A stretch of 64,000 nt of DNA from Hydractinia symbiolongicarpus (lineage: Eukaryota; Cnidaria; Hydrozoa; Anthoathecata; Hydractiniidae): positions 24,676,001 to 24,740,000 of the forward strand of contig NC_079879.1 of the NCBI RefSeq assembly GCF_029227915.1, in the 5' to 3' direction. Below, piece by piece: positions 1-64,000 of this stretch (the first letter of the stretch is position 1; each line of letters starts with the position of its first letter). The translations under genes were made by a program, and so were the position numbers. The notes under the pieces are model-generated. The model did no database searches. It was not told the DNA's origin and was given only the letters and a program-made list of their open reading frames with translations.

Positions 1-1064
1 AAAAAACAAAATCTTGTTCACCAAGTTATTGAAAGTTAGATGTTGTAATTTTTTTTTTTATCTTTTTTTTATCTATTAATTTATCTATGATTACATATTT
101 TAATACTACCTTGCCTTTAACTTTTTAAGAACTAACAATTACTTTACTAAAATCAACCTCTCTTGTAACAAAATGCCTTCCGGAATCATAACCCTATCCT
201 TAATCCATTAAGTTTATCTTACTTTTGATAATATTACTCTTAATACCTACTTGAAAAGTTAAGTAATGCACCAGGCTGAATAAATTCAAGATTTTAATAG
301 TTGGAACTCCTCCCCACCTCAAAGTAGACCAGTAGATAAGACCAGTAGACCAGTCATAAATTTTTTAGCAACAACAACAAAGTGTTCAAATAAATAGGGT
401 GTTTGCATTACATATAGCCGTTACACAAAGAAAATATAATAGCTTGAATTCGAAATAATGGGGGGGCTAAAAATAATAAGGTGGGGTTTCTAATAATAGA
501 AAGGTTGTTTAATAATATGGGGGTTGTGACCTAACTATGTTTATGGTATTAATAGATCTTTTGAGAGGAAGATTTTTGATGTCATACAGAGTGTTTATAT
601 TTAGTGTGTCTAAAAGAGTGTTTGATGTCACTTAATGAGTTATGCACATGGCTTTGTTTGCGCAAAAAAACACTCTGTGTATGTAGCTGCAATTGCGCTA
701 TCAAGGCGACCTAGATGTACAAATCAAATGTTTAATTTGTGCATGCTGTTTTCTCTCAACCTGTATGTCTTGATTCATTATCTTTCACATTTTTTAATAT
801 TTTCAATAACACCAAAAGAAGATCCCTGTTATACTGCTCTATTACCAGAAGCAATCCTTTCTATAAGCTCTTTTTTATCATAAAGATATAAACAGATTAT
901 AGCATTAAACACAGTAAAATTTTCATAATAATTTACATAATAATTCATAGTGTTCAGATTTTCCAAAGTAAGATTTTAGTTATAAATACAAAAAGTCATG
1001 TTGTGTCTCATAATACTTGAGTTATCATAAGGCATGGTCTAAATACTGTGGTTACCGTACTTAC
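1..1064. other. No coding sequence recognised (left edge)
   Basis: This stretch should be intron or downstream sequence of the DUF4139 gene. A plus-strand open frame at 635-883 has no recognisable protein features and lies opposite the gene, so I do not call it. No structural repeat stands out. Confidence 0.5.
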
Positions 1065-4000
1065 CTGTACGCTGCTATCTTTATGGAATGCCCGCACATC
1101 ATACAATGGTGTCCAGCTTGCATTAGAAACAACGTAAGAGACAACCAATAAGACTGAACCTTTCTCTTTAACATCCAGAAGAATTGAAGCATGTCTAAAT
1201 ATGAGAAATATAAAATCTCAATAAAGCAGCTTAGGGGTGTAAGATTATATCACACGATGTGATTGCTACCTGCCAGTTTTTCTTTTCAAAGCTTGTGGTT
1301 TTAACTTTTCCAAGTTAAATTTTAAAACGTCGATCTCTTTATTTGTAGCTTCTAGCTTCTCATTTAAAGAAAATACTGATTCAGTCAACTTTTCTCTACG
1401 ATCATTGTAGATGGAAAGAAATCCCAACAAGTTTTCTACATTCTTTTTTTCCAAAACGTCAACAACTTTGTCTTTTTTATCCTGTAAAAGTTTTAATTTC
1501 TATCAATTTAGAAACAGATTAAATGCTTTAGAGGTCTTTTTAAAGTTTTTTGAGTCTTTCAAAGACACAATGTACATCACAAAGTCTTTCTAACTTTTGG
1601 ATGAAAAGAGAACTATGGAATTTTACAGGAAGGTACTCTAGACTTTTTAATTTTTAGAAACATAGAGTTAAAAGTAAGAAGATAAGCTTTAACAGTCATA
1701 CTGTTTAAAAAACTACCCGAATCTGCATGAGTCACTATAAACACCCTAAATGCCAGTAGCATGGAAACAGAAATCTCTTCACTATCCCCTTTATTTAAGA
1801 CTGTTATTCGCCACCATAAATAATTATGCCATAACCTTAGGTCGAAATCTTTGAAACTTGGTGTAAAATTACATTATTTTTAGACGGCTAATATTATTTA
1901 TTTTTCGAAACATGTTTAGTAATTTAGAAATTTGAAAAGTATATATATTTACCTAAATATTTACTATTACTATGACCTCACCCTTGTAACGTATGTGCAT
2001 ATTTGAGACTTCCGTTTATCAGCAAAAAATAAACATAAGCATACAATGCTAAAACTCCCTCCCCCTACTTGTTTTTGTACGTTACATGTCCTTCTTTTTT
2101 TCCCTCAAGACGAATGTTCTTTTAAAAGCCCCAATTTTGTTACTTAAAATGGTCAATAAAAAGTGATAAAAGCAATGATGAAACAAATATTACTTACAGA
2201 AGAAATGCACACTCTATATTTTTCCAGCAGGTCCTTTTCATTTTCAGCCAATTTTATCCTTTCAACAAGTTTCAACTTCTGAGTAGTCAAATCTTTGATT
2301 GAACTTTCTGTCTTTTCAGCTTCTGTTGCTTTGAGTTTTAATTCATCTTCTGTTTCACCTTTTTGTGAAATGGCTTTTTCCTGATACGCTACTTCAACAA
2401 TTGTAGCTTTACCATAACAGGTCACTCTAAAAATTATGAATTTACTTTTAGTTGACCTGAATAAATCTATAGGTCAAAAGTTTGTTACACATACTAAAAC
2501 GTTTTTAAACATTGCCAGCAATATCTTTACTTAAAAAAAAAAGCAGTTTTAAAAATTTGAATTTCTGAGTATTATTTCTTTGTTTATAAAGACAAATATT
2601 TGGTCTCCATTATGCATTTTACTATTTTTAAAGTTCCCTTTGCTTTTGTTATTGTTTTCAAACTTTTAATGGCATAAAGGCAAGATCAAGCATATATATT
2701 TTAGGTGGGGTAAAAGTTGGTTTTCAGTGTGTTTTAAATTGTTAATTACCATAGTTTATAATTTTAGTTGTTAGCAACTAGTGATTAGCCAGTGAAGCTA
2801 CAGAAATTGGCCTAATGACTCACAGTTGTCATTTTTGACTCAAAGATGGAAGGTTGGGTAAGATTGTTCAAGTAAACATAAACTACTACCTAATATCATT
2901 ACTTCCGTTCAATTTGTTTCTCTAATCATAATTTTAAAGACACTGCAAGTTTTCAAGGACAATCACTATTAAAATCGCACACAAATAATACCTCAGGCTT
3001 ATCTATAAGAAAATAACCCAAGCAATAAATTTGCTCAACCCAATTGATGCATTCCTTAACACAACACCCCTAAACCTATACAAGATAAACATTCCCCACC
3101 TCACCTCCAGTCATTCATTGTCGAAAGCATGACATATAATATGACTACCATGAGCTTTTTCAAAATATTTTTGTTTGGATAGCATATTGCAACCAATAAA
3201 AAAAGGTATTTAGAATAAAAATTCTTATTTATTATTATTTTTCCTCTCAGTTCTCATTTGCATGTTTTGCCAAAATACATGAAAAGGTGGCATTTCTTTG
3301 ATTTTTTTCTGATCTCACAAAATAACTAAATTTGGAATCAAAAATTGTCAAAGTGTTAAATTTTAACTGGAAGTGCTCAGAATCAATGAAAAATTTGTTC
3401 TGCATAATAACATAAAATTGACAAATAACAAAAGAAAATAGACATCAAAATAGTAGTAGATGCTAGTTTTATCTACAGGTATACATTCAGGTATAGCTAT
3501 ATTTTATCTAGTATATAAAAATTTATAAAAGAATATTTTATTGCGAAATCTTTATATATATATATAAATACTGTTTATTAAAAATAATAGAAAATATTAA
3601 GGGGTGAGCTGGCCTGGAATGCCTCTCTTAGGCAACTTTATAAAAATGCATGTGTTCATATGAGAAGCCAGCCAGCCTGCCTTTCCAAGATCTTGCTGTT
3701 TTTATTGAGATCTCAGCAAGCCAGGATGGAATTTTTACATATGAGCACACCAACCCGGTTAACCAGGCTGACTCTTTCATTTTTGTTCATGATCAAAATT
3801 ATTTTATTTTTAAACAGCATGAAAGCAGTCTCATGGAATACATTTTTTTATATAATTTAAGTTTCCTTTGGAATGGGAAAATATATAAACAAACTTTTGT
3901 GACTTTTTTCAGCCAACCTATAACCAAGCCAGCTAGCCTCATATGAACAGCCCCTAGAACAAAATTGCACGTGCAATGGGTTGGTATAGCTCCGTTGGAA

Positions 4001-4306
4001 GAAATTTTTGTGAAATTGTTTTCACTATTACTCATAGCTAGTCGCATCTTTGCTGTTCTAGTTGAACTTGCATAAACCATCCAAGACAAGCTGTTTTAAT
4101 TAAACTCATACCTTATTGAATCTTTGTCAATGACAGATGGAAGATTCTGTACCAAAACTTCCCGGAACAGTTTCAACCGTAACTTTGCGATTAACTTCAG
4201 CTCTGTCCATAAATACTGTCACATTTTGTATACAACATGTGGTCACGTCAACCTCATATTTTGAACCTGAATCCATTTCTTTGCCACTGCTGCTTTCTCC
4301 AGTCAT
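1065..4306 (-). CDS. DUF4140/DUF4139 protein (F37C4.5-like), 5' part, apparent frameshift
   Basis: Four minus-strand exons are readable: 4112-4306, 2198-2426, 1270-1481 and 1065-1194, each with GT/AG borders. Exon 1 (ATG at 4306) holds VFMDRAEVNRKVTV followed by NLPSVIDKDSIR, and exon 2 opens with GKATIVEVAYQEK; together these are the N-terminal DUF4140 pattern. The end of exon 2 and exon 3 encode a charged coiled coil. Exon 4 has SYVVSNASWTPLYDVRA, the diagnostic start of the DUF4139 beta-rich domain. The rest of DUF4139 must lie beyond the left edge; I found no further exon in 1-1064. Exons 2 to 4 join in phase. In exon 1 the first and second halves of the DUF4140 match are in different frames, breaking near 4171-4185. 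Biochemical function is unknown for this family; eukaryotic members resemble bacterial mucoidy-inhibitor-like proteins. Family call is firm; intactness is not. Confidence 0.82.
3654..3948. repeat. Short inverted-repeat element in DUF4139 intron 1
   Basis: An 11-base arm (gttcatatgag, 3654-3664) is matched by its exact reverse complement at 3938-3948. Both arms are flanked by GCCAGCC/GCTAGCC-rich sequence, and a further catatgag copy lies inside at 3739-3746. The shape fits a MITE-like insertion. No target-site duplication is evident and no transposase is encoded. Confidence 0.5.
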
Positions 4307-5013
4307 TTTGCTAAGAATATTGACAAGTATACAGTAATCAACAACTTCTCTATTTATTATATATAATAACTTGTAATTATAACTTGCAATTAGCTTGTAT
4401 TTATGTTCTGATCAAAACATGTGAGGAATTTTATTTTAATTATTGTCTCCCTAATTTAAATAAGTTTAACCTACACCCCTTGGGCTAGAGAAGAAAGTCT
4501 TGAATTGTGACTATTACAGGTTTTACAAAACCTTCAAGGCCTAATTTTATTTTGCCACAGAATGGAACTGATTGAAAAGAAAATTTCTCTATACAAACTG
4601 GAATACATGTTTTAAACACTTGACTGAAACTGATCCTTTTTGTTCCGAGTAAAACTTAAGCTAAATTTAACTTTTTATAATGCTTTAGAATCTGAAATAA
4701 TAACCAATCAAGTTTTGTTTAAAATTAGATTTGAGTTCTTTCAAATCTGTCAAAAGACAAAGTGGAAATTTAGTATTAAAAATTAAGTACAAAAAATGCT
4801 TTGTTTGGAGGGGAAGCAGGTTCTCAAATAAAACATAATGCAATATGGGTATTTACTGCGCTTTGAGGCAATTAAAGTATGTTGCATAATAATTAGATGC
4901 ATTATGATGCTTGAAAGAACATACCTACTAAGAAGTAGGTAAACTGACGTCTATGTGGTTATAAAGTGTATATAATTCATTTTAAGTGGTCTATTTATTA
5001 CACACCATTAGTT
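4307..5013. other. Intergenic, upstream of the DUF4139 gene
   Basis: This 0.7 kb AT-rich stretch lies between the DUF4139 start and the 2.75 kb inverted-repeat element. It must hold the promoter and 5' UTR of the minus-strand gene, but I see no clear TATA or initiator element. No coding exon is recognised. Confidence 0.4.
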
Positions 5014-7764
5014 CAACCTCGTCCCCAGGGCATCTTGTATCTTTTCTGACCCCGGAACGGCGATACGAACATGGCCCTGGAGGAGGCCTGGTCACGTGAC
5101 CCTCCAATACACAGTATTTCTGTGTGTAATATTTAATGAGATTTGTCTCAATGTACCAAAGTTTTATATATAACCTTGCAGAGCTAAGCGAGATCGGCGT
5201 TTTACGTCACAGATATGTGCGGCGAGTTTGTTTTGATTCCTCTCATCGCAACACATAAACTTCTCGCATATTGCCCTTGATTGTTTTGTGTAGATGTATA
5301 AATATACAATAATGTTATTTAGGCTGCTGTTTACTTGAAGAAATTAAAGCAATTTAGTTATGTGTATTTCACTGAATTGGTTGACTAGCAAGCACTGGGT
5401 TGCAAAACTTGTAGCTAGGGGAAACTTGGAAATTAGTAAATGATTTGCCCATCTGAACATAGCACTTCATTGGTTTTCTAAGGTGCAAATATGGCTACAT
5501 AATTTTCAAATGTTCGTATCATTCTAGGTGCCTGACTGAAAGTAGCTAGGCAGAAATTTAACCTCATATTAACATTTACATTTTTTATTCATTTTGGCTG
5601 AACTTTAGAATTCTCATTTACCATGAGTTCATATCTGTGTCTGCATTACTGCTTTTGTTTTATATAGATTTTGCTGTATTTAAACAATACTTAACTGAAA
5701 CTGAATTCATATATGGTGGACTCACTGCTTGCAGTTATATTGGGTGAAAAAGGCTTCAGAAAAGTATTTACTTCAGAAGTATTTTTTTCTTTTACATTTG
5801 TGGTCTTTACATTTCCAAAAAGCCACCCATTATTGATAAATTCTGCTTTTTCTTTTCTTAATGACATGTTTTTAAAACGCCTTGCAGCTTTTTTATTTTT
5901 TACTCAACAAGCTCACATTTAATTTGCACACACAGATATACAAAAACAAGGTTTTTTCTGTTTAAAACATAAATAATCCAAATATTTTATCAAAAGCATT
6001 ATGCTGGTTTGAAAATTGAAATCGACAAGTCTACGTGTGATCTGTTTTCTCAATTTAATGTATCACTGCCTTAATAGTTTAGAAAGAATTGGTATACGAC
6101 TTTACCAAAAGCAAAGTATTGCTACCTTGAGAAAATAATGTTTCAGGAATAATTTTTTGAGGAAATTATTTTGGGGATTTTGAACCAAAATTAGTTTCAT
6201 AAATTCACACTCTTTAGAGCTCATCAAAATTCTGCTGCTGTTCAAAAATCGATTTTTTATTGATATATACATCTATTTATTGTTATCATTCTGCTTGGGA
6301 AATATTTAAAATGCCAAACTAGCTAACTGTGAAGATTAATTCAGTATTCTCATAAGAGCATCCTATCACAAAAAGATATCAGCAAAGAGATATTCCTTGC
6401 AACTAAATTTTTTGTTTACTGGCATAATTTTAGGTTGAATCTTATCTGACCTATTTCTGAGGTTAGAATAGCTTTTAAAATATTCTGAATCTGTATCTTG
6501 GTCAAAATTGATATGCTGTCAAAACGGCTTATCGGCGTCTCTGAAAAGGGCTAAATTCTGAAACTCAGAAAGTATGATGATAATAGAACTATTTTTTGGC
6601 TCAATTTCATCAAACCAATCTAAAACCATATCATACTAAATCTCAAGTCAATATTATAATTTTACTGGAGTTATGGGACGCTATACTCGTTTTACATTTT
6701 TTTTTTGCTATTTTTGCATGTTTACTGCTTTGTAATTAGTATTAAAACTCTTGAGATAATATATCGCAGTGTTGAGCTATTTAATATCTACAACTATCTT
6801 CAGTACATCCTGGATTTAACCATATGCCAGATTGAGCGCTTGATGAAAGTGTGACTTAAAATTTGATTGAGTTCAATTTTCTGAAATTTCTTCATAGCGT
6901 GTTAAAAAGGCCAAGAATTTTAGAAATCTTCCTACCTTTTCTCTTTCTCAAAATGGCTGTGTAATTTTTTATGCCTTATGTAAAATTATCTTTTATCGGA
7001 TTGGTCTAAAAGTACTCCATAACAAGTTACAAGTCAATAACTGTACTTTTTTATTAAAGTTTTCTTGAATTAAGCCGGGTAAATGTGCAGAATGATAAAA
7101 TGGCTCGGACGGTTAACCTACTGGATTTTTTAAATTTTTCATTGTAACTAAAGCATATTAAGTAATAAAACATGTCCACTAATAACAACCTGATATAATT
7201 TGAAACATAATGATATATATATTTTGTAAAAAAAACATTCTTGATATTTTGTGCAAAATTATTTTGTCTATAAAGGACATGGGCGGCACTAGATCTCCTT
7301 CAGCTAGTAATTTTATGTAACATCATTCTTTGCATAAAGCTGCAAATTAAACCTGGCCACTTGGAAACATGTTAAGTTTCTTTCTTTTGCTCTTATCTTG
7401 ATAGTTTGCTAGTTATAGTGTGCTAGCTAGCTATTTTTCTAGTTTTATTAAACTTTCCCAGCTCCTGAAATATTTCCATGTAAGCAGTATTACTTTATGA
7501 TGTTTTATACTCTCATTGCTTAGCAATGGTTTTTATAAAAATTTTCACTTTGAAAACATGATACTCCTCCGCCATTTTAACACGAACAGCTTCCTCCTGT
7601 TCGTCACAGACTCACCGCCTGGCCAAAATGTTTTGTATGACGCAATAATTATGTGACATATCCGTGCCAATCAGGTTTCATATCGGACCAGCCTCCTCCA
7701 GGGCCCTGGTTGTATCGCCGTCCCAGGGTCAGAAAAGATACAAGATGCCCTGGGGACGAGGTTG
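5014..7764. mobile_element. 2.75 kb non-autonomous DNA element with ~80 bp TIRs
   Basis: The left end begins CAACCTCGTCCCCAGGGC (5014) and the right end finishes with its reverse complement (7764). Similarity continues inward for about 80 bases, through the cttttctgaccc, cggcgata and ctggaggagg blocks, to about 5093 on the left and 7685 on the right. No transposase or long ORF lies between, so the element is non-autonomous or internally decayed. The flanks show no clear target-site duplication. Related short copies sit at 11195-11279, 23651-23730, 24159-24236, 41733-41803 and 55113-55181. The superfamily is uncertain; the 10 bp direct repeats around the 11195 copy would suit a Mutator-like family. 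Confidence 0.7.
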
Positions 7765-8290
7765 GGCAGAGTTTCCTAAATTAACAAGAGGGCTTGAAAA
7801 CCAATTTCAAATAAGAATTTAAAACATTCTTACAACTGGATCATGTCTTACTGATTTAAATTATGAAACTGTTAAAAATTACAACAAATTTACAAGAGGA
7901 ATTGGCTCTAAAATTTCACAAGCAGCTTCATGCTTGCAGTTTTAAAATACATACTCAGAAGCAAAGAACATAAAGAAGCCTTAAATACAATCAATACAAA
8001 AAACCCTGGAAATCTAAGTAAAAAGATCTTTAGCTGCCATATAGTTAATTAATAATTGGTTATTCCTGACCGTGTTGTGCCACAACAGCCTGTGGCTTTA
8101 GCTAGGTTTTATTGCACAAAAAGCTGTGTAGCTAGGTAAAATATGCAATATCTAGCTCTGGAAATAGGGTGCAAAATAGTGGTAGGAATTCACAGGGTAA
8201 GAGTCAACTCCGAGTTAGATTCCTAATTTGAGGAAATTGCGTACAAAATAAATGGTTAGCTAATCCTGTGAGTGATTCAATCAAAAGAAA
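7765..8290. other. Non-coding spacer
   Basis: AT-rich sequence between the TIR element and the LINE remnant. No gene, RNA or repeat structure is recognised. Confidence 0.4.
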
Positions 8291-8298
8291 CAGCTGTA

Positions 8299-8700
8299 AT
8301 GCTTACATTATGGAGATCACTAGTTGTACCCCATCTAGAATATTGCTTGCAGTTATAATCATTTTTTCGAAGTACCTTGTAAAATCAAACTCCCAGAAGT
8401 GGGAGCAGGGAAAAGGGAGAAGTGAATTCTGCCAGCAGAAGTAAGTGACTTCTTCTTCTTCCCTTCTGCACTAACCCTTCGTTATCAAGCACCCAAACTC
8501 TTTAATTCTCTTCCCAGAAAGCTTAAGAGACCTAACTGGATGGACAGTAGGAAAGTTCAAAACCTATCTTAACAATTTTCTCCAGACTGTAAAGCCTCAC
8601 AGGTCTTTATACACAACAAAATCAAGACTTGAACAAGTCTCCTGACAGTACTTAAAAATGTTGCATCTATTCCACTACCTTTTGCAGGTATTGGAGCAGC
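8299..8700 (+). pseudogene. Decayed LINE (non-LTR) reverse transcriptase C-terminus
   Basis: Translation near 8311 reads WRSLVVPHLEYCLQL, resembling the RT thumb motif (LVRPHLEYxxxxW) of CR1/L2/RTE-like LINEs. From about 8490 it reads APKLFNSLPRKL and, in a shifted frame, RDLTGWTVGKFKTYLNNFLQ. This is the standard C-terminal tail (LFNSLPxxLRDLTGCxVxKFKxxLDxFL) of these elements. At least one frameshift, an in-frame stop (after RLEQVS) and a degenerate middle around 8360-8470 show that it is dead. The 5' part of the element is absent or unrecognisable. Confidence 0.7.
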
Positions 8701-8830
8701 ACAAGAAGACACCGTTGAGGTTAACGCCGGTCGAGCACGACAGGCGTGAGTGGCCCTACAAAAGATTATCAGAGGTATGGGAAAAAGTATAGCTAAAGTA
8801 AAACTAGCTAGATTTTCCAAGTTCTAGGAT

Positions 8831-11184
8831 CATCAAAATTTTTGATTTTTTACAACATTTGGTGGTTCCAGTGCCGAACCTGCCGGAAAGAAGATATAAG
8901 CTAGCAGAAAGTTCTGCACACGTTGTTGGCCAGTTAGCTAGAGACATCTTTAACCCTTGTTGTGTTGAAACTCCCACAAATTAAATCAAAGCTATCTTCC
9001 CGCTTGTATGTTTGTTCTCCACCTGCTTGCTTTAAACGCACCATCATTTCAACAGCGACTTTCCTATTTCTAGAAAGCAATCTTCTAAAGTTGTGAAAAA
9101 AATTTCTTTCTTTTTTTTTCTAAAATTCTTCTTCTTTATACCAAGAATAACTCAGTTACCAACAATAGACACTCAATCTCGCCCCCTGGGTTTGCCTTTT
9201 ATAAGAACCAGCAAAATTTGACTTAGGGCCAACCTCGTACCTACTACTATGTGGGTCTATCCAGTTTTAAGGTCGGGTTGCTCGGAATACAATTTTAAAA
9301 CTGAGATGATATGGTAAGTTAAGTTATTCAAACTAAAAAATATATATATACAAATTTAGTTTTAATAAACGTTTGACAAAATAAATTGAAATATATTTTT
9401 AAATAATCGTACCAGATTGCCCAAGTGTAAAACCAGATAGACTTGAAATTGAATTACGCTAAAATGTTTCTTGAAAGTTTGACGTGTGTAACAAATTGTT
9501 TGATGCTTTTTGTATAAAGTTATTTTGTGACTGCTCAGTTTTTGTGATTTGACGGAATGAATGAAAATGTAAAAAAAACGTATTATAAAGTAATTGACAT
9601 GAAATCCCTAATGACACGATCAAGTAACAATTAACAATTAAACAATACATATAGCTAAGATAAAACATAATGATACAATACAAGTGGGACGTACGAGACA
9701 ATGAGACACGGGACTGGACAAGTGAGTAAAGAAATGAATAAACAAGGCATAACGATAAATGGTAACACTACACATGACAAGTTACATTTTACGGACTAAC
9801 ATAAACAATGAATTTTGATTCAAGAATATATATATATAAACACAACATACTACATGGCGGCAAACAACCTTTTCGCTGCAATCAAAATTAGCAAAAAAGC
9901 AAAATACCCTGGGAAGGAAGTTGACCTGGGGCTGGTATCTGATTTGTTCATATTTTATTTCTAAAAGTAAGAACACTCAGTATTTAGCCTTATTTGTTCC
10001 TATTTTCATGGATTTTTTTATTATTAAAAGTTTCTAGTATTTGTGTGTATATCAGAAATTTGTTGCTGGCGACGCAGCTTTATAATGGTGTTCATACAGT
10101 AGTCGTGCCAATATGAATAGTAGTTCGCATTTGTTGTAGGTGAAAAGAAAAGTTTAAGCATGAGAAAAAATGTAAGAAAATCCATATCCTGAAATGTTCT
10201 TGTTTTGCGTGAAAGTCCGAAAGGCTCCGAGCATATAATAAAGAAAACAAAGAGATTTGAACTAATAAAAATATTATAGTCAATGTATTTATAAAAGAAA
10301 ACCAGATATGATTTCTTATTTCGGATATTTACTGGCGATCGTACTCGCTAATGTTTCTAGAGACGCTCACATTTCTTTAACCATGTTTCTGCAGGCCAGT
10401 AGCAACAATGAGCAGAGGGGGTCAATTGCTTTATTGATTAATACATAATTTACATTGTTCCTACATCATCTAACCCTAAAATTTTCTAGCCCTTGGGTTT
10501 AATCATAGAAGCCACAAGGGGAGACAATAAGACTTACCCCCAGGCTGCGTTATCGTGATTAAAAACTCTGTACTTAGCGCGTTTGCAACTTTTCACTTTG
10601 TTTAATTCCTCAGGTCAGGCTCCCAAGGTCAGCCAGGATGAATAAATAGCAGTGAGACATGTTAAGAAATACATATATTGTCTATGTTTTTATAACAACA
10701 GAGTTTTATTGAGGCGGCAAATGTTGAAACAAAAGAGAATACTTAATGATCGTTTTGCTACCAAATTCCATTTATTTTATCTTTTTGTTTTCTTTAACGA
10801 TTTTGTTTCACCTAACAGTTGGTACTTTTAAGACCTTGTCTCCAAATCATTGATGGATGATTTTTTACTTTTCCTGAATAACCAATAAATTTGTCTTATC
10901 TACGTGCGTATATTTGCAGTTAGGCATAAAAGAACCTTATTCTACCTATTTTAATTGGCAGTTTCTAGGCTCCTTTTTCAATTTGACATTTTAATTCTTG
11001 TTTGATCGTGTTTGTGACGGAAATAAAAATATGATAATACGTAGCAAGATAGATTAGAGTTGTAGTACAAAGTGCTCGCCTGCGCGGTATGAAACTGATG
11101 TAGAGTTCTTTTCTTATTCTCGAACATTTTTCGAGTTGAAATAAAAAAATGCGAATATGAGGTGTGCTCTTGTTTTACCAGCCA
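8831..11184. other. Long non-coding spacer
   Basis: About 2.3 kb of AT-rich sequence with short (AT)n runs near 9341-9350 and 9826-9838. Several small minus-strand ORFs (9459-9701, 9782-9976, 10092-10283) are low-complexity and show no family resemblance. I see no supported gene. Confidence 0.4.
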
Positions 11185-11194
11185 TTCTACAACC

Positions 11195-11279
11195 CAAGCT
11201 CGACCCCAGCACCCATTTCGCTAGAACTATAGGAAAGCGCAGCGCCGTTGAGAAGTAAATAGTCCTGGGGATGAGGTTG
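11195..11279. mobile_element. 85 bp MITE with 10 bp target-site duplication
   Basis: The element starts CAAGCTCGACCCCAG and ends with a near reverse complement (CTGGGGATGAGGTTG), matching 12 of 15 bases. The 10-base direct repeat ttctacaacc flanks it exactly at 11185-11194 and 11280-11289. The ends belong to the same family as the 5014-7764 element. The intact duplication suggests a relatively recent insertion and defines the element boundaries. Confidence 0.75.
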
Positions 11280-11750
11280 TTCTACAACCGAATTTGATAT
11301 AAAAAAATATGTGTTCACATTATCTGGAATTAACAGCAAAAAAACTTGAGTTCTTTGAAGTTCCCTAAAGAAGAAGAATTTGAACTTAAACGATAAAATC
11401 AAATTTTATTTGTATTTGAATTCTAATTCTTTAAGAAATAATAAAAAGCGCCACATCGTGCTAAACTTCAACGGAGTGTAAAAGAGGTTTGCAATTTCTC
11501 AAATATTCCCAACTGTTCCTTAATTAATTAATTAAATAATTACCAGTGAGCAATAGACACAACAAGTCAACAACAAGTTTTATGATCATAATGGGGATAC
11601 TAACGTTTTCCTTCTTCCTTGGCTTTTTATACTTCCCCAAAAATCTTGTCTTGAATAGAGTTAATATTTATAATATGGTTTCTTCGTGATTAAGAAGTCC
11701 TATAGTTGATATGTACACATATACAAGCGATACTGATAAGGTAAAGTACC

Positions 11751-12716
11751 TTAAACACAGTTGATATCATATCCAACTGTTTCTTGTTTTTGTCGGATCT
11801 TCAACATACTCTTAACTGCTTCTCGCAACGCTGTCAAACGAACGATAAAATTAATTGCGCGAAATAACCCACTCGATAAAATCGATAAAAATACCAGGTC
11901 TCTAGATACGTGTATGAATTCACAGCTGCAATGTTCACATAAGTTCATGTACAACACAACTAGAAGAACTGGAAGATAATTTACTAGAAATAAAACAAGC
12001 ATCCAGAGGAATGTTGTTGTCACTCGCTTATCCATCTGTGTAAAGTTATGCAAAGTGCGCTGGCGCGATTTATTTGCCGTGTTTAAGTCAGCTGATCCCG
12101 TATTGTTTTCCACAGCAGCTTTCTCACTTTCAGTTAGTCGTCGTTTAAATAAAGCCATTGTCGTCACCATAACAACCATTGTTAAAACAATAGTGGTGAA
12201 ACTGAAAATGGCAAGGTAGCGAATATACCCCAATCTGAAATATGCACCTGCTAATCCACTAGATAAACCCCATGTAAAGAGTAGAAGAAGAATTGTTCTT
12301 CGTTTGGTCATTTTGTTGTAATAATAGAATGGATTTAACAGCACACCTAATCTATCCAAACTCAGTACAGTCATTGAGAGTACGGAAACTCCGTTAAATG
12401 CAAAAAACGTATAATGCATTGCCTTTATTTCATCTGTAGAAATATACTGTTCCATTCCTTCTTTGATGTGGAAACTTAAAGAGAAGATGTTTGCCACCAC
12501 ACCTGCACAAAGATCTGCAGCTGCAATATTTGCAATTACCAAGTAAAAACTTCGATGCAGCATATGACGGTATTTCATGATTGCAAAGAATACTATTCCA
12601 TTGATCGGTACTGTCAGGATAAATAATAGAATTGAGATAGTCGCAGCAAAAAATGACATTTCTTTGATAATAGTTGCAGTTCCGCATACTGCATCCAGAT
12701 TTGATAACATTGTCAT
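11751..12716 (-). CDS. Class A (rhodopsin-like) GPCR, MECA-like, paralogue 1
   Basis: Intronless 321-residue seven-transmembrane receptor acting at the plasma membrane. Landmarks: N39 in TM1, ANIAAAD with D68 in TM2, DRL (121-123, for DRY) ending TM3, W149 in TM4, NYLP with P249 in TM6, and RAINFIV in TM7 where NPxxY would be. It lacks the usual TM3-top cysteine, extracellular loop 2 is very short, and loop 3 carries CEHCSC (260-265). This combination, and the FYLVIA motif before D68, recall melanocortin/EDG/cannabinoid/adenosine (MECA) receptors. There is no TM7 lysine, so it is not an opsin. The ATG at 12716 leaves a short N-terminus without signal peptide, normal for the class. The ligand cannot be inferred. 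Its paralogue lies 4.7 kb away on the same strand. Confidence 0.93.
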   Translation of the reverse strand: MTMLSNLDAVCGTATIIKEMSFFAATISILLFILTVPINGIVFFAIMKYRHMLHRSFYLVIANIAAADLCAGVVANIFSLSFHIKEGMEQYISTDEIKAMHYTFFAFNGVSVLSMTVLSLDRLGVLLNPFYYYNKMTKRRTILLLLFTWGLSSGLAGAYFRLGYIRYLAIFSFTTIVLTMVVMVTTMALFKRRLTESEKAAVENNTGSADLNTANKSRQRTLHNFTQMDKRVTTTFLWMLVLFLVNYLPVLLVVLYMNLCEHCSCEFIHVSRDLVFLSILSSGLFRAINFIVRLTALREAVKSMLKIRQKQETVGYDINCV

Positions 12717-13499
12717 TTTTTTCGTTTGTTATCGTTTGCCAAGAATGTTAAATTTTCCTTCATATGTGAAAACTAAAAAGAATATATAAATATAACGCTC
12801 TCTGTTAATTGAGGCTTGCCAAATAGCTAGTTTTTAATAAGTTTTTTTAAACGTTAGAACTTGTGGGATTTGAAACTCACTTTTACTCACACTAAAACTT
12901 TTAGTGTGAGTAAAAATAGCATTGAATCAGTCGCATGTGAGAAGCAATTCAACAAAATATAACCTTAAAAACTAAATATAATATATTAATGTATGACAAA
13001 AATCACCTGACCTATCGATTATTATATCAGACTAAAATCCCGTTTACCAAACACGATCATCTGTCGTCTCCCTGTTTTTAAGTAGATTCTTATCTTACAA
13101 GTAGCTCGTCTGAAACTTGTTTTGCACAGTTTAAACATAACATCTGGATGCAACGAAACTGCATATTAAATTTCCCTTGTTCACACTAAAAAATCATTTA
13201 TTTTATTTAAACAAATTTTTTTCTGCTAACAGTTCAGGCAAACAAGAACACGTAACACAGAAAATTTTTTGCACTTTTCATAAACTTGATACTTCTTCTA
13301 ATTTTGATTTTTATCTGAATGTTTTTTTTCAACTTGAATGGTACTCTGGAAGAGAGTAAAATTAATATAATATAAATGTCTCGTCTAGACTTTCTCTTAG
13401 CAGTGAAATAAAAATAAAGACGGCCTTTGTATGCTAACAAAATTAAATTTTCAATGTAATAAAGAAAAGATGGGAAACCAATCATTTTTTTTGTTTGTT
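12717..13499. other. GPCR 1 upstream region
   Basis: AT-rich sequence upstream of the minus-strand receptor. Apart from the 12881-12915 palindrome I see no clear promoter motif or exon. Confidence 0.4.
12881..12915. promoter_or_regulatory. 35 bp perfect palindrome upstream of GPCR 1
   Basis: A 17-base arm (ttttactcacactaaaa) is followed by a single c and its exact reverse complement. The centre lies about 180 bases upstream of the start codon of the minus-strand receptor. It could be a dimeric factor site, a hairpin in the 5' UTR or a tiny fold-back element. Function is inference. Confidence 0.45.
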
Positions 13500-13607
13500 T
13501 TTTTGTTATAAGAAAAAAGGAAAGTAAAGCAACAAAAAGAATTTAAAGAAAACAAGAAAAAGAGGAAAAAAGAGATAACAACAACAACGAAAAAAAACAA
13601 CATAAAA

Positions 13608-13646
<39 letters not shown>

Positions 13647-13692
13647 AAAACAACAACAAAAAACAACAACAAAAAACAAAAACAACAACAAT
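13500..13692. repeat. (CAA)n microsatellite in an A-rich purine tract
   Basis: A pure CAA run at about 13611-13645 sits in A-rich sequence with interrupted CAA and AAAAC units from 13575 to 13691. On the minus strand it produces artificial open frames of cysteine, phenylalanine and leucine runs, which are not genes. Confidence 0.9.
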
Positions 13693-15929
13693 TCTGATTC
13701 ACAAAATATTAACGGCGCGTTCTTTCTCATTGCAATATCAATGTTTTACTTCTCTTCTTACAGCGCTTAATCCTATGGTTAGGTGGACGTTATTTTCTGC
13801 GATTTTAGGATAACTAGGCCGTGGTAAACGCCCACTAAGGCTACTCCCTTCCTGGTAAATGCCCCCTTAGACAAGCCCCACTTAATACAGTACCACTTCG
13901 CAACTTTCTCTTTGGTTTTTCGTAGATAATAACATTTCCCACCTTACACGTTGTATTGAGGATCGTTTCTTACTGTTTGCAGTGTAAGAAAACTTCCCTT
14001 GGGTTAAATTATCATACGTAGGAGTTATCCAAAGGTGATTATCTACGGGGGACAATCTGGTGCCCAGACCTTCTTTTTCACTGTCGACCATGTAATTGAT
14101 CCAGGATAATATTTGTTATTATTTGTTGATTTTGTTATCGTGTTGACGTGTAGTTCAAAGAAAAGTCTACGCAACCTTTTTCTAAGAGCGGTGTACAAAC
14201 GGAGAGAAATTATTTAGGACCTGTGTTGCCGCAGCCAATAAGATTATTTCAATTTTTTTGCGTCGACTGTACAAAGCTTAGAAAATTAAAGATCACTCAG
14301 GTACCATTGTTTACTCACCCAGGAACGATTAATAAAAAACCATGACAGAATTTCTAAGAGAGAGGGGCTTTTTTCTGTGACCACTCTTGTTTTAAACACC
14401 GATGATAAAACGAGATTTTTGGAATCTGCAGTGCTGACAATATGCTATATAGAACAAATTTTAATTACCTTGGAAACACTCACATTCCTTTAACCATGTT
14501 TTCTTGGTTTGCTGGTTTTAAAGCTTAAAAAGGATAAATTTTTCGTCCGAAATCAATTTATGTATGTTTTCCTGATGCAAAATGAACTTTATCTAATATT
14601 CCTCTCATGTAATCTTCCAAAGAAAACATTCCCGCCATTATTTAATCCACTCTCCAGCTCTCTTACGGCATTTTGCACAGTGTTAGCAATACAAAAAGCT
14701 CAACGGAGAAGAGTTCAAATAAGTGGAAGCTGTTCTATATTTATCTTGACATGTATGCGAGAAAACGTTCGCATAACTTGATCAAGAGGGGTTATAATTG
14801 GTCTACGAAGTCGAAAATACTTACTTTTTTGCTCGATCTCTGGAATAGTCTTCTCCTTAATAAAAGCTGTCGCGGTAATCAAATAATGTATATGGTATCT
14901 TCCTTTATATGTACAGCTGTTTCATGAACAAACACAAGAAATATCGAAATAAAGTTTGGATTATCGAGGCAAACTCGCTCATCTAATACGTGTTTAACGG
15001 TAACCAAAATCTTTTCTTATATTATTCACTAACCCTTTTACATCCATTACTGCCATAGTGAATCCGCATCAAAACTTTGTCGGGTCTAATTGAAAAGATT
15101 TTGAAGCTACTAAAATATGGAGCGACAAAAAAAGGCCGATGTTAAAAAATTTAGGTCAACTCAAGTAAATTGAAAGCCAATTTTACAAAATTTGACTCAC
15201 TTTACAAAAAACATTTGCTTTAAGAGAGCTAACTTTCACAAAGTTTAAAACTTTTGGAGGGAGTTTTAATTTTTTTAGCCAGTCAAAAAAAAGAGATACT
15301 GAATGTTATGGCCATTTACATGCTCTTTTTCTACTGATCCAATCGGTGTTGAAAATGGGACGTACATTAAAAACGAAAATTGTTGGACGAAACAACTTTC
15401 GGATTTTTTTTATCCGAAAATTTTTCAGTCCGCAATTTTTGTCTGCCGAAAGTCTTTTTATCCGAAAATTTTGTTTTTTCTATTTCTTTAAAAAAAAAGC
15501 CAGTGCATAAAAATTATATATAGGGAAATCAGAAAATCAATAAAAAATGCAGTTTTTGAACTTATTATTTCCGTTATTTTCACATTTCACCGAGGCTCTA
15601 TCTGTGATTGAATATATGTACACTATAAATGCTTCTAGCCTTCTTTTTGTGTCATTTTCCATAATAATTACTTTTCAAATTTGGTTGAAATTCGTTCAAA
15701 AGACTTACCCATACATTTTTGACTTTATAAATCTTGTCCGAAAATTTAGTTCTTAATGTATATATATTTAATCTGCTGATGCCACCGAGATTTTTGTTAA
15801 AAACATGTTTTCTAACAATAATTTTAATTTTCGATTTGGTTCTTTAAAAAAAAAGGAGAAGAGTCTATTCGATGGCCTGTTTTAGAAACAAGTACAAGTT
15901 TCGCCTTATACTAAAAAACAGTACGCAGG
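13693..15929. other. Non-coding spacer between the GPCR paralogues
   Basis: No supported gene. A locally repeated GGTAAAxGCCC motif occurs at 13822-13866. Around 15400-15470 there is a repeated TTATCCGAAAATTTT motif, probably a decayed repeat. Small ORFs here show no recognisable domain. Confidence 0.4.
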
Positions 15930-16190
15930 CCTTGGGCTCGAGGTCTGTTGTCTTATGTAGGATCTTTTTTTATCTCTCACACTTTTGCGCAGAAGACCAG
16001 GGTTCGATTTCCCTTGGCGGCGATTCAATATCGGCGAGTGAATGTTACCATAGCCCCGGATTAGCCCAAGCCAAGCCAAGTTAGATGTTACCAGGAGTTG
16101 TCTGGTTAATTACTCTAAGGACTCTTCATTTAAGCCATGACCCTCCTGGAAATAATACAGGGTATATCCTTCGATATTTGGGAGTCTAGT
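15930..16190 (+). mobile_element. tRNA-derived SINE-like element
   Basis: A clear pol III B box (gggttcgatttccc, 16000-16013) lies about 60 bases after a G-rich start, so the head is longer than a canonical tRNA. It is followed by a non-tRNA body with GGCGGCGATTCAATATCGGC and repeated CCAAGCC units. A sharp A box and a simple-repeat 3' tail are not obvious, so the copy is old or the boundaries are approximate. Confidence 0.5.
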
Positions 16191-16961
16191 CTGTAAAATA
16201 TGCACATCTAAACATCTAATTTAAACTGCACTGGAAAGTGGAGAGATATTTAGGTATTAGGGCTTAGGATTAGGTCTCCTGGACATTTTTGTTACGGGGC
16301 ATGCAACAATTAAGTTTACTCTGAGGGGTGAAAGGGTATCACATAGCAAGGAACATAAAAGAACAGAGAAAAGAAAATATTTGTTTTGCGTACGTTAGCT
16401 TTTTAAAAAACATATTTTTATCTATTTTTCTTCTTTGTCTATTTGATCAATTTTTCAAGTGCTTCGCAAAGTTGACGATTATAATGATGACTAATTTTGT
16501 AAAAATAACAACCACACGATCTTTGCATTACGTTTAGCGTTTAGGTATTGTTAAGAAGCTAAACAGATTTTTTTTAGAAAAGACGGGCAAATGGGGCACA
16601 GCCTATTACATGGTAAGACAAACAGCAGGAGTGGGGGTGGAGGGGAGATGCAAAAAGCAAACTTAAGCGAGCAAGGGGGGTCAAAATGGTGTGAGTAACG
16701 TTCTTTTCATATGCTCTTTGCTCTCGAGGGCCTGCATTCGCTAACTAGTGATTTCACTTACGCATAAGAGTTATGGTTTTTAGGTAAAATTGAATGTTCA
16801 TTCCCTTCATTGCGAGGGATCTTGAGAATCTTCTTAAACATGCTTTATTAACGGTCTGATAAAATGTTTAGAATAAGAAGATCAGCGTTAGTGTAAGGTT
16901 GCATCTTTATCGAAAGAAACCCAAGATAAACAAGAGGTTTAAGCTTGCTGGTGCTGTCTTC
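16191..16961. other. Non-coding spacer
   Basis: AT-rich sequence with a short G-rich patch near 16628-16680. No gene is recognised. Confidence 0.35.
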
Positions 16962-17127
16962 CCGTTTGGTTTCATCTTCCGCTAAAACGCAAAATGCCGA
17001 CGAGATGATTTGTTAGCGCATGCGCACTTAGACTAAGTTAGAAATTTTGTGTAAGTGGGCATGCGCTAACAAATAAAGTCATAAACTTTTTGCGCTATAG
17101 CGCAAAATGCAGTCAAATGGAAACGAA
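16962..17127. mobile_element. ~165 bp palindromic MITE
   Basis: Left and right halves are imperfect reverse complements over about 70 bases. The central arms tttgttagcgcatgcgcac and gtgggcatgcgctaacaaa are the best-matched parts. Outer parts share CGTTT...GCGCAAAATGC. A half copy recurs at 23388-23486 with tttgttagcgcgtgcgcat. No coding capacity. Confidence 0.65.
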
Positions 17128-17465
17128 TCTTTTGGTCTATGTTGACTAATAACGACCATGGGTTTGAAAAACATACAGTGAGCTCTCTTTTATCTCAAAC
17201 AAGTGTTTTGGCCTTTTTTATGTTATTATCTCTTCTCTATATTCTTTCTTCAACTCAAACGTTTATGTCTCGACCAAACGTTTGTCCCTTGCGAGTTCGA
17301 GAAAGGAAAGTTTGGGTAAGCGCGGGGTGAGGTTACAGTTCTCTCTCTGTCTCCAAGGCTTTTTAGTATTTAATTATGTAGTAACTTATGTTTTTAAAGA
17401 AATAATATGTTGGTTACAACTTATATACAATAATGTAACAAAGAAATCCAAATCTATAAAATTTT

Positions 17466-18455
17466 CTACTGCTTTGATGTATTTAGTGGCACTTCCACGC
17501 TATTTTTCGGATCTGATCGACGGAAAACGCTTTTAATCGATTCTTGTAACGCTGCTAATCGAATCACAAAATTGAACGGTCGACATAAAGCGCTCGATAA
17601 AATAGCCAACCATATGACATCACGTAACACATGCACGAAATCACAATCACAATTTTTACATAGGTTCATGTAAACGATAAGTATAACACAAGGAAGGTAG
17701 TTGAAAATGAACAGCACAAGCATGCAGAGGAACGTTTTCGTAATTCTTTTATCCATTTGCGTGAACTCAATTGTGTTTTCAGTGCGACGTCGCACGTGTA
17801 CAAGCGAATCTGTGTGGCATCGCAGGCGGCTATCGCGTCGTTGTATTTCGTTCGCTTTTGCCATTCTCAATCGTCGTCTCAGCAGAAACCAAGTAACAAC
17901 CATAACAATAAGCGTAAATATCACGGTTGAAAATGCGAAAACCACTAAGAACCGTATATAACCAATATATAAATAAAATATAGTACTCATTCCACCTAAC
18001 AACCAAGCCACAACCAGCAGCATGATCATTCGTGATTTAGTCAACTTACTGTAGTAATAAAACGGACTCAGGATAACACCAAGTCGATCGATGGTTAACA
18101 CAGCCATTGATAAAACTGAGACAGTATTTGTGAAGAAAAATATAAAATGCATGGTTTTCTGCTCAATGTCTGGAAGAGCTACTACACTCGGTCCCAGGGC
18201 TTCTTTTACGTGAAAACTAATTGACATAGGATCACATATTAAACCCATAATCAAGTCAGAAATTGCAATGTTTGTTATAACCAAGTAATAATTCCGGTTT
18301 AACAAATGACTGAATTTATATAGACCTAGCAATATCAGCAAATTTACTGGAACGGTTGTCAAAAATAAAAAGACAGAAAAACCAGCATCAAAATATGAAA
18401 CTCCAGAGAGATTCATTGAAGTTCCCCCGCATTCCTTTTCCATGTTGTTCAACAT
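17466..18455 (-). CDS. Class A (rhodopsin-like) GPCR, MECA-like, paralogue 2
   Basis: Intronless receptor of 329 residues from the ATG at 18455; the open frame extends to 18506 only through non-ATG codons. It is collinear with the receptor at 11751-12716: YYLVITNIAISD in TM2, TIDRL ending TM3, a Trp in TM4, FNYLP in TM6, CRPFNFVIRL in TM7, and a juxtamembrane FTQMDKRITKTF before TM6 shared almost word for word. Loop 3 has CKNCDCDF, matching the CxxCxC of its neighbour. The TM3-top cysteine is missing and loop 2 is very short. Intracellular loop 3 is longer and Arg-rich. The pair looks like a local duplication in same-strand orientation, since diverged. Ligand unknown; plasma membrane location expected. 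Confidence 0.94.
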   Translation of the reverse strand: MLNNMEKECGGTSMNLSGVSYFDAGFSVFLFLTTVPVNLLILLGLYKFSHLLNRNYYLVITNIAISDLIMGLICDPMSISFHVKEALGPSVVALPDIEQKTMHFIFFFTNTVSVLSMAVLTIDRLGVILSPFYYYSKLTKSRMIMLLVVAWLLGGMSTIFYLYIGYIRFLVVFAFSTVIFTLIVMVVTWFLLRRRLRMAKANEIQRRDSRLRCHTDSLVHVRRRTENTIEFTQMDKRITKTFLCMLVLFIFNYLPCVILIVYMNLCKNCDCDFVHVLRDVIWLAILSSALCRPFNFVIRLAALQESIKSVFRRSDPKNSVEVPLNTSKQ

Positions 18456-18599
18456 TTTGGAAGAGTCAAATTCTCTTGAAGCTTTTTTCAAAATAGAATT
18501 CGCCAATTTGTTTTTGTTTATATCTTTGTAATATTATCACACACAAAGTGGAGTATTTTATTTAAAGTATAAATATATTCTTTTATCTAAAATATGGAA

Positions 18600-18975
18600 A
18601 CAAAATATTTTTAAAAGTGATCACGTTTGAGTGCTATAAGTAGACTTAAAACAGTTAAAAAAAGGTTTGCCAACATTTCTAATTAAGTCTGCTTTACACC
18701 ATGAAAATATGTAATTAAGTTATAAATTCTCCAGTACAGTCTGCTTTACACCGTTTAAATACAGTTAAGTGGCAGTTAATGGCATTAAAATACCAGTAAA
18801 GCCTGATTTATACCATGTTAAGTTGCGACTGATACTATGATAACATCAGTTAAACCGTGATATACACTGTAATAATAAAGTTAGTTTAGTTAATGCTATA
18901 AAACACCAGAAAAACCTGCCAACAAAAAAAGGTACGGTGAAGTTGCAGGTGATACTATAAATTCCTGGAAAGATT
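18600..18975. repeat. Degenerate tandem repeat upstream of GPCR 2
   Basis: Four to five imperfect units of roughly 55-80 bases repeat the theme CCAGTAAAGTCTGCTTTACACC, AAGTTGCAGTTGATACTATAA and ATTCCTGG, beginning about 145 bases upstream of the receptor's start codon. Units differ by substitutions and indels, so the array is old. It lies in the likely promoter of the minus-strand GPCR; whether it regulates anything is unknown. Confidence 0.55.
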
Positions 18976-21900
18976 TTCTGTCATAAGAAACGATTTGACT
19001 TCAGGGCATGCTTAAAATCATGTAGAGGTCCCACAATATAAAGGAACGTAAACGTAGAGCCCTCTCACAAAATATAAAGCTTCTGACGTACCAAAAATCT
19101 GCTGCTACAATTTTTTCCATACCATGTATGTGTAATAAATGTGAAAATCTCGAACAGGAGAAAATGTTGTTTTTATAAAGATGCATACAAGATTTAGTTT
19201 ATCAGATGCATGAGAAGAAATATATACTTTACTTTTCTTTCCAACACTTCAACTTTTATCTTTTATTGTCGTTCATATCAATAGTATTCATAATGATTGT
19301 GGTGAATTTAATGTGCATGAAATATTCAATTTATAATTCCACAAATATGAATGATTAAATAAAACCATGGGCATATATTTTTATAGATCTGAAAATAGAA
19401 TTATTGTGATGACTTTAGTAGTGTTTTTGTTTTTGTTTTAAAGTAGAAAATGAAAATGAAAAGCAAAAAAAATAAGATGAAAAAAAACGAAATTAAAATT
19501 AAATAATAATCAAATAAAAAGTAAGAAATAAATAAATAAAATAAAACAAGAATAGAGTATTCATTAGACGTTGACGAAACAAAACTAAATTTGTATTCTC
19601 AAGTACACACCCCTTTACATATAATATTTTTCTTATAGGATGATCTAAAGGCTAAATTCCAAAGTTTAAAAAATATTTTATAAATAATGCCAAACATCAT
19701 CGAACACTAAAATTCCTTTTTGACGAAATTTGAATAATCAAAAAATTTTGCTTTTCGCTTTCAATTATTAAATGTTTAACTCCCCGGATCGGATCGAATT
19801 GACCAAGCCATGTAAGGGGCAATGAAGTGTGATTCGATCCTTTCTACTTTGTTCTCAGAGTATAGAATTGTTATTTGGTTGTTACCTAGTTGTGAAATTG
19901 AATGCTTTCAAATTTTCGTTGCCCAAATGGTAGCTTTAACCTTTTTAGCAGGAACCTTATTGGTAACAGGATTTTCTTTTAGACGCTAACATGAATTTTG
20001 CACATTCAACAAGCTTTACCAAACAACAAAGCTTTCTTTTCTAGATTTGACATGTCGCGCCATAAAATTTTTTGTAAGCAAAAGAGTTATACCATTTTTT
20101 TACCACGTTACATATTATATTTCATTTATGTGCATTCGTACATCCCACGTTTAAAGTAAACAACCAAATGTTGACCCAGCTTTACTAGCAATTGATGAAA
20201 ATCAAATTATACCTTCTGATTTTAAACTTTACCCTTCTACAGCCTTCTTCTTTCATTTTGAGAAAATTTTCAACTTTTACATACTTTCATTTCCAACCAG
20301 TAATTAATCACTTCGTAATATCACGAGAAATCGATTAAAAATATAATCGCATTCATTTACAATAAATTGCTTTCTTTTTTCTTTTAAAAAATGTTTAAAA
20401 AAAACTTAAAAATTCCCTTCAGTTAGCTACTTCCCGCGTTTTTTTAATTTGGGGAAAACTGGAAACTAGTTTGTTTCTGGGCAACATAACGCAATCTCTG
20501 TTAGCCAAATTCTTAGCTATTATTTTAGGTTTATATTTTTAAAAACTTAAGTCCTAACTTGTTTTAGAAGCTCTGAAAAAAGGCACATCTTGCTGCTCTG
20601 AGATTCTTTGTATAAAATTTAAGAAAAAAGATGCAAGATGTATGTTCCGTGGCGTAAGGCTTGTGGCGATATTATTATGAGTGATTCGTATTTATAAGAG
20701 TTCGTTGTGTAAAGTCCTTCATTCGTAAACAATGTTAAAATTAAGTACAATTGGTTCAAAAGTATACGTTAAGGACTTACGCCTGCCATGTTTACAGAAA
20801 GATGTATGTCTTAAATTTGATCTTCACTAAACTTGAAGCTTGGAGAAAACTTGCAAAACCTACCATCTTAAACGTCATTTTCTGCAAACTGTCAACGCAA
20901 TTTACTTTTGTGTTTACTTTTAAATCAATTTATGGCTGCAAGTACGCTATTAAAGTGAATAATTAATTCATTAAAATCATCTGTATTCACTAATTAAAAT
21001 ACAATAAACATATCATTGAAATAATAAAAATATAAGGAAGCTCCTAATCCTTATTATACGAGAAAATTGATAAAAAAGTCTGTTGTTGTGACACGCGATA
21101 GACACTTCACAAGTACAAAGCCTGCACACGAATGTAAAGTATATTCTTCATTGCAACATTGAAACTGCCACAAAATTTTCACTCTATGTTAACCTTTTTC
21201 ACCTAAAAGTCCGAAAATGTGTATAAAGAAATAGCAAATCAAGTCATCCTTTAAATGTATTTTATTTAATGTTGTAAGCTCATAGATAAAAGAAGATTTA
21301 ATATATTTGTCAACGTTTAAATCTCCAGAGTTGATGTTCTTAGATACGAGAGAAGCTTTAAAGCTGGATTTACACTATAAGATTTTCCTGGTTCACTTTG
21401 AGTCGGAAAACTGCTATATCCAGAATTACTAACAGTACTTCAGTTCAATTGTACTGTTATCAACCTTATCCTGAGATCTCCTTCTAATTCTTCCACCATC
21501 TGTTTCTACGTATTATGTTACTTATTAATTTTTGCTTCGTATAAAATCGAAATTCGGTTAAAGTTAAAATTATCTTACAAAAAAAACCAGTATAGTAATT
21601 TGATTGGTTAATAATTATTTTTGTTTTATAAAATTTCGTTTCTGTATTAAAAAAAGTTGAGATCTTAACTTTCCTTGTTTCCTGAAGACTGGCCAATCAG
21701 TTTTAAGAGTTTCTTTTTTCGGGTTTAAATATATTTAAACCTTTTTTGTCAAAGCTTTTTAATAGCTTATCATTTGATTGTGTATTCGCATAAAAACAGA
21801 AAAAAAATGTCTTACCAAAACCTTATTGGTAAAAAGTTGGAAAAAAATTTTTAGTCGGTAAAAATATTAATCACTTGCACAAAACTTTTGTTACGTTTAT

Positions 21901-22139
21901 ATAAATACAAATTCTCCTTTCTATATCACCGTTTAAAATTTTAGCATTGTCATGTTATATCTTAAAATACGTGATTTTGGATTTTGATGTAATAAAAAAA
22001 GGGGAAGCAAAAATGAAGAAACGTGATGGGTCAAGAACTAAAGTCAGTAAAAACGATAGGTTGGTATTTTTTTTTTACGTACAAAATTAGTCACTGAGCC
22101 AAAATTTAGTCATTATAGTCAGATAGGACCAAAATTTGA
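18976..22139. other. Non-coding spacer
   Basis: About 3.2 kb of AT-rich sequence. I see no coding exon, RNA gene or structured repeat that I can support. Small ORFs at 20751-20966 and 21484-21696 show nothing recognisable. Confidence 0.4.
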
Positions 22140-22140
22140 C

Positions 22141-22233
22141 CTCAGGCACATTTTCATTCCCAGAGCTTCTCCTCGAGGTAAACCCCGAAAGTAGGTTTTA
22201 TCGCGAAGACCTCTGGCGACGAGAATGCCTGAG
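22141..22233. mobile_element. ~93 bp MITE-like inverted repeat
   Basis: The left arm ctcaggcacattttcattcc (22141 on) and the right arm ending gcctgag (22233) are reverse complements over about 25 bases with a few mismatches. The centre is GC-richer than the surroundings. No target-site duplication is obvious. Confidence 0.5.
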
Positions 22234-23387
22234 GCTGGATTTTTCATTCTTTAAACTCCCATCCAAATTTTTTTCTTATTTTTTCCTGAAGTTAAAAATA
22301 CACTTTTAGAAAAAAAAATATCGCAAACAAAAACAATATCAGTAGGCTGAAAGAGAATTCACATCCTGTATTGTTCTTGTTGTGTTTTTATTATTTGACA
22401 AAAGCTGGGACTCGTGTTCTCATAAAAATGTTCTAGCAAAACAAAAAGCGTGTAGTTGAAGAAAATTTGAAGAAGCGAGAGTTACTTATTTTAACCTCAA
22501 CAGGATGTCAAACTGAAAAGCTTTGCAGACACCTGAACTACTTATATATGAATAAAAAGAAATCTTATATCGAAACGGACACAAAAACAACAAAACAAAA
22601 CAAATTCTTACCACCGACGGCAAGGGACATTGACTAACTTAAATTCACACAAGGTTCGATGCTTTCTTTAAAAAAATTTCCTGTCTTCATTATCCAAAAA
22701 GCCAAAAAGTTGAAGTGCGCAGGTGCAAACCGTTTTCACGACATTTCGCAAATGTGTTCTACAAATGTTTATGTAAATCATGTTTGAAAAAAAAATCGTT
22801 TAAATCCCTGAAATATAACGAATAATAACATTGGAGGGATTTCATTGTATGAGAATAAAAGTTAAATGCTGAGTATGTATACATTTGCACTCCCACTTAA
22901 ATGTTTGTTAGTTTGCCTAAAGATTTACGCAATGGGTCAAATATATTGTGAGAGTATAATAACCACTACGAAGGAGAAAAATTAATAATATTTTTTATGA
23001 AATTGATTCCATTGGTTACAGTAGAAATTCTTTGTTTAGTCTAAGTAAAAAAATAAATTTAAATCAGCCACGCCAAAATACGTTTCGCAATGTGTTGTAA
23101 CATATGACGTCAACATACTTTTCATAGTTAAAATTTCCTGCGTTCAATATTCCTCCAAATATTTTAACACGTAGAAGAGATCCTGAATAAAGATCACATC
23201 AACTGCGCGACTAATTCTTTTGACGTAATCAAATCCATATTGGTAGATATATACGCAGTTAGTCTGACTGACTAATGATCCCTTCCCTCCTTAACTCATA
23301 AAAAATGCGTAAATTATTAGTGCATCCAGTTTATAAGGCAGGAAAGAGACCCGTTTATAGGAGAATTTGCAAGCATTCTTTAGCACG
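22234..23387. other. Non-coding spacer
   Basis: AT-rich sequence without a supported gene or repeat. Confidence 0.35.
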
Positions 23388-23486
23388 AAATGACGCTTTT
23401 CATAAACGCTCGTTCCTATCTGCACTTTTCCCTATGGTGCAAAAAGCAAACGACTTAATTTGTTAGCGCGTGCGCATTTAGCCTCG
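23388..23486. repeat. Half copy of the 16962-17127 MITE
   Basis: It contains the arm tttgttagcgcgtgcgcat preceded by AAAAGCAAACGACTTAA, paralleling one arm of the 16962-17127 element. The opposite arm is not present. Confidence 0.45.
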
Positions 23487-23650
23487 CATTAAATCTCTAA
23501 AGAGGGGTGGAATTTGTAAAACTTCTTTCATGTATTTTATATTTTATAAACTCAACAAAAATGAACTGGAAGAAAGTGGAAGTTTTGTGCAAGGACTAAT
23601 GTTTTTATCGATCTCGTTTAGGAATCTTGAGACATATAAAGATAAGATGT

Positions 23651-23730
23651 AACTTCGTCCCCAGGGTTTTCTGACCTCTAAGCATCTATCATCTATTATC
23701 ATTAAAGGATAAATGCCCTAGAAATGAGGT
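23651..23730. mobile_element. ~80 bp MITE of the CAACCTCG family
   Basis: The left end aacttcgtccccagggtttt resembles the terminal repeat of the 5014-7764 element, and the right end (gccctagaaatgaggt) is its degenerate reverse complement. Boundaries are approximate. Confidence 0.45.
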
Positions 23731-24158
23731 AAAGGCGTACCCTAAGAGCAATTTTCAAGGTTTCCTTTTCTAGTTGTTAATTCTGAAGGGCAAGGAAAAA
23801 AAAATTAAGAAAATTTAGAGGAAAGAATAAATGTCAGTTACTAAGAGTAGTATTTTTTATTTTTATAACAGCATTTTGAATAAAACACATTATAACAGAG
23901 CTCTCATACCAGATTTTAACCTTCCCTTTGACCTTTCCTTGTTCTCTCAGAACGAAGAAGGTAGGAGGCATAAAACAATAGCTTGCACAGAGAATTAAAT
24001 CTCCCGTCGTAAAAACGTCATTTCAAGATTACATTCTTATCCTTGTAAGAATTTTTAATTAATCCAATCTTGGATAAATAAAAACAAGTTAATTCTATAA
24101 AAATATTGGTCGTCAAAAGATTTTGTTTTGAAAACTATTTGTTTGACCTCGCTTCACA

Positions 24159-24236
24159 CAACCTCGGTGACAGCGCTTTAGTGTTTTTTTGAACGAGTAA
24201 AGAAGAAAGACCCTAAGAGGGTTGGGATCGAGGTTG
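24159..24236. mobile_element. ~78 bp MITE of the CAACCTCG family
   Basis: It starts caacctcggtgacagcg and ends gggttgggatcgaggttg. Imperfect 9-base direct repeats (cgcttcaca / cgtttcaat) abut the two ends and may be an eroded target-site duplication. Confidence 0.5.
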
Positions 24237-26741
24237 CGTTTCAATGCCAGGCATGAACGTTTTAAAAAACTGTAAGATGTAAAATGAAGATGTCGAGAAG
24301 AAACAATTACCCAGGGTCTCTTTTGTAAAATACCGAAGAAGAGTTTCGTTACACATTTACTACGCTCTATAGATGCTTTGTACCTGCTAAAATTAATTTG
24401 GGTATTTTTGGGTGTTTGTAAAGCCAAGTCTTGCAATAAAAGAAAACACAAATTTACTGACTTAATATCATAGAAACACTTAAAAAAGAACACATTATAA
24501 TTCTTAGTCTCAGTTATTTGTTAAAAATGTTGGCACAACTTTTAAAGTGGAGGTGCGGAGAAGTTTAGAAAAATTCTGAAGCTGAAACACCTGGTTGCAG
24601 CTATTGTTAATGAAAGAGAAAAAGAATAAAGATTTTTTGTTGAAACGCAAAAATATATACTTACTAAGAGTTTATTGTTCATAAAAAACAACTTATCAAA
24701 ATCATCCATGGAAATTTAACTCCAGAAAAAAAATTATAAAGATATAAGAACAAACAATAAAAATGGTCGTCATCTGCTTTTCTCCCTCTCTATAACCTTT
24801 GCCAGAATGAAACAAAACATCAGTTTCCTTTCTGCGACATTGAAATCATTTTGCAAATATTGCTTTTATTTTTTAATTTTAAAACAACAACACGCGAACA
24901 CTCTACCTCTTCTTCATGATGATTGATAAATACACCTGCTGGTAAAACAAGCTACAACATGACACACCTTCTGGAAAGGTGCTCAGAGTGAGGTGTAGGA
25001 GGAACATAAGTGGAAGAGAGAATTTGCAGTTGTTTCAATAGCAGTGGATTTAACTTATTTAATCTTATCCTTAAATCAATCGTTTTTAAATAACACAAGC
25101 CTTGGGATCAAGTTTAGGCCGTTCATAGATGACATTTTCTAGGGGATTAAGCTTGCCTGGTTTTTGGCAGACTATTTTATTTGGTGTATGTGGAAGGGGC
25201 GGCGGCGGCATGGGTATTGAGTGACAATTTCTAATTCTAATTACTTTCGAAATACTTGCTCAATTATTCTTCAAAATGCTTAGCTCTACCTATTCATGAC
25301 GTCACGAGTTTTTATACATTGCTTAAAATCATCATAGCAAATTTTCGTAAACAAATTTTTTTTTGATTTCTTAAGTGAAAAAATCTCGCATGCGGTTTGT
25401 TTTTATTCAAACATTTTGACAAGTATTTTCACCTTGTTAATCTGTTTTGCAAAATTTAAGTGCTTAAGCCGGAAAATATGTCATACGGCAACAACTAATA
25501 GAAACCAATATAGATCAAAATGTAATTAAACGCAATTTAAATACGTAATGAAATTTTTTTGGGTGTGGACGTTTTTCAGTGACATAGGAGGAGCCACCAT
25601 GGTTTATCCAGAGCACCGGAAAAAATTTCAAAAACATCACCATCGAGAATGCTAAAAAATAAACTCGTCCACATCGTTTTATGTACCTTAGATGTGTTCA
25701 TTTTTAAACGTCTTGTTATTTAGCAGTTTTGACATAAAATTAAGACACCCAAAAATACAGTGAAATACAGTGGTCTTTTTTGTCTTTTATCAACGATGAA
25801 GCGATTCTAGGATCGAGATTAGAAAACTTAGCGTAGATTAATTTGCCAATCGGCCGAAATGAGATTTTTTTGGCGTAGATTATTTTGATGAATTGAAAAT
25901 TTTATAGGGGTAAGGAAAAAGCCGCAAAATGCAACATCGTTTTTATTCATCATCGAATATTTTGACAAAAGTTTGAATTTGGCATGGATTTAAACTTACG
26001 TACTTTAACGAAACCCTTTAACCTCGTCAAACCTTCTTTTTCTTAAGGTATAGTATATTTCCCAAAGATCATGCATGGAAATAATAAAAAAGCCTTACGG
26101 GTCCAGAAGAATTAAAAAAAACCTTTATTTGATTTTTATTGTACATCTAATAGCGAATTCATTTCCTACATTTTGCATGTTAACTATATACGGTTATGTT
26201 ATCCATCAAATTTACCCCTAGACTCTTTACTCATCCTACGGTATTATAAAAGACAAACCGAGGTCCGGAGCAGAAGTGGGGACAACATTTTAAACTTGTA
26301 ACAAACCGTCAATAAAACTGCATCTACAAATACAAGGGTAATCTTGTTATCTGTAGTACGCGAAACCATTTAACCTTTTTGGAACACAAACAGAGCGGGG
26401 AAACATATATAAATACGAAAATAAATTAAAACTTTAAAACGTGCTTAACAATCAAACACCGAAGTTATTTTCTATATTCTCTTTTAAAAAAAGGAAAATT
26501 ATGTCGAAATGCCCTGGTCTCACTTGAAAGGTTATCGAAGCTTTTTAACAGTATGCAAAAATATGAACAAAACCATGGTAACACTACAATCATCATATCT
26601 ATACGGCATACAACATCACATATGCCGTACAACATATCACATCTATCAATAGTCCTAGCAAACAGATCATGTTTGTTTGACAGATTGCCATCGGTTTGCG
26701 GCTGATACCGGTTTTACGAACATTCTGAAAATTGAAATAAT
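24237..26741. other. Non-coding spacer downstream of SRRM1
   Basis: About 2.5 kb, AT-rich, at the 3' side of the minus-strand SRRM1 gene and so including its 3' UTR and poly(A) site. A minus-strand open frame at 24113-24493 overlaps a MITE and is not called. No other gene is supported. Confidence 0.4.
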
Positions 26742-29700
26742 TTAATCAGAACTTTCCGAGGAATCCTTCGCTTTGGCTTTCATGGATTTCAAAGCTCTTT
26801 CACGAAGTTGTTGTTCAGCGTCGGTTGCTTCTTCATTCTCATATTCATCTTCACTATTTTCGGAATCATCATCGTCCTGAAAAATGGTTAACAAGTTTAT
26901 GCACTGCCTGCCTGTATATCTTTTTTCGCTTTTACTTAAAAAACAAAAAAACAAAAATGGCTAAGACCAACAAGGCTGCACTTGACTCCATTGGTCAATT
27001 TCTCAAACTTTCCTAGTTTTTTAAAAGTTCGCACATCCGCACAAGACCTAACATATCTTTAACTCTTTCGAAATGGCCAATGCTTTATTTTTGCAGGTCC
27101 TTCTTAAAACCGTGTATATTAGGTACATACTAGGTAGCTTGGTACACTAATGCTAAGCACGAAACAATGAAGAGGTGTGGCAGGCATTTAATTGTTAGAG
27201 AAAGACACGCGGACTTACCTCATCTGAATAATTTCTTCGTTTCTTAGATTTCCTCTTTTTGGATTTGCTCGATTTATGTTTTTTATGCTTCTTTTTGGAA
27301 CTCTTTCGTCTTTTCCTTTCACGCTCTGGAGAACTTTCCTAAAGTAAAGTAATTACAGTAACAAGGTTGACTGGAGTTGAGTATTAAATCATTAGTGTTA
27401 AGAGGGGTTTGCCAGCGTGACCTTACAATGCCATGCGAAACACCTTTAACATTCCAAGTAATGAAGCTTTTAACAAAATCCACACGGACACATTACATCT
27501 TTATGTAAACAAAAAAAAATTGGAGGAACATTTAAAGCGAGTAGGTACTGAAACTGAAAATTTTCACTCGTCACAGAAATTTTTCAATAATAAAGCTTAT
27601 TCTTACTCGATCTTCACTCGCTAAATCATCCTCTTCCTTTTCTTCCCCACTACTCAACTGAGAGTCTTTTACTTCCTCTTCGTCACTTTCTTCGTTTCTA
27701 GCAGGCTTACGTGGTTCAGGCGATGGAGATCTAAATAAAAACTTTCCTCCATAGCATAAGTATAGCAGACGAAAAACAACAATACATTTTGTGTGACAAT
27801 ATTCAGTTGGCGAGAATCTCGTCTGTTGGAGATTCAAATACCTTTTGCTTAAATCTATTAAATTTTTCAATTGATTCAAATATAGTAAGGACTGTTATAG
27901 TGATCGTTATGGATACATCGGTTTTTCTTTTGTCTGCACACACACACAAGAGTTTACCTTGAAACACGTTTGGATAGCTTCTTGGTTGGAGAACGTGATT
28001 TTTTCTCACTTCGTTTCAACACCACTCTTCTTTTGTCGGGTAATTCTTCTTCTTCTTCGGAAGAACTTTCTTCTTTTCGAACAGGTTTTCTTTCCCGCTT
28101 TGGTTCTGATTCCTCCGTGTCTCTTCTGCGTCTTTTCACCGATTTGCTGGTTTCAAGTTCGTCATCTTCTGACGAAGTCTCTTGTTTTCTGCTTTCTCCT
28201 GTCTTCACTTTTTTTCTTGCCTGCCTTGTTTTGCCATCTGAATCGTCACTTTGTGTTTTATTCTTCTTTATTTCCACGCGTTTTCTTTGCGGACTGTCGT
28301 CTTCAGATTCATCCGAAGTTGCGTCATGTTTACTACGATGCGATCGAACCTCTTCCGAATCACGCCTTTTTCTTTCACTTCTCTTCATCGCCGGTTTATC
28401 GTCGCTATCGTCTTCGTCGGATCCGTGACGTGACTGTCGAACTTTCGTTTGTTTTTTCTCTTTTCTTTCGTTGTCTCCATCGCGTCTTTGAGCGTTTGAC
28501 TTATTTTTTCTCTCCTCTTCGGATTCCGAATCAGATGTTTCCTCCATTCGACGAGCAGCTTCTTCAAGCATTCTACGTCTCCTTTCTTTCGAGCGCTTTT
28601 TATCACGACCGGAGTCCGAGTCTGACTCCGGGCTTCGCTGTTGACGTTGTCTTCGCCGATGCTTCTCTCTTAAACTTTGCGATAGCTTTCTCTCTCTGTC
28701 GCGAGTTTCTTTTTCACGAATTTCTCTCTCACGGGCTTCACGTGCAATTTGCTCCTTTTTCCTCTCCCTCTCCCTTTCTTCACGTTCACGTTCTTTTCTA
28801 ATCTTAGCTTCCTCTTCGCGTTTTCTCCTCATCAAACGTCTTTTGCGCACTTCCGGTGACGTCGATTGTTCTTCAGAGCTGCTCCCCTTCCTCATTCGCT
28901 TTCTTCGTTGCGGAGAACGACTACCGCTTCTACGATCTGTTGCGCGTTTTCTCTTCGGAGAGGGAGAAAAAGAAAACGACCTCCTTTTATGTCTGTTATC
29001 TCTCCTCGGTGGGGACCCAGACGGCGATCTCTTTTTTCTATCCAACCCACCTCGCTTCTTCCTTCGAACATGCTCTTCCGGATCCGAGGACAGCGGTTCA
29101 TTTTTCTTGACAACAGGGGACTCCGATACACCTTTTTTATCAATTGGTTTGTCGCCTTCAGAATCTTCTGATTCCGACTGCTTACGTCTGTAAGTTCTGG
29201 TCTGCGTTTTATTCGACTTGGCATACTGTGGCGAACTTTCGTCGTCTTCTCGCATGAGACCTTCATCAGCAGGCTTGATTTTAACTGGCTCATCTGAATC
29301 CTCATTATCGTTGGGTTGCAACTAAAATATTACAGAAATGTCAACCACAATAAGCGTCTTTCTTTCCATTCGATCTGGATTAAAAATAGAGACCTATCTT
29401 TAATCCACATAGCGTCTAACATTTAACAAAAAAAACTTGCATAAACGACATACCTTGTTCGTATCGTTGCTATGACTTGGCGGAGGTGAAAGTGATGCAA
29501 CTTTGGTCAGTTCACGAAGGTTTTTATTGACTACTTTTGGAGAAGGCGACCTTGAATAGGACCTTCGACGTCTAAAAGAAAACAGGAGCACTTAATTCTA
29601 TAAAGCAAATAAATTCTATTTTCTTTATGTCTAAACTGCATGCGGAAATGCAATTTTGTTTTTTCTTTGTTCACTTGTGCCTGACTTCTAAGTCGAGTTT

Positions 29701-32700
29701 TTAGGACACTGAGGATGGGGGAGGGGGTATACCACCCCTATAGAATTTTAGGGACAAATGGTATGATTTTGAAACTTGACAAGGTAAGTTAGTAGGTTTT
29801 TACTGAAGTCATAGTAATCTATATTGCTTATTCACTTTTTAATATGTGAAGGACAAGTATTATTACATAAGAAGAGATTTTCTTAATAAAAATTAATTTT
29901 TATTCTAATTTCGAGAAATTTCCCAAACAGCTGCGACAAAATGTACAAAATTCACACTCTTGTCTTATAACCGGGAATAAAAATTTACTTCTCCTTCTCG
30001 TAATAAACCGATGCATAATCGGTTGTACAAGAACTTATACGCTACACAAAAAAGAAACTTTAATAGTACCTTCGTTTCGGTGATCTGGAAAAGGACCTTG
30101 AATAAGATCGGCGTCTTCGTCCATAAGAGTGTCGGCGTGAATGTCGACGAGGTGAGCGAGAGTATCGACGCAATGATCTTGAGCGCGATCGTCGTCGTGA
30201 ATGCGACTTGCGAGGCGACCGGGATCGGGATCGTCTCGGCGAAATGGATCTTGATCTTCTCATTGATCGCGATCTTGAACGTTTGGACTCTCTGACAGGG
30301 CTTGAAGAAGCACTTCTCGCTCGACTTTTAATGGGTTGAATTCTAAAGCTCTTGTCAGCTTCATCGTCACTAATTTCTGAATCGGAAGACATGTCAACTT
30401 TGTTGCCACTGTACACACGAGATATAATATCATGGATGGCCTTTCCGAACTTTTCGTCTCCCTCTTCAACTAAATGGAGATGGTCTTGAAAATAGTATGT
30501 AGTATTTAAGGTACCGTCTGGTTGTAGCCAATCCGCGTCTGGTTTCAAGTAGAAGAAGTTTCTTATATGTCCGCTCTTACATAATCGTTTCAAATATTTG
30601 TTAACTTTCAGGTTCTGTGTGCGACGATGACTTGGCTCTAAATCTCGCGGTAGAAGTCCAGTGAGAATAATCTTCGCGTTAGGTTTCGCTTCCTGAAACA
30701 TCATTGCGATAGACCCGATTCCATTGGCAATGTCTTTCGGACTATCCCGGTCAGTATTGTTGGTACCAACATGAATAACAACAGTTTGGGCATTTAACGG
30801 AATCTCTCCGTTTTCAACTCGCCAGAGCACATTTTGAGTTCGATCACCTCCTAGTCCAAAATTTAATGCTTTCAGAGGAGCGAAGTATTTATTCCAGATT
30901 GTAGGATATCGAGCAAGGCCTTGAATAATCGAGTCACCAATCAAAAGAAGGCTCGCGCTTGACGTTTTTGCTATTTCAACATGTTTTTCGTGTTCAGCAA
31001 ACCAGCCTGGCTTCTCTCTTCCGACTGGTGTGGCGGCTGGTGAGGTACAATAACCCACTAGAGATTGGCGGATCTGCTTTTGGTCGCGCATAGCTGGGCT
31101 TGTCAGCAATTCACTTTCTTTAATAGGACTTGGCGGTGACTAAATGCAAAAAACACTAGTAAACATTAGCACATGTAAACATACATATTTATTGTTCTTT
31201 CCTGAATTTTTCCCTAAAATCAGTATGATTATCACAGATCAGAAAAACAAAAGACAGTAGAAATTTACATGTTTCTTAAGGACTGAATAACGTTTATTTT
31301 GAACAAACTCAAACTTTTTAATTTCCTCATTTCCACTCCCAGAGAAAATAATCTAGTTTTTAAATAAAAAGACTCAAGAGAGTGCTAAAAGATAATACCA
31401 AAAAAATGAATAAAAAACTACAGGGGAAAACCAGTTTATCTAATGTTCATTAATCATGAAGCCATCCATTCATCTTTTATTGCATGGCGCCTGATATTTA
31501 AACCTAACCAGCCGTGCTAACATCAACAAAAGAAGATTCAAAACAGAGAAAACGTCAGTCGTGAAAAAACCGCCGTTATCGTTCTTTGAGCTATTCCACA
31601 AGTTTTTTTACGGTTTTCCAGGTTATCCTCTTGCTTAAATTAAAAATCTTAGATAATGAAGGGAGATACGATATGAACTTTTCTATTTATACTATAATAT
31701 AAGCAAACAAACAAACAAACACAACAAAACAAACGAATCCCATGCATTCGTTTTACAGAAAGATAATTTCTGCACTGTATACAGTAAAAACACTTACATC
31801 ACGTCTAGGTCTACTAGAATTTCTTGCAAGAATTCTGGCTTTGTCAATGTCTTTGGATGTGCTGTCCGCCTCTACAGATTGTGTCTTCTTCAAGCTGGCC
31901 TGTATGCGTTCAGTCTCTTGCTGGAAAAAAAAAAAGAATTTATAAGGATAGTCTGTAAGGTTCATTTATTTCAAGATTTCTTCATACTTGCTAAAAATTT
32001 TACATAAAATTTGACAGAACTGTCGTTTTAATGCAGTTGAATATGTTGTTCCATGGGATATGAAGATCACAATGTTATATAAAAAACGCAAAGAAAAAAT
32101 TATAATACTAACTATTTTTACTTGATTGAGATAAAATTCAGAATCATCAATTTTAACATTTTGTTAACCAATAAAATGTACCTTTCTCTGTCGAATTTCT
32201 TCTTTTTTCTTCTCTAAAAAGTCACTGGGGATGCCACCAATATTTTCCTGTGCACTTAGCAGGTGTTTCCATAATTCTCCAATAAAAATTCTTGCATTCT
32301 TACCATTCAAGAAACCAGTAATGGCAATTTGTAATTGTTTTGGGTCAGGATTCTAAATAATACACCCAACTTTAAAATTATGTAGCCACACAACCAAGAG
32401 GTTTTCATAAATTAAGAAAAAGAAATTAAAAGGAATGAATTGGTAAATATAGTATCTACCAAACTTTTAAATCCAAAATTCAGCATGTTATAAAGTTTAG
32501 AACAAAAATAACTCCTAGCCTTTCCAGAAATCTTACTTAATGCTAAGATATCCAAAAAATATTTATGCCTATTTTAAATGTTCTTTTGGGCTCAGGTAAA
32601 CATAAAAATATAATTAGGCCTTATTTCAGGTTCAATTCATAAAGGCATATAAAATCCAATTTCTTTTCAGTTGGCTGGACTAGTTTAATTGTACAAAATG

Positions 32701-35700
32701 ACGTCCAAGTTAAATTTTTAGCTTGATTTAGCGCGGAACACATGAATATATGATTTTATTTCCTTTGCAGTAGCAGGTTAATAAAAAAGCATTTGGAAAC
32801 AAAGATATTCTTCAAAAAGTCCAGTACTTTTAAGAAGTTTAACACTGACCTTTGATTCTTCAAGCAGTTGGAAAACATATTCAATAAGCACTTCATCTTC
32901 AATTCCACCAAGCAGTTGTGTTATTCTTTTTTGTATCCATGGCTTCACGACGTCAATATTTACTTTATCCATGTTAACCTGTTGGAAAAGGGGTAAACAA
33001 TTGTACAGATATATTTCGAACTACTTACATAAGACTGCTGGCTGATGAGAAGTTAAAAAAACATAAGGTAGGGCATGTCAATGAATGAATGTGTACCTTT
33101 TCTTCCAATGCAGGCTCAAATTTCATAGACTTCATCAGCTTTTTTTGTTTATTTGCAAACCTGGAATCTTGTTCAGAGGTGGTACCCTAAAGTTACAAGG
33201 GCATTTTTTACGAACACTTAAGTATACTCATGTTACAGTGCCATGCTATATATTTAAGTCAGCGCCAGCACTTCGATTGACCCAAATGTGAATGTTCTTC
33301 TCTTTATGTCAAACAAATATAAATTAAGTTTATATTAATGTTTATGATAATGTAAAATAACTAAATAAGTTTTGCCCGTTTCACAATAAACAGAAATCAA
33401 CTTAAGATGGCCTCAATTTTCTGTGAAAAAATGTTTATTACAAGTCTTTGTAGTGCAAAATAGCACAGTAAACTTTAGTGGCAAAAAAAGAATAAAATTA
33501 TATTGCAGTTTGATTACGAAATCAGCATGTGATGCAATCGTATGCTGATTTTTTATTAAAGTTTTGTTGTGCTGAATGTGAAGAAATTTAGGATATTGTG
33601 GAATGAAAGAACACTTGATGGTCAAAACTAGCACTAACAAGTAACCTGACTAGGGTATGTAAGTATTATTAGACATATTGATTATTCATCATTCATTGAT
33701 TATTCATCATCATTCTCGGCTTAACGTCCAATAAATTTAAATTTGCAAAAACATTTTCTTTACCCCTGTACACTGCACAGAGGCTTTGTTTTAGCGTAAG
33801 GAACACACAAAGTGCAAGTTCCAACAATGTACGGCAGGGAATTTCAACCCAAATACGAAGAAGTCGTAAGCAGACTCGTTAATTAAACTTTATTACTTGT
33901 GGGGCAAACAGATATTTAAATTAAATTAAATTACGGAAAGTCGAACGGCCGCTAATAATAATATTTAATAAACCTTATGTTCAATGAATCATAAAAATTA
34001 TTATCTAAAAGAATATTTCGTTATTAAAGAAGTTTTTTTTCTTATTAATTATATTATCTTTTAGGTATTTCAACTTAAATAATGCTGAATTTCTTTTAAA
34101 TTCTACAAAAGGCGACCTTACAAAGATCAAAATATTGTTGCATTTTTTTATAAAATCATTAAAATGAAACTCACAAAGCCTTAATATAGCCTGGTAACTG
34201 GTAAATGGTAGCAATTAAATTCACATTATCAACATTTGATAAAGACTGCTCACGTGCGATTTGTTGTGAGTTCAGTAAAAGAATGATCGTTTATATTTAA
34301 GGTTTATTTAATAAATTTTCTTTGTTATAAATACAATAATTTTTAATTGCAGCAACGTTTTGCGCGTGCGATGAATCGCACAGCTAAACAAACCTGCACA
34401 TGTGTGGGGGCGTGCGGTGCGACTGCACGCCTCTCACGGAATGGCCTGACAGTTTCCAACAGGTAGAAACTTTTCAATTAGTTTTTACTTTTTAACTAAA
34501 CACAAAAATTCATTTTATAACAGCAAATGCACAGGCAAGTTGTTCTTTAAAAAAATTTATAACAAGACCAAAAGTAACAAAAAAATGTGCCCATCAAAAA
34601 ATGTTTTAGAAGATTTTATTAAAAAATGGTATAGGGAAGAAAGTTTGTGCAATGTTGAAGCCTAAGTTTACAAAAATTCGTAAAATTCTTTCACAAGGTC
34701 AGGAAGATAATAAAAATTTTAAGGAATCTGTCTAAACTTTTGCCCAAAAGGAATCATAACCGCAAAATGTTTATTCCCCCCCTTCTTTTCAAAAGACTCA
34801 TTTTAACTTTCTACATGTGCACAGGTCTATACCAAATTTTGTTGTTTGTGGGTTCATCCTAATTTTAACTAGTCATTAATGTGCCAAAAATTCAGTAAAT
34901 TTGTAAAGGGTAGAGTTTTTTACTTTTACTTGTGCTGAAATCAATCTTTTAGGGGTCAGAATTACCAAATGATTTTTGGTTCTATTAATGATAGAGGTTA
35001 TATTAAATCTGGTTGCTGGTTGACTGACATGCTTCCTTTAAGCAAATATTGTAAAAAAATATTGTGAAAAGGTCGGACTGCTTATTTTCACAACTTATGA
35101 TGCTAAGTTGCTAGTTATAAACAAAAATTTCTGAACTAACACACTAGGTATATAGAGTCAATTTTTAAATATTTTTTTCACAGAAGCTAGCTTTAAATAT
35201 AGAAAATGGATTGTTGCAGTTTATTTAAAAGCTTTCTAGGTCAAATTGTACAGTGGCTCACAAGTGTTTATAGCACAAATCTACTCCATAAAACAAAAAA
35301 ATCAATGGCACAAAAAATGCACAAAAATTCATGGTACAAAAATGGTGCAGTACAAGAAAATTCCCATGGAAGGTTTAGACACGATGGTATTAATAGTATC
35401 AATTTATATATTGGAAATTTTATTGATAGCACAAAAAAGTTTAAAAGTGCATTTTCAGAACTTGAGCAGAAATCAATGTGCATATTTTACATAGCTAACG
35501 ACACAAATATTGGGGAAGATACCATCTATTATTTCCAGGAGGGGTCATGTCTGGGGATGTTTAGAGTATTTGATGCTCAGTTTGAGCTAGGCAGACCTAA
35601 TTAGGGTCAGCACTTTATCAGACAACTACCTATAACATTTAACAGCCCACACAGTGTGCCATTTCCCCAATCCCCCTCACATGATTAGGGTTAACCTGGG

Positions 35701-38299
35701 CCATTGTAATATTCAGTTAAAAACAATTAAATTAAATGTGTTCTAAACATTTATAATGCGGTCAAAATATTCAAATATGGCCAATGCCTATTTGTTGCTA
35801 TCCAGTGAGAAAAAAATGTCCGCAAAAGTAAAATGATTTCAACTTTGTAATTAAGATTAACGGGGGATTTTACGAAGCTAATCAAACAATGAATTCGCAG
35901 CGAAATGTATCTGAGCATGTGCAGTTTTGTGTGATTTGATATTGCTTCCAAAAAATTAGCTTCAAAGTGAAGTCGAAGCAGCTTCTACTTCTTAGCAGCA
36001 AAATATTTGCTGTAAACTTTTTAGCAATCTTCAGTGTTTGTTGTTAAAAAACACTCATTACTGCAAAATAATTTAAAATGACTGCCTTGTTTTTAATACC
36101 CACAACTGTTTAAATTTAGTAATTTAAATTTGGCACGTTTTTTGTTTTTCATAGAATTCAAAAAGATATTTTGCAGCTTATTCTCCAACAAATTTGCTAT
36201 TCACAATTCACTTCGTGAAAATCCCCCTTAGAAGCGCGTAATCACCCTGTAGGCAACTTTTTTTGAGGTACCTATTTTATTGCAAAAATTGCAAGATATA
36301 CATGAGAAGACATTATCCAGAAAATTTTATTGAAAACTGACAACCAGAACATGTTCAAATGTTTCATAGAAATAGCAAACCTACCCCAATTACTCTTCGC
36401 CTACAGAACCGCCATTACATTTCTTTGCATGAATCATGCGATAATAAACGCACAGCAAAACCGATCACATGATTGCTGGATTCATGCCATTACAGAAAAA
36501 ATTATGAATAAGGGAGAGCATCTGTAGCTGTGTTTCCAATGTAATGCTTTTATAAATGTATCAACAAAGTTCCGAACATGAAAAATCAGATAAATCAATC
36601 GAAGTTTCCGTGTTATTTTTTATTATTTAAATGTTTTAACTTGCTGAAATCAGACTTTTTTGCAACAACAACCTCTTCTTCCTGTTGTTTCTGAAGATAG
36701 CTTTGCCTCTCTAGCTGTCTTACTTATTGATTATTTTCCTTTGTTTAAACAGTTAGTTGTTTCCTTACGGAGACATTATCAGATCTATACAATTAGAATA
36801 CCTAAATTTTTAGAATTTCCCATTTTATTGCTCTAAATTTAATAATATCCATAATGCTTTAACTATCTTCAACCATCACAATGTGCATTCTCCCCCATTG
36901 GGTTTTTTTGCTCATAATATGCAATAATCCTGGTCATGCTAATAAAAAAAGACAGAGCGTGATAAACATTAATTATCATAATTATTAACCACGAGACAAT
37001 GTTGTGATTTCTTCCTTCTGTTTCGTTTTGTCTGTGGTCTCCAAAAACAATGGCGAATAGAATAAAGAGAAAATTATTTTTTTCTTTTGTGCTTTTCCAA
37101 TTAAAACTCTAGGATAAAATTTCTTTCCATTTTTTGATGCCATGTTTTGCAAAGAAAAATCAAGCCAAAAACAGCATGGTGAACGGAGGCCACCACATTG
37201 GTGATTTTATCGAACTCCATTTTAGAGCTCATTTAAAGTCAAGGTTGTTTGTTTACCTAGGGTTTCACACGAACATTTTGTAACGGCCTGCATATTGGAC
37301 AAGAATAAGAGGCCAACAAGATCGTTAAATATGGCGGCTAAAAAAAAACACAATAAAATCAAGATCTTAAAGTACCATTATTTCCATTTCTAGTACGTTT
37401 TACATCCTCAAATAACCTTTGCGATAATTCAATTGTACATGCGTTCCTACGGCTCTCCATCGTTTTACAATATCGTAAAGAAGGAGGTAAAAATCGTGTT
37501 TTTATGAGAGTTTGTTAGAGACGAAAGCGTGTTTTCTCCAGTTTTTTAACTTCCGTCGTATCAATTTCTTTCAAATTTTCAGGAAAAGTTAATGATAATA
37601 AGATACAACTTATGTGTACTTTTCATTAAAAACAAAACGTGACAAGAAAAGTTATCACGAAAAAACGTGTTTTCTCCTTAATACAGTAATAAAAGTGTGA
37701 TGTTTACCTCCTCCGATCGCAAAGTAAGCTGCGATGGAGTGCTGGTTTTTGTGAATTATCGTAAAGGTGTATTTTTAGGAAAGTCATAAGTCCGTCCGAA
37801 CTTCGAAGTAAATAAAAAAAATGTAGATGTTAATTTTTTTCGAAAAAAAGGGTGATTACGCACCTTAAAGAGCTGCTCAATAAATGAATAATTGCAAACA
37901 ACTGTTGAGCTTTTTTCTATCTAGCTATATCTATCAGGGGTGCTGTTGTACTTCTTAGGCTGTGACTTTTATGCACTGGTGAGTTTTTTGTGCCATGGGA
38001 TAGATTTGCGCTGCACCACTTATGGGCCACCGTACAATTAAGAATTCGACAACTCAATGTGATTCATTGATAATATTTTTGCAGTTAGCTAGCTAGCTAG
38101 CTAGCTTATCGAGTTTTCTACCATAAAGATTGTTAATTTTTTAGAAAAAAAACAAAGGGAAATACATGTGGCTATGATAAGTAGCATCTTTTTGTTTATA
38201 ATTGTATTACATTGACCTATATTGCTGAAACTTATACCAATAAAGACTGTTTATATTGTAGGTGAATATCCTTACCCTGAAAAAGCCTGCGTCCGCCAT
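26742..38299 (-). CDS. SRRM1: SRRM1 splicing coactivator with embedded PAF-acetylhydrolase (SGNH) domain
   Basis: Eleven minus-strand exons join in phase (1155 codons plus stop): 38276-38299, 33097-33186, 32850-32978, 32182-32352, 31798-31920, 30070-31139, 29454-29571, 27958-29321, 27607-27730, 27219-27338, 26742-26876. The start MADAGFFR followed by GTTSEQDSRFANKQKKLMK is the SRRM1 N-terminus. The PWI domain follows (VDVVKPWI-type core IDVVKPWIQKRI, then TGFLNGKNA and GELWKHLLSAQENIGGIPSD). The C-terminus has a Lys/His-rich block and LRERALKSMK, as in vertebrate SRRM1. Between lie long RS, SP and RE-repeat regions expected in a nuclear pre-mRNA splicing and 3'-end-processing coactivator. The sixth exon adds a full SGNH hydrolase of about 200 residues, not part of SRRM1 elsewhere to my knowledge. 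Without its ~250-residue surroundings the protein is about the 900 residues usual for SRRM1. Intron 1 is about 5.1 kb. Confidence 0.9.
27958..29321 (-). other. SRRM1: SRRM1 exon 8: RS/RE low-complexity domain
   Basis: This 1364 bp exon encodes about 454 residues of acidic-Ser, Arg-Ser and Arg-Glu repeats, for example RKREEEAKIRKEREREERER and repeated SEEE, SDDES and KRSRS blocks. This is the phase-separating or splicing-factor-binding type of region typical of SRRM1. It starts TTGCAACCC after a tttag acceptor and ends AAG|gtaaac. The opposite strand shows long shadow frames rich in Ser and Phe, which are artefacts of the codon bias. Confidence 0.88.
30414..31010 (-). other. SGNH/GDSL hydrolase domain (PAFAH1B-like) inside SRRM1 exon 6
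   Basis: Residues ~223-421 of the SRRM1 product align end to end with PAF acetylhydrolase IB catalytic subunits: LLLIGDSIIQGL (block I, Ser249), LNFGLGGDRTQNVLWRVENG (block II), VVIHVGTNN (block III), ILTGLLPR, and DHLHL (block V, Asp398 and His401). All catalytic and oxyanion-hole positions appear present, so hydrolase activity is possible. The region has no intron, and the same exon encodes SPPSPIKES before it and an SR-rich tract (SRSRS, SPRRSRSRSPRKS) after it. This is what insertion of a processed cDNA or an intronless gene into an RS exon would leave. Substrate is unknown; vertebrate relatives deacetylate PAF-like ether lipids. Confidence 0.9.
33187..38275 (-). other. SRRM1 intron 1 (~5.1 kb), repeat-bearing
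   Basis: The intron opens GTAAGG at 38275 and closes with ...ctttag at 33187. It contains an inverted-repeat element (35859-36229), a (GCTA)n run at 38087-38105 and several unassigned ORFs. The longest ORF (35206-35604, plus, 132 codons) resembles no family I know and lacks splice or promoter support. An intron this long next to the promoter may hold regulatory sites, but I cannot point to any. Confidence 0.7.
35859..36229. mobile_element. ~370 bp MITE in SRRM1 intron 1
   Basis: The left end cgggggattttacgaag is matched at the right by its near reverse complement (cttcgtgaaaatccccc). TTA-containing sequence abuts both outer ends (ttaac / ttaga), hinting at but not proving a TTA target. No ORF of note. 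A related gcgtaatcaccc end pair also occurs at 36237-36248 and 37850-37863. Confidence 0.5.
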
Positions 38300-38597
38300 A
38301 CTCCTTCCTTGTTTTGTCTATCCCGCGAGGACAGAAGTAGAATTTATAAACCGGTCTGTAGTTTAAAACAGTGACTATAGGTAGACAAAATCCGAAACTG
38401 AATAAAGTAAAATCAATAAAATATTTAATAAAAACTTAATTAGGGAAAAAAGTATAAATAAGTATATAACTAGGTTTTATTAAGCGAAGATTTTAAATTT
38501 TACAATTCAACTGTGGACATTTCATTGTAATTCAAACATACGGACTCTGGTCCTTTTTTTATTAAATTGCAAAAAGCTTTCACATGCACCAAACAAC
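38300..38597. promoter_or_regulatory. Divergent promoter region between SRRM1 and SURF6
   Basis: Only 298 bases separate the SRRM1 start codon (minus) from the SURF6 start codon (plus), so both 5' UTRs and core promoters must lie here unless SRRM1 has an upstream non-coding exon. I see no convincing TATA box. The stretch has a mirror of gtctatcccgcgaggacag and otherwise AT-rich sequence. A head-to-head pair of nuclear housekeeping genes is a common animal arrangement; co-regulation is inference. Confidence 0.6.
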
Positions 38598-39596
38598 ATG
38601 GCAGCTGACAATGTGGCAGAGGTTGAAAAGTTAAAAAATATAGTAAAAGAAACTACATGTTACTTTTCTTCTGTTGTGGAGCTTATTCCAGCTAAATTTT
38701 ATGTTCAAAATGAATTCGAGGACGGTAACGTTAAACCTGGTAGGAAGAAGAAGTTAAAACCAGAAAATAAAAAATTGCTGGCCAAAAAGGCCAAATTTCT
38801 AAAGTTAGATCCATCAAACCATAAGACTATATCTGAACTACAAAAAGAAGTGGAACGTAAAGAGACAGAGTATTTTGCAGAAGAGATTGTTGAAATTGCA
38901 GAACAAGTCCAACCTGTTAAGGTATCAAGTATTCCAAGTGCATCTTTGGATGAGTTGAGGGAGAAATTACATGCTAAAATGCATCATCTTAGAGGTAAAC
39001 GAAAGATTTTAGCTGAAGATGACAAGTTAAAAGTGAAAAATGCACGCATGGCGAAAAAAGATATAGATACAAAGAAAAAAAAACAAAGGAATGAAACTGA
39101 AAATATAAAACGTGTTAGTGAGCTTGAGGAGAAATCAATAAATGGCGATATAAAAAATATCAAGGGAGAGGTAGTTTTTAGTAAGTTTGATTTTGCCGTT
39201 GGTATATCTGACAATAAGAAAAAAAAGAAAGCGGATATTAAAAAATTATTACAAATTGCTGAGAAAAAGCAAGAAAAAATAAAGAATTTGCAACAAGAAG
39301 ATTCGGGTAAAGCAAATGCCTTAAAGAAAAAGATAGCATGGGACAATGCTGTCAAGAAAGCTGAAGGACAGAAACTTAAAGATGATCCTAAACTTCTTAA
39401 AAAGTCTATAAAAAGAAAGGAAAAGTTAAAAGAAAAAAGTAAGAAACGTTGGGATGATAGAACTGCTACTGTTGCTAATGAAAAAGAGGAAAAACAAAAA
39501 TTAAGAAAGCAACATTTAAGAGAGCGCAGGGATGAGAAATTAAATAAAAAGAAAGGAGTAAAAAAGGTCAAGAAAAAGTCAAGGCCTGGTTTTTAG
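38598..39596 (+). CDS. SURF6: SURF6-like ribosome-biogenesis protein
   Basis: Intronless frame of 332 residues with a good start context (caacATGG). The protein is very rich in Lys and Glu. The C-terminal half carries the SURF6/RRP14 signature: LDELREKLHAKMHHLRGKR, GEVVFSKFDF, WDNAVKKAEGQKLKDDPKLL, KKSIKRKEKLKEKSKKRWDD, and a basic tail ending in KKKSRPGF. SURF6 (yeast Rrp14) is a nucleolar RNA-binding protein needed for large and small ribosomal subunit assembly; multiple basic clusters fit nucleolar targeting. Length is close to that of other animal SURF6 proteins. A poly(A) signal AATAAA at 40054 is a possible end. It is divergent to SRRM1. The family call is firm; the N-terminal 100 residues are poorly conserved as usual. 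Confidence 0.93.
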   Translation: MAADNVAEVEKLKNIVKETTCYFSSVVELIPAKFYVQNEFEDGNVKPGRKKKLKPENKKLLAKKAKFLKLDPSNHKTISELQKEVERKETEYFAEEIVEIAEQVQPVKVSSIPSASLDELREKLHAKMHHLRGKRKILAEDDKLKVKNARMAKKDIDTKKKKQRNETENIKRVSELEEKSINGDIKNIKGEVVFSKFDFAVGISDNKKKKKADIKKLLQIAEKKQEKIKNLQQEDSGKANALKKKIAWDNAVKKAEGQKLKDDPKLLKKSIKRKEKLKEKSKKRWDDRTATVANEKEEKQKLRKQHLRERRDEKLNKKKGVKKVKKKSRPGF

Positions 39597-40053
39597 GGTT
39601 TGGATTTGGCATATAAATCACTTTTATTTTTTGTTGAAATACATATACTAATCTTATCAAATTCTGTTTTCATTTTACTCTTGACTTCAAGAAATTTTTA
39701 TTTCTGATTTAGTTTGAGCACTATATTTATCAGGCAAATTGTGTGCAGTCTTAATTTTACTTTTTTAAAATGTAATCCTCAAGATGTACTCATGGTGTGC
39801 ACATTTTTTTCATTTATGTTATAGTCAAGCTGGAATTTTATAGGCATGTATATATGCTTTTTTCAGAGATTACTTTATAAAAAGCTTTAGGCTCAGAAAG
39901 ACCGAAGTTTAAGAAACTTAGCAGGCTTAACAGTGATTAAACATAACTGAAAAATGAAAGAAAAAATCTCAACATAAAACTTTACAGAAGAAGTAACAAA
40001 GGATACTTTGAGATATAGATATGTATAAATATAATGTGTTATAAGTATCAAAC

Positions 40054-40059
40054 AATAAA
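40054..40059 (+). terminator. Candidate poly(A) signal for SURF6
   Basis: AATAAA lies about 460 bases after the SURF6 stop codon on the same strand. Other A-rich hexamer variants occur nearby, so this is only the best candidate. Confidence 0.35.
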
Positions 40060-40404
40060 AGCACTTTCATCTGATACTATACTGCGTCTGATATCAATCA
40101 CTTAATAGGGAACTAGTTTAAAGCAACTGTGCTAAAATTTGTAAGATTGCTTAGCAACTTAGTAAAAAAGTATGATATAAGCAACAAATTATATCTTGGA
40201 ATAATTAACGTTTGTTTTGCATAGGTTTATGGATAAATTGACAACCAAAAAACTACATTATTTGCGACGTTTCGGGTGTTTCACACACCCATTTTTAAGC
40301 AATCAAAAACGTACAAAGTTCTCCTAAATATATACAAGTTTAACAGTAACCATAGTTACAGATTAAATACTAATTGTATAAATACAATGGAGCAGATCTA
40401 ATGT

Positions 40405-40870
40405 TGTTATTCGACTGTGGACTATCCCGCATTATGAACAAACTCTCTTTAATCTGTAGCAAATACCGGTTCTTACCCCTAGAGAGTATACTAAAATTGT
40501 CAAGAGATGATGTGATGTGGCAGGCTTTAAGATGATCTTTAATTGCCGTGCAATTAGATGAGGTTGAACCTTTAGATGACGCGACGTCTCACCTATATAA
40601 GTGGCGTTGCAGCCACTGCATTTATATTTGAAAATGACGCCTGACGTTAACTCTTTGGGCAACAGGTCTTTAAATCTGAAGAAGTTAGATAAGCGAGTGT
40701 GAGTTCTGAAAACAACAGAAAGTTTACAACAATGCAAAGTAGATTTAAAAAGTTTTTCTAATTTCGTTCTGGTTTGTAAAGACCTAAGAAAGGGAGAACA
40801 ATCAAAATGTTTTTCTTCTCAGCTGTGTGGGTGGTGTGGGTCTTTGGTTTTGCGAGATATTGAAAAGTGT
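40405..40870 (-). pseudogene. Penelope-like element remnant with GIY-YIG endonuclease
   Basis: The minus-strand translation gives RTHTRLSNFFRFKDLLPKEL, then GVIFKYKCSGCNATYIGETS. This is the GIY-YIG endonuclease region found C-terminal to the reverse transcriptase in Penelope-like retroelements (KD.P, then YKC..C...YIGET.R). A second frame supplies DNFSILSRGKNRYLLQIKES, the usual domain end, so at least one frameshift has occurred. Upstream, KNILIVLPFL and TRTKLEKLFKSTLHCCKLS in different frames match the RT-endonuclease linker. The RT itself is not visible. An old truncated copy on the far side of the SURF6 3' region. Confidence 0.75.
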
Positions 40871-40929
40871 GATAAAAAGTGTTTTATGACCTTGTCAATA
40901 TATAGTTCTGGATAACTAACTAGGTTTAT

Positions 40930-40987
40930 GGGTAATCTCTTTTGTACTGAATAACAATGGGTAATCTCTTTTGAACTGAATAACAAT
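40930..40987. repeat. Short tandem duplication
   Basis: The block gggtaatctcttttg-actgaataacaat occurs twice in a row with one substitution. It is a simple local duplication. Confidence 0.7.
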
Positions 40988-41732
40988 TTACTCTGGGTTT
41001 TAGTTAAGATTTTGACATTAAATCAAGCAATCAACCTTCAAAAAAGATTTTTAAGAAACATTTCAGTGTCAAATAGGGAAAGCTTCTGAGGCTCAAAAAA
41101 TTATCAAAACTGTAAGGAACAGGTTTAACCAAATGGTTACATTATGTTTACACATTAGGACACGATTTTAAAAGTAAGGGAAAGGGGTAGTTTTTAACTT
41201 TTTAAACAAACTTTGTTATCTGATCTTATGCAGTACAATGCCTTATATTTAGTTGACTTCTTTGTCAAAAGCGCAGGCTACATTTGTGTACACTTGTCAT
41301 GTTTTCAAGGTCTCGCTAAAAAATAAAATTTTTTTACTTGCCAATTCCTACGTACCTCGATGGTACTAATTTTTAGTGTGTATTTTCGCGCTTTTTTTCC
41401 CACATTTTTACCCAAGTTGCGAAATTTACCAGTGACATATAATTCAAGGTAACAATTCGAGATCTCGTGACAAAATCCAGAAATATGTGAAGTTTTATCT
41501 CTGAGTGAATAGGAGAAAATTTATTTCACACAAAAAATAAATATTGATCGGTGATAGTGTGCTTATGTGAAAAAAGCAAAAATCTTTGATCAGCCAGAAC
41601 CAAATTTTATTAGTTGGCTTGGTTAGAAGCTATGGGGGGTAACAGGTACTCAGGTTTCTTGCGGAGTTTAAATCTAAAACAACTAAATATACATTAATGC
41701 ATAAAAAATAAAAACGAAAATAAAAAAATGGT

Positions 41733-41803
41733 TATCTTTTCTGATATCCGGGACAGCAATACGACCATGTCATAAAAATATAAGAAGCCCTGAGGCGAGG
41801 TTT
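41733..41803. mobile_element. Short copy of the CAACCTCG-family element
   Basis: ttatcttttctgatatccgg and acagcaatacgaccatg parallel the inner terminal repeat of the 5014-7764 element, and gccctgaggcgaggtt mirrors the opposite end. It is therefore a miniature derivative with both ends. Confidence 0.5.
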
Positions 41804-41879
41804 TAATTTAAATTTTGAAGTCGTGTTTAAGTCATGGAAGATGGCACAATTTTGACCTACTCGATTTATTTTGAATACG

Positions 41880-42062
41880 AAAACTTTGCTAATATAAACT
41901 TTCGCGAATCATGAACTTTTATCTAAAAAGCCTATTGCAAAGAGAATTAATTTCATCCTCATTTACTCAACTCCTATTTCTCATTGACTAAAAGGATTTT
42001 TACAAAAATATAGATATAATGTTTTCAAAGCATTCGCGAAAATAAATACTAGCAAAGTTTTT
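41880..42062. repeat. Inverted repeat with TTCGCGAA-type arms
   Basis: aaactttgctaatataaact with tttcgcgaat (41880-41909) is mirrored by attcgcgaaaataaatacta with gcaaagttt (42034-42062). The spacer is about 125 bases. It is MITE-like. Confidence 0.5.
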
Positions 42063-42290
42063 ACAAACAATTATCCGCGAAATTTTATAGCTGTAAAATG
42101 TAATTTTTTTGATCCGAGGAAATGTCTACCGGAGGAAATTAGAGAACAAACCTGCAAATGATTTGCAAGTGCAATTTTTAGATCAGCTGATTTGAATTTT
42201 GACATCTCTTTTTGTTTATGTTTTTGGGAAACAGAATCATCCCTTTAGCTCCTACGTATTTACACTTACTGATTAAGGTGTATAAGCCTT

Positions 42291-43219
42291 TACTTTTTTG
42301 TGCTTAATTGAAGGGGGGGGGACAAATTGCACGTTTTCGAATTTTTCACCCCTAAAATCATTTTAGAGTGACCCCCCCCCCATTTTATCGAAAATTGAGA
42401 ATGAGACCCTATCACCCCCCATAATAAGTTTTTTTGGATATCACAAAGCCGCATCTTTTCTTATAATCAAAGCACAACATACAGGTGAAAAATAACAAAT
42501 ATTAAGTAGATATACAATAGGTAAACATAGGTTATTGAGATTTATTAACCCGAGGTGATTTATATTCAACGACGCGCAGCGGAGTTGAATATAATATCAC
42601 TGAGGGTTAATAAATCCAATAACCTATGTTTACCTATTGTATATATGTTTTATTATATACCCAAAAGAGATTGTTATAATTAATATTACTTATTTTGTTT
42701 TGTGTTTGTTTTGTTTTCGTTTCATTTTATAGTGTAGATCGAAACACTTTTTTGTGAACTCGACATGTTTTCGAAATGTTGTTGAAATCGACACGGTACA
42801 AAGAGACAAAAAGTTCATTTCTTTTTTTTGAATGTTGAAACACAACACAAATTTTTAATTCAAAATTCTACGATAAAAATTAATGAGGCGGAAAGGATAA
42901 AATCAAAACATGCGTTTACGAATGTTTTGTCAAAACTATTGTTACGTCATAAGCATTGAATAATACGGGTGGAATACGGTTATTTATTCAATGGCTGTTT
43001 TTGCTTACGGGTATGTAATAACAACAAAAATGTCAGCACAGTTTATTCCTTAAACATGTCAAAAGCATTGTTATCTTTAGTTTTAGTTGTTTTACTAGTG
43101 TTATTTATTTACAGTTAGTCGTTATATTATGACCTTCCACTTTAAGAAATTTTCACCGGAGTACCCCCCCCCCTGCTTATTCGACCCCAACCCTCCCTAC
43201 AATTAAGCACAAAAAAGTA
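42291..43219. mobile_element. ~930 bp TIR element containing a long fold-back
   Basis: The end tacttttttgtgcttaattg (42291-42310) is mirrored by caattaagcacaaaaaagta (43200-43219) as a perfect 20-base inverted repeat. G and C homopolymer runs lie just inside both ends. Inside, 42511-42570 and 42584-42644 form a second, almost perfect 60-base palindrome around a GC-rich loop. No transposase frame is present, so the element is non-autonomous. Confidence 0.65.
42511..42644. repeat. 60 bp-arm near-perfect palindrome
   Basis: The left arm begins tatacaataggtaaacatag and the right arm ends with its reverse complement. The arms differ at only a few positions and the loop is gacgcgcagcgga. As RNA this would be a very stable hairpin. 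Confidence 0.8.
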
Positions 43220-43839
43220 ATGTGTTTAACAAGTGCCCTTAGAGGTACGGGTCACCCCCTTGCTATGTAAGTAGGCAGTTGAGTAGGCATTGTTGATGAA
43301 TACATAATGTATCGATTCAAACAACAGGACTAGTGCCGAATTTGCCAGAGCTCTTTTAATGCAATCTTAACTTACTTGGTTGGATACGTATATGTTTTTG
43401 CTGACATTGCCATTACAAAATTTCTCGAGGTTTGATGAATAAACAATCTCATTTTAGTAAATTATGACAAAAAGTCATCAATTTCGCTAAATTTTTTTTC
43501 GTGGAAAATTTTCTTCACATAATAAATTGTATTGAGAATGAATTCTCGAAAGAGGTAGACAATGTCTTATTTCATAAAGTTCCAGTATCGATGGATGATA
43601 ACGGATCCTGTACATGACATTTTAAAATATTAACAGGAGCTATAATTGATGCATTTAGTGGTAGTAGGTGCGTAAAGAAGTAAAGGAAAGTTTCGCTTTG
43701 TCATTTTAATGTCTCTCTCTTTCTTCACTCCAACGGTAACTATGTTGCATTACAGCCACAGATACATATATCATTGCTCTAACTTGCTTGCCTGTTACAT
43801 AAGCCGAGTCGCGGTCAGTAGATTGGATCAAATTGGCTG

Positions 43840-43925
43840 AGAACACTACATTTAAAGTGCGCCGGTATGGGGACTCGGACTTCCGAAGGCGCTGCCACTA
43901 CAACATCTCCCGCTGTTAACCTCGG
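43840..43925 (-). mobile_element. tRNA-like SINE head
   Basis: On the minus strand gatgttgtagtggcagcgc resembles a pol III A box and gaagtccgagtcccc a B box, in the right order and close to tRNA spacing. The sequence does not fold as a clean tRNA and lacks an identifiable anticodon arm, so a decayed SINE is more likely than a tRNA gene. Confidence 0.35.
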
Positions 43926-44080
43926 GATTCACTTCTTTAAATATAGATTAAAATTGTCTAAGAAGTGTATTTATGTATATGTGCATTTCTATTATTGCTG
44001 ACTGTTTTGTAAAGTTAAGAAAGAAGTATGAAAAGAGGAAGAGAAAGAACAATTATTATTTTAGACAAAATTATATACAC

Positions 44081-44086
44081 TTTATT
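44081..44086 (-). terminator. Candidate poly(A) signal for the SUEL-lectin receptor
   Basis: AATAAA on the minus strand, 38-43 bases beyond the stop codon of the receptor gene. Confidence 0.4.
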
Positions 44087-44123
44087 TTACAAAATCATTT
44101 AATAAAACATAAACAAAATGCAA

Positions 44124-47100
44124 TTACATTTCAAAACTGCTATCAATATAACCATTCTTTAAAATACCTTTCTTGTTTCCAACGTGAGACACACCACTCA
44201 GATTCACATCTCTATCAGGTATCATACCATTTTTAATGTTAAAACTGTTTTCCCTTTTTTTACTTTTAGGCTTGTTTCGTGTTATCATTTGCACGGAATC
44301 CCTGCTACTTGCATCATCAAAAGAACTCTCGTACGGAAGAATATCCGTCCCAAAACGGCCGTCATGCTGCAGTCGCCGTATTGTATTAACTGGTAAACTG
44401 ATTTGCGTTGAAAGAGGTAACAATTTTGGATCTCGTCTGGCATTACGAGTGCGGTTAACCTTTGTCCTGGATCCAATCTGTTTCGAAGAGCCACTAGAAG
44501 CTGGGGAAAACATTTGACAATCTTCTTGATCAGTAGAACGCGTGCTGCTACATAGCGAGTCAGTTCCAGTTTCGTGACTTTGATATCCGGATTCGTGCAC
44601 TATATAAACTCTACTGTCAAAATTAGTATCGGCTGCAGATACAACTTCCGCGTCTTCAGATTTGTGATTTTCTAGAGAACATAAGTTACATGGAAGTTTA
44701 TCCATGCAATTAGTCTCATTTGGTTTGGAGCACGCGAAATTAATATCTGATTGCACACTCGCCCGAGTACAATTTCCTTCCTTATCATTTCGTCCAAAAT
44801 CAGACAAATATTTTGGTACACTCATTGATGGTTTTAATTCTCCATTACCCAAACATTTTTTTGTATTTTTTACATATGGGGACTGGATGACATGGAGACG
44901 CCCCTTTTTTGGGTGTCTTATAAACGGTGGTGACACATTAGAATCGGTCTTGCAACCGTTTCTGTTATCCGCAATCCCATTGGTTCGGAATATTGGGCTT
45001 TCGAATGGCTTATTGCGAATCGGTTTAACACGAAAAGGCTTTGATACTCCATTATTTATAATATCCAACAATTGAAGATCGCCCAGTGTCTCATCGCTTA
45101 TTGATTTTCGTTTCAGGGCAAGCTCAACGTCTTCAGAATTAGTTTTATAATCATTCAAGTATGAACATTTGCGTTGAAGCTGCGTACTCCGTGGAGGCTT
45201 GATCACGTGATAATCAAGAAACTTTCTTTGAATCTGTACGCTTCCTGGATAGCCAAGAGTAGTTTGATTTCCACTACAAATAGAGTTACTATTACTTTGG
45301 GAGCGCGATAGGATCGGCCTAACATCCACTGTGGATTTCTTTTCAGGTGTATTATTACGCGACTCACACCTGCTTGTTGCAATGGTCGGCTGACTATTCG
45401 TCGTGCTATTTGTGAGTGTTGGACTTGTAATTATCAGCTGTGGAGCTTTTATACTTTTTTCATTAAACTGCGCTGGAGGTGGTATCAACTCATTGGATGA
45501 AGATAGTGGAGATGTGTTTAGAAATTCTTCTGGTGGTGGTGGTAAAGATGATGGAGACTGAACACGAAAATCATTTTGTTGGATCAGATCATTACTCTTC
45601 ATTTTCAAGTGTATTTTTTGGTTGTGTTTCACATTGTTAATGTCAAGAGGGAACAGTGCTGCAACGTTTTCATTTAAGTTATAAGGACTGTTGTGACTTG
45701 GTGTAATGACTGTGTAATACCTACACATTTCTCTCGTTAACTTGCCCCCGTTTTGTAGAGGTGCTTGCTCCATGTTTGATAATCTCTCCATTATAATGTT
45801 ATTATTATCTCCATCATACAGCTCCTCATTTTCTAGAAATTCTTGCTCATCTTCGCTTGCTAAAAAGAAGAGTACGTGAAATATAAAAACTCTCACAATA
45901 TTTTAAATCGGGTTAGTTTAGCGAAAACAGGTTAATAAAAAGTCTTTGTGGTATTTTTATTTATTCTTTCCATTTCTGGCTATCTAAAAACTATTTTTTT
46001 CTTTTCAAGGAAGCGATATATTTTTTAGCTTTTAGAATCCTTTGGCATGTTTACTTACCTTTCTGTCTCATTCTTTTCGCTTTTCTTAATCGAGCCCGTC
46101 TGCAATGATCAAGCATAAAACATAGACTCAAAACAAGTCCAAGAAATATGGCAAGTATCACAGCAAATATTAAATGCATTTTGTTCCCTAAAATATAACA
46201 ATAATAAAACAGTGCAAAGCACAACTGAAAAAAGAATATAAAAAAATTAATAACAATATATATATAATATATATAATTGCATTGTGGATTATTTAGTTAG
46301 AAGTTTTAAAACTAGGGGCAACAACATTGTAAAATTACAACATGATCTAGACCAGGTCAGGAAAAAGAATAAGTGAATATTCATAGTTTAACAAAAATGC
46401 AATACCAACAATTTTTTGCATTTTTATTGCAAGATATACAGCTTTAAAGGCTAATGCTTACTTTTGATAAACTCGCTATCCGAAAGTAAGGAATAAGCAG
46501 TCATAATCCAGAAACCGTGGGTACGTTGTGCCTCTCTCTTTGACGTCATTGTAGTATCAGCAACAGTTGGTTCTGTGATAAAGAGTTTGGTAAATGTTGA
46601 TGGATGCAAACCTCCTGTACTTTTCAACGATTGGTCAGAAGATTGTGTTGGTGTCAAACGCTCTATCAGAAACGAAGAAAAGGTGAGACATAAGTAACTT
46701 CTGTATGTAACATATGTAACCGAGGCAACCGTTACTTATGTAACATGTTACATAAGTAACGGTTGCCTCGTAAGAGCATCTACCGTGGGGCACCGCAGAA
46801 TAAATTATTAAGTAATAAATCCTTTTCCCAGTTACTCCCCCACTCCCTTCGATTTATTCACTACACTTGAGTAACAAGGCTCCTAAAATACAAAATGGTT
46901 ATCATTTTGTACGTTGAAACTAGGATAGACAGAAAGTTCTAGGTTAAAATAATTAACGAAATTAAAGAAATATTTACGTGTTCTTTCACTTTCTGGTTTG
47001 GTTGGCGTCTTTTTCGCTGGCAATTCTAATAAAGAAATAAAATCTCTGTACCTATACAAAGTTAAACGAAATTCTTAAATAAAAAAATTAAAAGTTATTT

Positions 47101-50100
47101 TCTAACTTTTAGCATACCGTTTGTTGTTGAGAGAACATATATTTTCTTGTAAAAACAACAGAATGATATCATTTTAACCCAATTTCGCGACAGATGCTTT
47201 CTGTGGTTAAGTAACCGACATATGTAACAGCAAAAACTCAGTTAAAAAACGTATTCTCACAATTATATGGTAAATAGATGAAGAAAGGAGGCTGATGACA
47301 TCATAAAATACTCTTTCTACTTTCTCTGATAAAAAAGTTTTATTAGGTGTGTGTCTATAAGAGTGTCACCTAAAATGATTGTGGCAAGGAAACCGGAAGG
47401 TCTTTGAGGGCCGTGCTAGAAAGTATCGATCGGTTAACATTTCCATATTTGTGGTTCCTGCACTTTTCGAATGGATAAAAAAGTAAAATAATATTAATGT
47501 TAATAATAATAAATAATTACCACACGAGTATTGGACATCGAAAGCAAGATATTCGTCTTCTTCACATTGTTCGGTGAAATCGTACGTTGATACTGAAATA
47601 GTACATTGTCTACCTTGCTCACAATTGTTCTGTAATTTACTCGTGATGTCCTTCGAACAAAACAATGGTTGATTTTGATTACAAATCTCTAAATCGGGAT
47701 CTAAACGTCCCGAAGTAGCCGCGTGAATGTTTATGACACGATCTGTTGGACAATTCAAGCGAACTTTTGTGCCTTCGCAACTGGTCACATTGAATTTTTT
47801 CAACTGCCCTGATAAATCTATAAGTGTAATAAAAAGCTGTAAAAAAATTACCAGTGAGTGGATTGCTTTAAAAGATATTCACTAGTTTTTGTTGTCTGAA
47901 ACTGTTAAAACACGAGAGAAATGTCGCGAGGCCAAGAAAAGGGCGATTTTTTGGATTAATCACCAAAAGTCCACAGTCTTGAATATTTGACGAGAATAAT
48001 TCTCGCACGAGAGAACCAGAACCAAGAGATGCCTTGAAAAAGCTTCACAACTTATTTTCTGGACCTTAAGTCCTGGAATTAACCTGTAATTAAAAAAACT
48101 CTCTCTATATAAGATATACTTTTACTGAAATTTGTGCATTCTGACATTGGCGATAAGTAATTACCTTGCAGCTTAAAATTGCTAAACGTAAGATTAATAT
48201 GGTTTCTCCTGGCACCTAATTTAAATGATAATACACGAGTGTAAGTTTTGCAAATACTTGATACGCAAATATGCAACTAGATGTAAATTCCAAGACACAT
48301 TAAAAATTGAAAACTTTTTCCAATATCAAAAGCGTTCAAAAAAAAATCTTCTCCGGTTTATTATTATTTTTTCTTTTCTTCTTTTTTAAAATACTTTATT
48401 TCGTCTATTTTCTTTTACCATTTGAAGACAATGTTAAAATTTTAAAGTTAATTACACTATTGTATTCCCTCTAAAAGCCACCTTATACCCAATTCTTTTT
48501 ACCTTACTATTCATGTGAAAGCCTAGGGACTCTGGAGACGAGGTAGTTTTTATAAATTAAACAGCAATAAATAAGCGCATGAATGAATACGAATGAAATC
48601 TATTTCATTTCATATTAACTTTTTTATAGTTGTGAAAATCGTTTCAAACATGTAACAACTGTGATAACAAAATAAGTGAGAAAATAACATGATAATTTAT
48701 GTAAAATACATGTGTGAATAGATTTTAAGCTTATCACATACAGCTATTGGTAAAAAACTTTGATTTATTTAATCGACCAATAAGTCAAATATGTGAAAAT
48801 AAAGAGATATTAATTCTCCATCGATTGTAGCTCACAGATCTGTAGGAATAAAAATAAAAACACTTCAACAGTTTAAGGCTGTAATGTCGATGCCTTTTTT
48901 TTTCTACGCGATCTTTATGGGGTCGCGCTAGAAGTCGACTGAGTTAATAGGCAAAAAATACACGCAGGTATCCATGGTCGTGCCTGGGGACCAGAAAATG
49001 TTTTCAATATGGACTATTCAGATCTCCTTGAAACAAAGATGTTTTTACTCAAAATGTTTATTGCTAGTTATGGTAATGAAAGAAAATACGTAATTTTTGT
49101 TGCTACTGGCCTGATCCTATTTTGCTTTCGGATTAATAAACTTTTTGGAATCGCACAATTAAAGGTGGCATTAATCCACAGGCACAAATTTAAAGAAAGA
49201 TGCTCATCCTGGTAAAGGAAGAAACTTTCTATCTTAACTACATAAGAGCAATCAGGAGATATAAATATTTCTGGGGTTTTTCAAATCTTATTCTTTAATG
49301 TTACTTATTACTGTCGCAAAAGCTGATTTAGCGCACCTTTTAAATAAACGCCTGATAGCTGTACCAACGTTAAGAGTTTAAAAGATTTGATGCATTATTT
49401 GGGAAAAAAATTTACGTAGTTACCAAAATTACAACGTATATTTTTAGAACTACGGTTTTTGATAGCCCCGCGATTTCTAACGGTTGGATGTATTAAAGCA
49501 AAAGCTCAGAAGTATTTTTTTATTATTTATAACTAATTTAATTCTGCTTGGAAGCAATGATTTTTTTTTAAATATCAATCCAGCTCGCTCTATAAATCCC
49601 AATACAAACGATTTATCTGGTTCGAGTTCAAATGTAGTAAAATATGACGAATCCTAATAAAATCCCTAAACCCGTGGATAAATCCACGAGTTCGTCTGTT
49701 CTTTATTTACCGCTACTTGCAGTACCAATTTGCGCAGAGATAGACCTATAGGGTTTTTTATTAAAGAGACTGTCGGTGGCCCATGAATAAATCCACGTGC
49801 TCGCCCGTCTTTTATATACCACAGTTTGCGTGTCTTGATACTGAGGTTACCATTCTGCGCATATACAGACAGATAACGCGGTTATTTTTAAAAAGAAGAT
49901 TAAATCTAACCTGTCGGATCCTTTTGACATCTCCCATAGCACTGCACAGTTGTTCCATCCGAAAGAATAAATGTTTGAAAAACAACACGATTGATATTAG
50001 AAACTAAAAAAAAAGTGGAAGTGATTAATAAAAAGGAGCACAGTTAATATGCGCAAGTACAACTGCTAACATATTTTTACCAAACAAGGATACTGATTCT

Positions 50101-50211
50101 TTTTATTTTTGGTGTAAACATTTGGAATGATTATAACTTACCCATAGTCACTTCTGTCACGAATAGAAACCAAATAAAACAGCCAATCATTCTGTCCATT
50201 TTAACTGTCAT
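44124..50211 (-). CDS. Single-pass receptor: SUEL/rhamnose-binding lectin domain, long tail with two PPxxF motifs
   Basis: Seven exons join in phase (858 codons with stop): 50142-50211, 49911-50003, 47521-47817, 46978-47025, 46462-46662, 46059-46187, 44124-45859. Exon 1 encodes a signal peptide (core MIGCFIWFLFVTEVTM). Exon 3 is a SUEL (Gal_Lectin) domain, residues ~55-153: NVTSCEGTKVRLNCPTDRVI, GRLDPDLEIC, CTISVSTYDF and EYLAFDVQYSC. Exons 4-5 form a Thr/Ser-rich stalk. Exon 6 is the membrane helix (HLIFAVILAIFLGLVLSLCF) followed by a basic RRARLRKAKRMRQK stop-transfer. Exon 7 is a 578-residue disordered cytoplasmic tail with LPPPPEEF (45522-45539) and PPPAQF (45465 on). It probably binds carbohydrate outside the cell and scaffold proteins inside. 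It is not EVA1C or latrophilin by architecture; I do not recognise a named orthologue. Confidence 0.82.
46721..46770. repeat. Perfect 50 bp palindrome in a receptor intron
   Basis: The 25-base half starting cgaggcaaccgttacttatg is followed directly, with no spacer, by its exact reverse complement. Related taagtaac and tatgtaac motifs lie on either side (46690-46720) and at 47212-47227. It sits in the intron between exons 5 and 4 of the SUEL-lectin gene. Confidence 0.9.
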
Positions 50212-51680
50212 AGTATACTCTGCATTGTCCTGCTGGTTTCTTTCTTTATTAATAATTTTAATTTCACCCAACTAAAATTAACATATAAACAAAAATGTAT
50301 ACTAATGAACAGTGGAAACAAAAGTTTCATCTAATTCTTGAAACAGCAGCTATACTTTAGACTAACAATCACAAATTAATAAACGAAATAAAAACGTGCT
50401 CTGACGCCAATTACTACATATACTAGTCCGTTGGTTCGTGAAAAATGCATGTCCTACATATTCCGGTCGTCAAATTAGCACCTTTTGTACATATCCCTGA
50501 AATCGCTTTTTCGTGCATCCTTAGCGCGAAGTAGCGATGAATAGGACAAAATGATAAATACACGCTTTTATTTTTATAAGAATACCAGGCAAGGATTATA
50601 GGTCTATTGTTTAGAACGATGAAGAAATAAGATTAAATAACTTACCTGGTTAGAATTTGGTTTTTTTTATAAAAAAACGTGTATTTTGACAAGCGGAAAG
50701 CAAGATCAAGGTTGGTATGGAGAGGTGATCTTAATAGCTCACACAAAACGTCACTTTGCTGCGTACCATTTATCACTCACCCGTATATAAAACGATTATC
50801 GGACTCATAAAAGACTTTTTCATAAAAGACCTGATCACAACTGATGTCCTCGCCTTCATGGACACATTGCAGAAAATGCAGCCATAAAAATAAATAAATA
50901 AAAAATTTGAAATAACGCAGAAAATAATGTAATGATAAGTATTAAAGCTCGGCATTATATACCTGTTGTATGCTCAATATGAATCATTCAGAGTCCATCA
51001 ATTCTCCAATTTTCTTCCAATAGATACAGCTACACAAAGTAGCATTTGAAATATTTTTATAATAGCTGTATTATAATTGGCTACGATCTCAAAAGTCATT
51101 AAAGCGAATTTAAAATTGTCATCGCAAATCTTGTATATTGTGATTTGTTTATGATGTTTTGCAAAAGAAAAAAAGAATAATAGCAAGCGTACGTATATCG
51201 TTAAAATTGTTTATTTCAATGTTGTACCAACAAATTAGATTTTAATTATCGTGAGATAGATAATTAGATGAGATGAAAACTTCTTTCAAAAGCTTACCTT
51301 TTGCCAAACAAATATTTTCTCATATTTTTTCTGCTTAATAATTTACGTGCTTATAGAAATTAAAGATACAGAATTTCTAATTGTTTCTCAAAGCGATCAA
51401 CGACATTCTGTGATTTATACCACTGTGAAACGGAGTTCCACGCGCATAACTAAAAGTCCCATGTGACACCTTGGAAAAAGAAAGATATAGTATGCTTGTA
51501 CGGAAGATATAGTATGCTTGTACGGAACTCAACTTCGCTATGCCATGAGCGAAGTTTCTACACGATGATAAAGGAAATAGCGAAATTGCTACTTATCAAA
51601 AGCCGAAATAACAACGTCGCTTAGAACATCTTTATAATAAACTCAGTTCGATTTTATCTTACCATGCTCACCCAACCTTC
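50212..51680. other. Upstream region of the SUEL-lectin receptor
   Basis: It holds the promoter and 5' UTR of the minus-strand receptor. No TATA box or further upstream exon is identified. A 24-base tandem duplication (agatatagtatgcttgtacg) is present at 51482-51529. No gene is supported. Confidence 0.4.
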
Positions 51681-52260
51681 ACCCTATTGGTGCTGGGGTG
51701 TGGGGGAGGGGGGGGTGTGGGAGCTGAATCAGCCCCCCCCCCTCCTAAACTTTTTTTAATAACTTTACATGTGTTTATAGTTACACCTTCAAATTTTATG
51801 AGTTTTCGTAACTTTTATTTAGCTTTATTTTCCCAAAAAAAATTTTTAGGAATTATGCCGAAGTGTTGCCATGACACTTATTTTATGTTGAGTAAAATTG
51901 TTTAAAAAAATTTTTTACTAAAAAATTTGTTTTACATGTTTTTGAAAACTTTATGTCAATTCTTAGTTAAATTATTTTGCGTTTCTATTATTATTGTTAC
52001 TAAATTCATCGCAATTATACAACAATTAACAAAATTCAAAGTTAGAGCTTTTTTTCTCTATGTCACCGAATTTGATGACGTCATCATTGAAAATGCTGAC
52101 TTCATCACTTTTTTTTCATCAAAATGTTTATTAATACCTGGACAACACTTGTGGTAAGTTTCAGGTCCAACGGACAACAATTTTAGAAATTACACAGGGG
52201 GGAGGGGTCGAATTAGCCCCCCCCCCGGCATTGAGGAGCCCCTAAAAGGCCCAGCAGGAA
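51681..52260. repeat. Repeat bounded by G-run/C-run hairpins
   Basis: ggggggg...gaatcagccccccccc at about 51700-51750 is echoed by gggggaggggtcgaattagc with a following C run at 52196-52225. Each can fold into a G/C hairpin in otherwise AT-rich DNA. The pair may be two copies or the two ends of one repeat. Confidence 0.4.
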
Positions 52261-52689
52261 TAGGGTTAAACGACAACGACTAAATTTTTTGATTGAATTT
52301 TTATCAGCGAGTCGGAGTTATTAAGGGGACGTTTTCACATGATTTAAAGCAAGACCCCAATTTTAGAAGAGAATGAGTCTTATAGAGACCAAAGGCTATT
52401 GTCAAAACCTGTCTGTCAACAAATTACTGAGTTATAACGTTGAGAAAAAAGTTAACGACCACAAAATCCTGCATTTCAAACGACTGAGATTGCGAGAGAA
52501 CCCCCGCCCCCGACAAATGCAAGATAGAATTTCTTATATCAATAATATATTGCACATATATAACCAATGAGCTTAGCCTAAATTAGCTCAGGAGCACTAT
52601 CAACTTTGAAACACTGGCTATTGTATCACCATCGAATGCTTTTATAATTTGGTCTCTTTTATCAATGTGTCTCGTGTTTCTGACTTAAC

Positions 52690-53020
52690 ATTCTAAGAAG
52701 GAAGAGGTAAATTGGCAAGGGCAAGGATGGTAGAGTTCGCTTAACTTGGATGGTCGCGGAAATATCAATGGAAAACTTATTGTTTTTTTCGACAGACTAT
52801 TCGTCTAAAATAAATGTAATCAAAAATATTTTTCACCTTTAGAAAATTTTGTCATTTTTTGTTCATTTTCGAAATTTCATTTTTATAATTGTTTAATCAA
52901 TTTTTATGGCATACGGTAAAAAGAAAGACTTAAAATTTCTCTAGTATTCTGTAGTATTATTAAGTATTATAATATACAATTCTTCAGACAAAATGTTCGT
53001 CGATAATAAAATTATTCGTC
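52690..53020. repeat. Dispersed repeat, copy A (also at 62650-62720)
   Basis: gttcgcttaacttggatggt and cgcgga here correspond to gttcgctttactgggatggt and tgcggga near 62686-62709. The following sequence has a recurring attcgtc/aaaattt texture also seen at 58480-58690. An old, unclassified repeat. Confidence 0.4.
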
Positions 53021-53031
53021 AGTCACCTTTA

Positions 53032-53494
53032 GGCGAGTTTCCACTCAAACGAATGTGATCGAATCGATCGATTGAGTTTTTATTAAAATTGGTTTCCATT
53101 TAAATTCAACTATGCCTCGAGTAATGGCATTCAAATTTATTTTGAAACAATAATACAAATTTGATATGAAATAATGGTATTGAGCATGTTCATAAAATAT
53201 CATGACATATAAATACGATAAAAAAAATATTTTCAAATATTATTTTTAAATTTCTTAGTATGAGACTGTCTTTTAAAACTTCTCGAGGAAGTGTCCAAAA
53301 CAATGAAATCCGCGAACTTCTACAAATTCTATCCCAAATTCCTTAATATTCATCTGCGAATAATCAATTATCGATGCATTTTCATCTTTTAATTGTTGCT
53401 CTTGTTAAATAGTGTGTTTCTGTTGCTGGATCAAGTATGTAATTAAATTTGCGTTTGTTTAAACTGTTTTTACTCGTTTGAGTGGAAACCTCCC
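53032..53494. mobile_element. 463 bp PIF/Harbinger-like MITE with TTA duplication
   Basis: The terminal repeats ggcgagtttccactcaaacg and cgtttgagtggaaacctccc are reverse complements with one or two mismatches. TTA flanks both ends (53029-53031 and 53495-53497). A GG-start TIR with TTA/TAA duplication is characteristic of PIF/Harbinger. There is no transposase, so it is a MITE. Confidence 0.65.
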
Positions 53495-54434
53495 TTACAT
53501 TTTGTCAGTTTTGTTTGACATAAGTTATTTGCGGTCCATAAATGTATTTCGTTTTATATTTCCTTTAAGCAACGTCGCAGAGACATCGTACCAACGATCG
53601 GTCAATGCGCCGTCAATTCAACGTCAGAATGGAAAACGTCGTGCAGACACCAGACTTAACGACGTTGTGTGCCTGTTGGGTTATTTAGTGTCAGAATCTC
53701 AGAGATAAAGAAGTATCATTGAAAAATGTTTCTTTCTCATCCAAACAAACAGGTGAAATTTATACAGCCGTAGTAGTGTGACTTTCCCAGTGTATCGATT
53801 TAGCCATCTCAAATTATATACAGTTGGTTAAAGTCATGTGATTAATGTTTTATAGGAAACAGAGGATTGAACCGAAAGAGCAGAATCTTGAAAGAATGTC
53901 TTTAAAACTACTAGTGTTCTTCTATTACCGAGCTAGCTAGCATGTCAATCAACTTAGTTTTTTATAACCTTGTGGAGGAACTTTACCACAAGTAGTAGGC
54001 TGAAATTAGCCAAAGACTAGAAAAAACAACTTTTTATGTACATTTGAAAAACAGATAATTTTTCAACCGTCGCCAATATCTTTTTTAAACAAGTATGCGT
54101 ATAATTGCTTAAAAATATTAAAAAATAACAGAAATACGTTAAACAAGTGAGAGATAATTATACAGAAAATATTTCCTTGCGTATGAAAAATATAAGAAGA
54201 TTTTTAGCACCAAAAAATTAACTTATTTCTTTTTCTGATAGCATTAAAATAACCTTTGTAAAAAGACCAAAATTGGAAAAATATTATTTTTTAAATTGCC
54301 ACTAAAAATCATAGTATTCAAAGATTTTAGCTTTTCTTAAAATATAATTTTTTTTTAATATAATATACTTAAACATTAAAAAATTGTTCGTTCCAGCAGA
54401 CAATTCTTTTTCTTCTTCGTCACTACCGAATAAA
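53495..54434. other. Non-coding spacer
   Basis: AT-rich sequence downstream of the chitin-binding protein gene. No gene or repeat is recognised; a small plus ORF at 53478-53708 overlaps the MITE end and is not called. Confidence 0.35.
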
Positions 54435-57400
54435 TCAAGGAACCTAAAAAATAAAAAACGAAATAAAATGTTGCATTAACAATCCGTAATAACAATTAAC
54501 CAGGTTTGTATGGCCCGGATCCCGAATTGCAGATAATCACAAAATAAACAGAATGTATTATCCAATATTATAAATGTCTGTTTTTATGTTTGAACAGCCC
54601 GATATTTCAATGCATGTGTTTGTCCAAATCTTCAAAAATTATTTAACTTTATTCCGATTTTTCCCAGGTCACTATGAATGCAAAAGGTAATATCATAAAA
54701 AAAACAAAAACAACAACAACAAAATAGGCTTTACCGATTGATTGCAGTCTGTTCTCTGTATTTGGTATTTGTGAACACAAACTCCATATTGAGGTTCGAA
54801 GTACAAATTGCCTGGGCAATCGAGCACGTATGGTTGTGGATGACCAGGAACACAGTAGTAAAATTTGCGACAGTTGTTTGAGATAGCATGAAGTACACCA
54901 ATTTTTGCTCGACATGATACTTCATCAATGTTACCTACAGATAAATGTATATTTTTAAAATACTATTTTTGGAATACATCGATTGAACTTAATGCATTGT
55001 TTTGTACCAAAGGTATGATGAAAATGGCGGGAAATCTTATTGTTGTTCAGAAAGAAAATTTTAAAACTTTAAATTTTTTTTACGTCAATAAGGATATATT
55101 AAGGGGTGAAATCAACCTCCTCCTCAGTGCATAAGATAAATCTGAGGGCAAAAGAATCAACAGACCCTGGGGGCAAGGTTGGGAAATAAGTGAAGACCAT
55201 TTTAGTCACATAAAATCAAGTGTTTAAATTTTACATCAAGCTAGCTACCTCGTGGAGGGGTCGGTGAACTAGTCGTCGTAGTCGTTGTTGTTGTCGTGGT
55301 CGTTGCCGTCGTTGTTGTTTGTGCGGCACATGTTGTGTTTAGAAAACACGACATGCCGTTACATTCATTGCATTCTCCACTGCATGTAAATGATTGACCC
55401 ACACATTGCCCCAGACCATTACATTTGTCCAGTCTAGTGCATTTGTTGCCATCGTTACACATTTTACTTTTAGAACTTGGAGTCCACTGAGTCTGTGAAG
55501 CAAGTGGTATGCATGTCTAAAGAACATTTGATTGGATTTGCTTTTAAAAAAAGTCAATATACATTGGGAAGATATGTCTATAAATATGATATTTATGCCA
55601 TGTTTATATGTAATACGAAAGATACCTGGATTAGAAAGGAGAATTGTTTCCGAGAAAAATAAAAGATAAAATAAAGAATTACCAAGCATTCGTTTTCGCT
55701 AATGGCTCCACCTCGGTAGCATACGCCATTTATGAGACACCTATGTTTATTAACACATTTTCCCGCTGATGGGGTATAACATTCATGACACACACATTGC
55801 GAAGAATTACTACTTGAACATTCAGTCACACATGGGCGTTCGTCTGCGTCACATTGAACTAAAATAGAAAAATTAGCAAATTTATAAATAGCTTAGCTGG
55901 AAATAATAAATAAATAACAATTACGTGTGGAAATAAATGACAATAACTTACTAATATTACATGTCACTCCAGCGTATCCTGTTCCAGTACAATCGCAAAC
56001 TTCAGGAGCAATGCAGCGACCGCGAATGCATTTATTGGTGGCGCATGTGGCTGAAAGACGTAACAGATAATAAAGAAATTCGCACTTGCATCTTAAAAAA
56101 ATTTTCTCCTAATTTTAATTCTTCTTCTCATACAGTTGATATAAAAACAAGAACGGATATTATTTAAAGTAAATGTAAAGGTTGGTAAAAATTCGATTGA
56201 CAGACCATATTTTGTCAAATTTATGACCTAACTTACGTTGGCAACTATCTCCAACTTGATGATATCCATCGCAGCAACTTGTCACATTGATTGGGACTTG
56301 ATTTGTTATTTTCAACGTGCGAGTCACGACAACAGGCCTAAACGTTAAAATTTGCAAAAACAATGTATTAAAATTTTACAACTGGTCATGTTAACCAATT
56401 TTATAAATATAGAGTGACCGCTCGTAAGGTTCATCTGAATAAAGTAAAGCCTAAATCAAAATGAGATATAGCCGTCACTATTTTTACAAAAATATGAATT
56501 GGTTATCCAGGAAATAGGAACGTCAGGAGTCAGAAAATTCTCCATCAGTGTTTTAAGTATTATTTTATACTTTCTCACAACGCACTGTTTTAATAAAATT
56601 CTTACCATTTATTTTGACAGGTACCGTCAGTCGAACATGACTGTGCTCCGTTGCAGCAAAAGACGATGCGTCTAAACTCCGTCGCAGTGATCGCTTTATA
56701 CGTGACAACGTCTCTCGTTGAAGCTTTTGTACACACGTTTGAACTATAAAATAAAGTCTGATGTTCTGAAATTAAGAAATAAATATACATTTAAAGAGAC
56801 GATAAGATCTCTTATGGCGGTCCATTTTCCTTTCGACGAAGGTTAGATGAATCTTTTTTTATTTCAACAACCAATTCTTTTTTTAATGTTTCTTTTTTTA
56901 CTTTGTATTTTTTTGATAAATGTTGTAGTTACATTATCAACTTTGGAAAATATAGAAATGGAAATAAATAAACAAACAAACAAACAAACACAAATACGCG
57001 ATAAGAAATTTTTTTTTGATATTATTTTAATTGCCAACATAATTTTTATTACAGATTTTCAAGATACTGCATTATTTTACTGGCAGCTACGTTATTGCAT
57101 AGATCTAGATTGTTTCTAGGCAACAAGCGAGAAGAGTTTATTTATAAATATAGTTATTACATAAGCGGGCAGCTAGTCTTTCATACGTTTTTTCTAGCAT
57201 GTATACAAGGAAGTGAAACTGACTGAATGTCACGCATTAAAACACGAACTTAAACATTCCAATTCTTCAATAAATTCTGTTTCAAAATTCTGCTTTCCCC
57301 TTATAACTTTATTTTAAAATACACATTGATGAGGCTAAAAAAACCCAAAAACCAAGTATTGTTTTCTCAAGAAGACAATGGAAGTTTCTTTAAAGAAACA

Positions 57401-59469
57401 AAATTTCTTTTTTAGTACATCACAGTATGTCTCATTGCTAATTTTTAGACTCTAGAAAGCATTTTATTATTAATAATGCTAACCATAATTTAGGGAAAGT
57501 TTTATTCCAACCTTATAAAAAAGGTGCATTGCGAATTTTAAGTTGGATCTATCCTACTATTTTCTCAAAACAAATTTAAGTTCCAACTTTTATATTGTTA
57601 AATCTCTTTTTGCTGGAGTCTTTTAATGGCTGTCCATAGATATGCTGTATTTAAGAAAGTTAAAACAAAACAATTTCCATGACCGTTCACAACAACCAAA
57701 TGTGCACTATGTTTTAAAACAAGTAAGAAAAGCTGTGAGCTTGTTGTGAATTTATTACTATTATATGAGACGCGAATCTTAAAAATGGACAATCTTCTGA
57801 CAGGAAGATGATTTATGTAATATTTGTAATGTATATTTATCAAGTCCATGCAGCTGCCGCGCAAATAACAGGAAAATCTGTTTGCCTTCTTTGTTTACGT
57901 GTTTACCTTTAAGAATCAAATAAAAACCACAAGCTCTTGATAACAATTATATAAATGTACTTTTAATCAAAGGTGTTATGAAATCGATTGTGTTGTTAAT
58001 TTCAGTACTCTGTTATTATAGAGGTAGGTATAATGATACGGGCATTCGATCAAATGTTAAAGATAATTGCTCTTATCCAAAGTCCACATATGCATTTCAC
58101 ATCAATTCATTTCTATAAGGACAGGAAATTTAAATTTTCTTTCCTTTTTAATTAGCCTCGTTTTGAGAATCACTCTGCAATGACAAATCAAAACAACGGA
58201 AAGGTGTGATTGTGATATAAAAATTACATCCTGACAACAATTTGAGAAAAAAATTGCAAGCATATCAAGTTAATAATGCCGGACGCGATTGGTAAATCTA
58301 AATTTTTACAAATTTATTTTTTAGTTTCTTATGTATACCAATCTTGTACTAGTCTACTAATTTTAGCACCAAACTCGCGCGATTGGATTTTAAATATTGG
58401 AGATATAAACAAGAAAGTTTACTAGCCTTTGATTTGACGCAGTTGCAAACTTTTTTTCATTATACAATCGTGCAAATATATTTCGGAAAAATTTTTCGTC
58501 GGAGAAAATGCTCGTCACCTGGGGGAAATTTAGTCATTTTTGTCCATTTTTAAAAGTTCTTGCATGCAGACAATAAAAAAACTCTAAGTGAGTATTTTAA
58601 GATATAGATCCGTAGGACAAAAATTCCGTTAGTCACAATTATTCGTCGGAAGAAATTTCGCCATTTTAAAAAATTTCGTCATTCTGACTGGGGCGAAGCA
58701 AACACCATTATGAGACAAACAGATGATGAACTGTTAAAAAAACTCTCACATTATCCCTAATTTCTCCACAAAGGAAACATTTATAACATTTTTATCAAAA
58801 TCATTCCTAAACATTTTTTTTGCAACGAGTTATTCTCACTTTTTTGAAAACAAGGAAATTTTACCAGGTAATTCTGCTTCCGGTAATAACTTAACCTCCA
58901 TAAAGCGAAACAACTTTCTAAAATTTCCAGATTTTGTTCACCTACATAATGTCCTATAGTTTCCCATATAAGGAGGTGTCAAGACAAACACCCAACCATA
59001 TAAGTTTACACAAAGCCAGTGTTAAAATCTTTCAATAAGTTAACTGGTAAAATCGTTTGTTAAACAAGGTCTTAAATTACTGAGCCACTATAATTCCAAA
59101 CGAAGAAAATCTATTCCGTGTTTTTATGTTATTTGCATGTAAAGGCGAACTAGCCTGGAAGCGCAAAAACATCATCCTTTTTAAGTTGCAAACTACAAAA
59201 ATGTATGTTTTCTGATTAATAGACGACAGTTGATAGCTTAGCAGGCATTGGCGAGAAGAGTCAAGACAAAAATCTCCAATGACTAACTTTAGCAAAACAG
59301 TCAAGATATAAATTGCATATTTTATTTGCTATTTTAGACTAAATGTTATCAACAAGTCATATTTCATATTGATGCAAGAACGAAAACAAAAAACCTACCC
59401 CGTTAATGATTCCACCATTGTGAATAGTGAAATCACAAAAATACCACACACGCAAAGTATAGCTTTCAT
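54435..59469 (-). CDS. Secreted EMI-EGF-Cys-rich-Thr stalk-CBM14 protein
   Basis: Exons, all in phase: 59399-59469 (signal peptide, AILCVCGIFVISLFTMVES), 56606-56743, 56237-56337, 55952-56050, 55683-55858, 55249-55516, 54735-54934, and a tentative last exon 54435-54443. Exons 2-3 form an EMI-like cysteine domain (NVCTKAS, VFCCNG, TSCCDGYHQVGDSC). Exon 4 is EGF-like (CIRGRCIAPEVCDC, GYAGVTC). The order recalls MEGF10/Draper N-termini. Exons 5-6 are Cys-rich (NECLTCIPLASQTQWTPSS; CNDGNKCTRLDKCNGLGQC) and end in a poly-Thr stalk. Exon 7 is a six-cysteine CBM14 (peritrophin-A) domain: NNCRKFYYCVPG, DCPGNLYFEPQYGVC. About 351 residues with no transmembrane segment, so likely an extracellular matrix, mucus or chitin-coat protein. 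Intron 1 is about 2.7 kb. The last exon is uncertain. Confidence 0.8.
55113..55181. mobile_element. ~69 bp MITE of the CAACCTCG family inside an intron
   Basis: It starts caacctcctcctcag and ends ccctgggggcaaggttg, an imperfect inverted pair, within the intron between the Thr-stalk exon and the CBM14 exon. The weak direct repeat gtgaaat / ggaaata flanks it. Confidence 0.45.
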
Positions 59470-61450
59470 TTTGTCAATACTTTATTTTCTATTCTTCTTT
59501 CAGTGCTTGATTCAGTAAAACTAACTGAAGCTAGAATCACCAGCTGCATTTATTTGTAAGGTCTAAGCAACCCTCATAACAGGCCCATTTAGATATACCC
59601 CATAATTTATATAGAGAAGAGGACTGGGTGAAAGTGGTTTAATTTGTGGTGGTACTATCTGATGAGTAACAACTGTTTCTGAAATTTGTTACTTAACATA
59701 TGTTATCAGATTCAGGATCTGGATGAAAACAACATGTTGTTAGTTTCATTGTAACGAAAATAAATGTGTCATTCCTCATTTAATTGCCATTGATTTTATC
59801 AACCCGTTTACGCTGTAGAAATTATTTTGACGTGAGCAGAATTATAAAATGCAAACGGAAAGGAAATAAAAATCACATTCTAACATATTCTGAGACATGT
59901 TTTTAGCTGATGGCATGGAATGGTCAAAGGATGCGCCTTCCGGTACGTAATGGAAACATTTTTTGCTAAAAAGTTAAAATTTTGCTTTTTTGTGTTCTTC
60001 TGTCACTCCAATATGACAGAGAAATTCTATTGAGGCGTACAAAGTTCTTTGGTTTCTTCTCCAATGAAAAAATATGCTTTAAAGGCCTTCACATTCGTCA
60101 GTTTTTCGAACTTTTGTTCAAGAATCTTTGAGAAATTTTTTAGCAAACTTATTTCTGAATTTTTTTCACAATTATCAAGGCTAGTGGGAAAATTGTATGT
60201 TATTGCATGGCAAGCATAAATTTGTTGGATTCGGTTTTAGTTAAAAAAAAATAAACAGAAAAAAAAATGCACACGTTAGCAGGATAAATAGATTCTACAA
60301 CTCAAAGAAAATTACATATAACATGTTGCTGTAAAATTTCCTTCTTGATTCTATTGCATTTTTTTTAATAGAGTGAAGGAAGCAGTGTGTAACTCAATAT
60401 AAAAGAATAACGTAAACTATCCGTTAATCCTCACATTATACATTGAAAGAGCGAAGTATATGATAGAGATTGAAAACGGGTAATCTTTGGGATTGTTAAG
60501 TGACACATGACAGCGGAAATTGACAAAGCTTGCTAATTTTTAAAAGCAACAACAAATGATCTAATATCATCATTTTTAATTATCTTTTTTTAATTATTGT
60601 ATTCATATTAAGGTATTTTATCATCAAGTTTTGTTTACATCATTTGTGATAGTTATCAATCTTTTTGTGTAAAAATTATCCTCGCAAAAAACAACAACAA
60701 AAAAGTGTATATAAAGCCTTTCGTGAGCCAAAACATGAAAAACACGTACGGGTTTAGAAGTCAGCATATTTTGTTACGTAATCGTGAATTGCTGGTTTTC
60801 AAAGAAATTAAAGGATATATTATCGTCATATTTTGGGGACCGTAAATAGTTTGTAAGAGCAACCAAGAGAGTAGTTACTCACTCACAATCTTTTAATAGA
60901 GTGTTCTAGCTCCAAACGATCGTAATTTTTAATCCTAAAATTAGTCTAGACAACAGTGTAAATCAATCCCTTAGACGGCTACCTAGATTGACGCTTGCTG
61001 TGCTCAACTTCCTAAGCTCTAATGAAAGCCTTTAAATCCGCTATGGACTCCGTTTACACGACAGAACCTCTTTGCAAGTTTATTTATAGCGTTACCTGTT
61101 GAAAATAAGAAAGACATCTCGTTGTATAATTATAATATAATTCTACACTTGAAATACACACTCTCATAATAGGCAAGATAAAAAAAATGTGGTTGGAGAA
61201 ATAACGATCTTGCCAGTAAGATGGAATCCACCATAATGGTAATTCTAGAGCCAACTTAGTTTCTTTAGGGGGAAAGTGAGGGTAAAACAAATGCTGCACA
61301 GAATAGTAGTGGAAGCCTGAAATTAATCTGTGATAAAACGTAGTGCGCAAAAAATACGTTAAACTTTGATAACATTTGTTATGACGTATAATATTCGACC
61401 TCGACAAGCCATAAGTTGATATTATTTTACTGAAGCACTAATTTTAATTT
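59470..61450. other. Non-coding, upstream of the CBM14 gene
   Basis: Promoter side of the minus-strand secreted-protein gene followed by about 2 kb of AT-rich sequence. No gene, RNA or structured repeat is supported. Confidence 0.4.
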
Positions 61451-62625
61451 TACTTTTTCTAATAGAATAAACTTGCATACTCGCATTCAAATTTGTATTG
61501 GGAAGTTACAATATAGAATGCGCCAATGTTGCAAAACACATCGGCGTGACATAAAGCAGGGCGAACACATACATGGTGCCATGATATCATCGCTAAGCAT
61601 AACCGCAGAATTGTTGTTGTGCTACATTTTTCCATTTGATGATGTTGATGAAGAGGTCTGTTATGAAATCCAGCAACCAACAGAAACGTCCCATGATGAT
61701 AACATCTTTATGTGGTTTGTTTTTTTTTCATTTTAAAAGTCATATTTGGCATGGGCGCTCATCACTTATTGTTGAAGATTAACGTTACCATGGCATTGAA
61801 ATATTTGTGAAATATCGTAATAATTGTTAATAGGAATACAAAATTCTATGATTCTTCTGATAAAAAACAAAAAGAATTTAGTAACTGGTATTTTTATCTT
61901 GAAACTTAAAAATCGTTTAGAACGTTTTACTGTTTTTACTGACATTAATAACTGCTTACCACTTGCGACATCCATTGCCATAACAAGATCCCAATATAAA
62001 CTGTTACTCGAAACTTTAATTTTCTTGTCTGTCACCCAGCCTAATTTCTTGTTTAGAATGCACGAAACATCTTCGGCCGAAAAAAGCAAATTCGATATAT
62101 TTTATTCATTCCCGTGAATTACCGTTAAATCTTCAAACTTAACAACATAATTTATTTCATTAAAATCCAGAATATCTGAAAAATGGGATTGTTAGACAAT
62201 TATTTTCCACTTTACCATTCGAAATGTCTTTTTGGACAGAAAAAGTCCGGACAAATATTTTTAACATTTCTTAATCAGGTTTTTTTTTAATCACATTTCT
62301 ATCTACAACGGTAATAATCACTTAATCATTAGCCAGTATATTTTCTAATACATAATTCCATTTTTTTGTTCTCACAAAACCAGAAGATATTTTTGAGAAA
62401 CTTTGAACAGTATTTTGAACATATAAATATATGTATAGGGGTTAAAATTCTGAAGAAATTGACAACATAACTGGCATGAAGCAAAAATGAACTGCTAGGT
62501 TTTTATGGGGTTTTTTCATGCCATGCCTAAATTTATTTCTTTTGAAGAAAATTCATGGGTTTAGCTAACCTCCGTATTATAATAAGTTTGAAAAGAAGTA
62601 ATGTATCGTTTAAATGCCGTGGCTA
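61451..62625. other. Unassigned region with overlapping small ORFs
   Basis: Open frames on both strands (61473-61736 plus, 61459-61680 minus, 61766-62089 minus, 61824-62117 plus) have ordinary amino-acid composition, but I recognise none of them. They could include an exon of a gene to the right or a decayed coding repeat. No splice-consistent chain could be built. Confidence 0.25.
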
Positions 62626-62649
62626 TTAGTAAATTTTATCGAATTTGTA

Positions 62650-62720
62650 ATTTATAATTTTGACCGGAGGCAAGCATAGCAAAGTTCGCTTTACTGGGAT
62701 GGTTGCGGGAACACAAAGTT
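62650..62720. repeat. Dispersed repeat, copy B (also at 52690)
   Basis: ccggaggcaagcatagcaaa and gttcgctttactgggatggt parallel the 52705-52760 stretch. It is a short, old repeat fragment. Confidence 0.4.
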
Positions 62721-64000
62721 CTCCACTCGTTATTTTTTCGTTTCCATTCCGCGGTTTGACGAAAATCTTTTTCAGAAGTTCAACATTCTATAATCCAAAT
62801 CTCTCTCTAATTCAACGCTATTTAAAGCGTTAAGAACAAGCAAAAGTAATTACATATAAAAAAAGGAAGCATAAGAAGCAATGTTGGTTTACGAAATGCT
62901 AGCAACTTGTTTTAACTTAAACCATTGTCGGATTAACGAGTTATCCATATTCTAGATTTCGCACGTACGCTAACATTATCACGTAAGACTTTTATCGCCA
63001 TAAGGACTTTTGCCGCATATAATACTGCAAAACTTTTAATCATTGCAATTAGCTTTTTTAATTTCTAATTTAGAAAATTTGAGCTTTTACCTTTGTGTGT
63101 GTTTAATATATGAAATTGTACCCTTTTTTCTATCTTTAGTATTTCATATGGAAGTAGCGATACAAGCAGTGATAAAAGAGGGTTATTTCGTTAAATCAAT
63201 ACTTTTACGACAACACGACCATTGTCCTTGAATTGTGGTCTGACGTGAATTAACTCGCTGTGCGGTCGCGAATTCTAAACGCTGTCCACTTAGCCTACAC
63301 GTGCGCAAAGGCTGCGCTTTTGCTGCATTTGATTGCAGAAAATTGACCATTTGACCATTTTGTCCAAATTTAAAAAAGCGACGATGTTTTTATTTTAATA
63401 AGTTATTCCATGACTGTAGAGTTGTCACCAAAGATATTTGTCCCTATAGTAACTAACTGTAACGACTGTGATGTCGTAGGTGGTAGGCGTGACGTACAAG
63501 ATTATCTAGATGAAGCCGGTCGTCAACGTTAACTTGCATTAGTCAAATGACTTTTCAAACTAATTATATTCCGGATACTAAAAATTGCTCCAATTTCGAT
63601 TTGCCTGCTTTGCAAAACATACCATCATTAGATAAATATCGGAGACGTTTTTACGATTTGCGAAAGATTTGATTTCACATTTAAAATTCATAATTATTTC
63701 TTAAAAAAATTATATCAAGATATGTGGTTGTATCTTACACACAATTTTTTTTTTAATTTGTAATTTTAGTTGTGAAATAAATGTGTCAAATAGCATTCTT
63801 TTTTAAATATCCATTTTCGTCGATTTCGATTATATATTAGATATTAAGGCCCGAATAGACGGAGCAATTTTGCAGATCAATTTTCAAAATAAAATATTGA
63901 ACTAAAATTGATCTAAAATTGTTGTATATATGTACATATATCATTAAAAAATAATAGAACGATAATACTAAAATGACGTAAAAACACAAATTAATATTCG
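62721..64000. other. Non-coding right edge
   Basis: AT-rich sequence. A possible pol III A-box-like motif on the minus strand near 63284-63300 (taggctaagtgg) suggests a tRNA-derived SINE fragment, but no good B box follows. No gene is supported. Confidence 0.3.

Follow-up and report, generated by a model that had tools for sequence, protein, structure and literature searches.

A PAFAH1B-type SGNH hydrolase domain within SRRM1 of a cnidarian near Hydra: a putative mRNP-tethered esterase

The window, i.e. the whole stretch of 64,000 nucleotides that was analysed, contains an SRRM1 gene of 11 exons on the minus strand (38299-26742), with GT/AG borders throughout. When joined, the exons give 3468 nt in one frame, encoding 1155 residues plus a stop, with no internal stop. 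Exon 1 (38276..38299, minus strand, as are all of the exons) encodes MADAGFFR, a start that is identical in the Hydra record P0001, and lies 5 kb upstream of exon 2 (33097..33186; GT/AG, phase 0). The first and second halves of the PWI domain are encoded by exon 3 (32850..32978; PF01480, 8.1e-11) and exon 4 (32182..32352; PF01480, 2e-11) respectively, and exon 5 (31798..31920) encodes a linker with the motif SVEADSTSKD, which is also found ahead of the SGNH part of the protein P0113. Exon 6 (30070..31139) contains an SP-rich lead, an SGNH hydrolase domain and an RS tail. The RS region continues in exon 7 (29454..29571; phase 2) and is followed by a charged low-complexity body in exon 8 (27958..29321), by exon 9 (27607..27730; GT/AG borders), by a Lys/His block in exon 10 (27219..27338) and by the C-terminus LRERALKSMK plus stop in exon 11 (26742..26876). 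A SURF6-like gene in one frame (38484-39593, plus strand; PF04935, 1.3e-31) faces SRRM1 exon 1 (38299) in head-to-head orientation, and the two genes possibly share a promoter. Elsewhere on the minus strand of the window there are two single-frame ORFs resembling rhodopsin-family GPCRs (11754-12728 and 17469-18533; 7tm_1), a SUEL lectin domain (47369-47878; 4.9e-8) and a 592-codon frame that gave no Pfam match (44127-45902).

Comparison with solved structures identifies the 179 residues ahead of exon 6 as SRRM1: they match its chain in the spliceosome (6ff4_Y, 3.9e-57, residues 3-178) and the SRm160 PWI structure 1mp1 (1.7e-41). The gene shares its N-terminus, PWI domain and KKEEI linker with SRRM1/SRm160 of animals and plants, and shares its RS and charged body and its LR.RAL.SM end with the SRRM1 proteins P0001 and P0002, to which the aligned C-terminus is 48% and 49% identical respectively. 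All of the features by which we recognised SRRM1, i.e. the N-terminal region with PWI, an RS-rich body and the conserved C-terminus, are present, and the first-pass annotation, which had assigned the exons around exon 6 to SRRM1 and kept all 11 in phase, was correct on both counts. A PF01480 profile search of the genome (480.9 Mb, 76 contigs) returned three matches, two of which are the exon halves of this gene while the third lies on contig C11, and found no second SRRM1, with or without an SGNH domain. On the sequence evidence, the gene is the single-copy SRRM1 of a cnidarian near Hydra.

Exon 6 (31139-30070, minus strand) is 1070 bp long and is open for 356 codons, which has a chance probability of ∼2e-9 at the composition of the exon and 1e-12 at that of the window; the other five frames contain 12-25 stops. 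It matches Pfam Lipase_GDSL_2 (PF13472, 2.4e-15), and matches seven solved PAFAH IB catalytic-subunit sequences, which we take to be PAFAH1B2 and PAFAH1B3, at 5.8e-38 to 1.9e-36 (best two 5.8e-38 and 2.4e-37). A profile search against solved structures also placed PAFAH1B relatives best (6.4e-58). The SGNH domain occupies SRRM1 residues 205-429 (30390..31064, minus strand), between the PWI part and the RS tail. Ser249 (30930..30932), Gly277 (30846..30848), Asn306 (30759..30761), Asp398 (30483..30485) and His401 (30474..30476), all on the minus strand, align with PAFAH1B3 Ser47, Gly74 (oxyanion hole), Asn104 (oxyanion hole), Asp192 and His195, which we take to be the key catalytic and oxyanion residues of PAFAH1B. 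At the positions of PAFAH1B Leu48, Thr103 and Leu194, which presumably favour acetyl groups, the window protein has Ile250, Thr305 and Leu400. Passages of PMC3905857 describe SGNH hydrolases as having a catalytic Ser with His/Asp, and a Gly and an Asn that form the oxyanion hole, and name the five corresponding key residues in ZfL2-1. In exon 6, the Ser, Gly, Asn, Asp and His all lie within the blocks that are conserved among SGNH/GDSL hydrolases, in agreement with the earlier claims of a complete hydrolase with an RS tail in one frame of the exon and of an intact catalytic triad.

We used homologue searches to determine whether the arrangement recurs. When the full-protein search was scored on the SGNH part, two of the 49 matches contained both PWI and SGNH: P0001, which is NCBI SRRM1 isoform X1 of Hydra vulgaris and has PF01480 and PF13472, and P0002, a EukProt protein that is a full-length SRRM1 with PWI and SGNH. 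The PWI-SGNH-RS fusion is therefore already in public databases via the Hydra vulgaris record; this overturns the first-pass statement that no animal protein combines the two, and gives a positive answer to its proposed check for the domain in SRRM1 of related cnidarians. When the search was scored on the PWI part, PF13472 was present in the same two proteins out of 64 matches; the other 62 had no annotated SGNH domain, and the named ones were from fish, a tick, rotifers, Trichinella, plants and an alga. The search samples homologues by shared words and its coverage is far from complete, so these counts cannot date the insertion of the SGNH domain. An exon-sized search gave 334 matches, and among the best 120 of these there were 11 proteins (P0112-P0122, 69-98%) in which an RS tail comes after SGNH, the order seen in the window, including P0112, whose exon is 98% identical to exon 6, and four (P0123, P0124, P0126 and P0128) with flanks of the P0002 type. 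We infer that these 15 exon-sized look-alikes are cnidarian SRRM1 exons. In P0113, whose source contig may be RNA or DNA, an exon-5-like stretch (IQESLKKTLSVEADSTSKD), SGNH and RS follow one another in one frame. The same architecture in P0001 and P0002, together with the 98% identical exon in P0112, rules out a private insertion or the misassembly that had been named as a ground for refutation. Open-licence papers yielded no description of an SRRM1-SGNH fusion, and subscription papers could hold one. Two long proteins, P0030 and P0017, have the same SGNH domain and no PWI by Pfam; P0030 was matched at its SGNH part alone in Pfam and PDB searches, and P0017 faintly resembles the body of Hydra SRRM1 (E 0.039). 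These may be further fusions of this domain.

Between the window protein and Hydra P0001, the SGNH part is 83% identical (187/225), compared with 74% (104/140) for the N-terminus and PWI, 49% (26/53) for the linker, 58% for the RS region and 34% (134/398) for the later body. Against P0002, whose RS part looks frame-garbled, the order is reversed, with 59% for the SGNH part and 70% for the N-terminus and PWI. Ser, Gly, Asn, Asp and His are all present in each of the 18 SRRM1-type rows, the window included. A wider alignment of 69 rows comprised two PDB sequences and 67 selected out of 170 sequences with the domain; every row has the Ser, Asn, Asp and His, and 66 have the Gly, the three rows that differ being bacterial. 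The neighbours of the kept residues vary in five of the 13 RS-tailed rows (G276A in P0115; D278A in P0121; D278E in P0117, P0119 and P0120). Some of the 170 sequences, mostly LINE, are without one short motif scanned; in the SRRM1-type rows P0115 and P0121 it is 'GG[DE]' that is missing, with the oxyanion Gly kept in both when read residue by residue.

The genome also contains a canonical PAFAH1B gene, found by tblastn on contig C3 in at least five exon pieces, the last of which has a TAG near its 5' edge that we read as an intron border. This gene is 47% identical to PAFAH1B2 (107/228, five pieces) and 50% to PAFAH1B3 (99/198, four pieces), compared with 37% (79/214) and 39% (72/183) for the SRRM1 domain. 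A recent copy of the host PAFAH1B is therefore not favoured, as the host gene is nearer to mammalian PAFAH1B than the SRRM1 domain is. PAFAH1B2 and PAFAH1B3 have the same five key residues as the window domain at 37-39% identity; however, they are stand-alone proteins, whereas the window domain is fused into SRRM1 in one exon and falls in a separate clade. This clade unites the SRRM1-type, LINE and paralogue domains, with support of 99/96 (69 rows), 100/100 (62 rows, seven dropped), 96/98 (68 rows) and 88/77 (15 rows of such kind), and stands apart from mammalian PAFAH1B in all trees. The SRRM1 rows fall into two sets in the free tree, and one SRRM1 clade that includes P0017 was not recovered, although the AU test did not reject it (p 0.111; p 0.207 with LINE_B rows added). 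The clade of SRRM1-type, LINE and paralogue domains is adjoined by group D (P0201, P0203, P0205, P0218 and P0224), whose members have SGNH with charged flanks, look like exons of unknown proteins and likewise stand apart from mammalian PAFAH1B; three of the four trees recover them as a single group.

PF13472 matched the genome at 130 places, of which 13 besides the window were examined (L001-L008 and L009-L015, two places being in both sets); among these only L009 is a close relative, the rest giving weak matches or none (P0203 on L001, 6.6e-7). L009 (1672-3462, on contig C2) encodes a stand-alone SGNH paralogue in one 597-codon frame with charged flanks, 54% identical to the SRRM1 domain. This paralogue is represented by P0193, a Hydra vulgaris protein named 'PAFAH IB subunit alpha1', and by the kin of P0193: they are 54% identical to the window exon and share with it the flank SPATTP..RDNK.GW, and several of the kin have SSDE..SF.FER after the domain. 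Unlike SRRM1, they have no annotated PWI, and in the window's genome they correspond to the single open frame of L009. A scan of viral contigs gave 26 pattern matches and no relatives, and phage records gave no match.

Close relatives of the domain are found in ORFs that also encode endonuclease and reverse transcriptase (P0008 and P0032; in P0038 the reverse transcriptase match was below the cut-off), with up to 59% identity to the SRRM1 domain. In one LINE set, P0130 and P0007 have SRRM1-like sequence upstream of the domain, starting KKEEIRLRKLEQERIQANL and extending across the border between exons 4 and 5 of the window gene. P0130 matches P0002 at 3e-11 with 35 of 109 columns identical, 45 gaps and the last ∼11 columns inside the domain, and P0127 has another SRRM1-like stretch upstream (24/46, 4e-10). 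A further LINE set (P0032, P0031 and P0230) aligns with the stand-alone protein P0196, the N-terminal part of the latter included, with 222-231 identities in 328-330 columns and 61 gaps. SRRM1-like sequence upstream of the domain in LINE ORFs points to transfer from host to LINE, and the alignments favour this direction in two cases, without amounting to proof because the gene models may have been joined wrongly. A search of the window's genome with the SGNH query gave 25 matches, i.e. SRRM1, the C2 paralogue, 16 longer matches at 42-43% and seven fragments, one of which lies in the canonical PAFAH1B gene. Ten of the 16 longer matches were examined and are near-identical; the longest frames in five of the copies are 1516, 1515, 1226, 794 and 435 codons, the last without the SGNH part. 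In the one copy scanned (L111:969-5516), SGNH, endonuclease and reverse transcriptase lie in one 1516-codon frame with SGNH N-terminal. In a tree with three of the 16 copies, their domain has a long branch and groups with the paralogue rows rather than with SRRM1 (96/95).

Several known systems resemble parts of this arrangement. The CR1/L2 LINE ORF1 esterase ZfL2-1 (PDB 4c1b; 2.4e-4 to the window exon) is likewise, according to passages of PMC3905857, an SGNH domain in a nucleic-acid-associated protein, although it is part of a retrotransposon. The window domain lies in an 11-exon host gene and not in an element with endonuclease and reverse transcriptase, and tblastn with the LINE ORF P0008 matched the window only at the SGNH part. 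According to passages of PMC4021074, a mobile element has spread the fish Texim genes, which are of the SGNH type and related to PAFAH; however, this element is a Helitron rather than a LINE, and SRRM1 is not involved.

The inclusion of exon 6 in SRRM1 is predicted from frame and homology. Skipping exon 6 alone would cause a frameshift and end the protein at 194 aa; loss of both exon 6 and exon 7 would preserve the frame and give 759 aa, so an SRRM1 isoform without the SGNH domain is possible. If intron 6 were retained, the SRRM1 frame would stop at 30060, at most 10 nt past the donor (...KRRYY, stop; 30060-30069). P0112 ends in the same way, and a short PWI-SGNH-RS form of SRRM1 produced by intron 6 retention is conceivable. 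It could be argued from this early stop and the in-frame double skip that SRRM1 mRNA lacks exon 6, either because the exon is skipped or because it forms a nested gene of its own. We regard this as extremely improbable, given that a single exon encodes the SGNH domain and the RS tail in the same frame, that loss of exon 6 shifts this frame, and that the domain is present in two other full-length SRRM1 proteins. Domestication, i.e. acquisition of the SRRM1 domain from a LINE esterase, would fit the close LINE relatives, the SGNH-endonuclease-reverse transcriptase family in the genome and the weak SRRM1/LINE branching, where the fork joining P0002-type and LINE rows has support of only 44/1. However, the SRRM1-like sequence upstream of the domain in P0130 and P0007, the match of another LINE set to P0196 including its N-terminus, and the vertebrate LINE esterase 4c1b, whose match is far weaker than that of PAFAH1B, make this direction improbable.

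The ultimate source of the domain clade is a separate question, as a bacterial origin (from Verrucomicrobiota or Planctomycetota, rather than from animal PAFAH1B) would leave the fusion itself unchanged. Bacterial homologues, mostly from these two groups, are 32-41% identical to the domain (best 80 of 441 loci), and against the window domain the best bacterial tblastn score is 139 bits, compared with 135 by blastp for PAFAH1B2. The cnidarian-type clade is separate (100/99), and bacteria, PAFAH1B and the cnidarian type form an unrooted three-way split in a tree that used 24 of the best 80 of 441 bacterial loci and two mammalian PAFAH1B sequences. Nothing in this split favours bacteria over PAFAH1B, and we consider a bacterial source a minority possibility. 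As the split is unrooted, the wording that it supports is 'PAFAH1B-type domain' and not 'copy of PAFAH1B'; of the first-pass proposal that a PAFAH copy landed in an RS exon, the complete in-frame SGNH domain stands, whereas a simple PAFAH1B copy does not, given the separate canonical gene nearer to the mammalian proteins and the similar scores of bacterial homologues. By sequence similarity the SRRM1 domain is of PAFAH1B type; in the trees it falls in a clade distinct from mammalian PAFAH1B. A different kind of alternative accepts the fusion and proposes that the SGNH part serves as a binding or dimerisation module, with catalysis not being what selection keeps. Such a module has a precedent in Oskar, a regulator whose architecture includes an SGNH-like domain, and pairing could profit a protein with long disordered regions. 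According to passages of PMC3905857, however, Oskar is a non-catalytic SGNH protein, whereas the window SRRM1 has lost none of the five catalytic residues. These residues are kept in all 18 SRRM1-type rows while their neighbours vary in five of 13, which makes a purely binding role rather unlikely, although it is the chief competitor of the esterase reading.

The reading that we consider probable is that a PAFAH1B-type SGNH domain is a fixed part of SRRM1, acquired before the window lineage and Hydra split, and that it works as an mRNP-tethered acyl esterase. The domain would have been held in frame between the PWI domain and the RS tail since before that split. Passages of PMC12858978 describe SRRM1 as residing mainly in nuclear speckles, with a PWI domain that binds nucleic acid and with roles in splicing and exon junction complex (EJC) formation. 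As in other animals, the PWI and RS parts would direct the cnidarian protein to pre-mRNA/mRNP within nuclear speckles, and the SGNH part would be a small-acyl (acetyl-type) esterase carried to the mRNP as a tethered enzyme. Catalysis is predicted to proceed through Ser249-His401-Asp398, with Gly277 and Asn306 as the oxyanion hole. A candidate target would be a nuclear ester, e.g. a speckle lipid or an O-acetyl group of an RNP protein. SGNH domains may, in addition, pair and so connect two SRRM1 molecules.

SRRM1, conserved as a factor in splicing and the EJC, is to our knowledge not known as an enzyme. A more speculative extension, which we put forward tentatively and think unlikely as it stands, is that cnidarian SRRM1 is a splicing-complex enzyme that brings a live acyl esterase to nascent mRNP and removes an ester mark, and that retrotransposons repeatedly took the domain, in one family together with SRRM1 sequence, so as to exploit or imitate the way in which the host handles its mRNP. 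Hydra and Hydractinia are amenable to knock-down or gene editing. A hydrolase active site kept whole inside SRRM1 would make it possible to test directly whether nuclear RNP biology includes a step that removes esters, and the LINE relatives would provide a test case of host-to-retrotransposon domain capture that may bear on the source of some LINE esterases.
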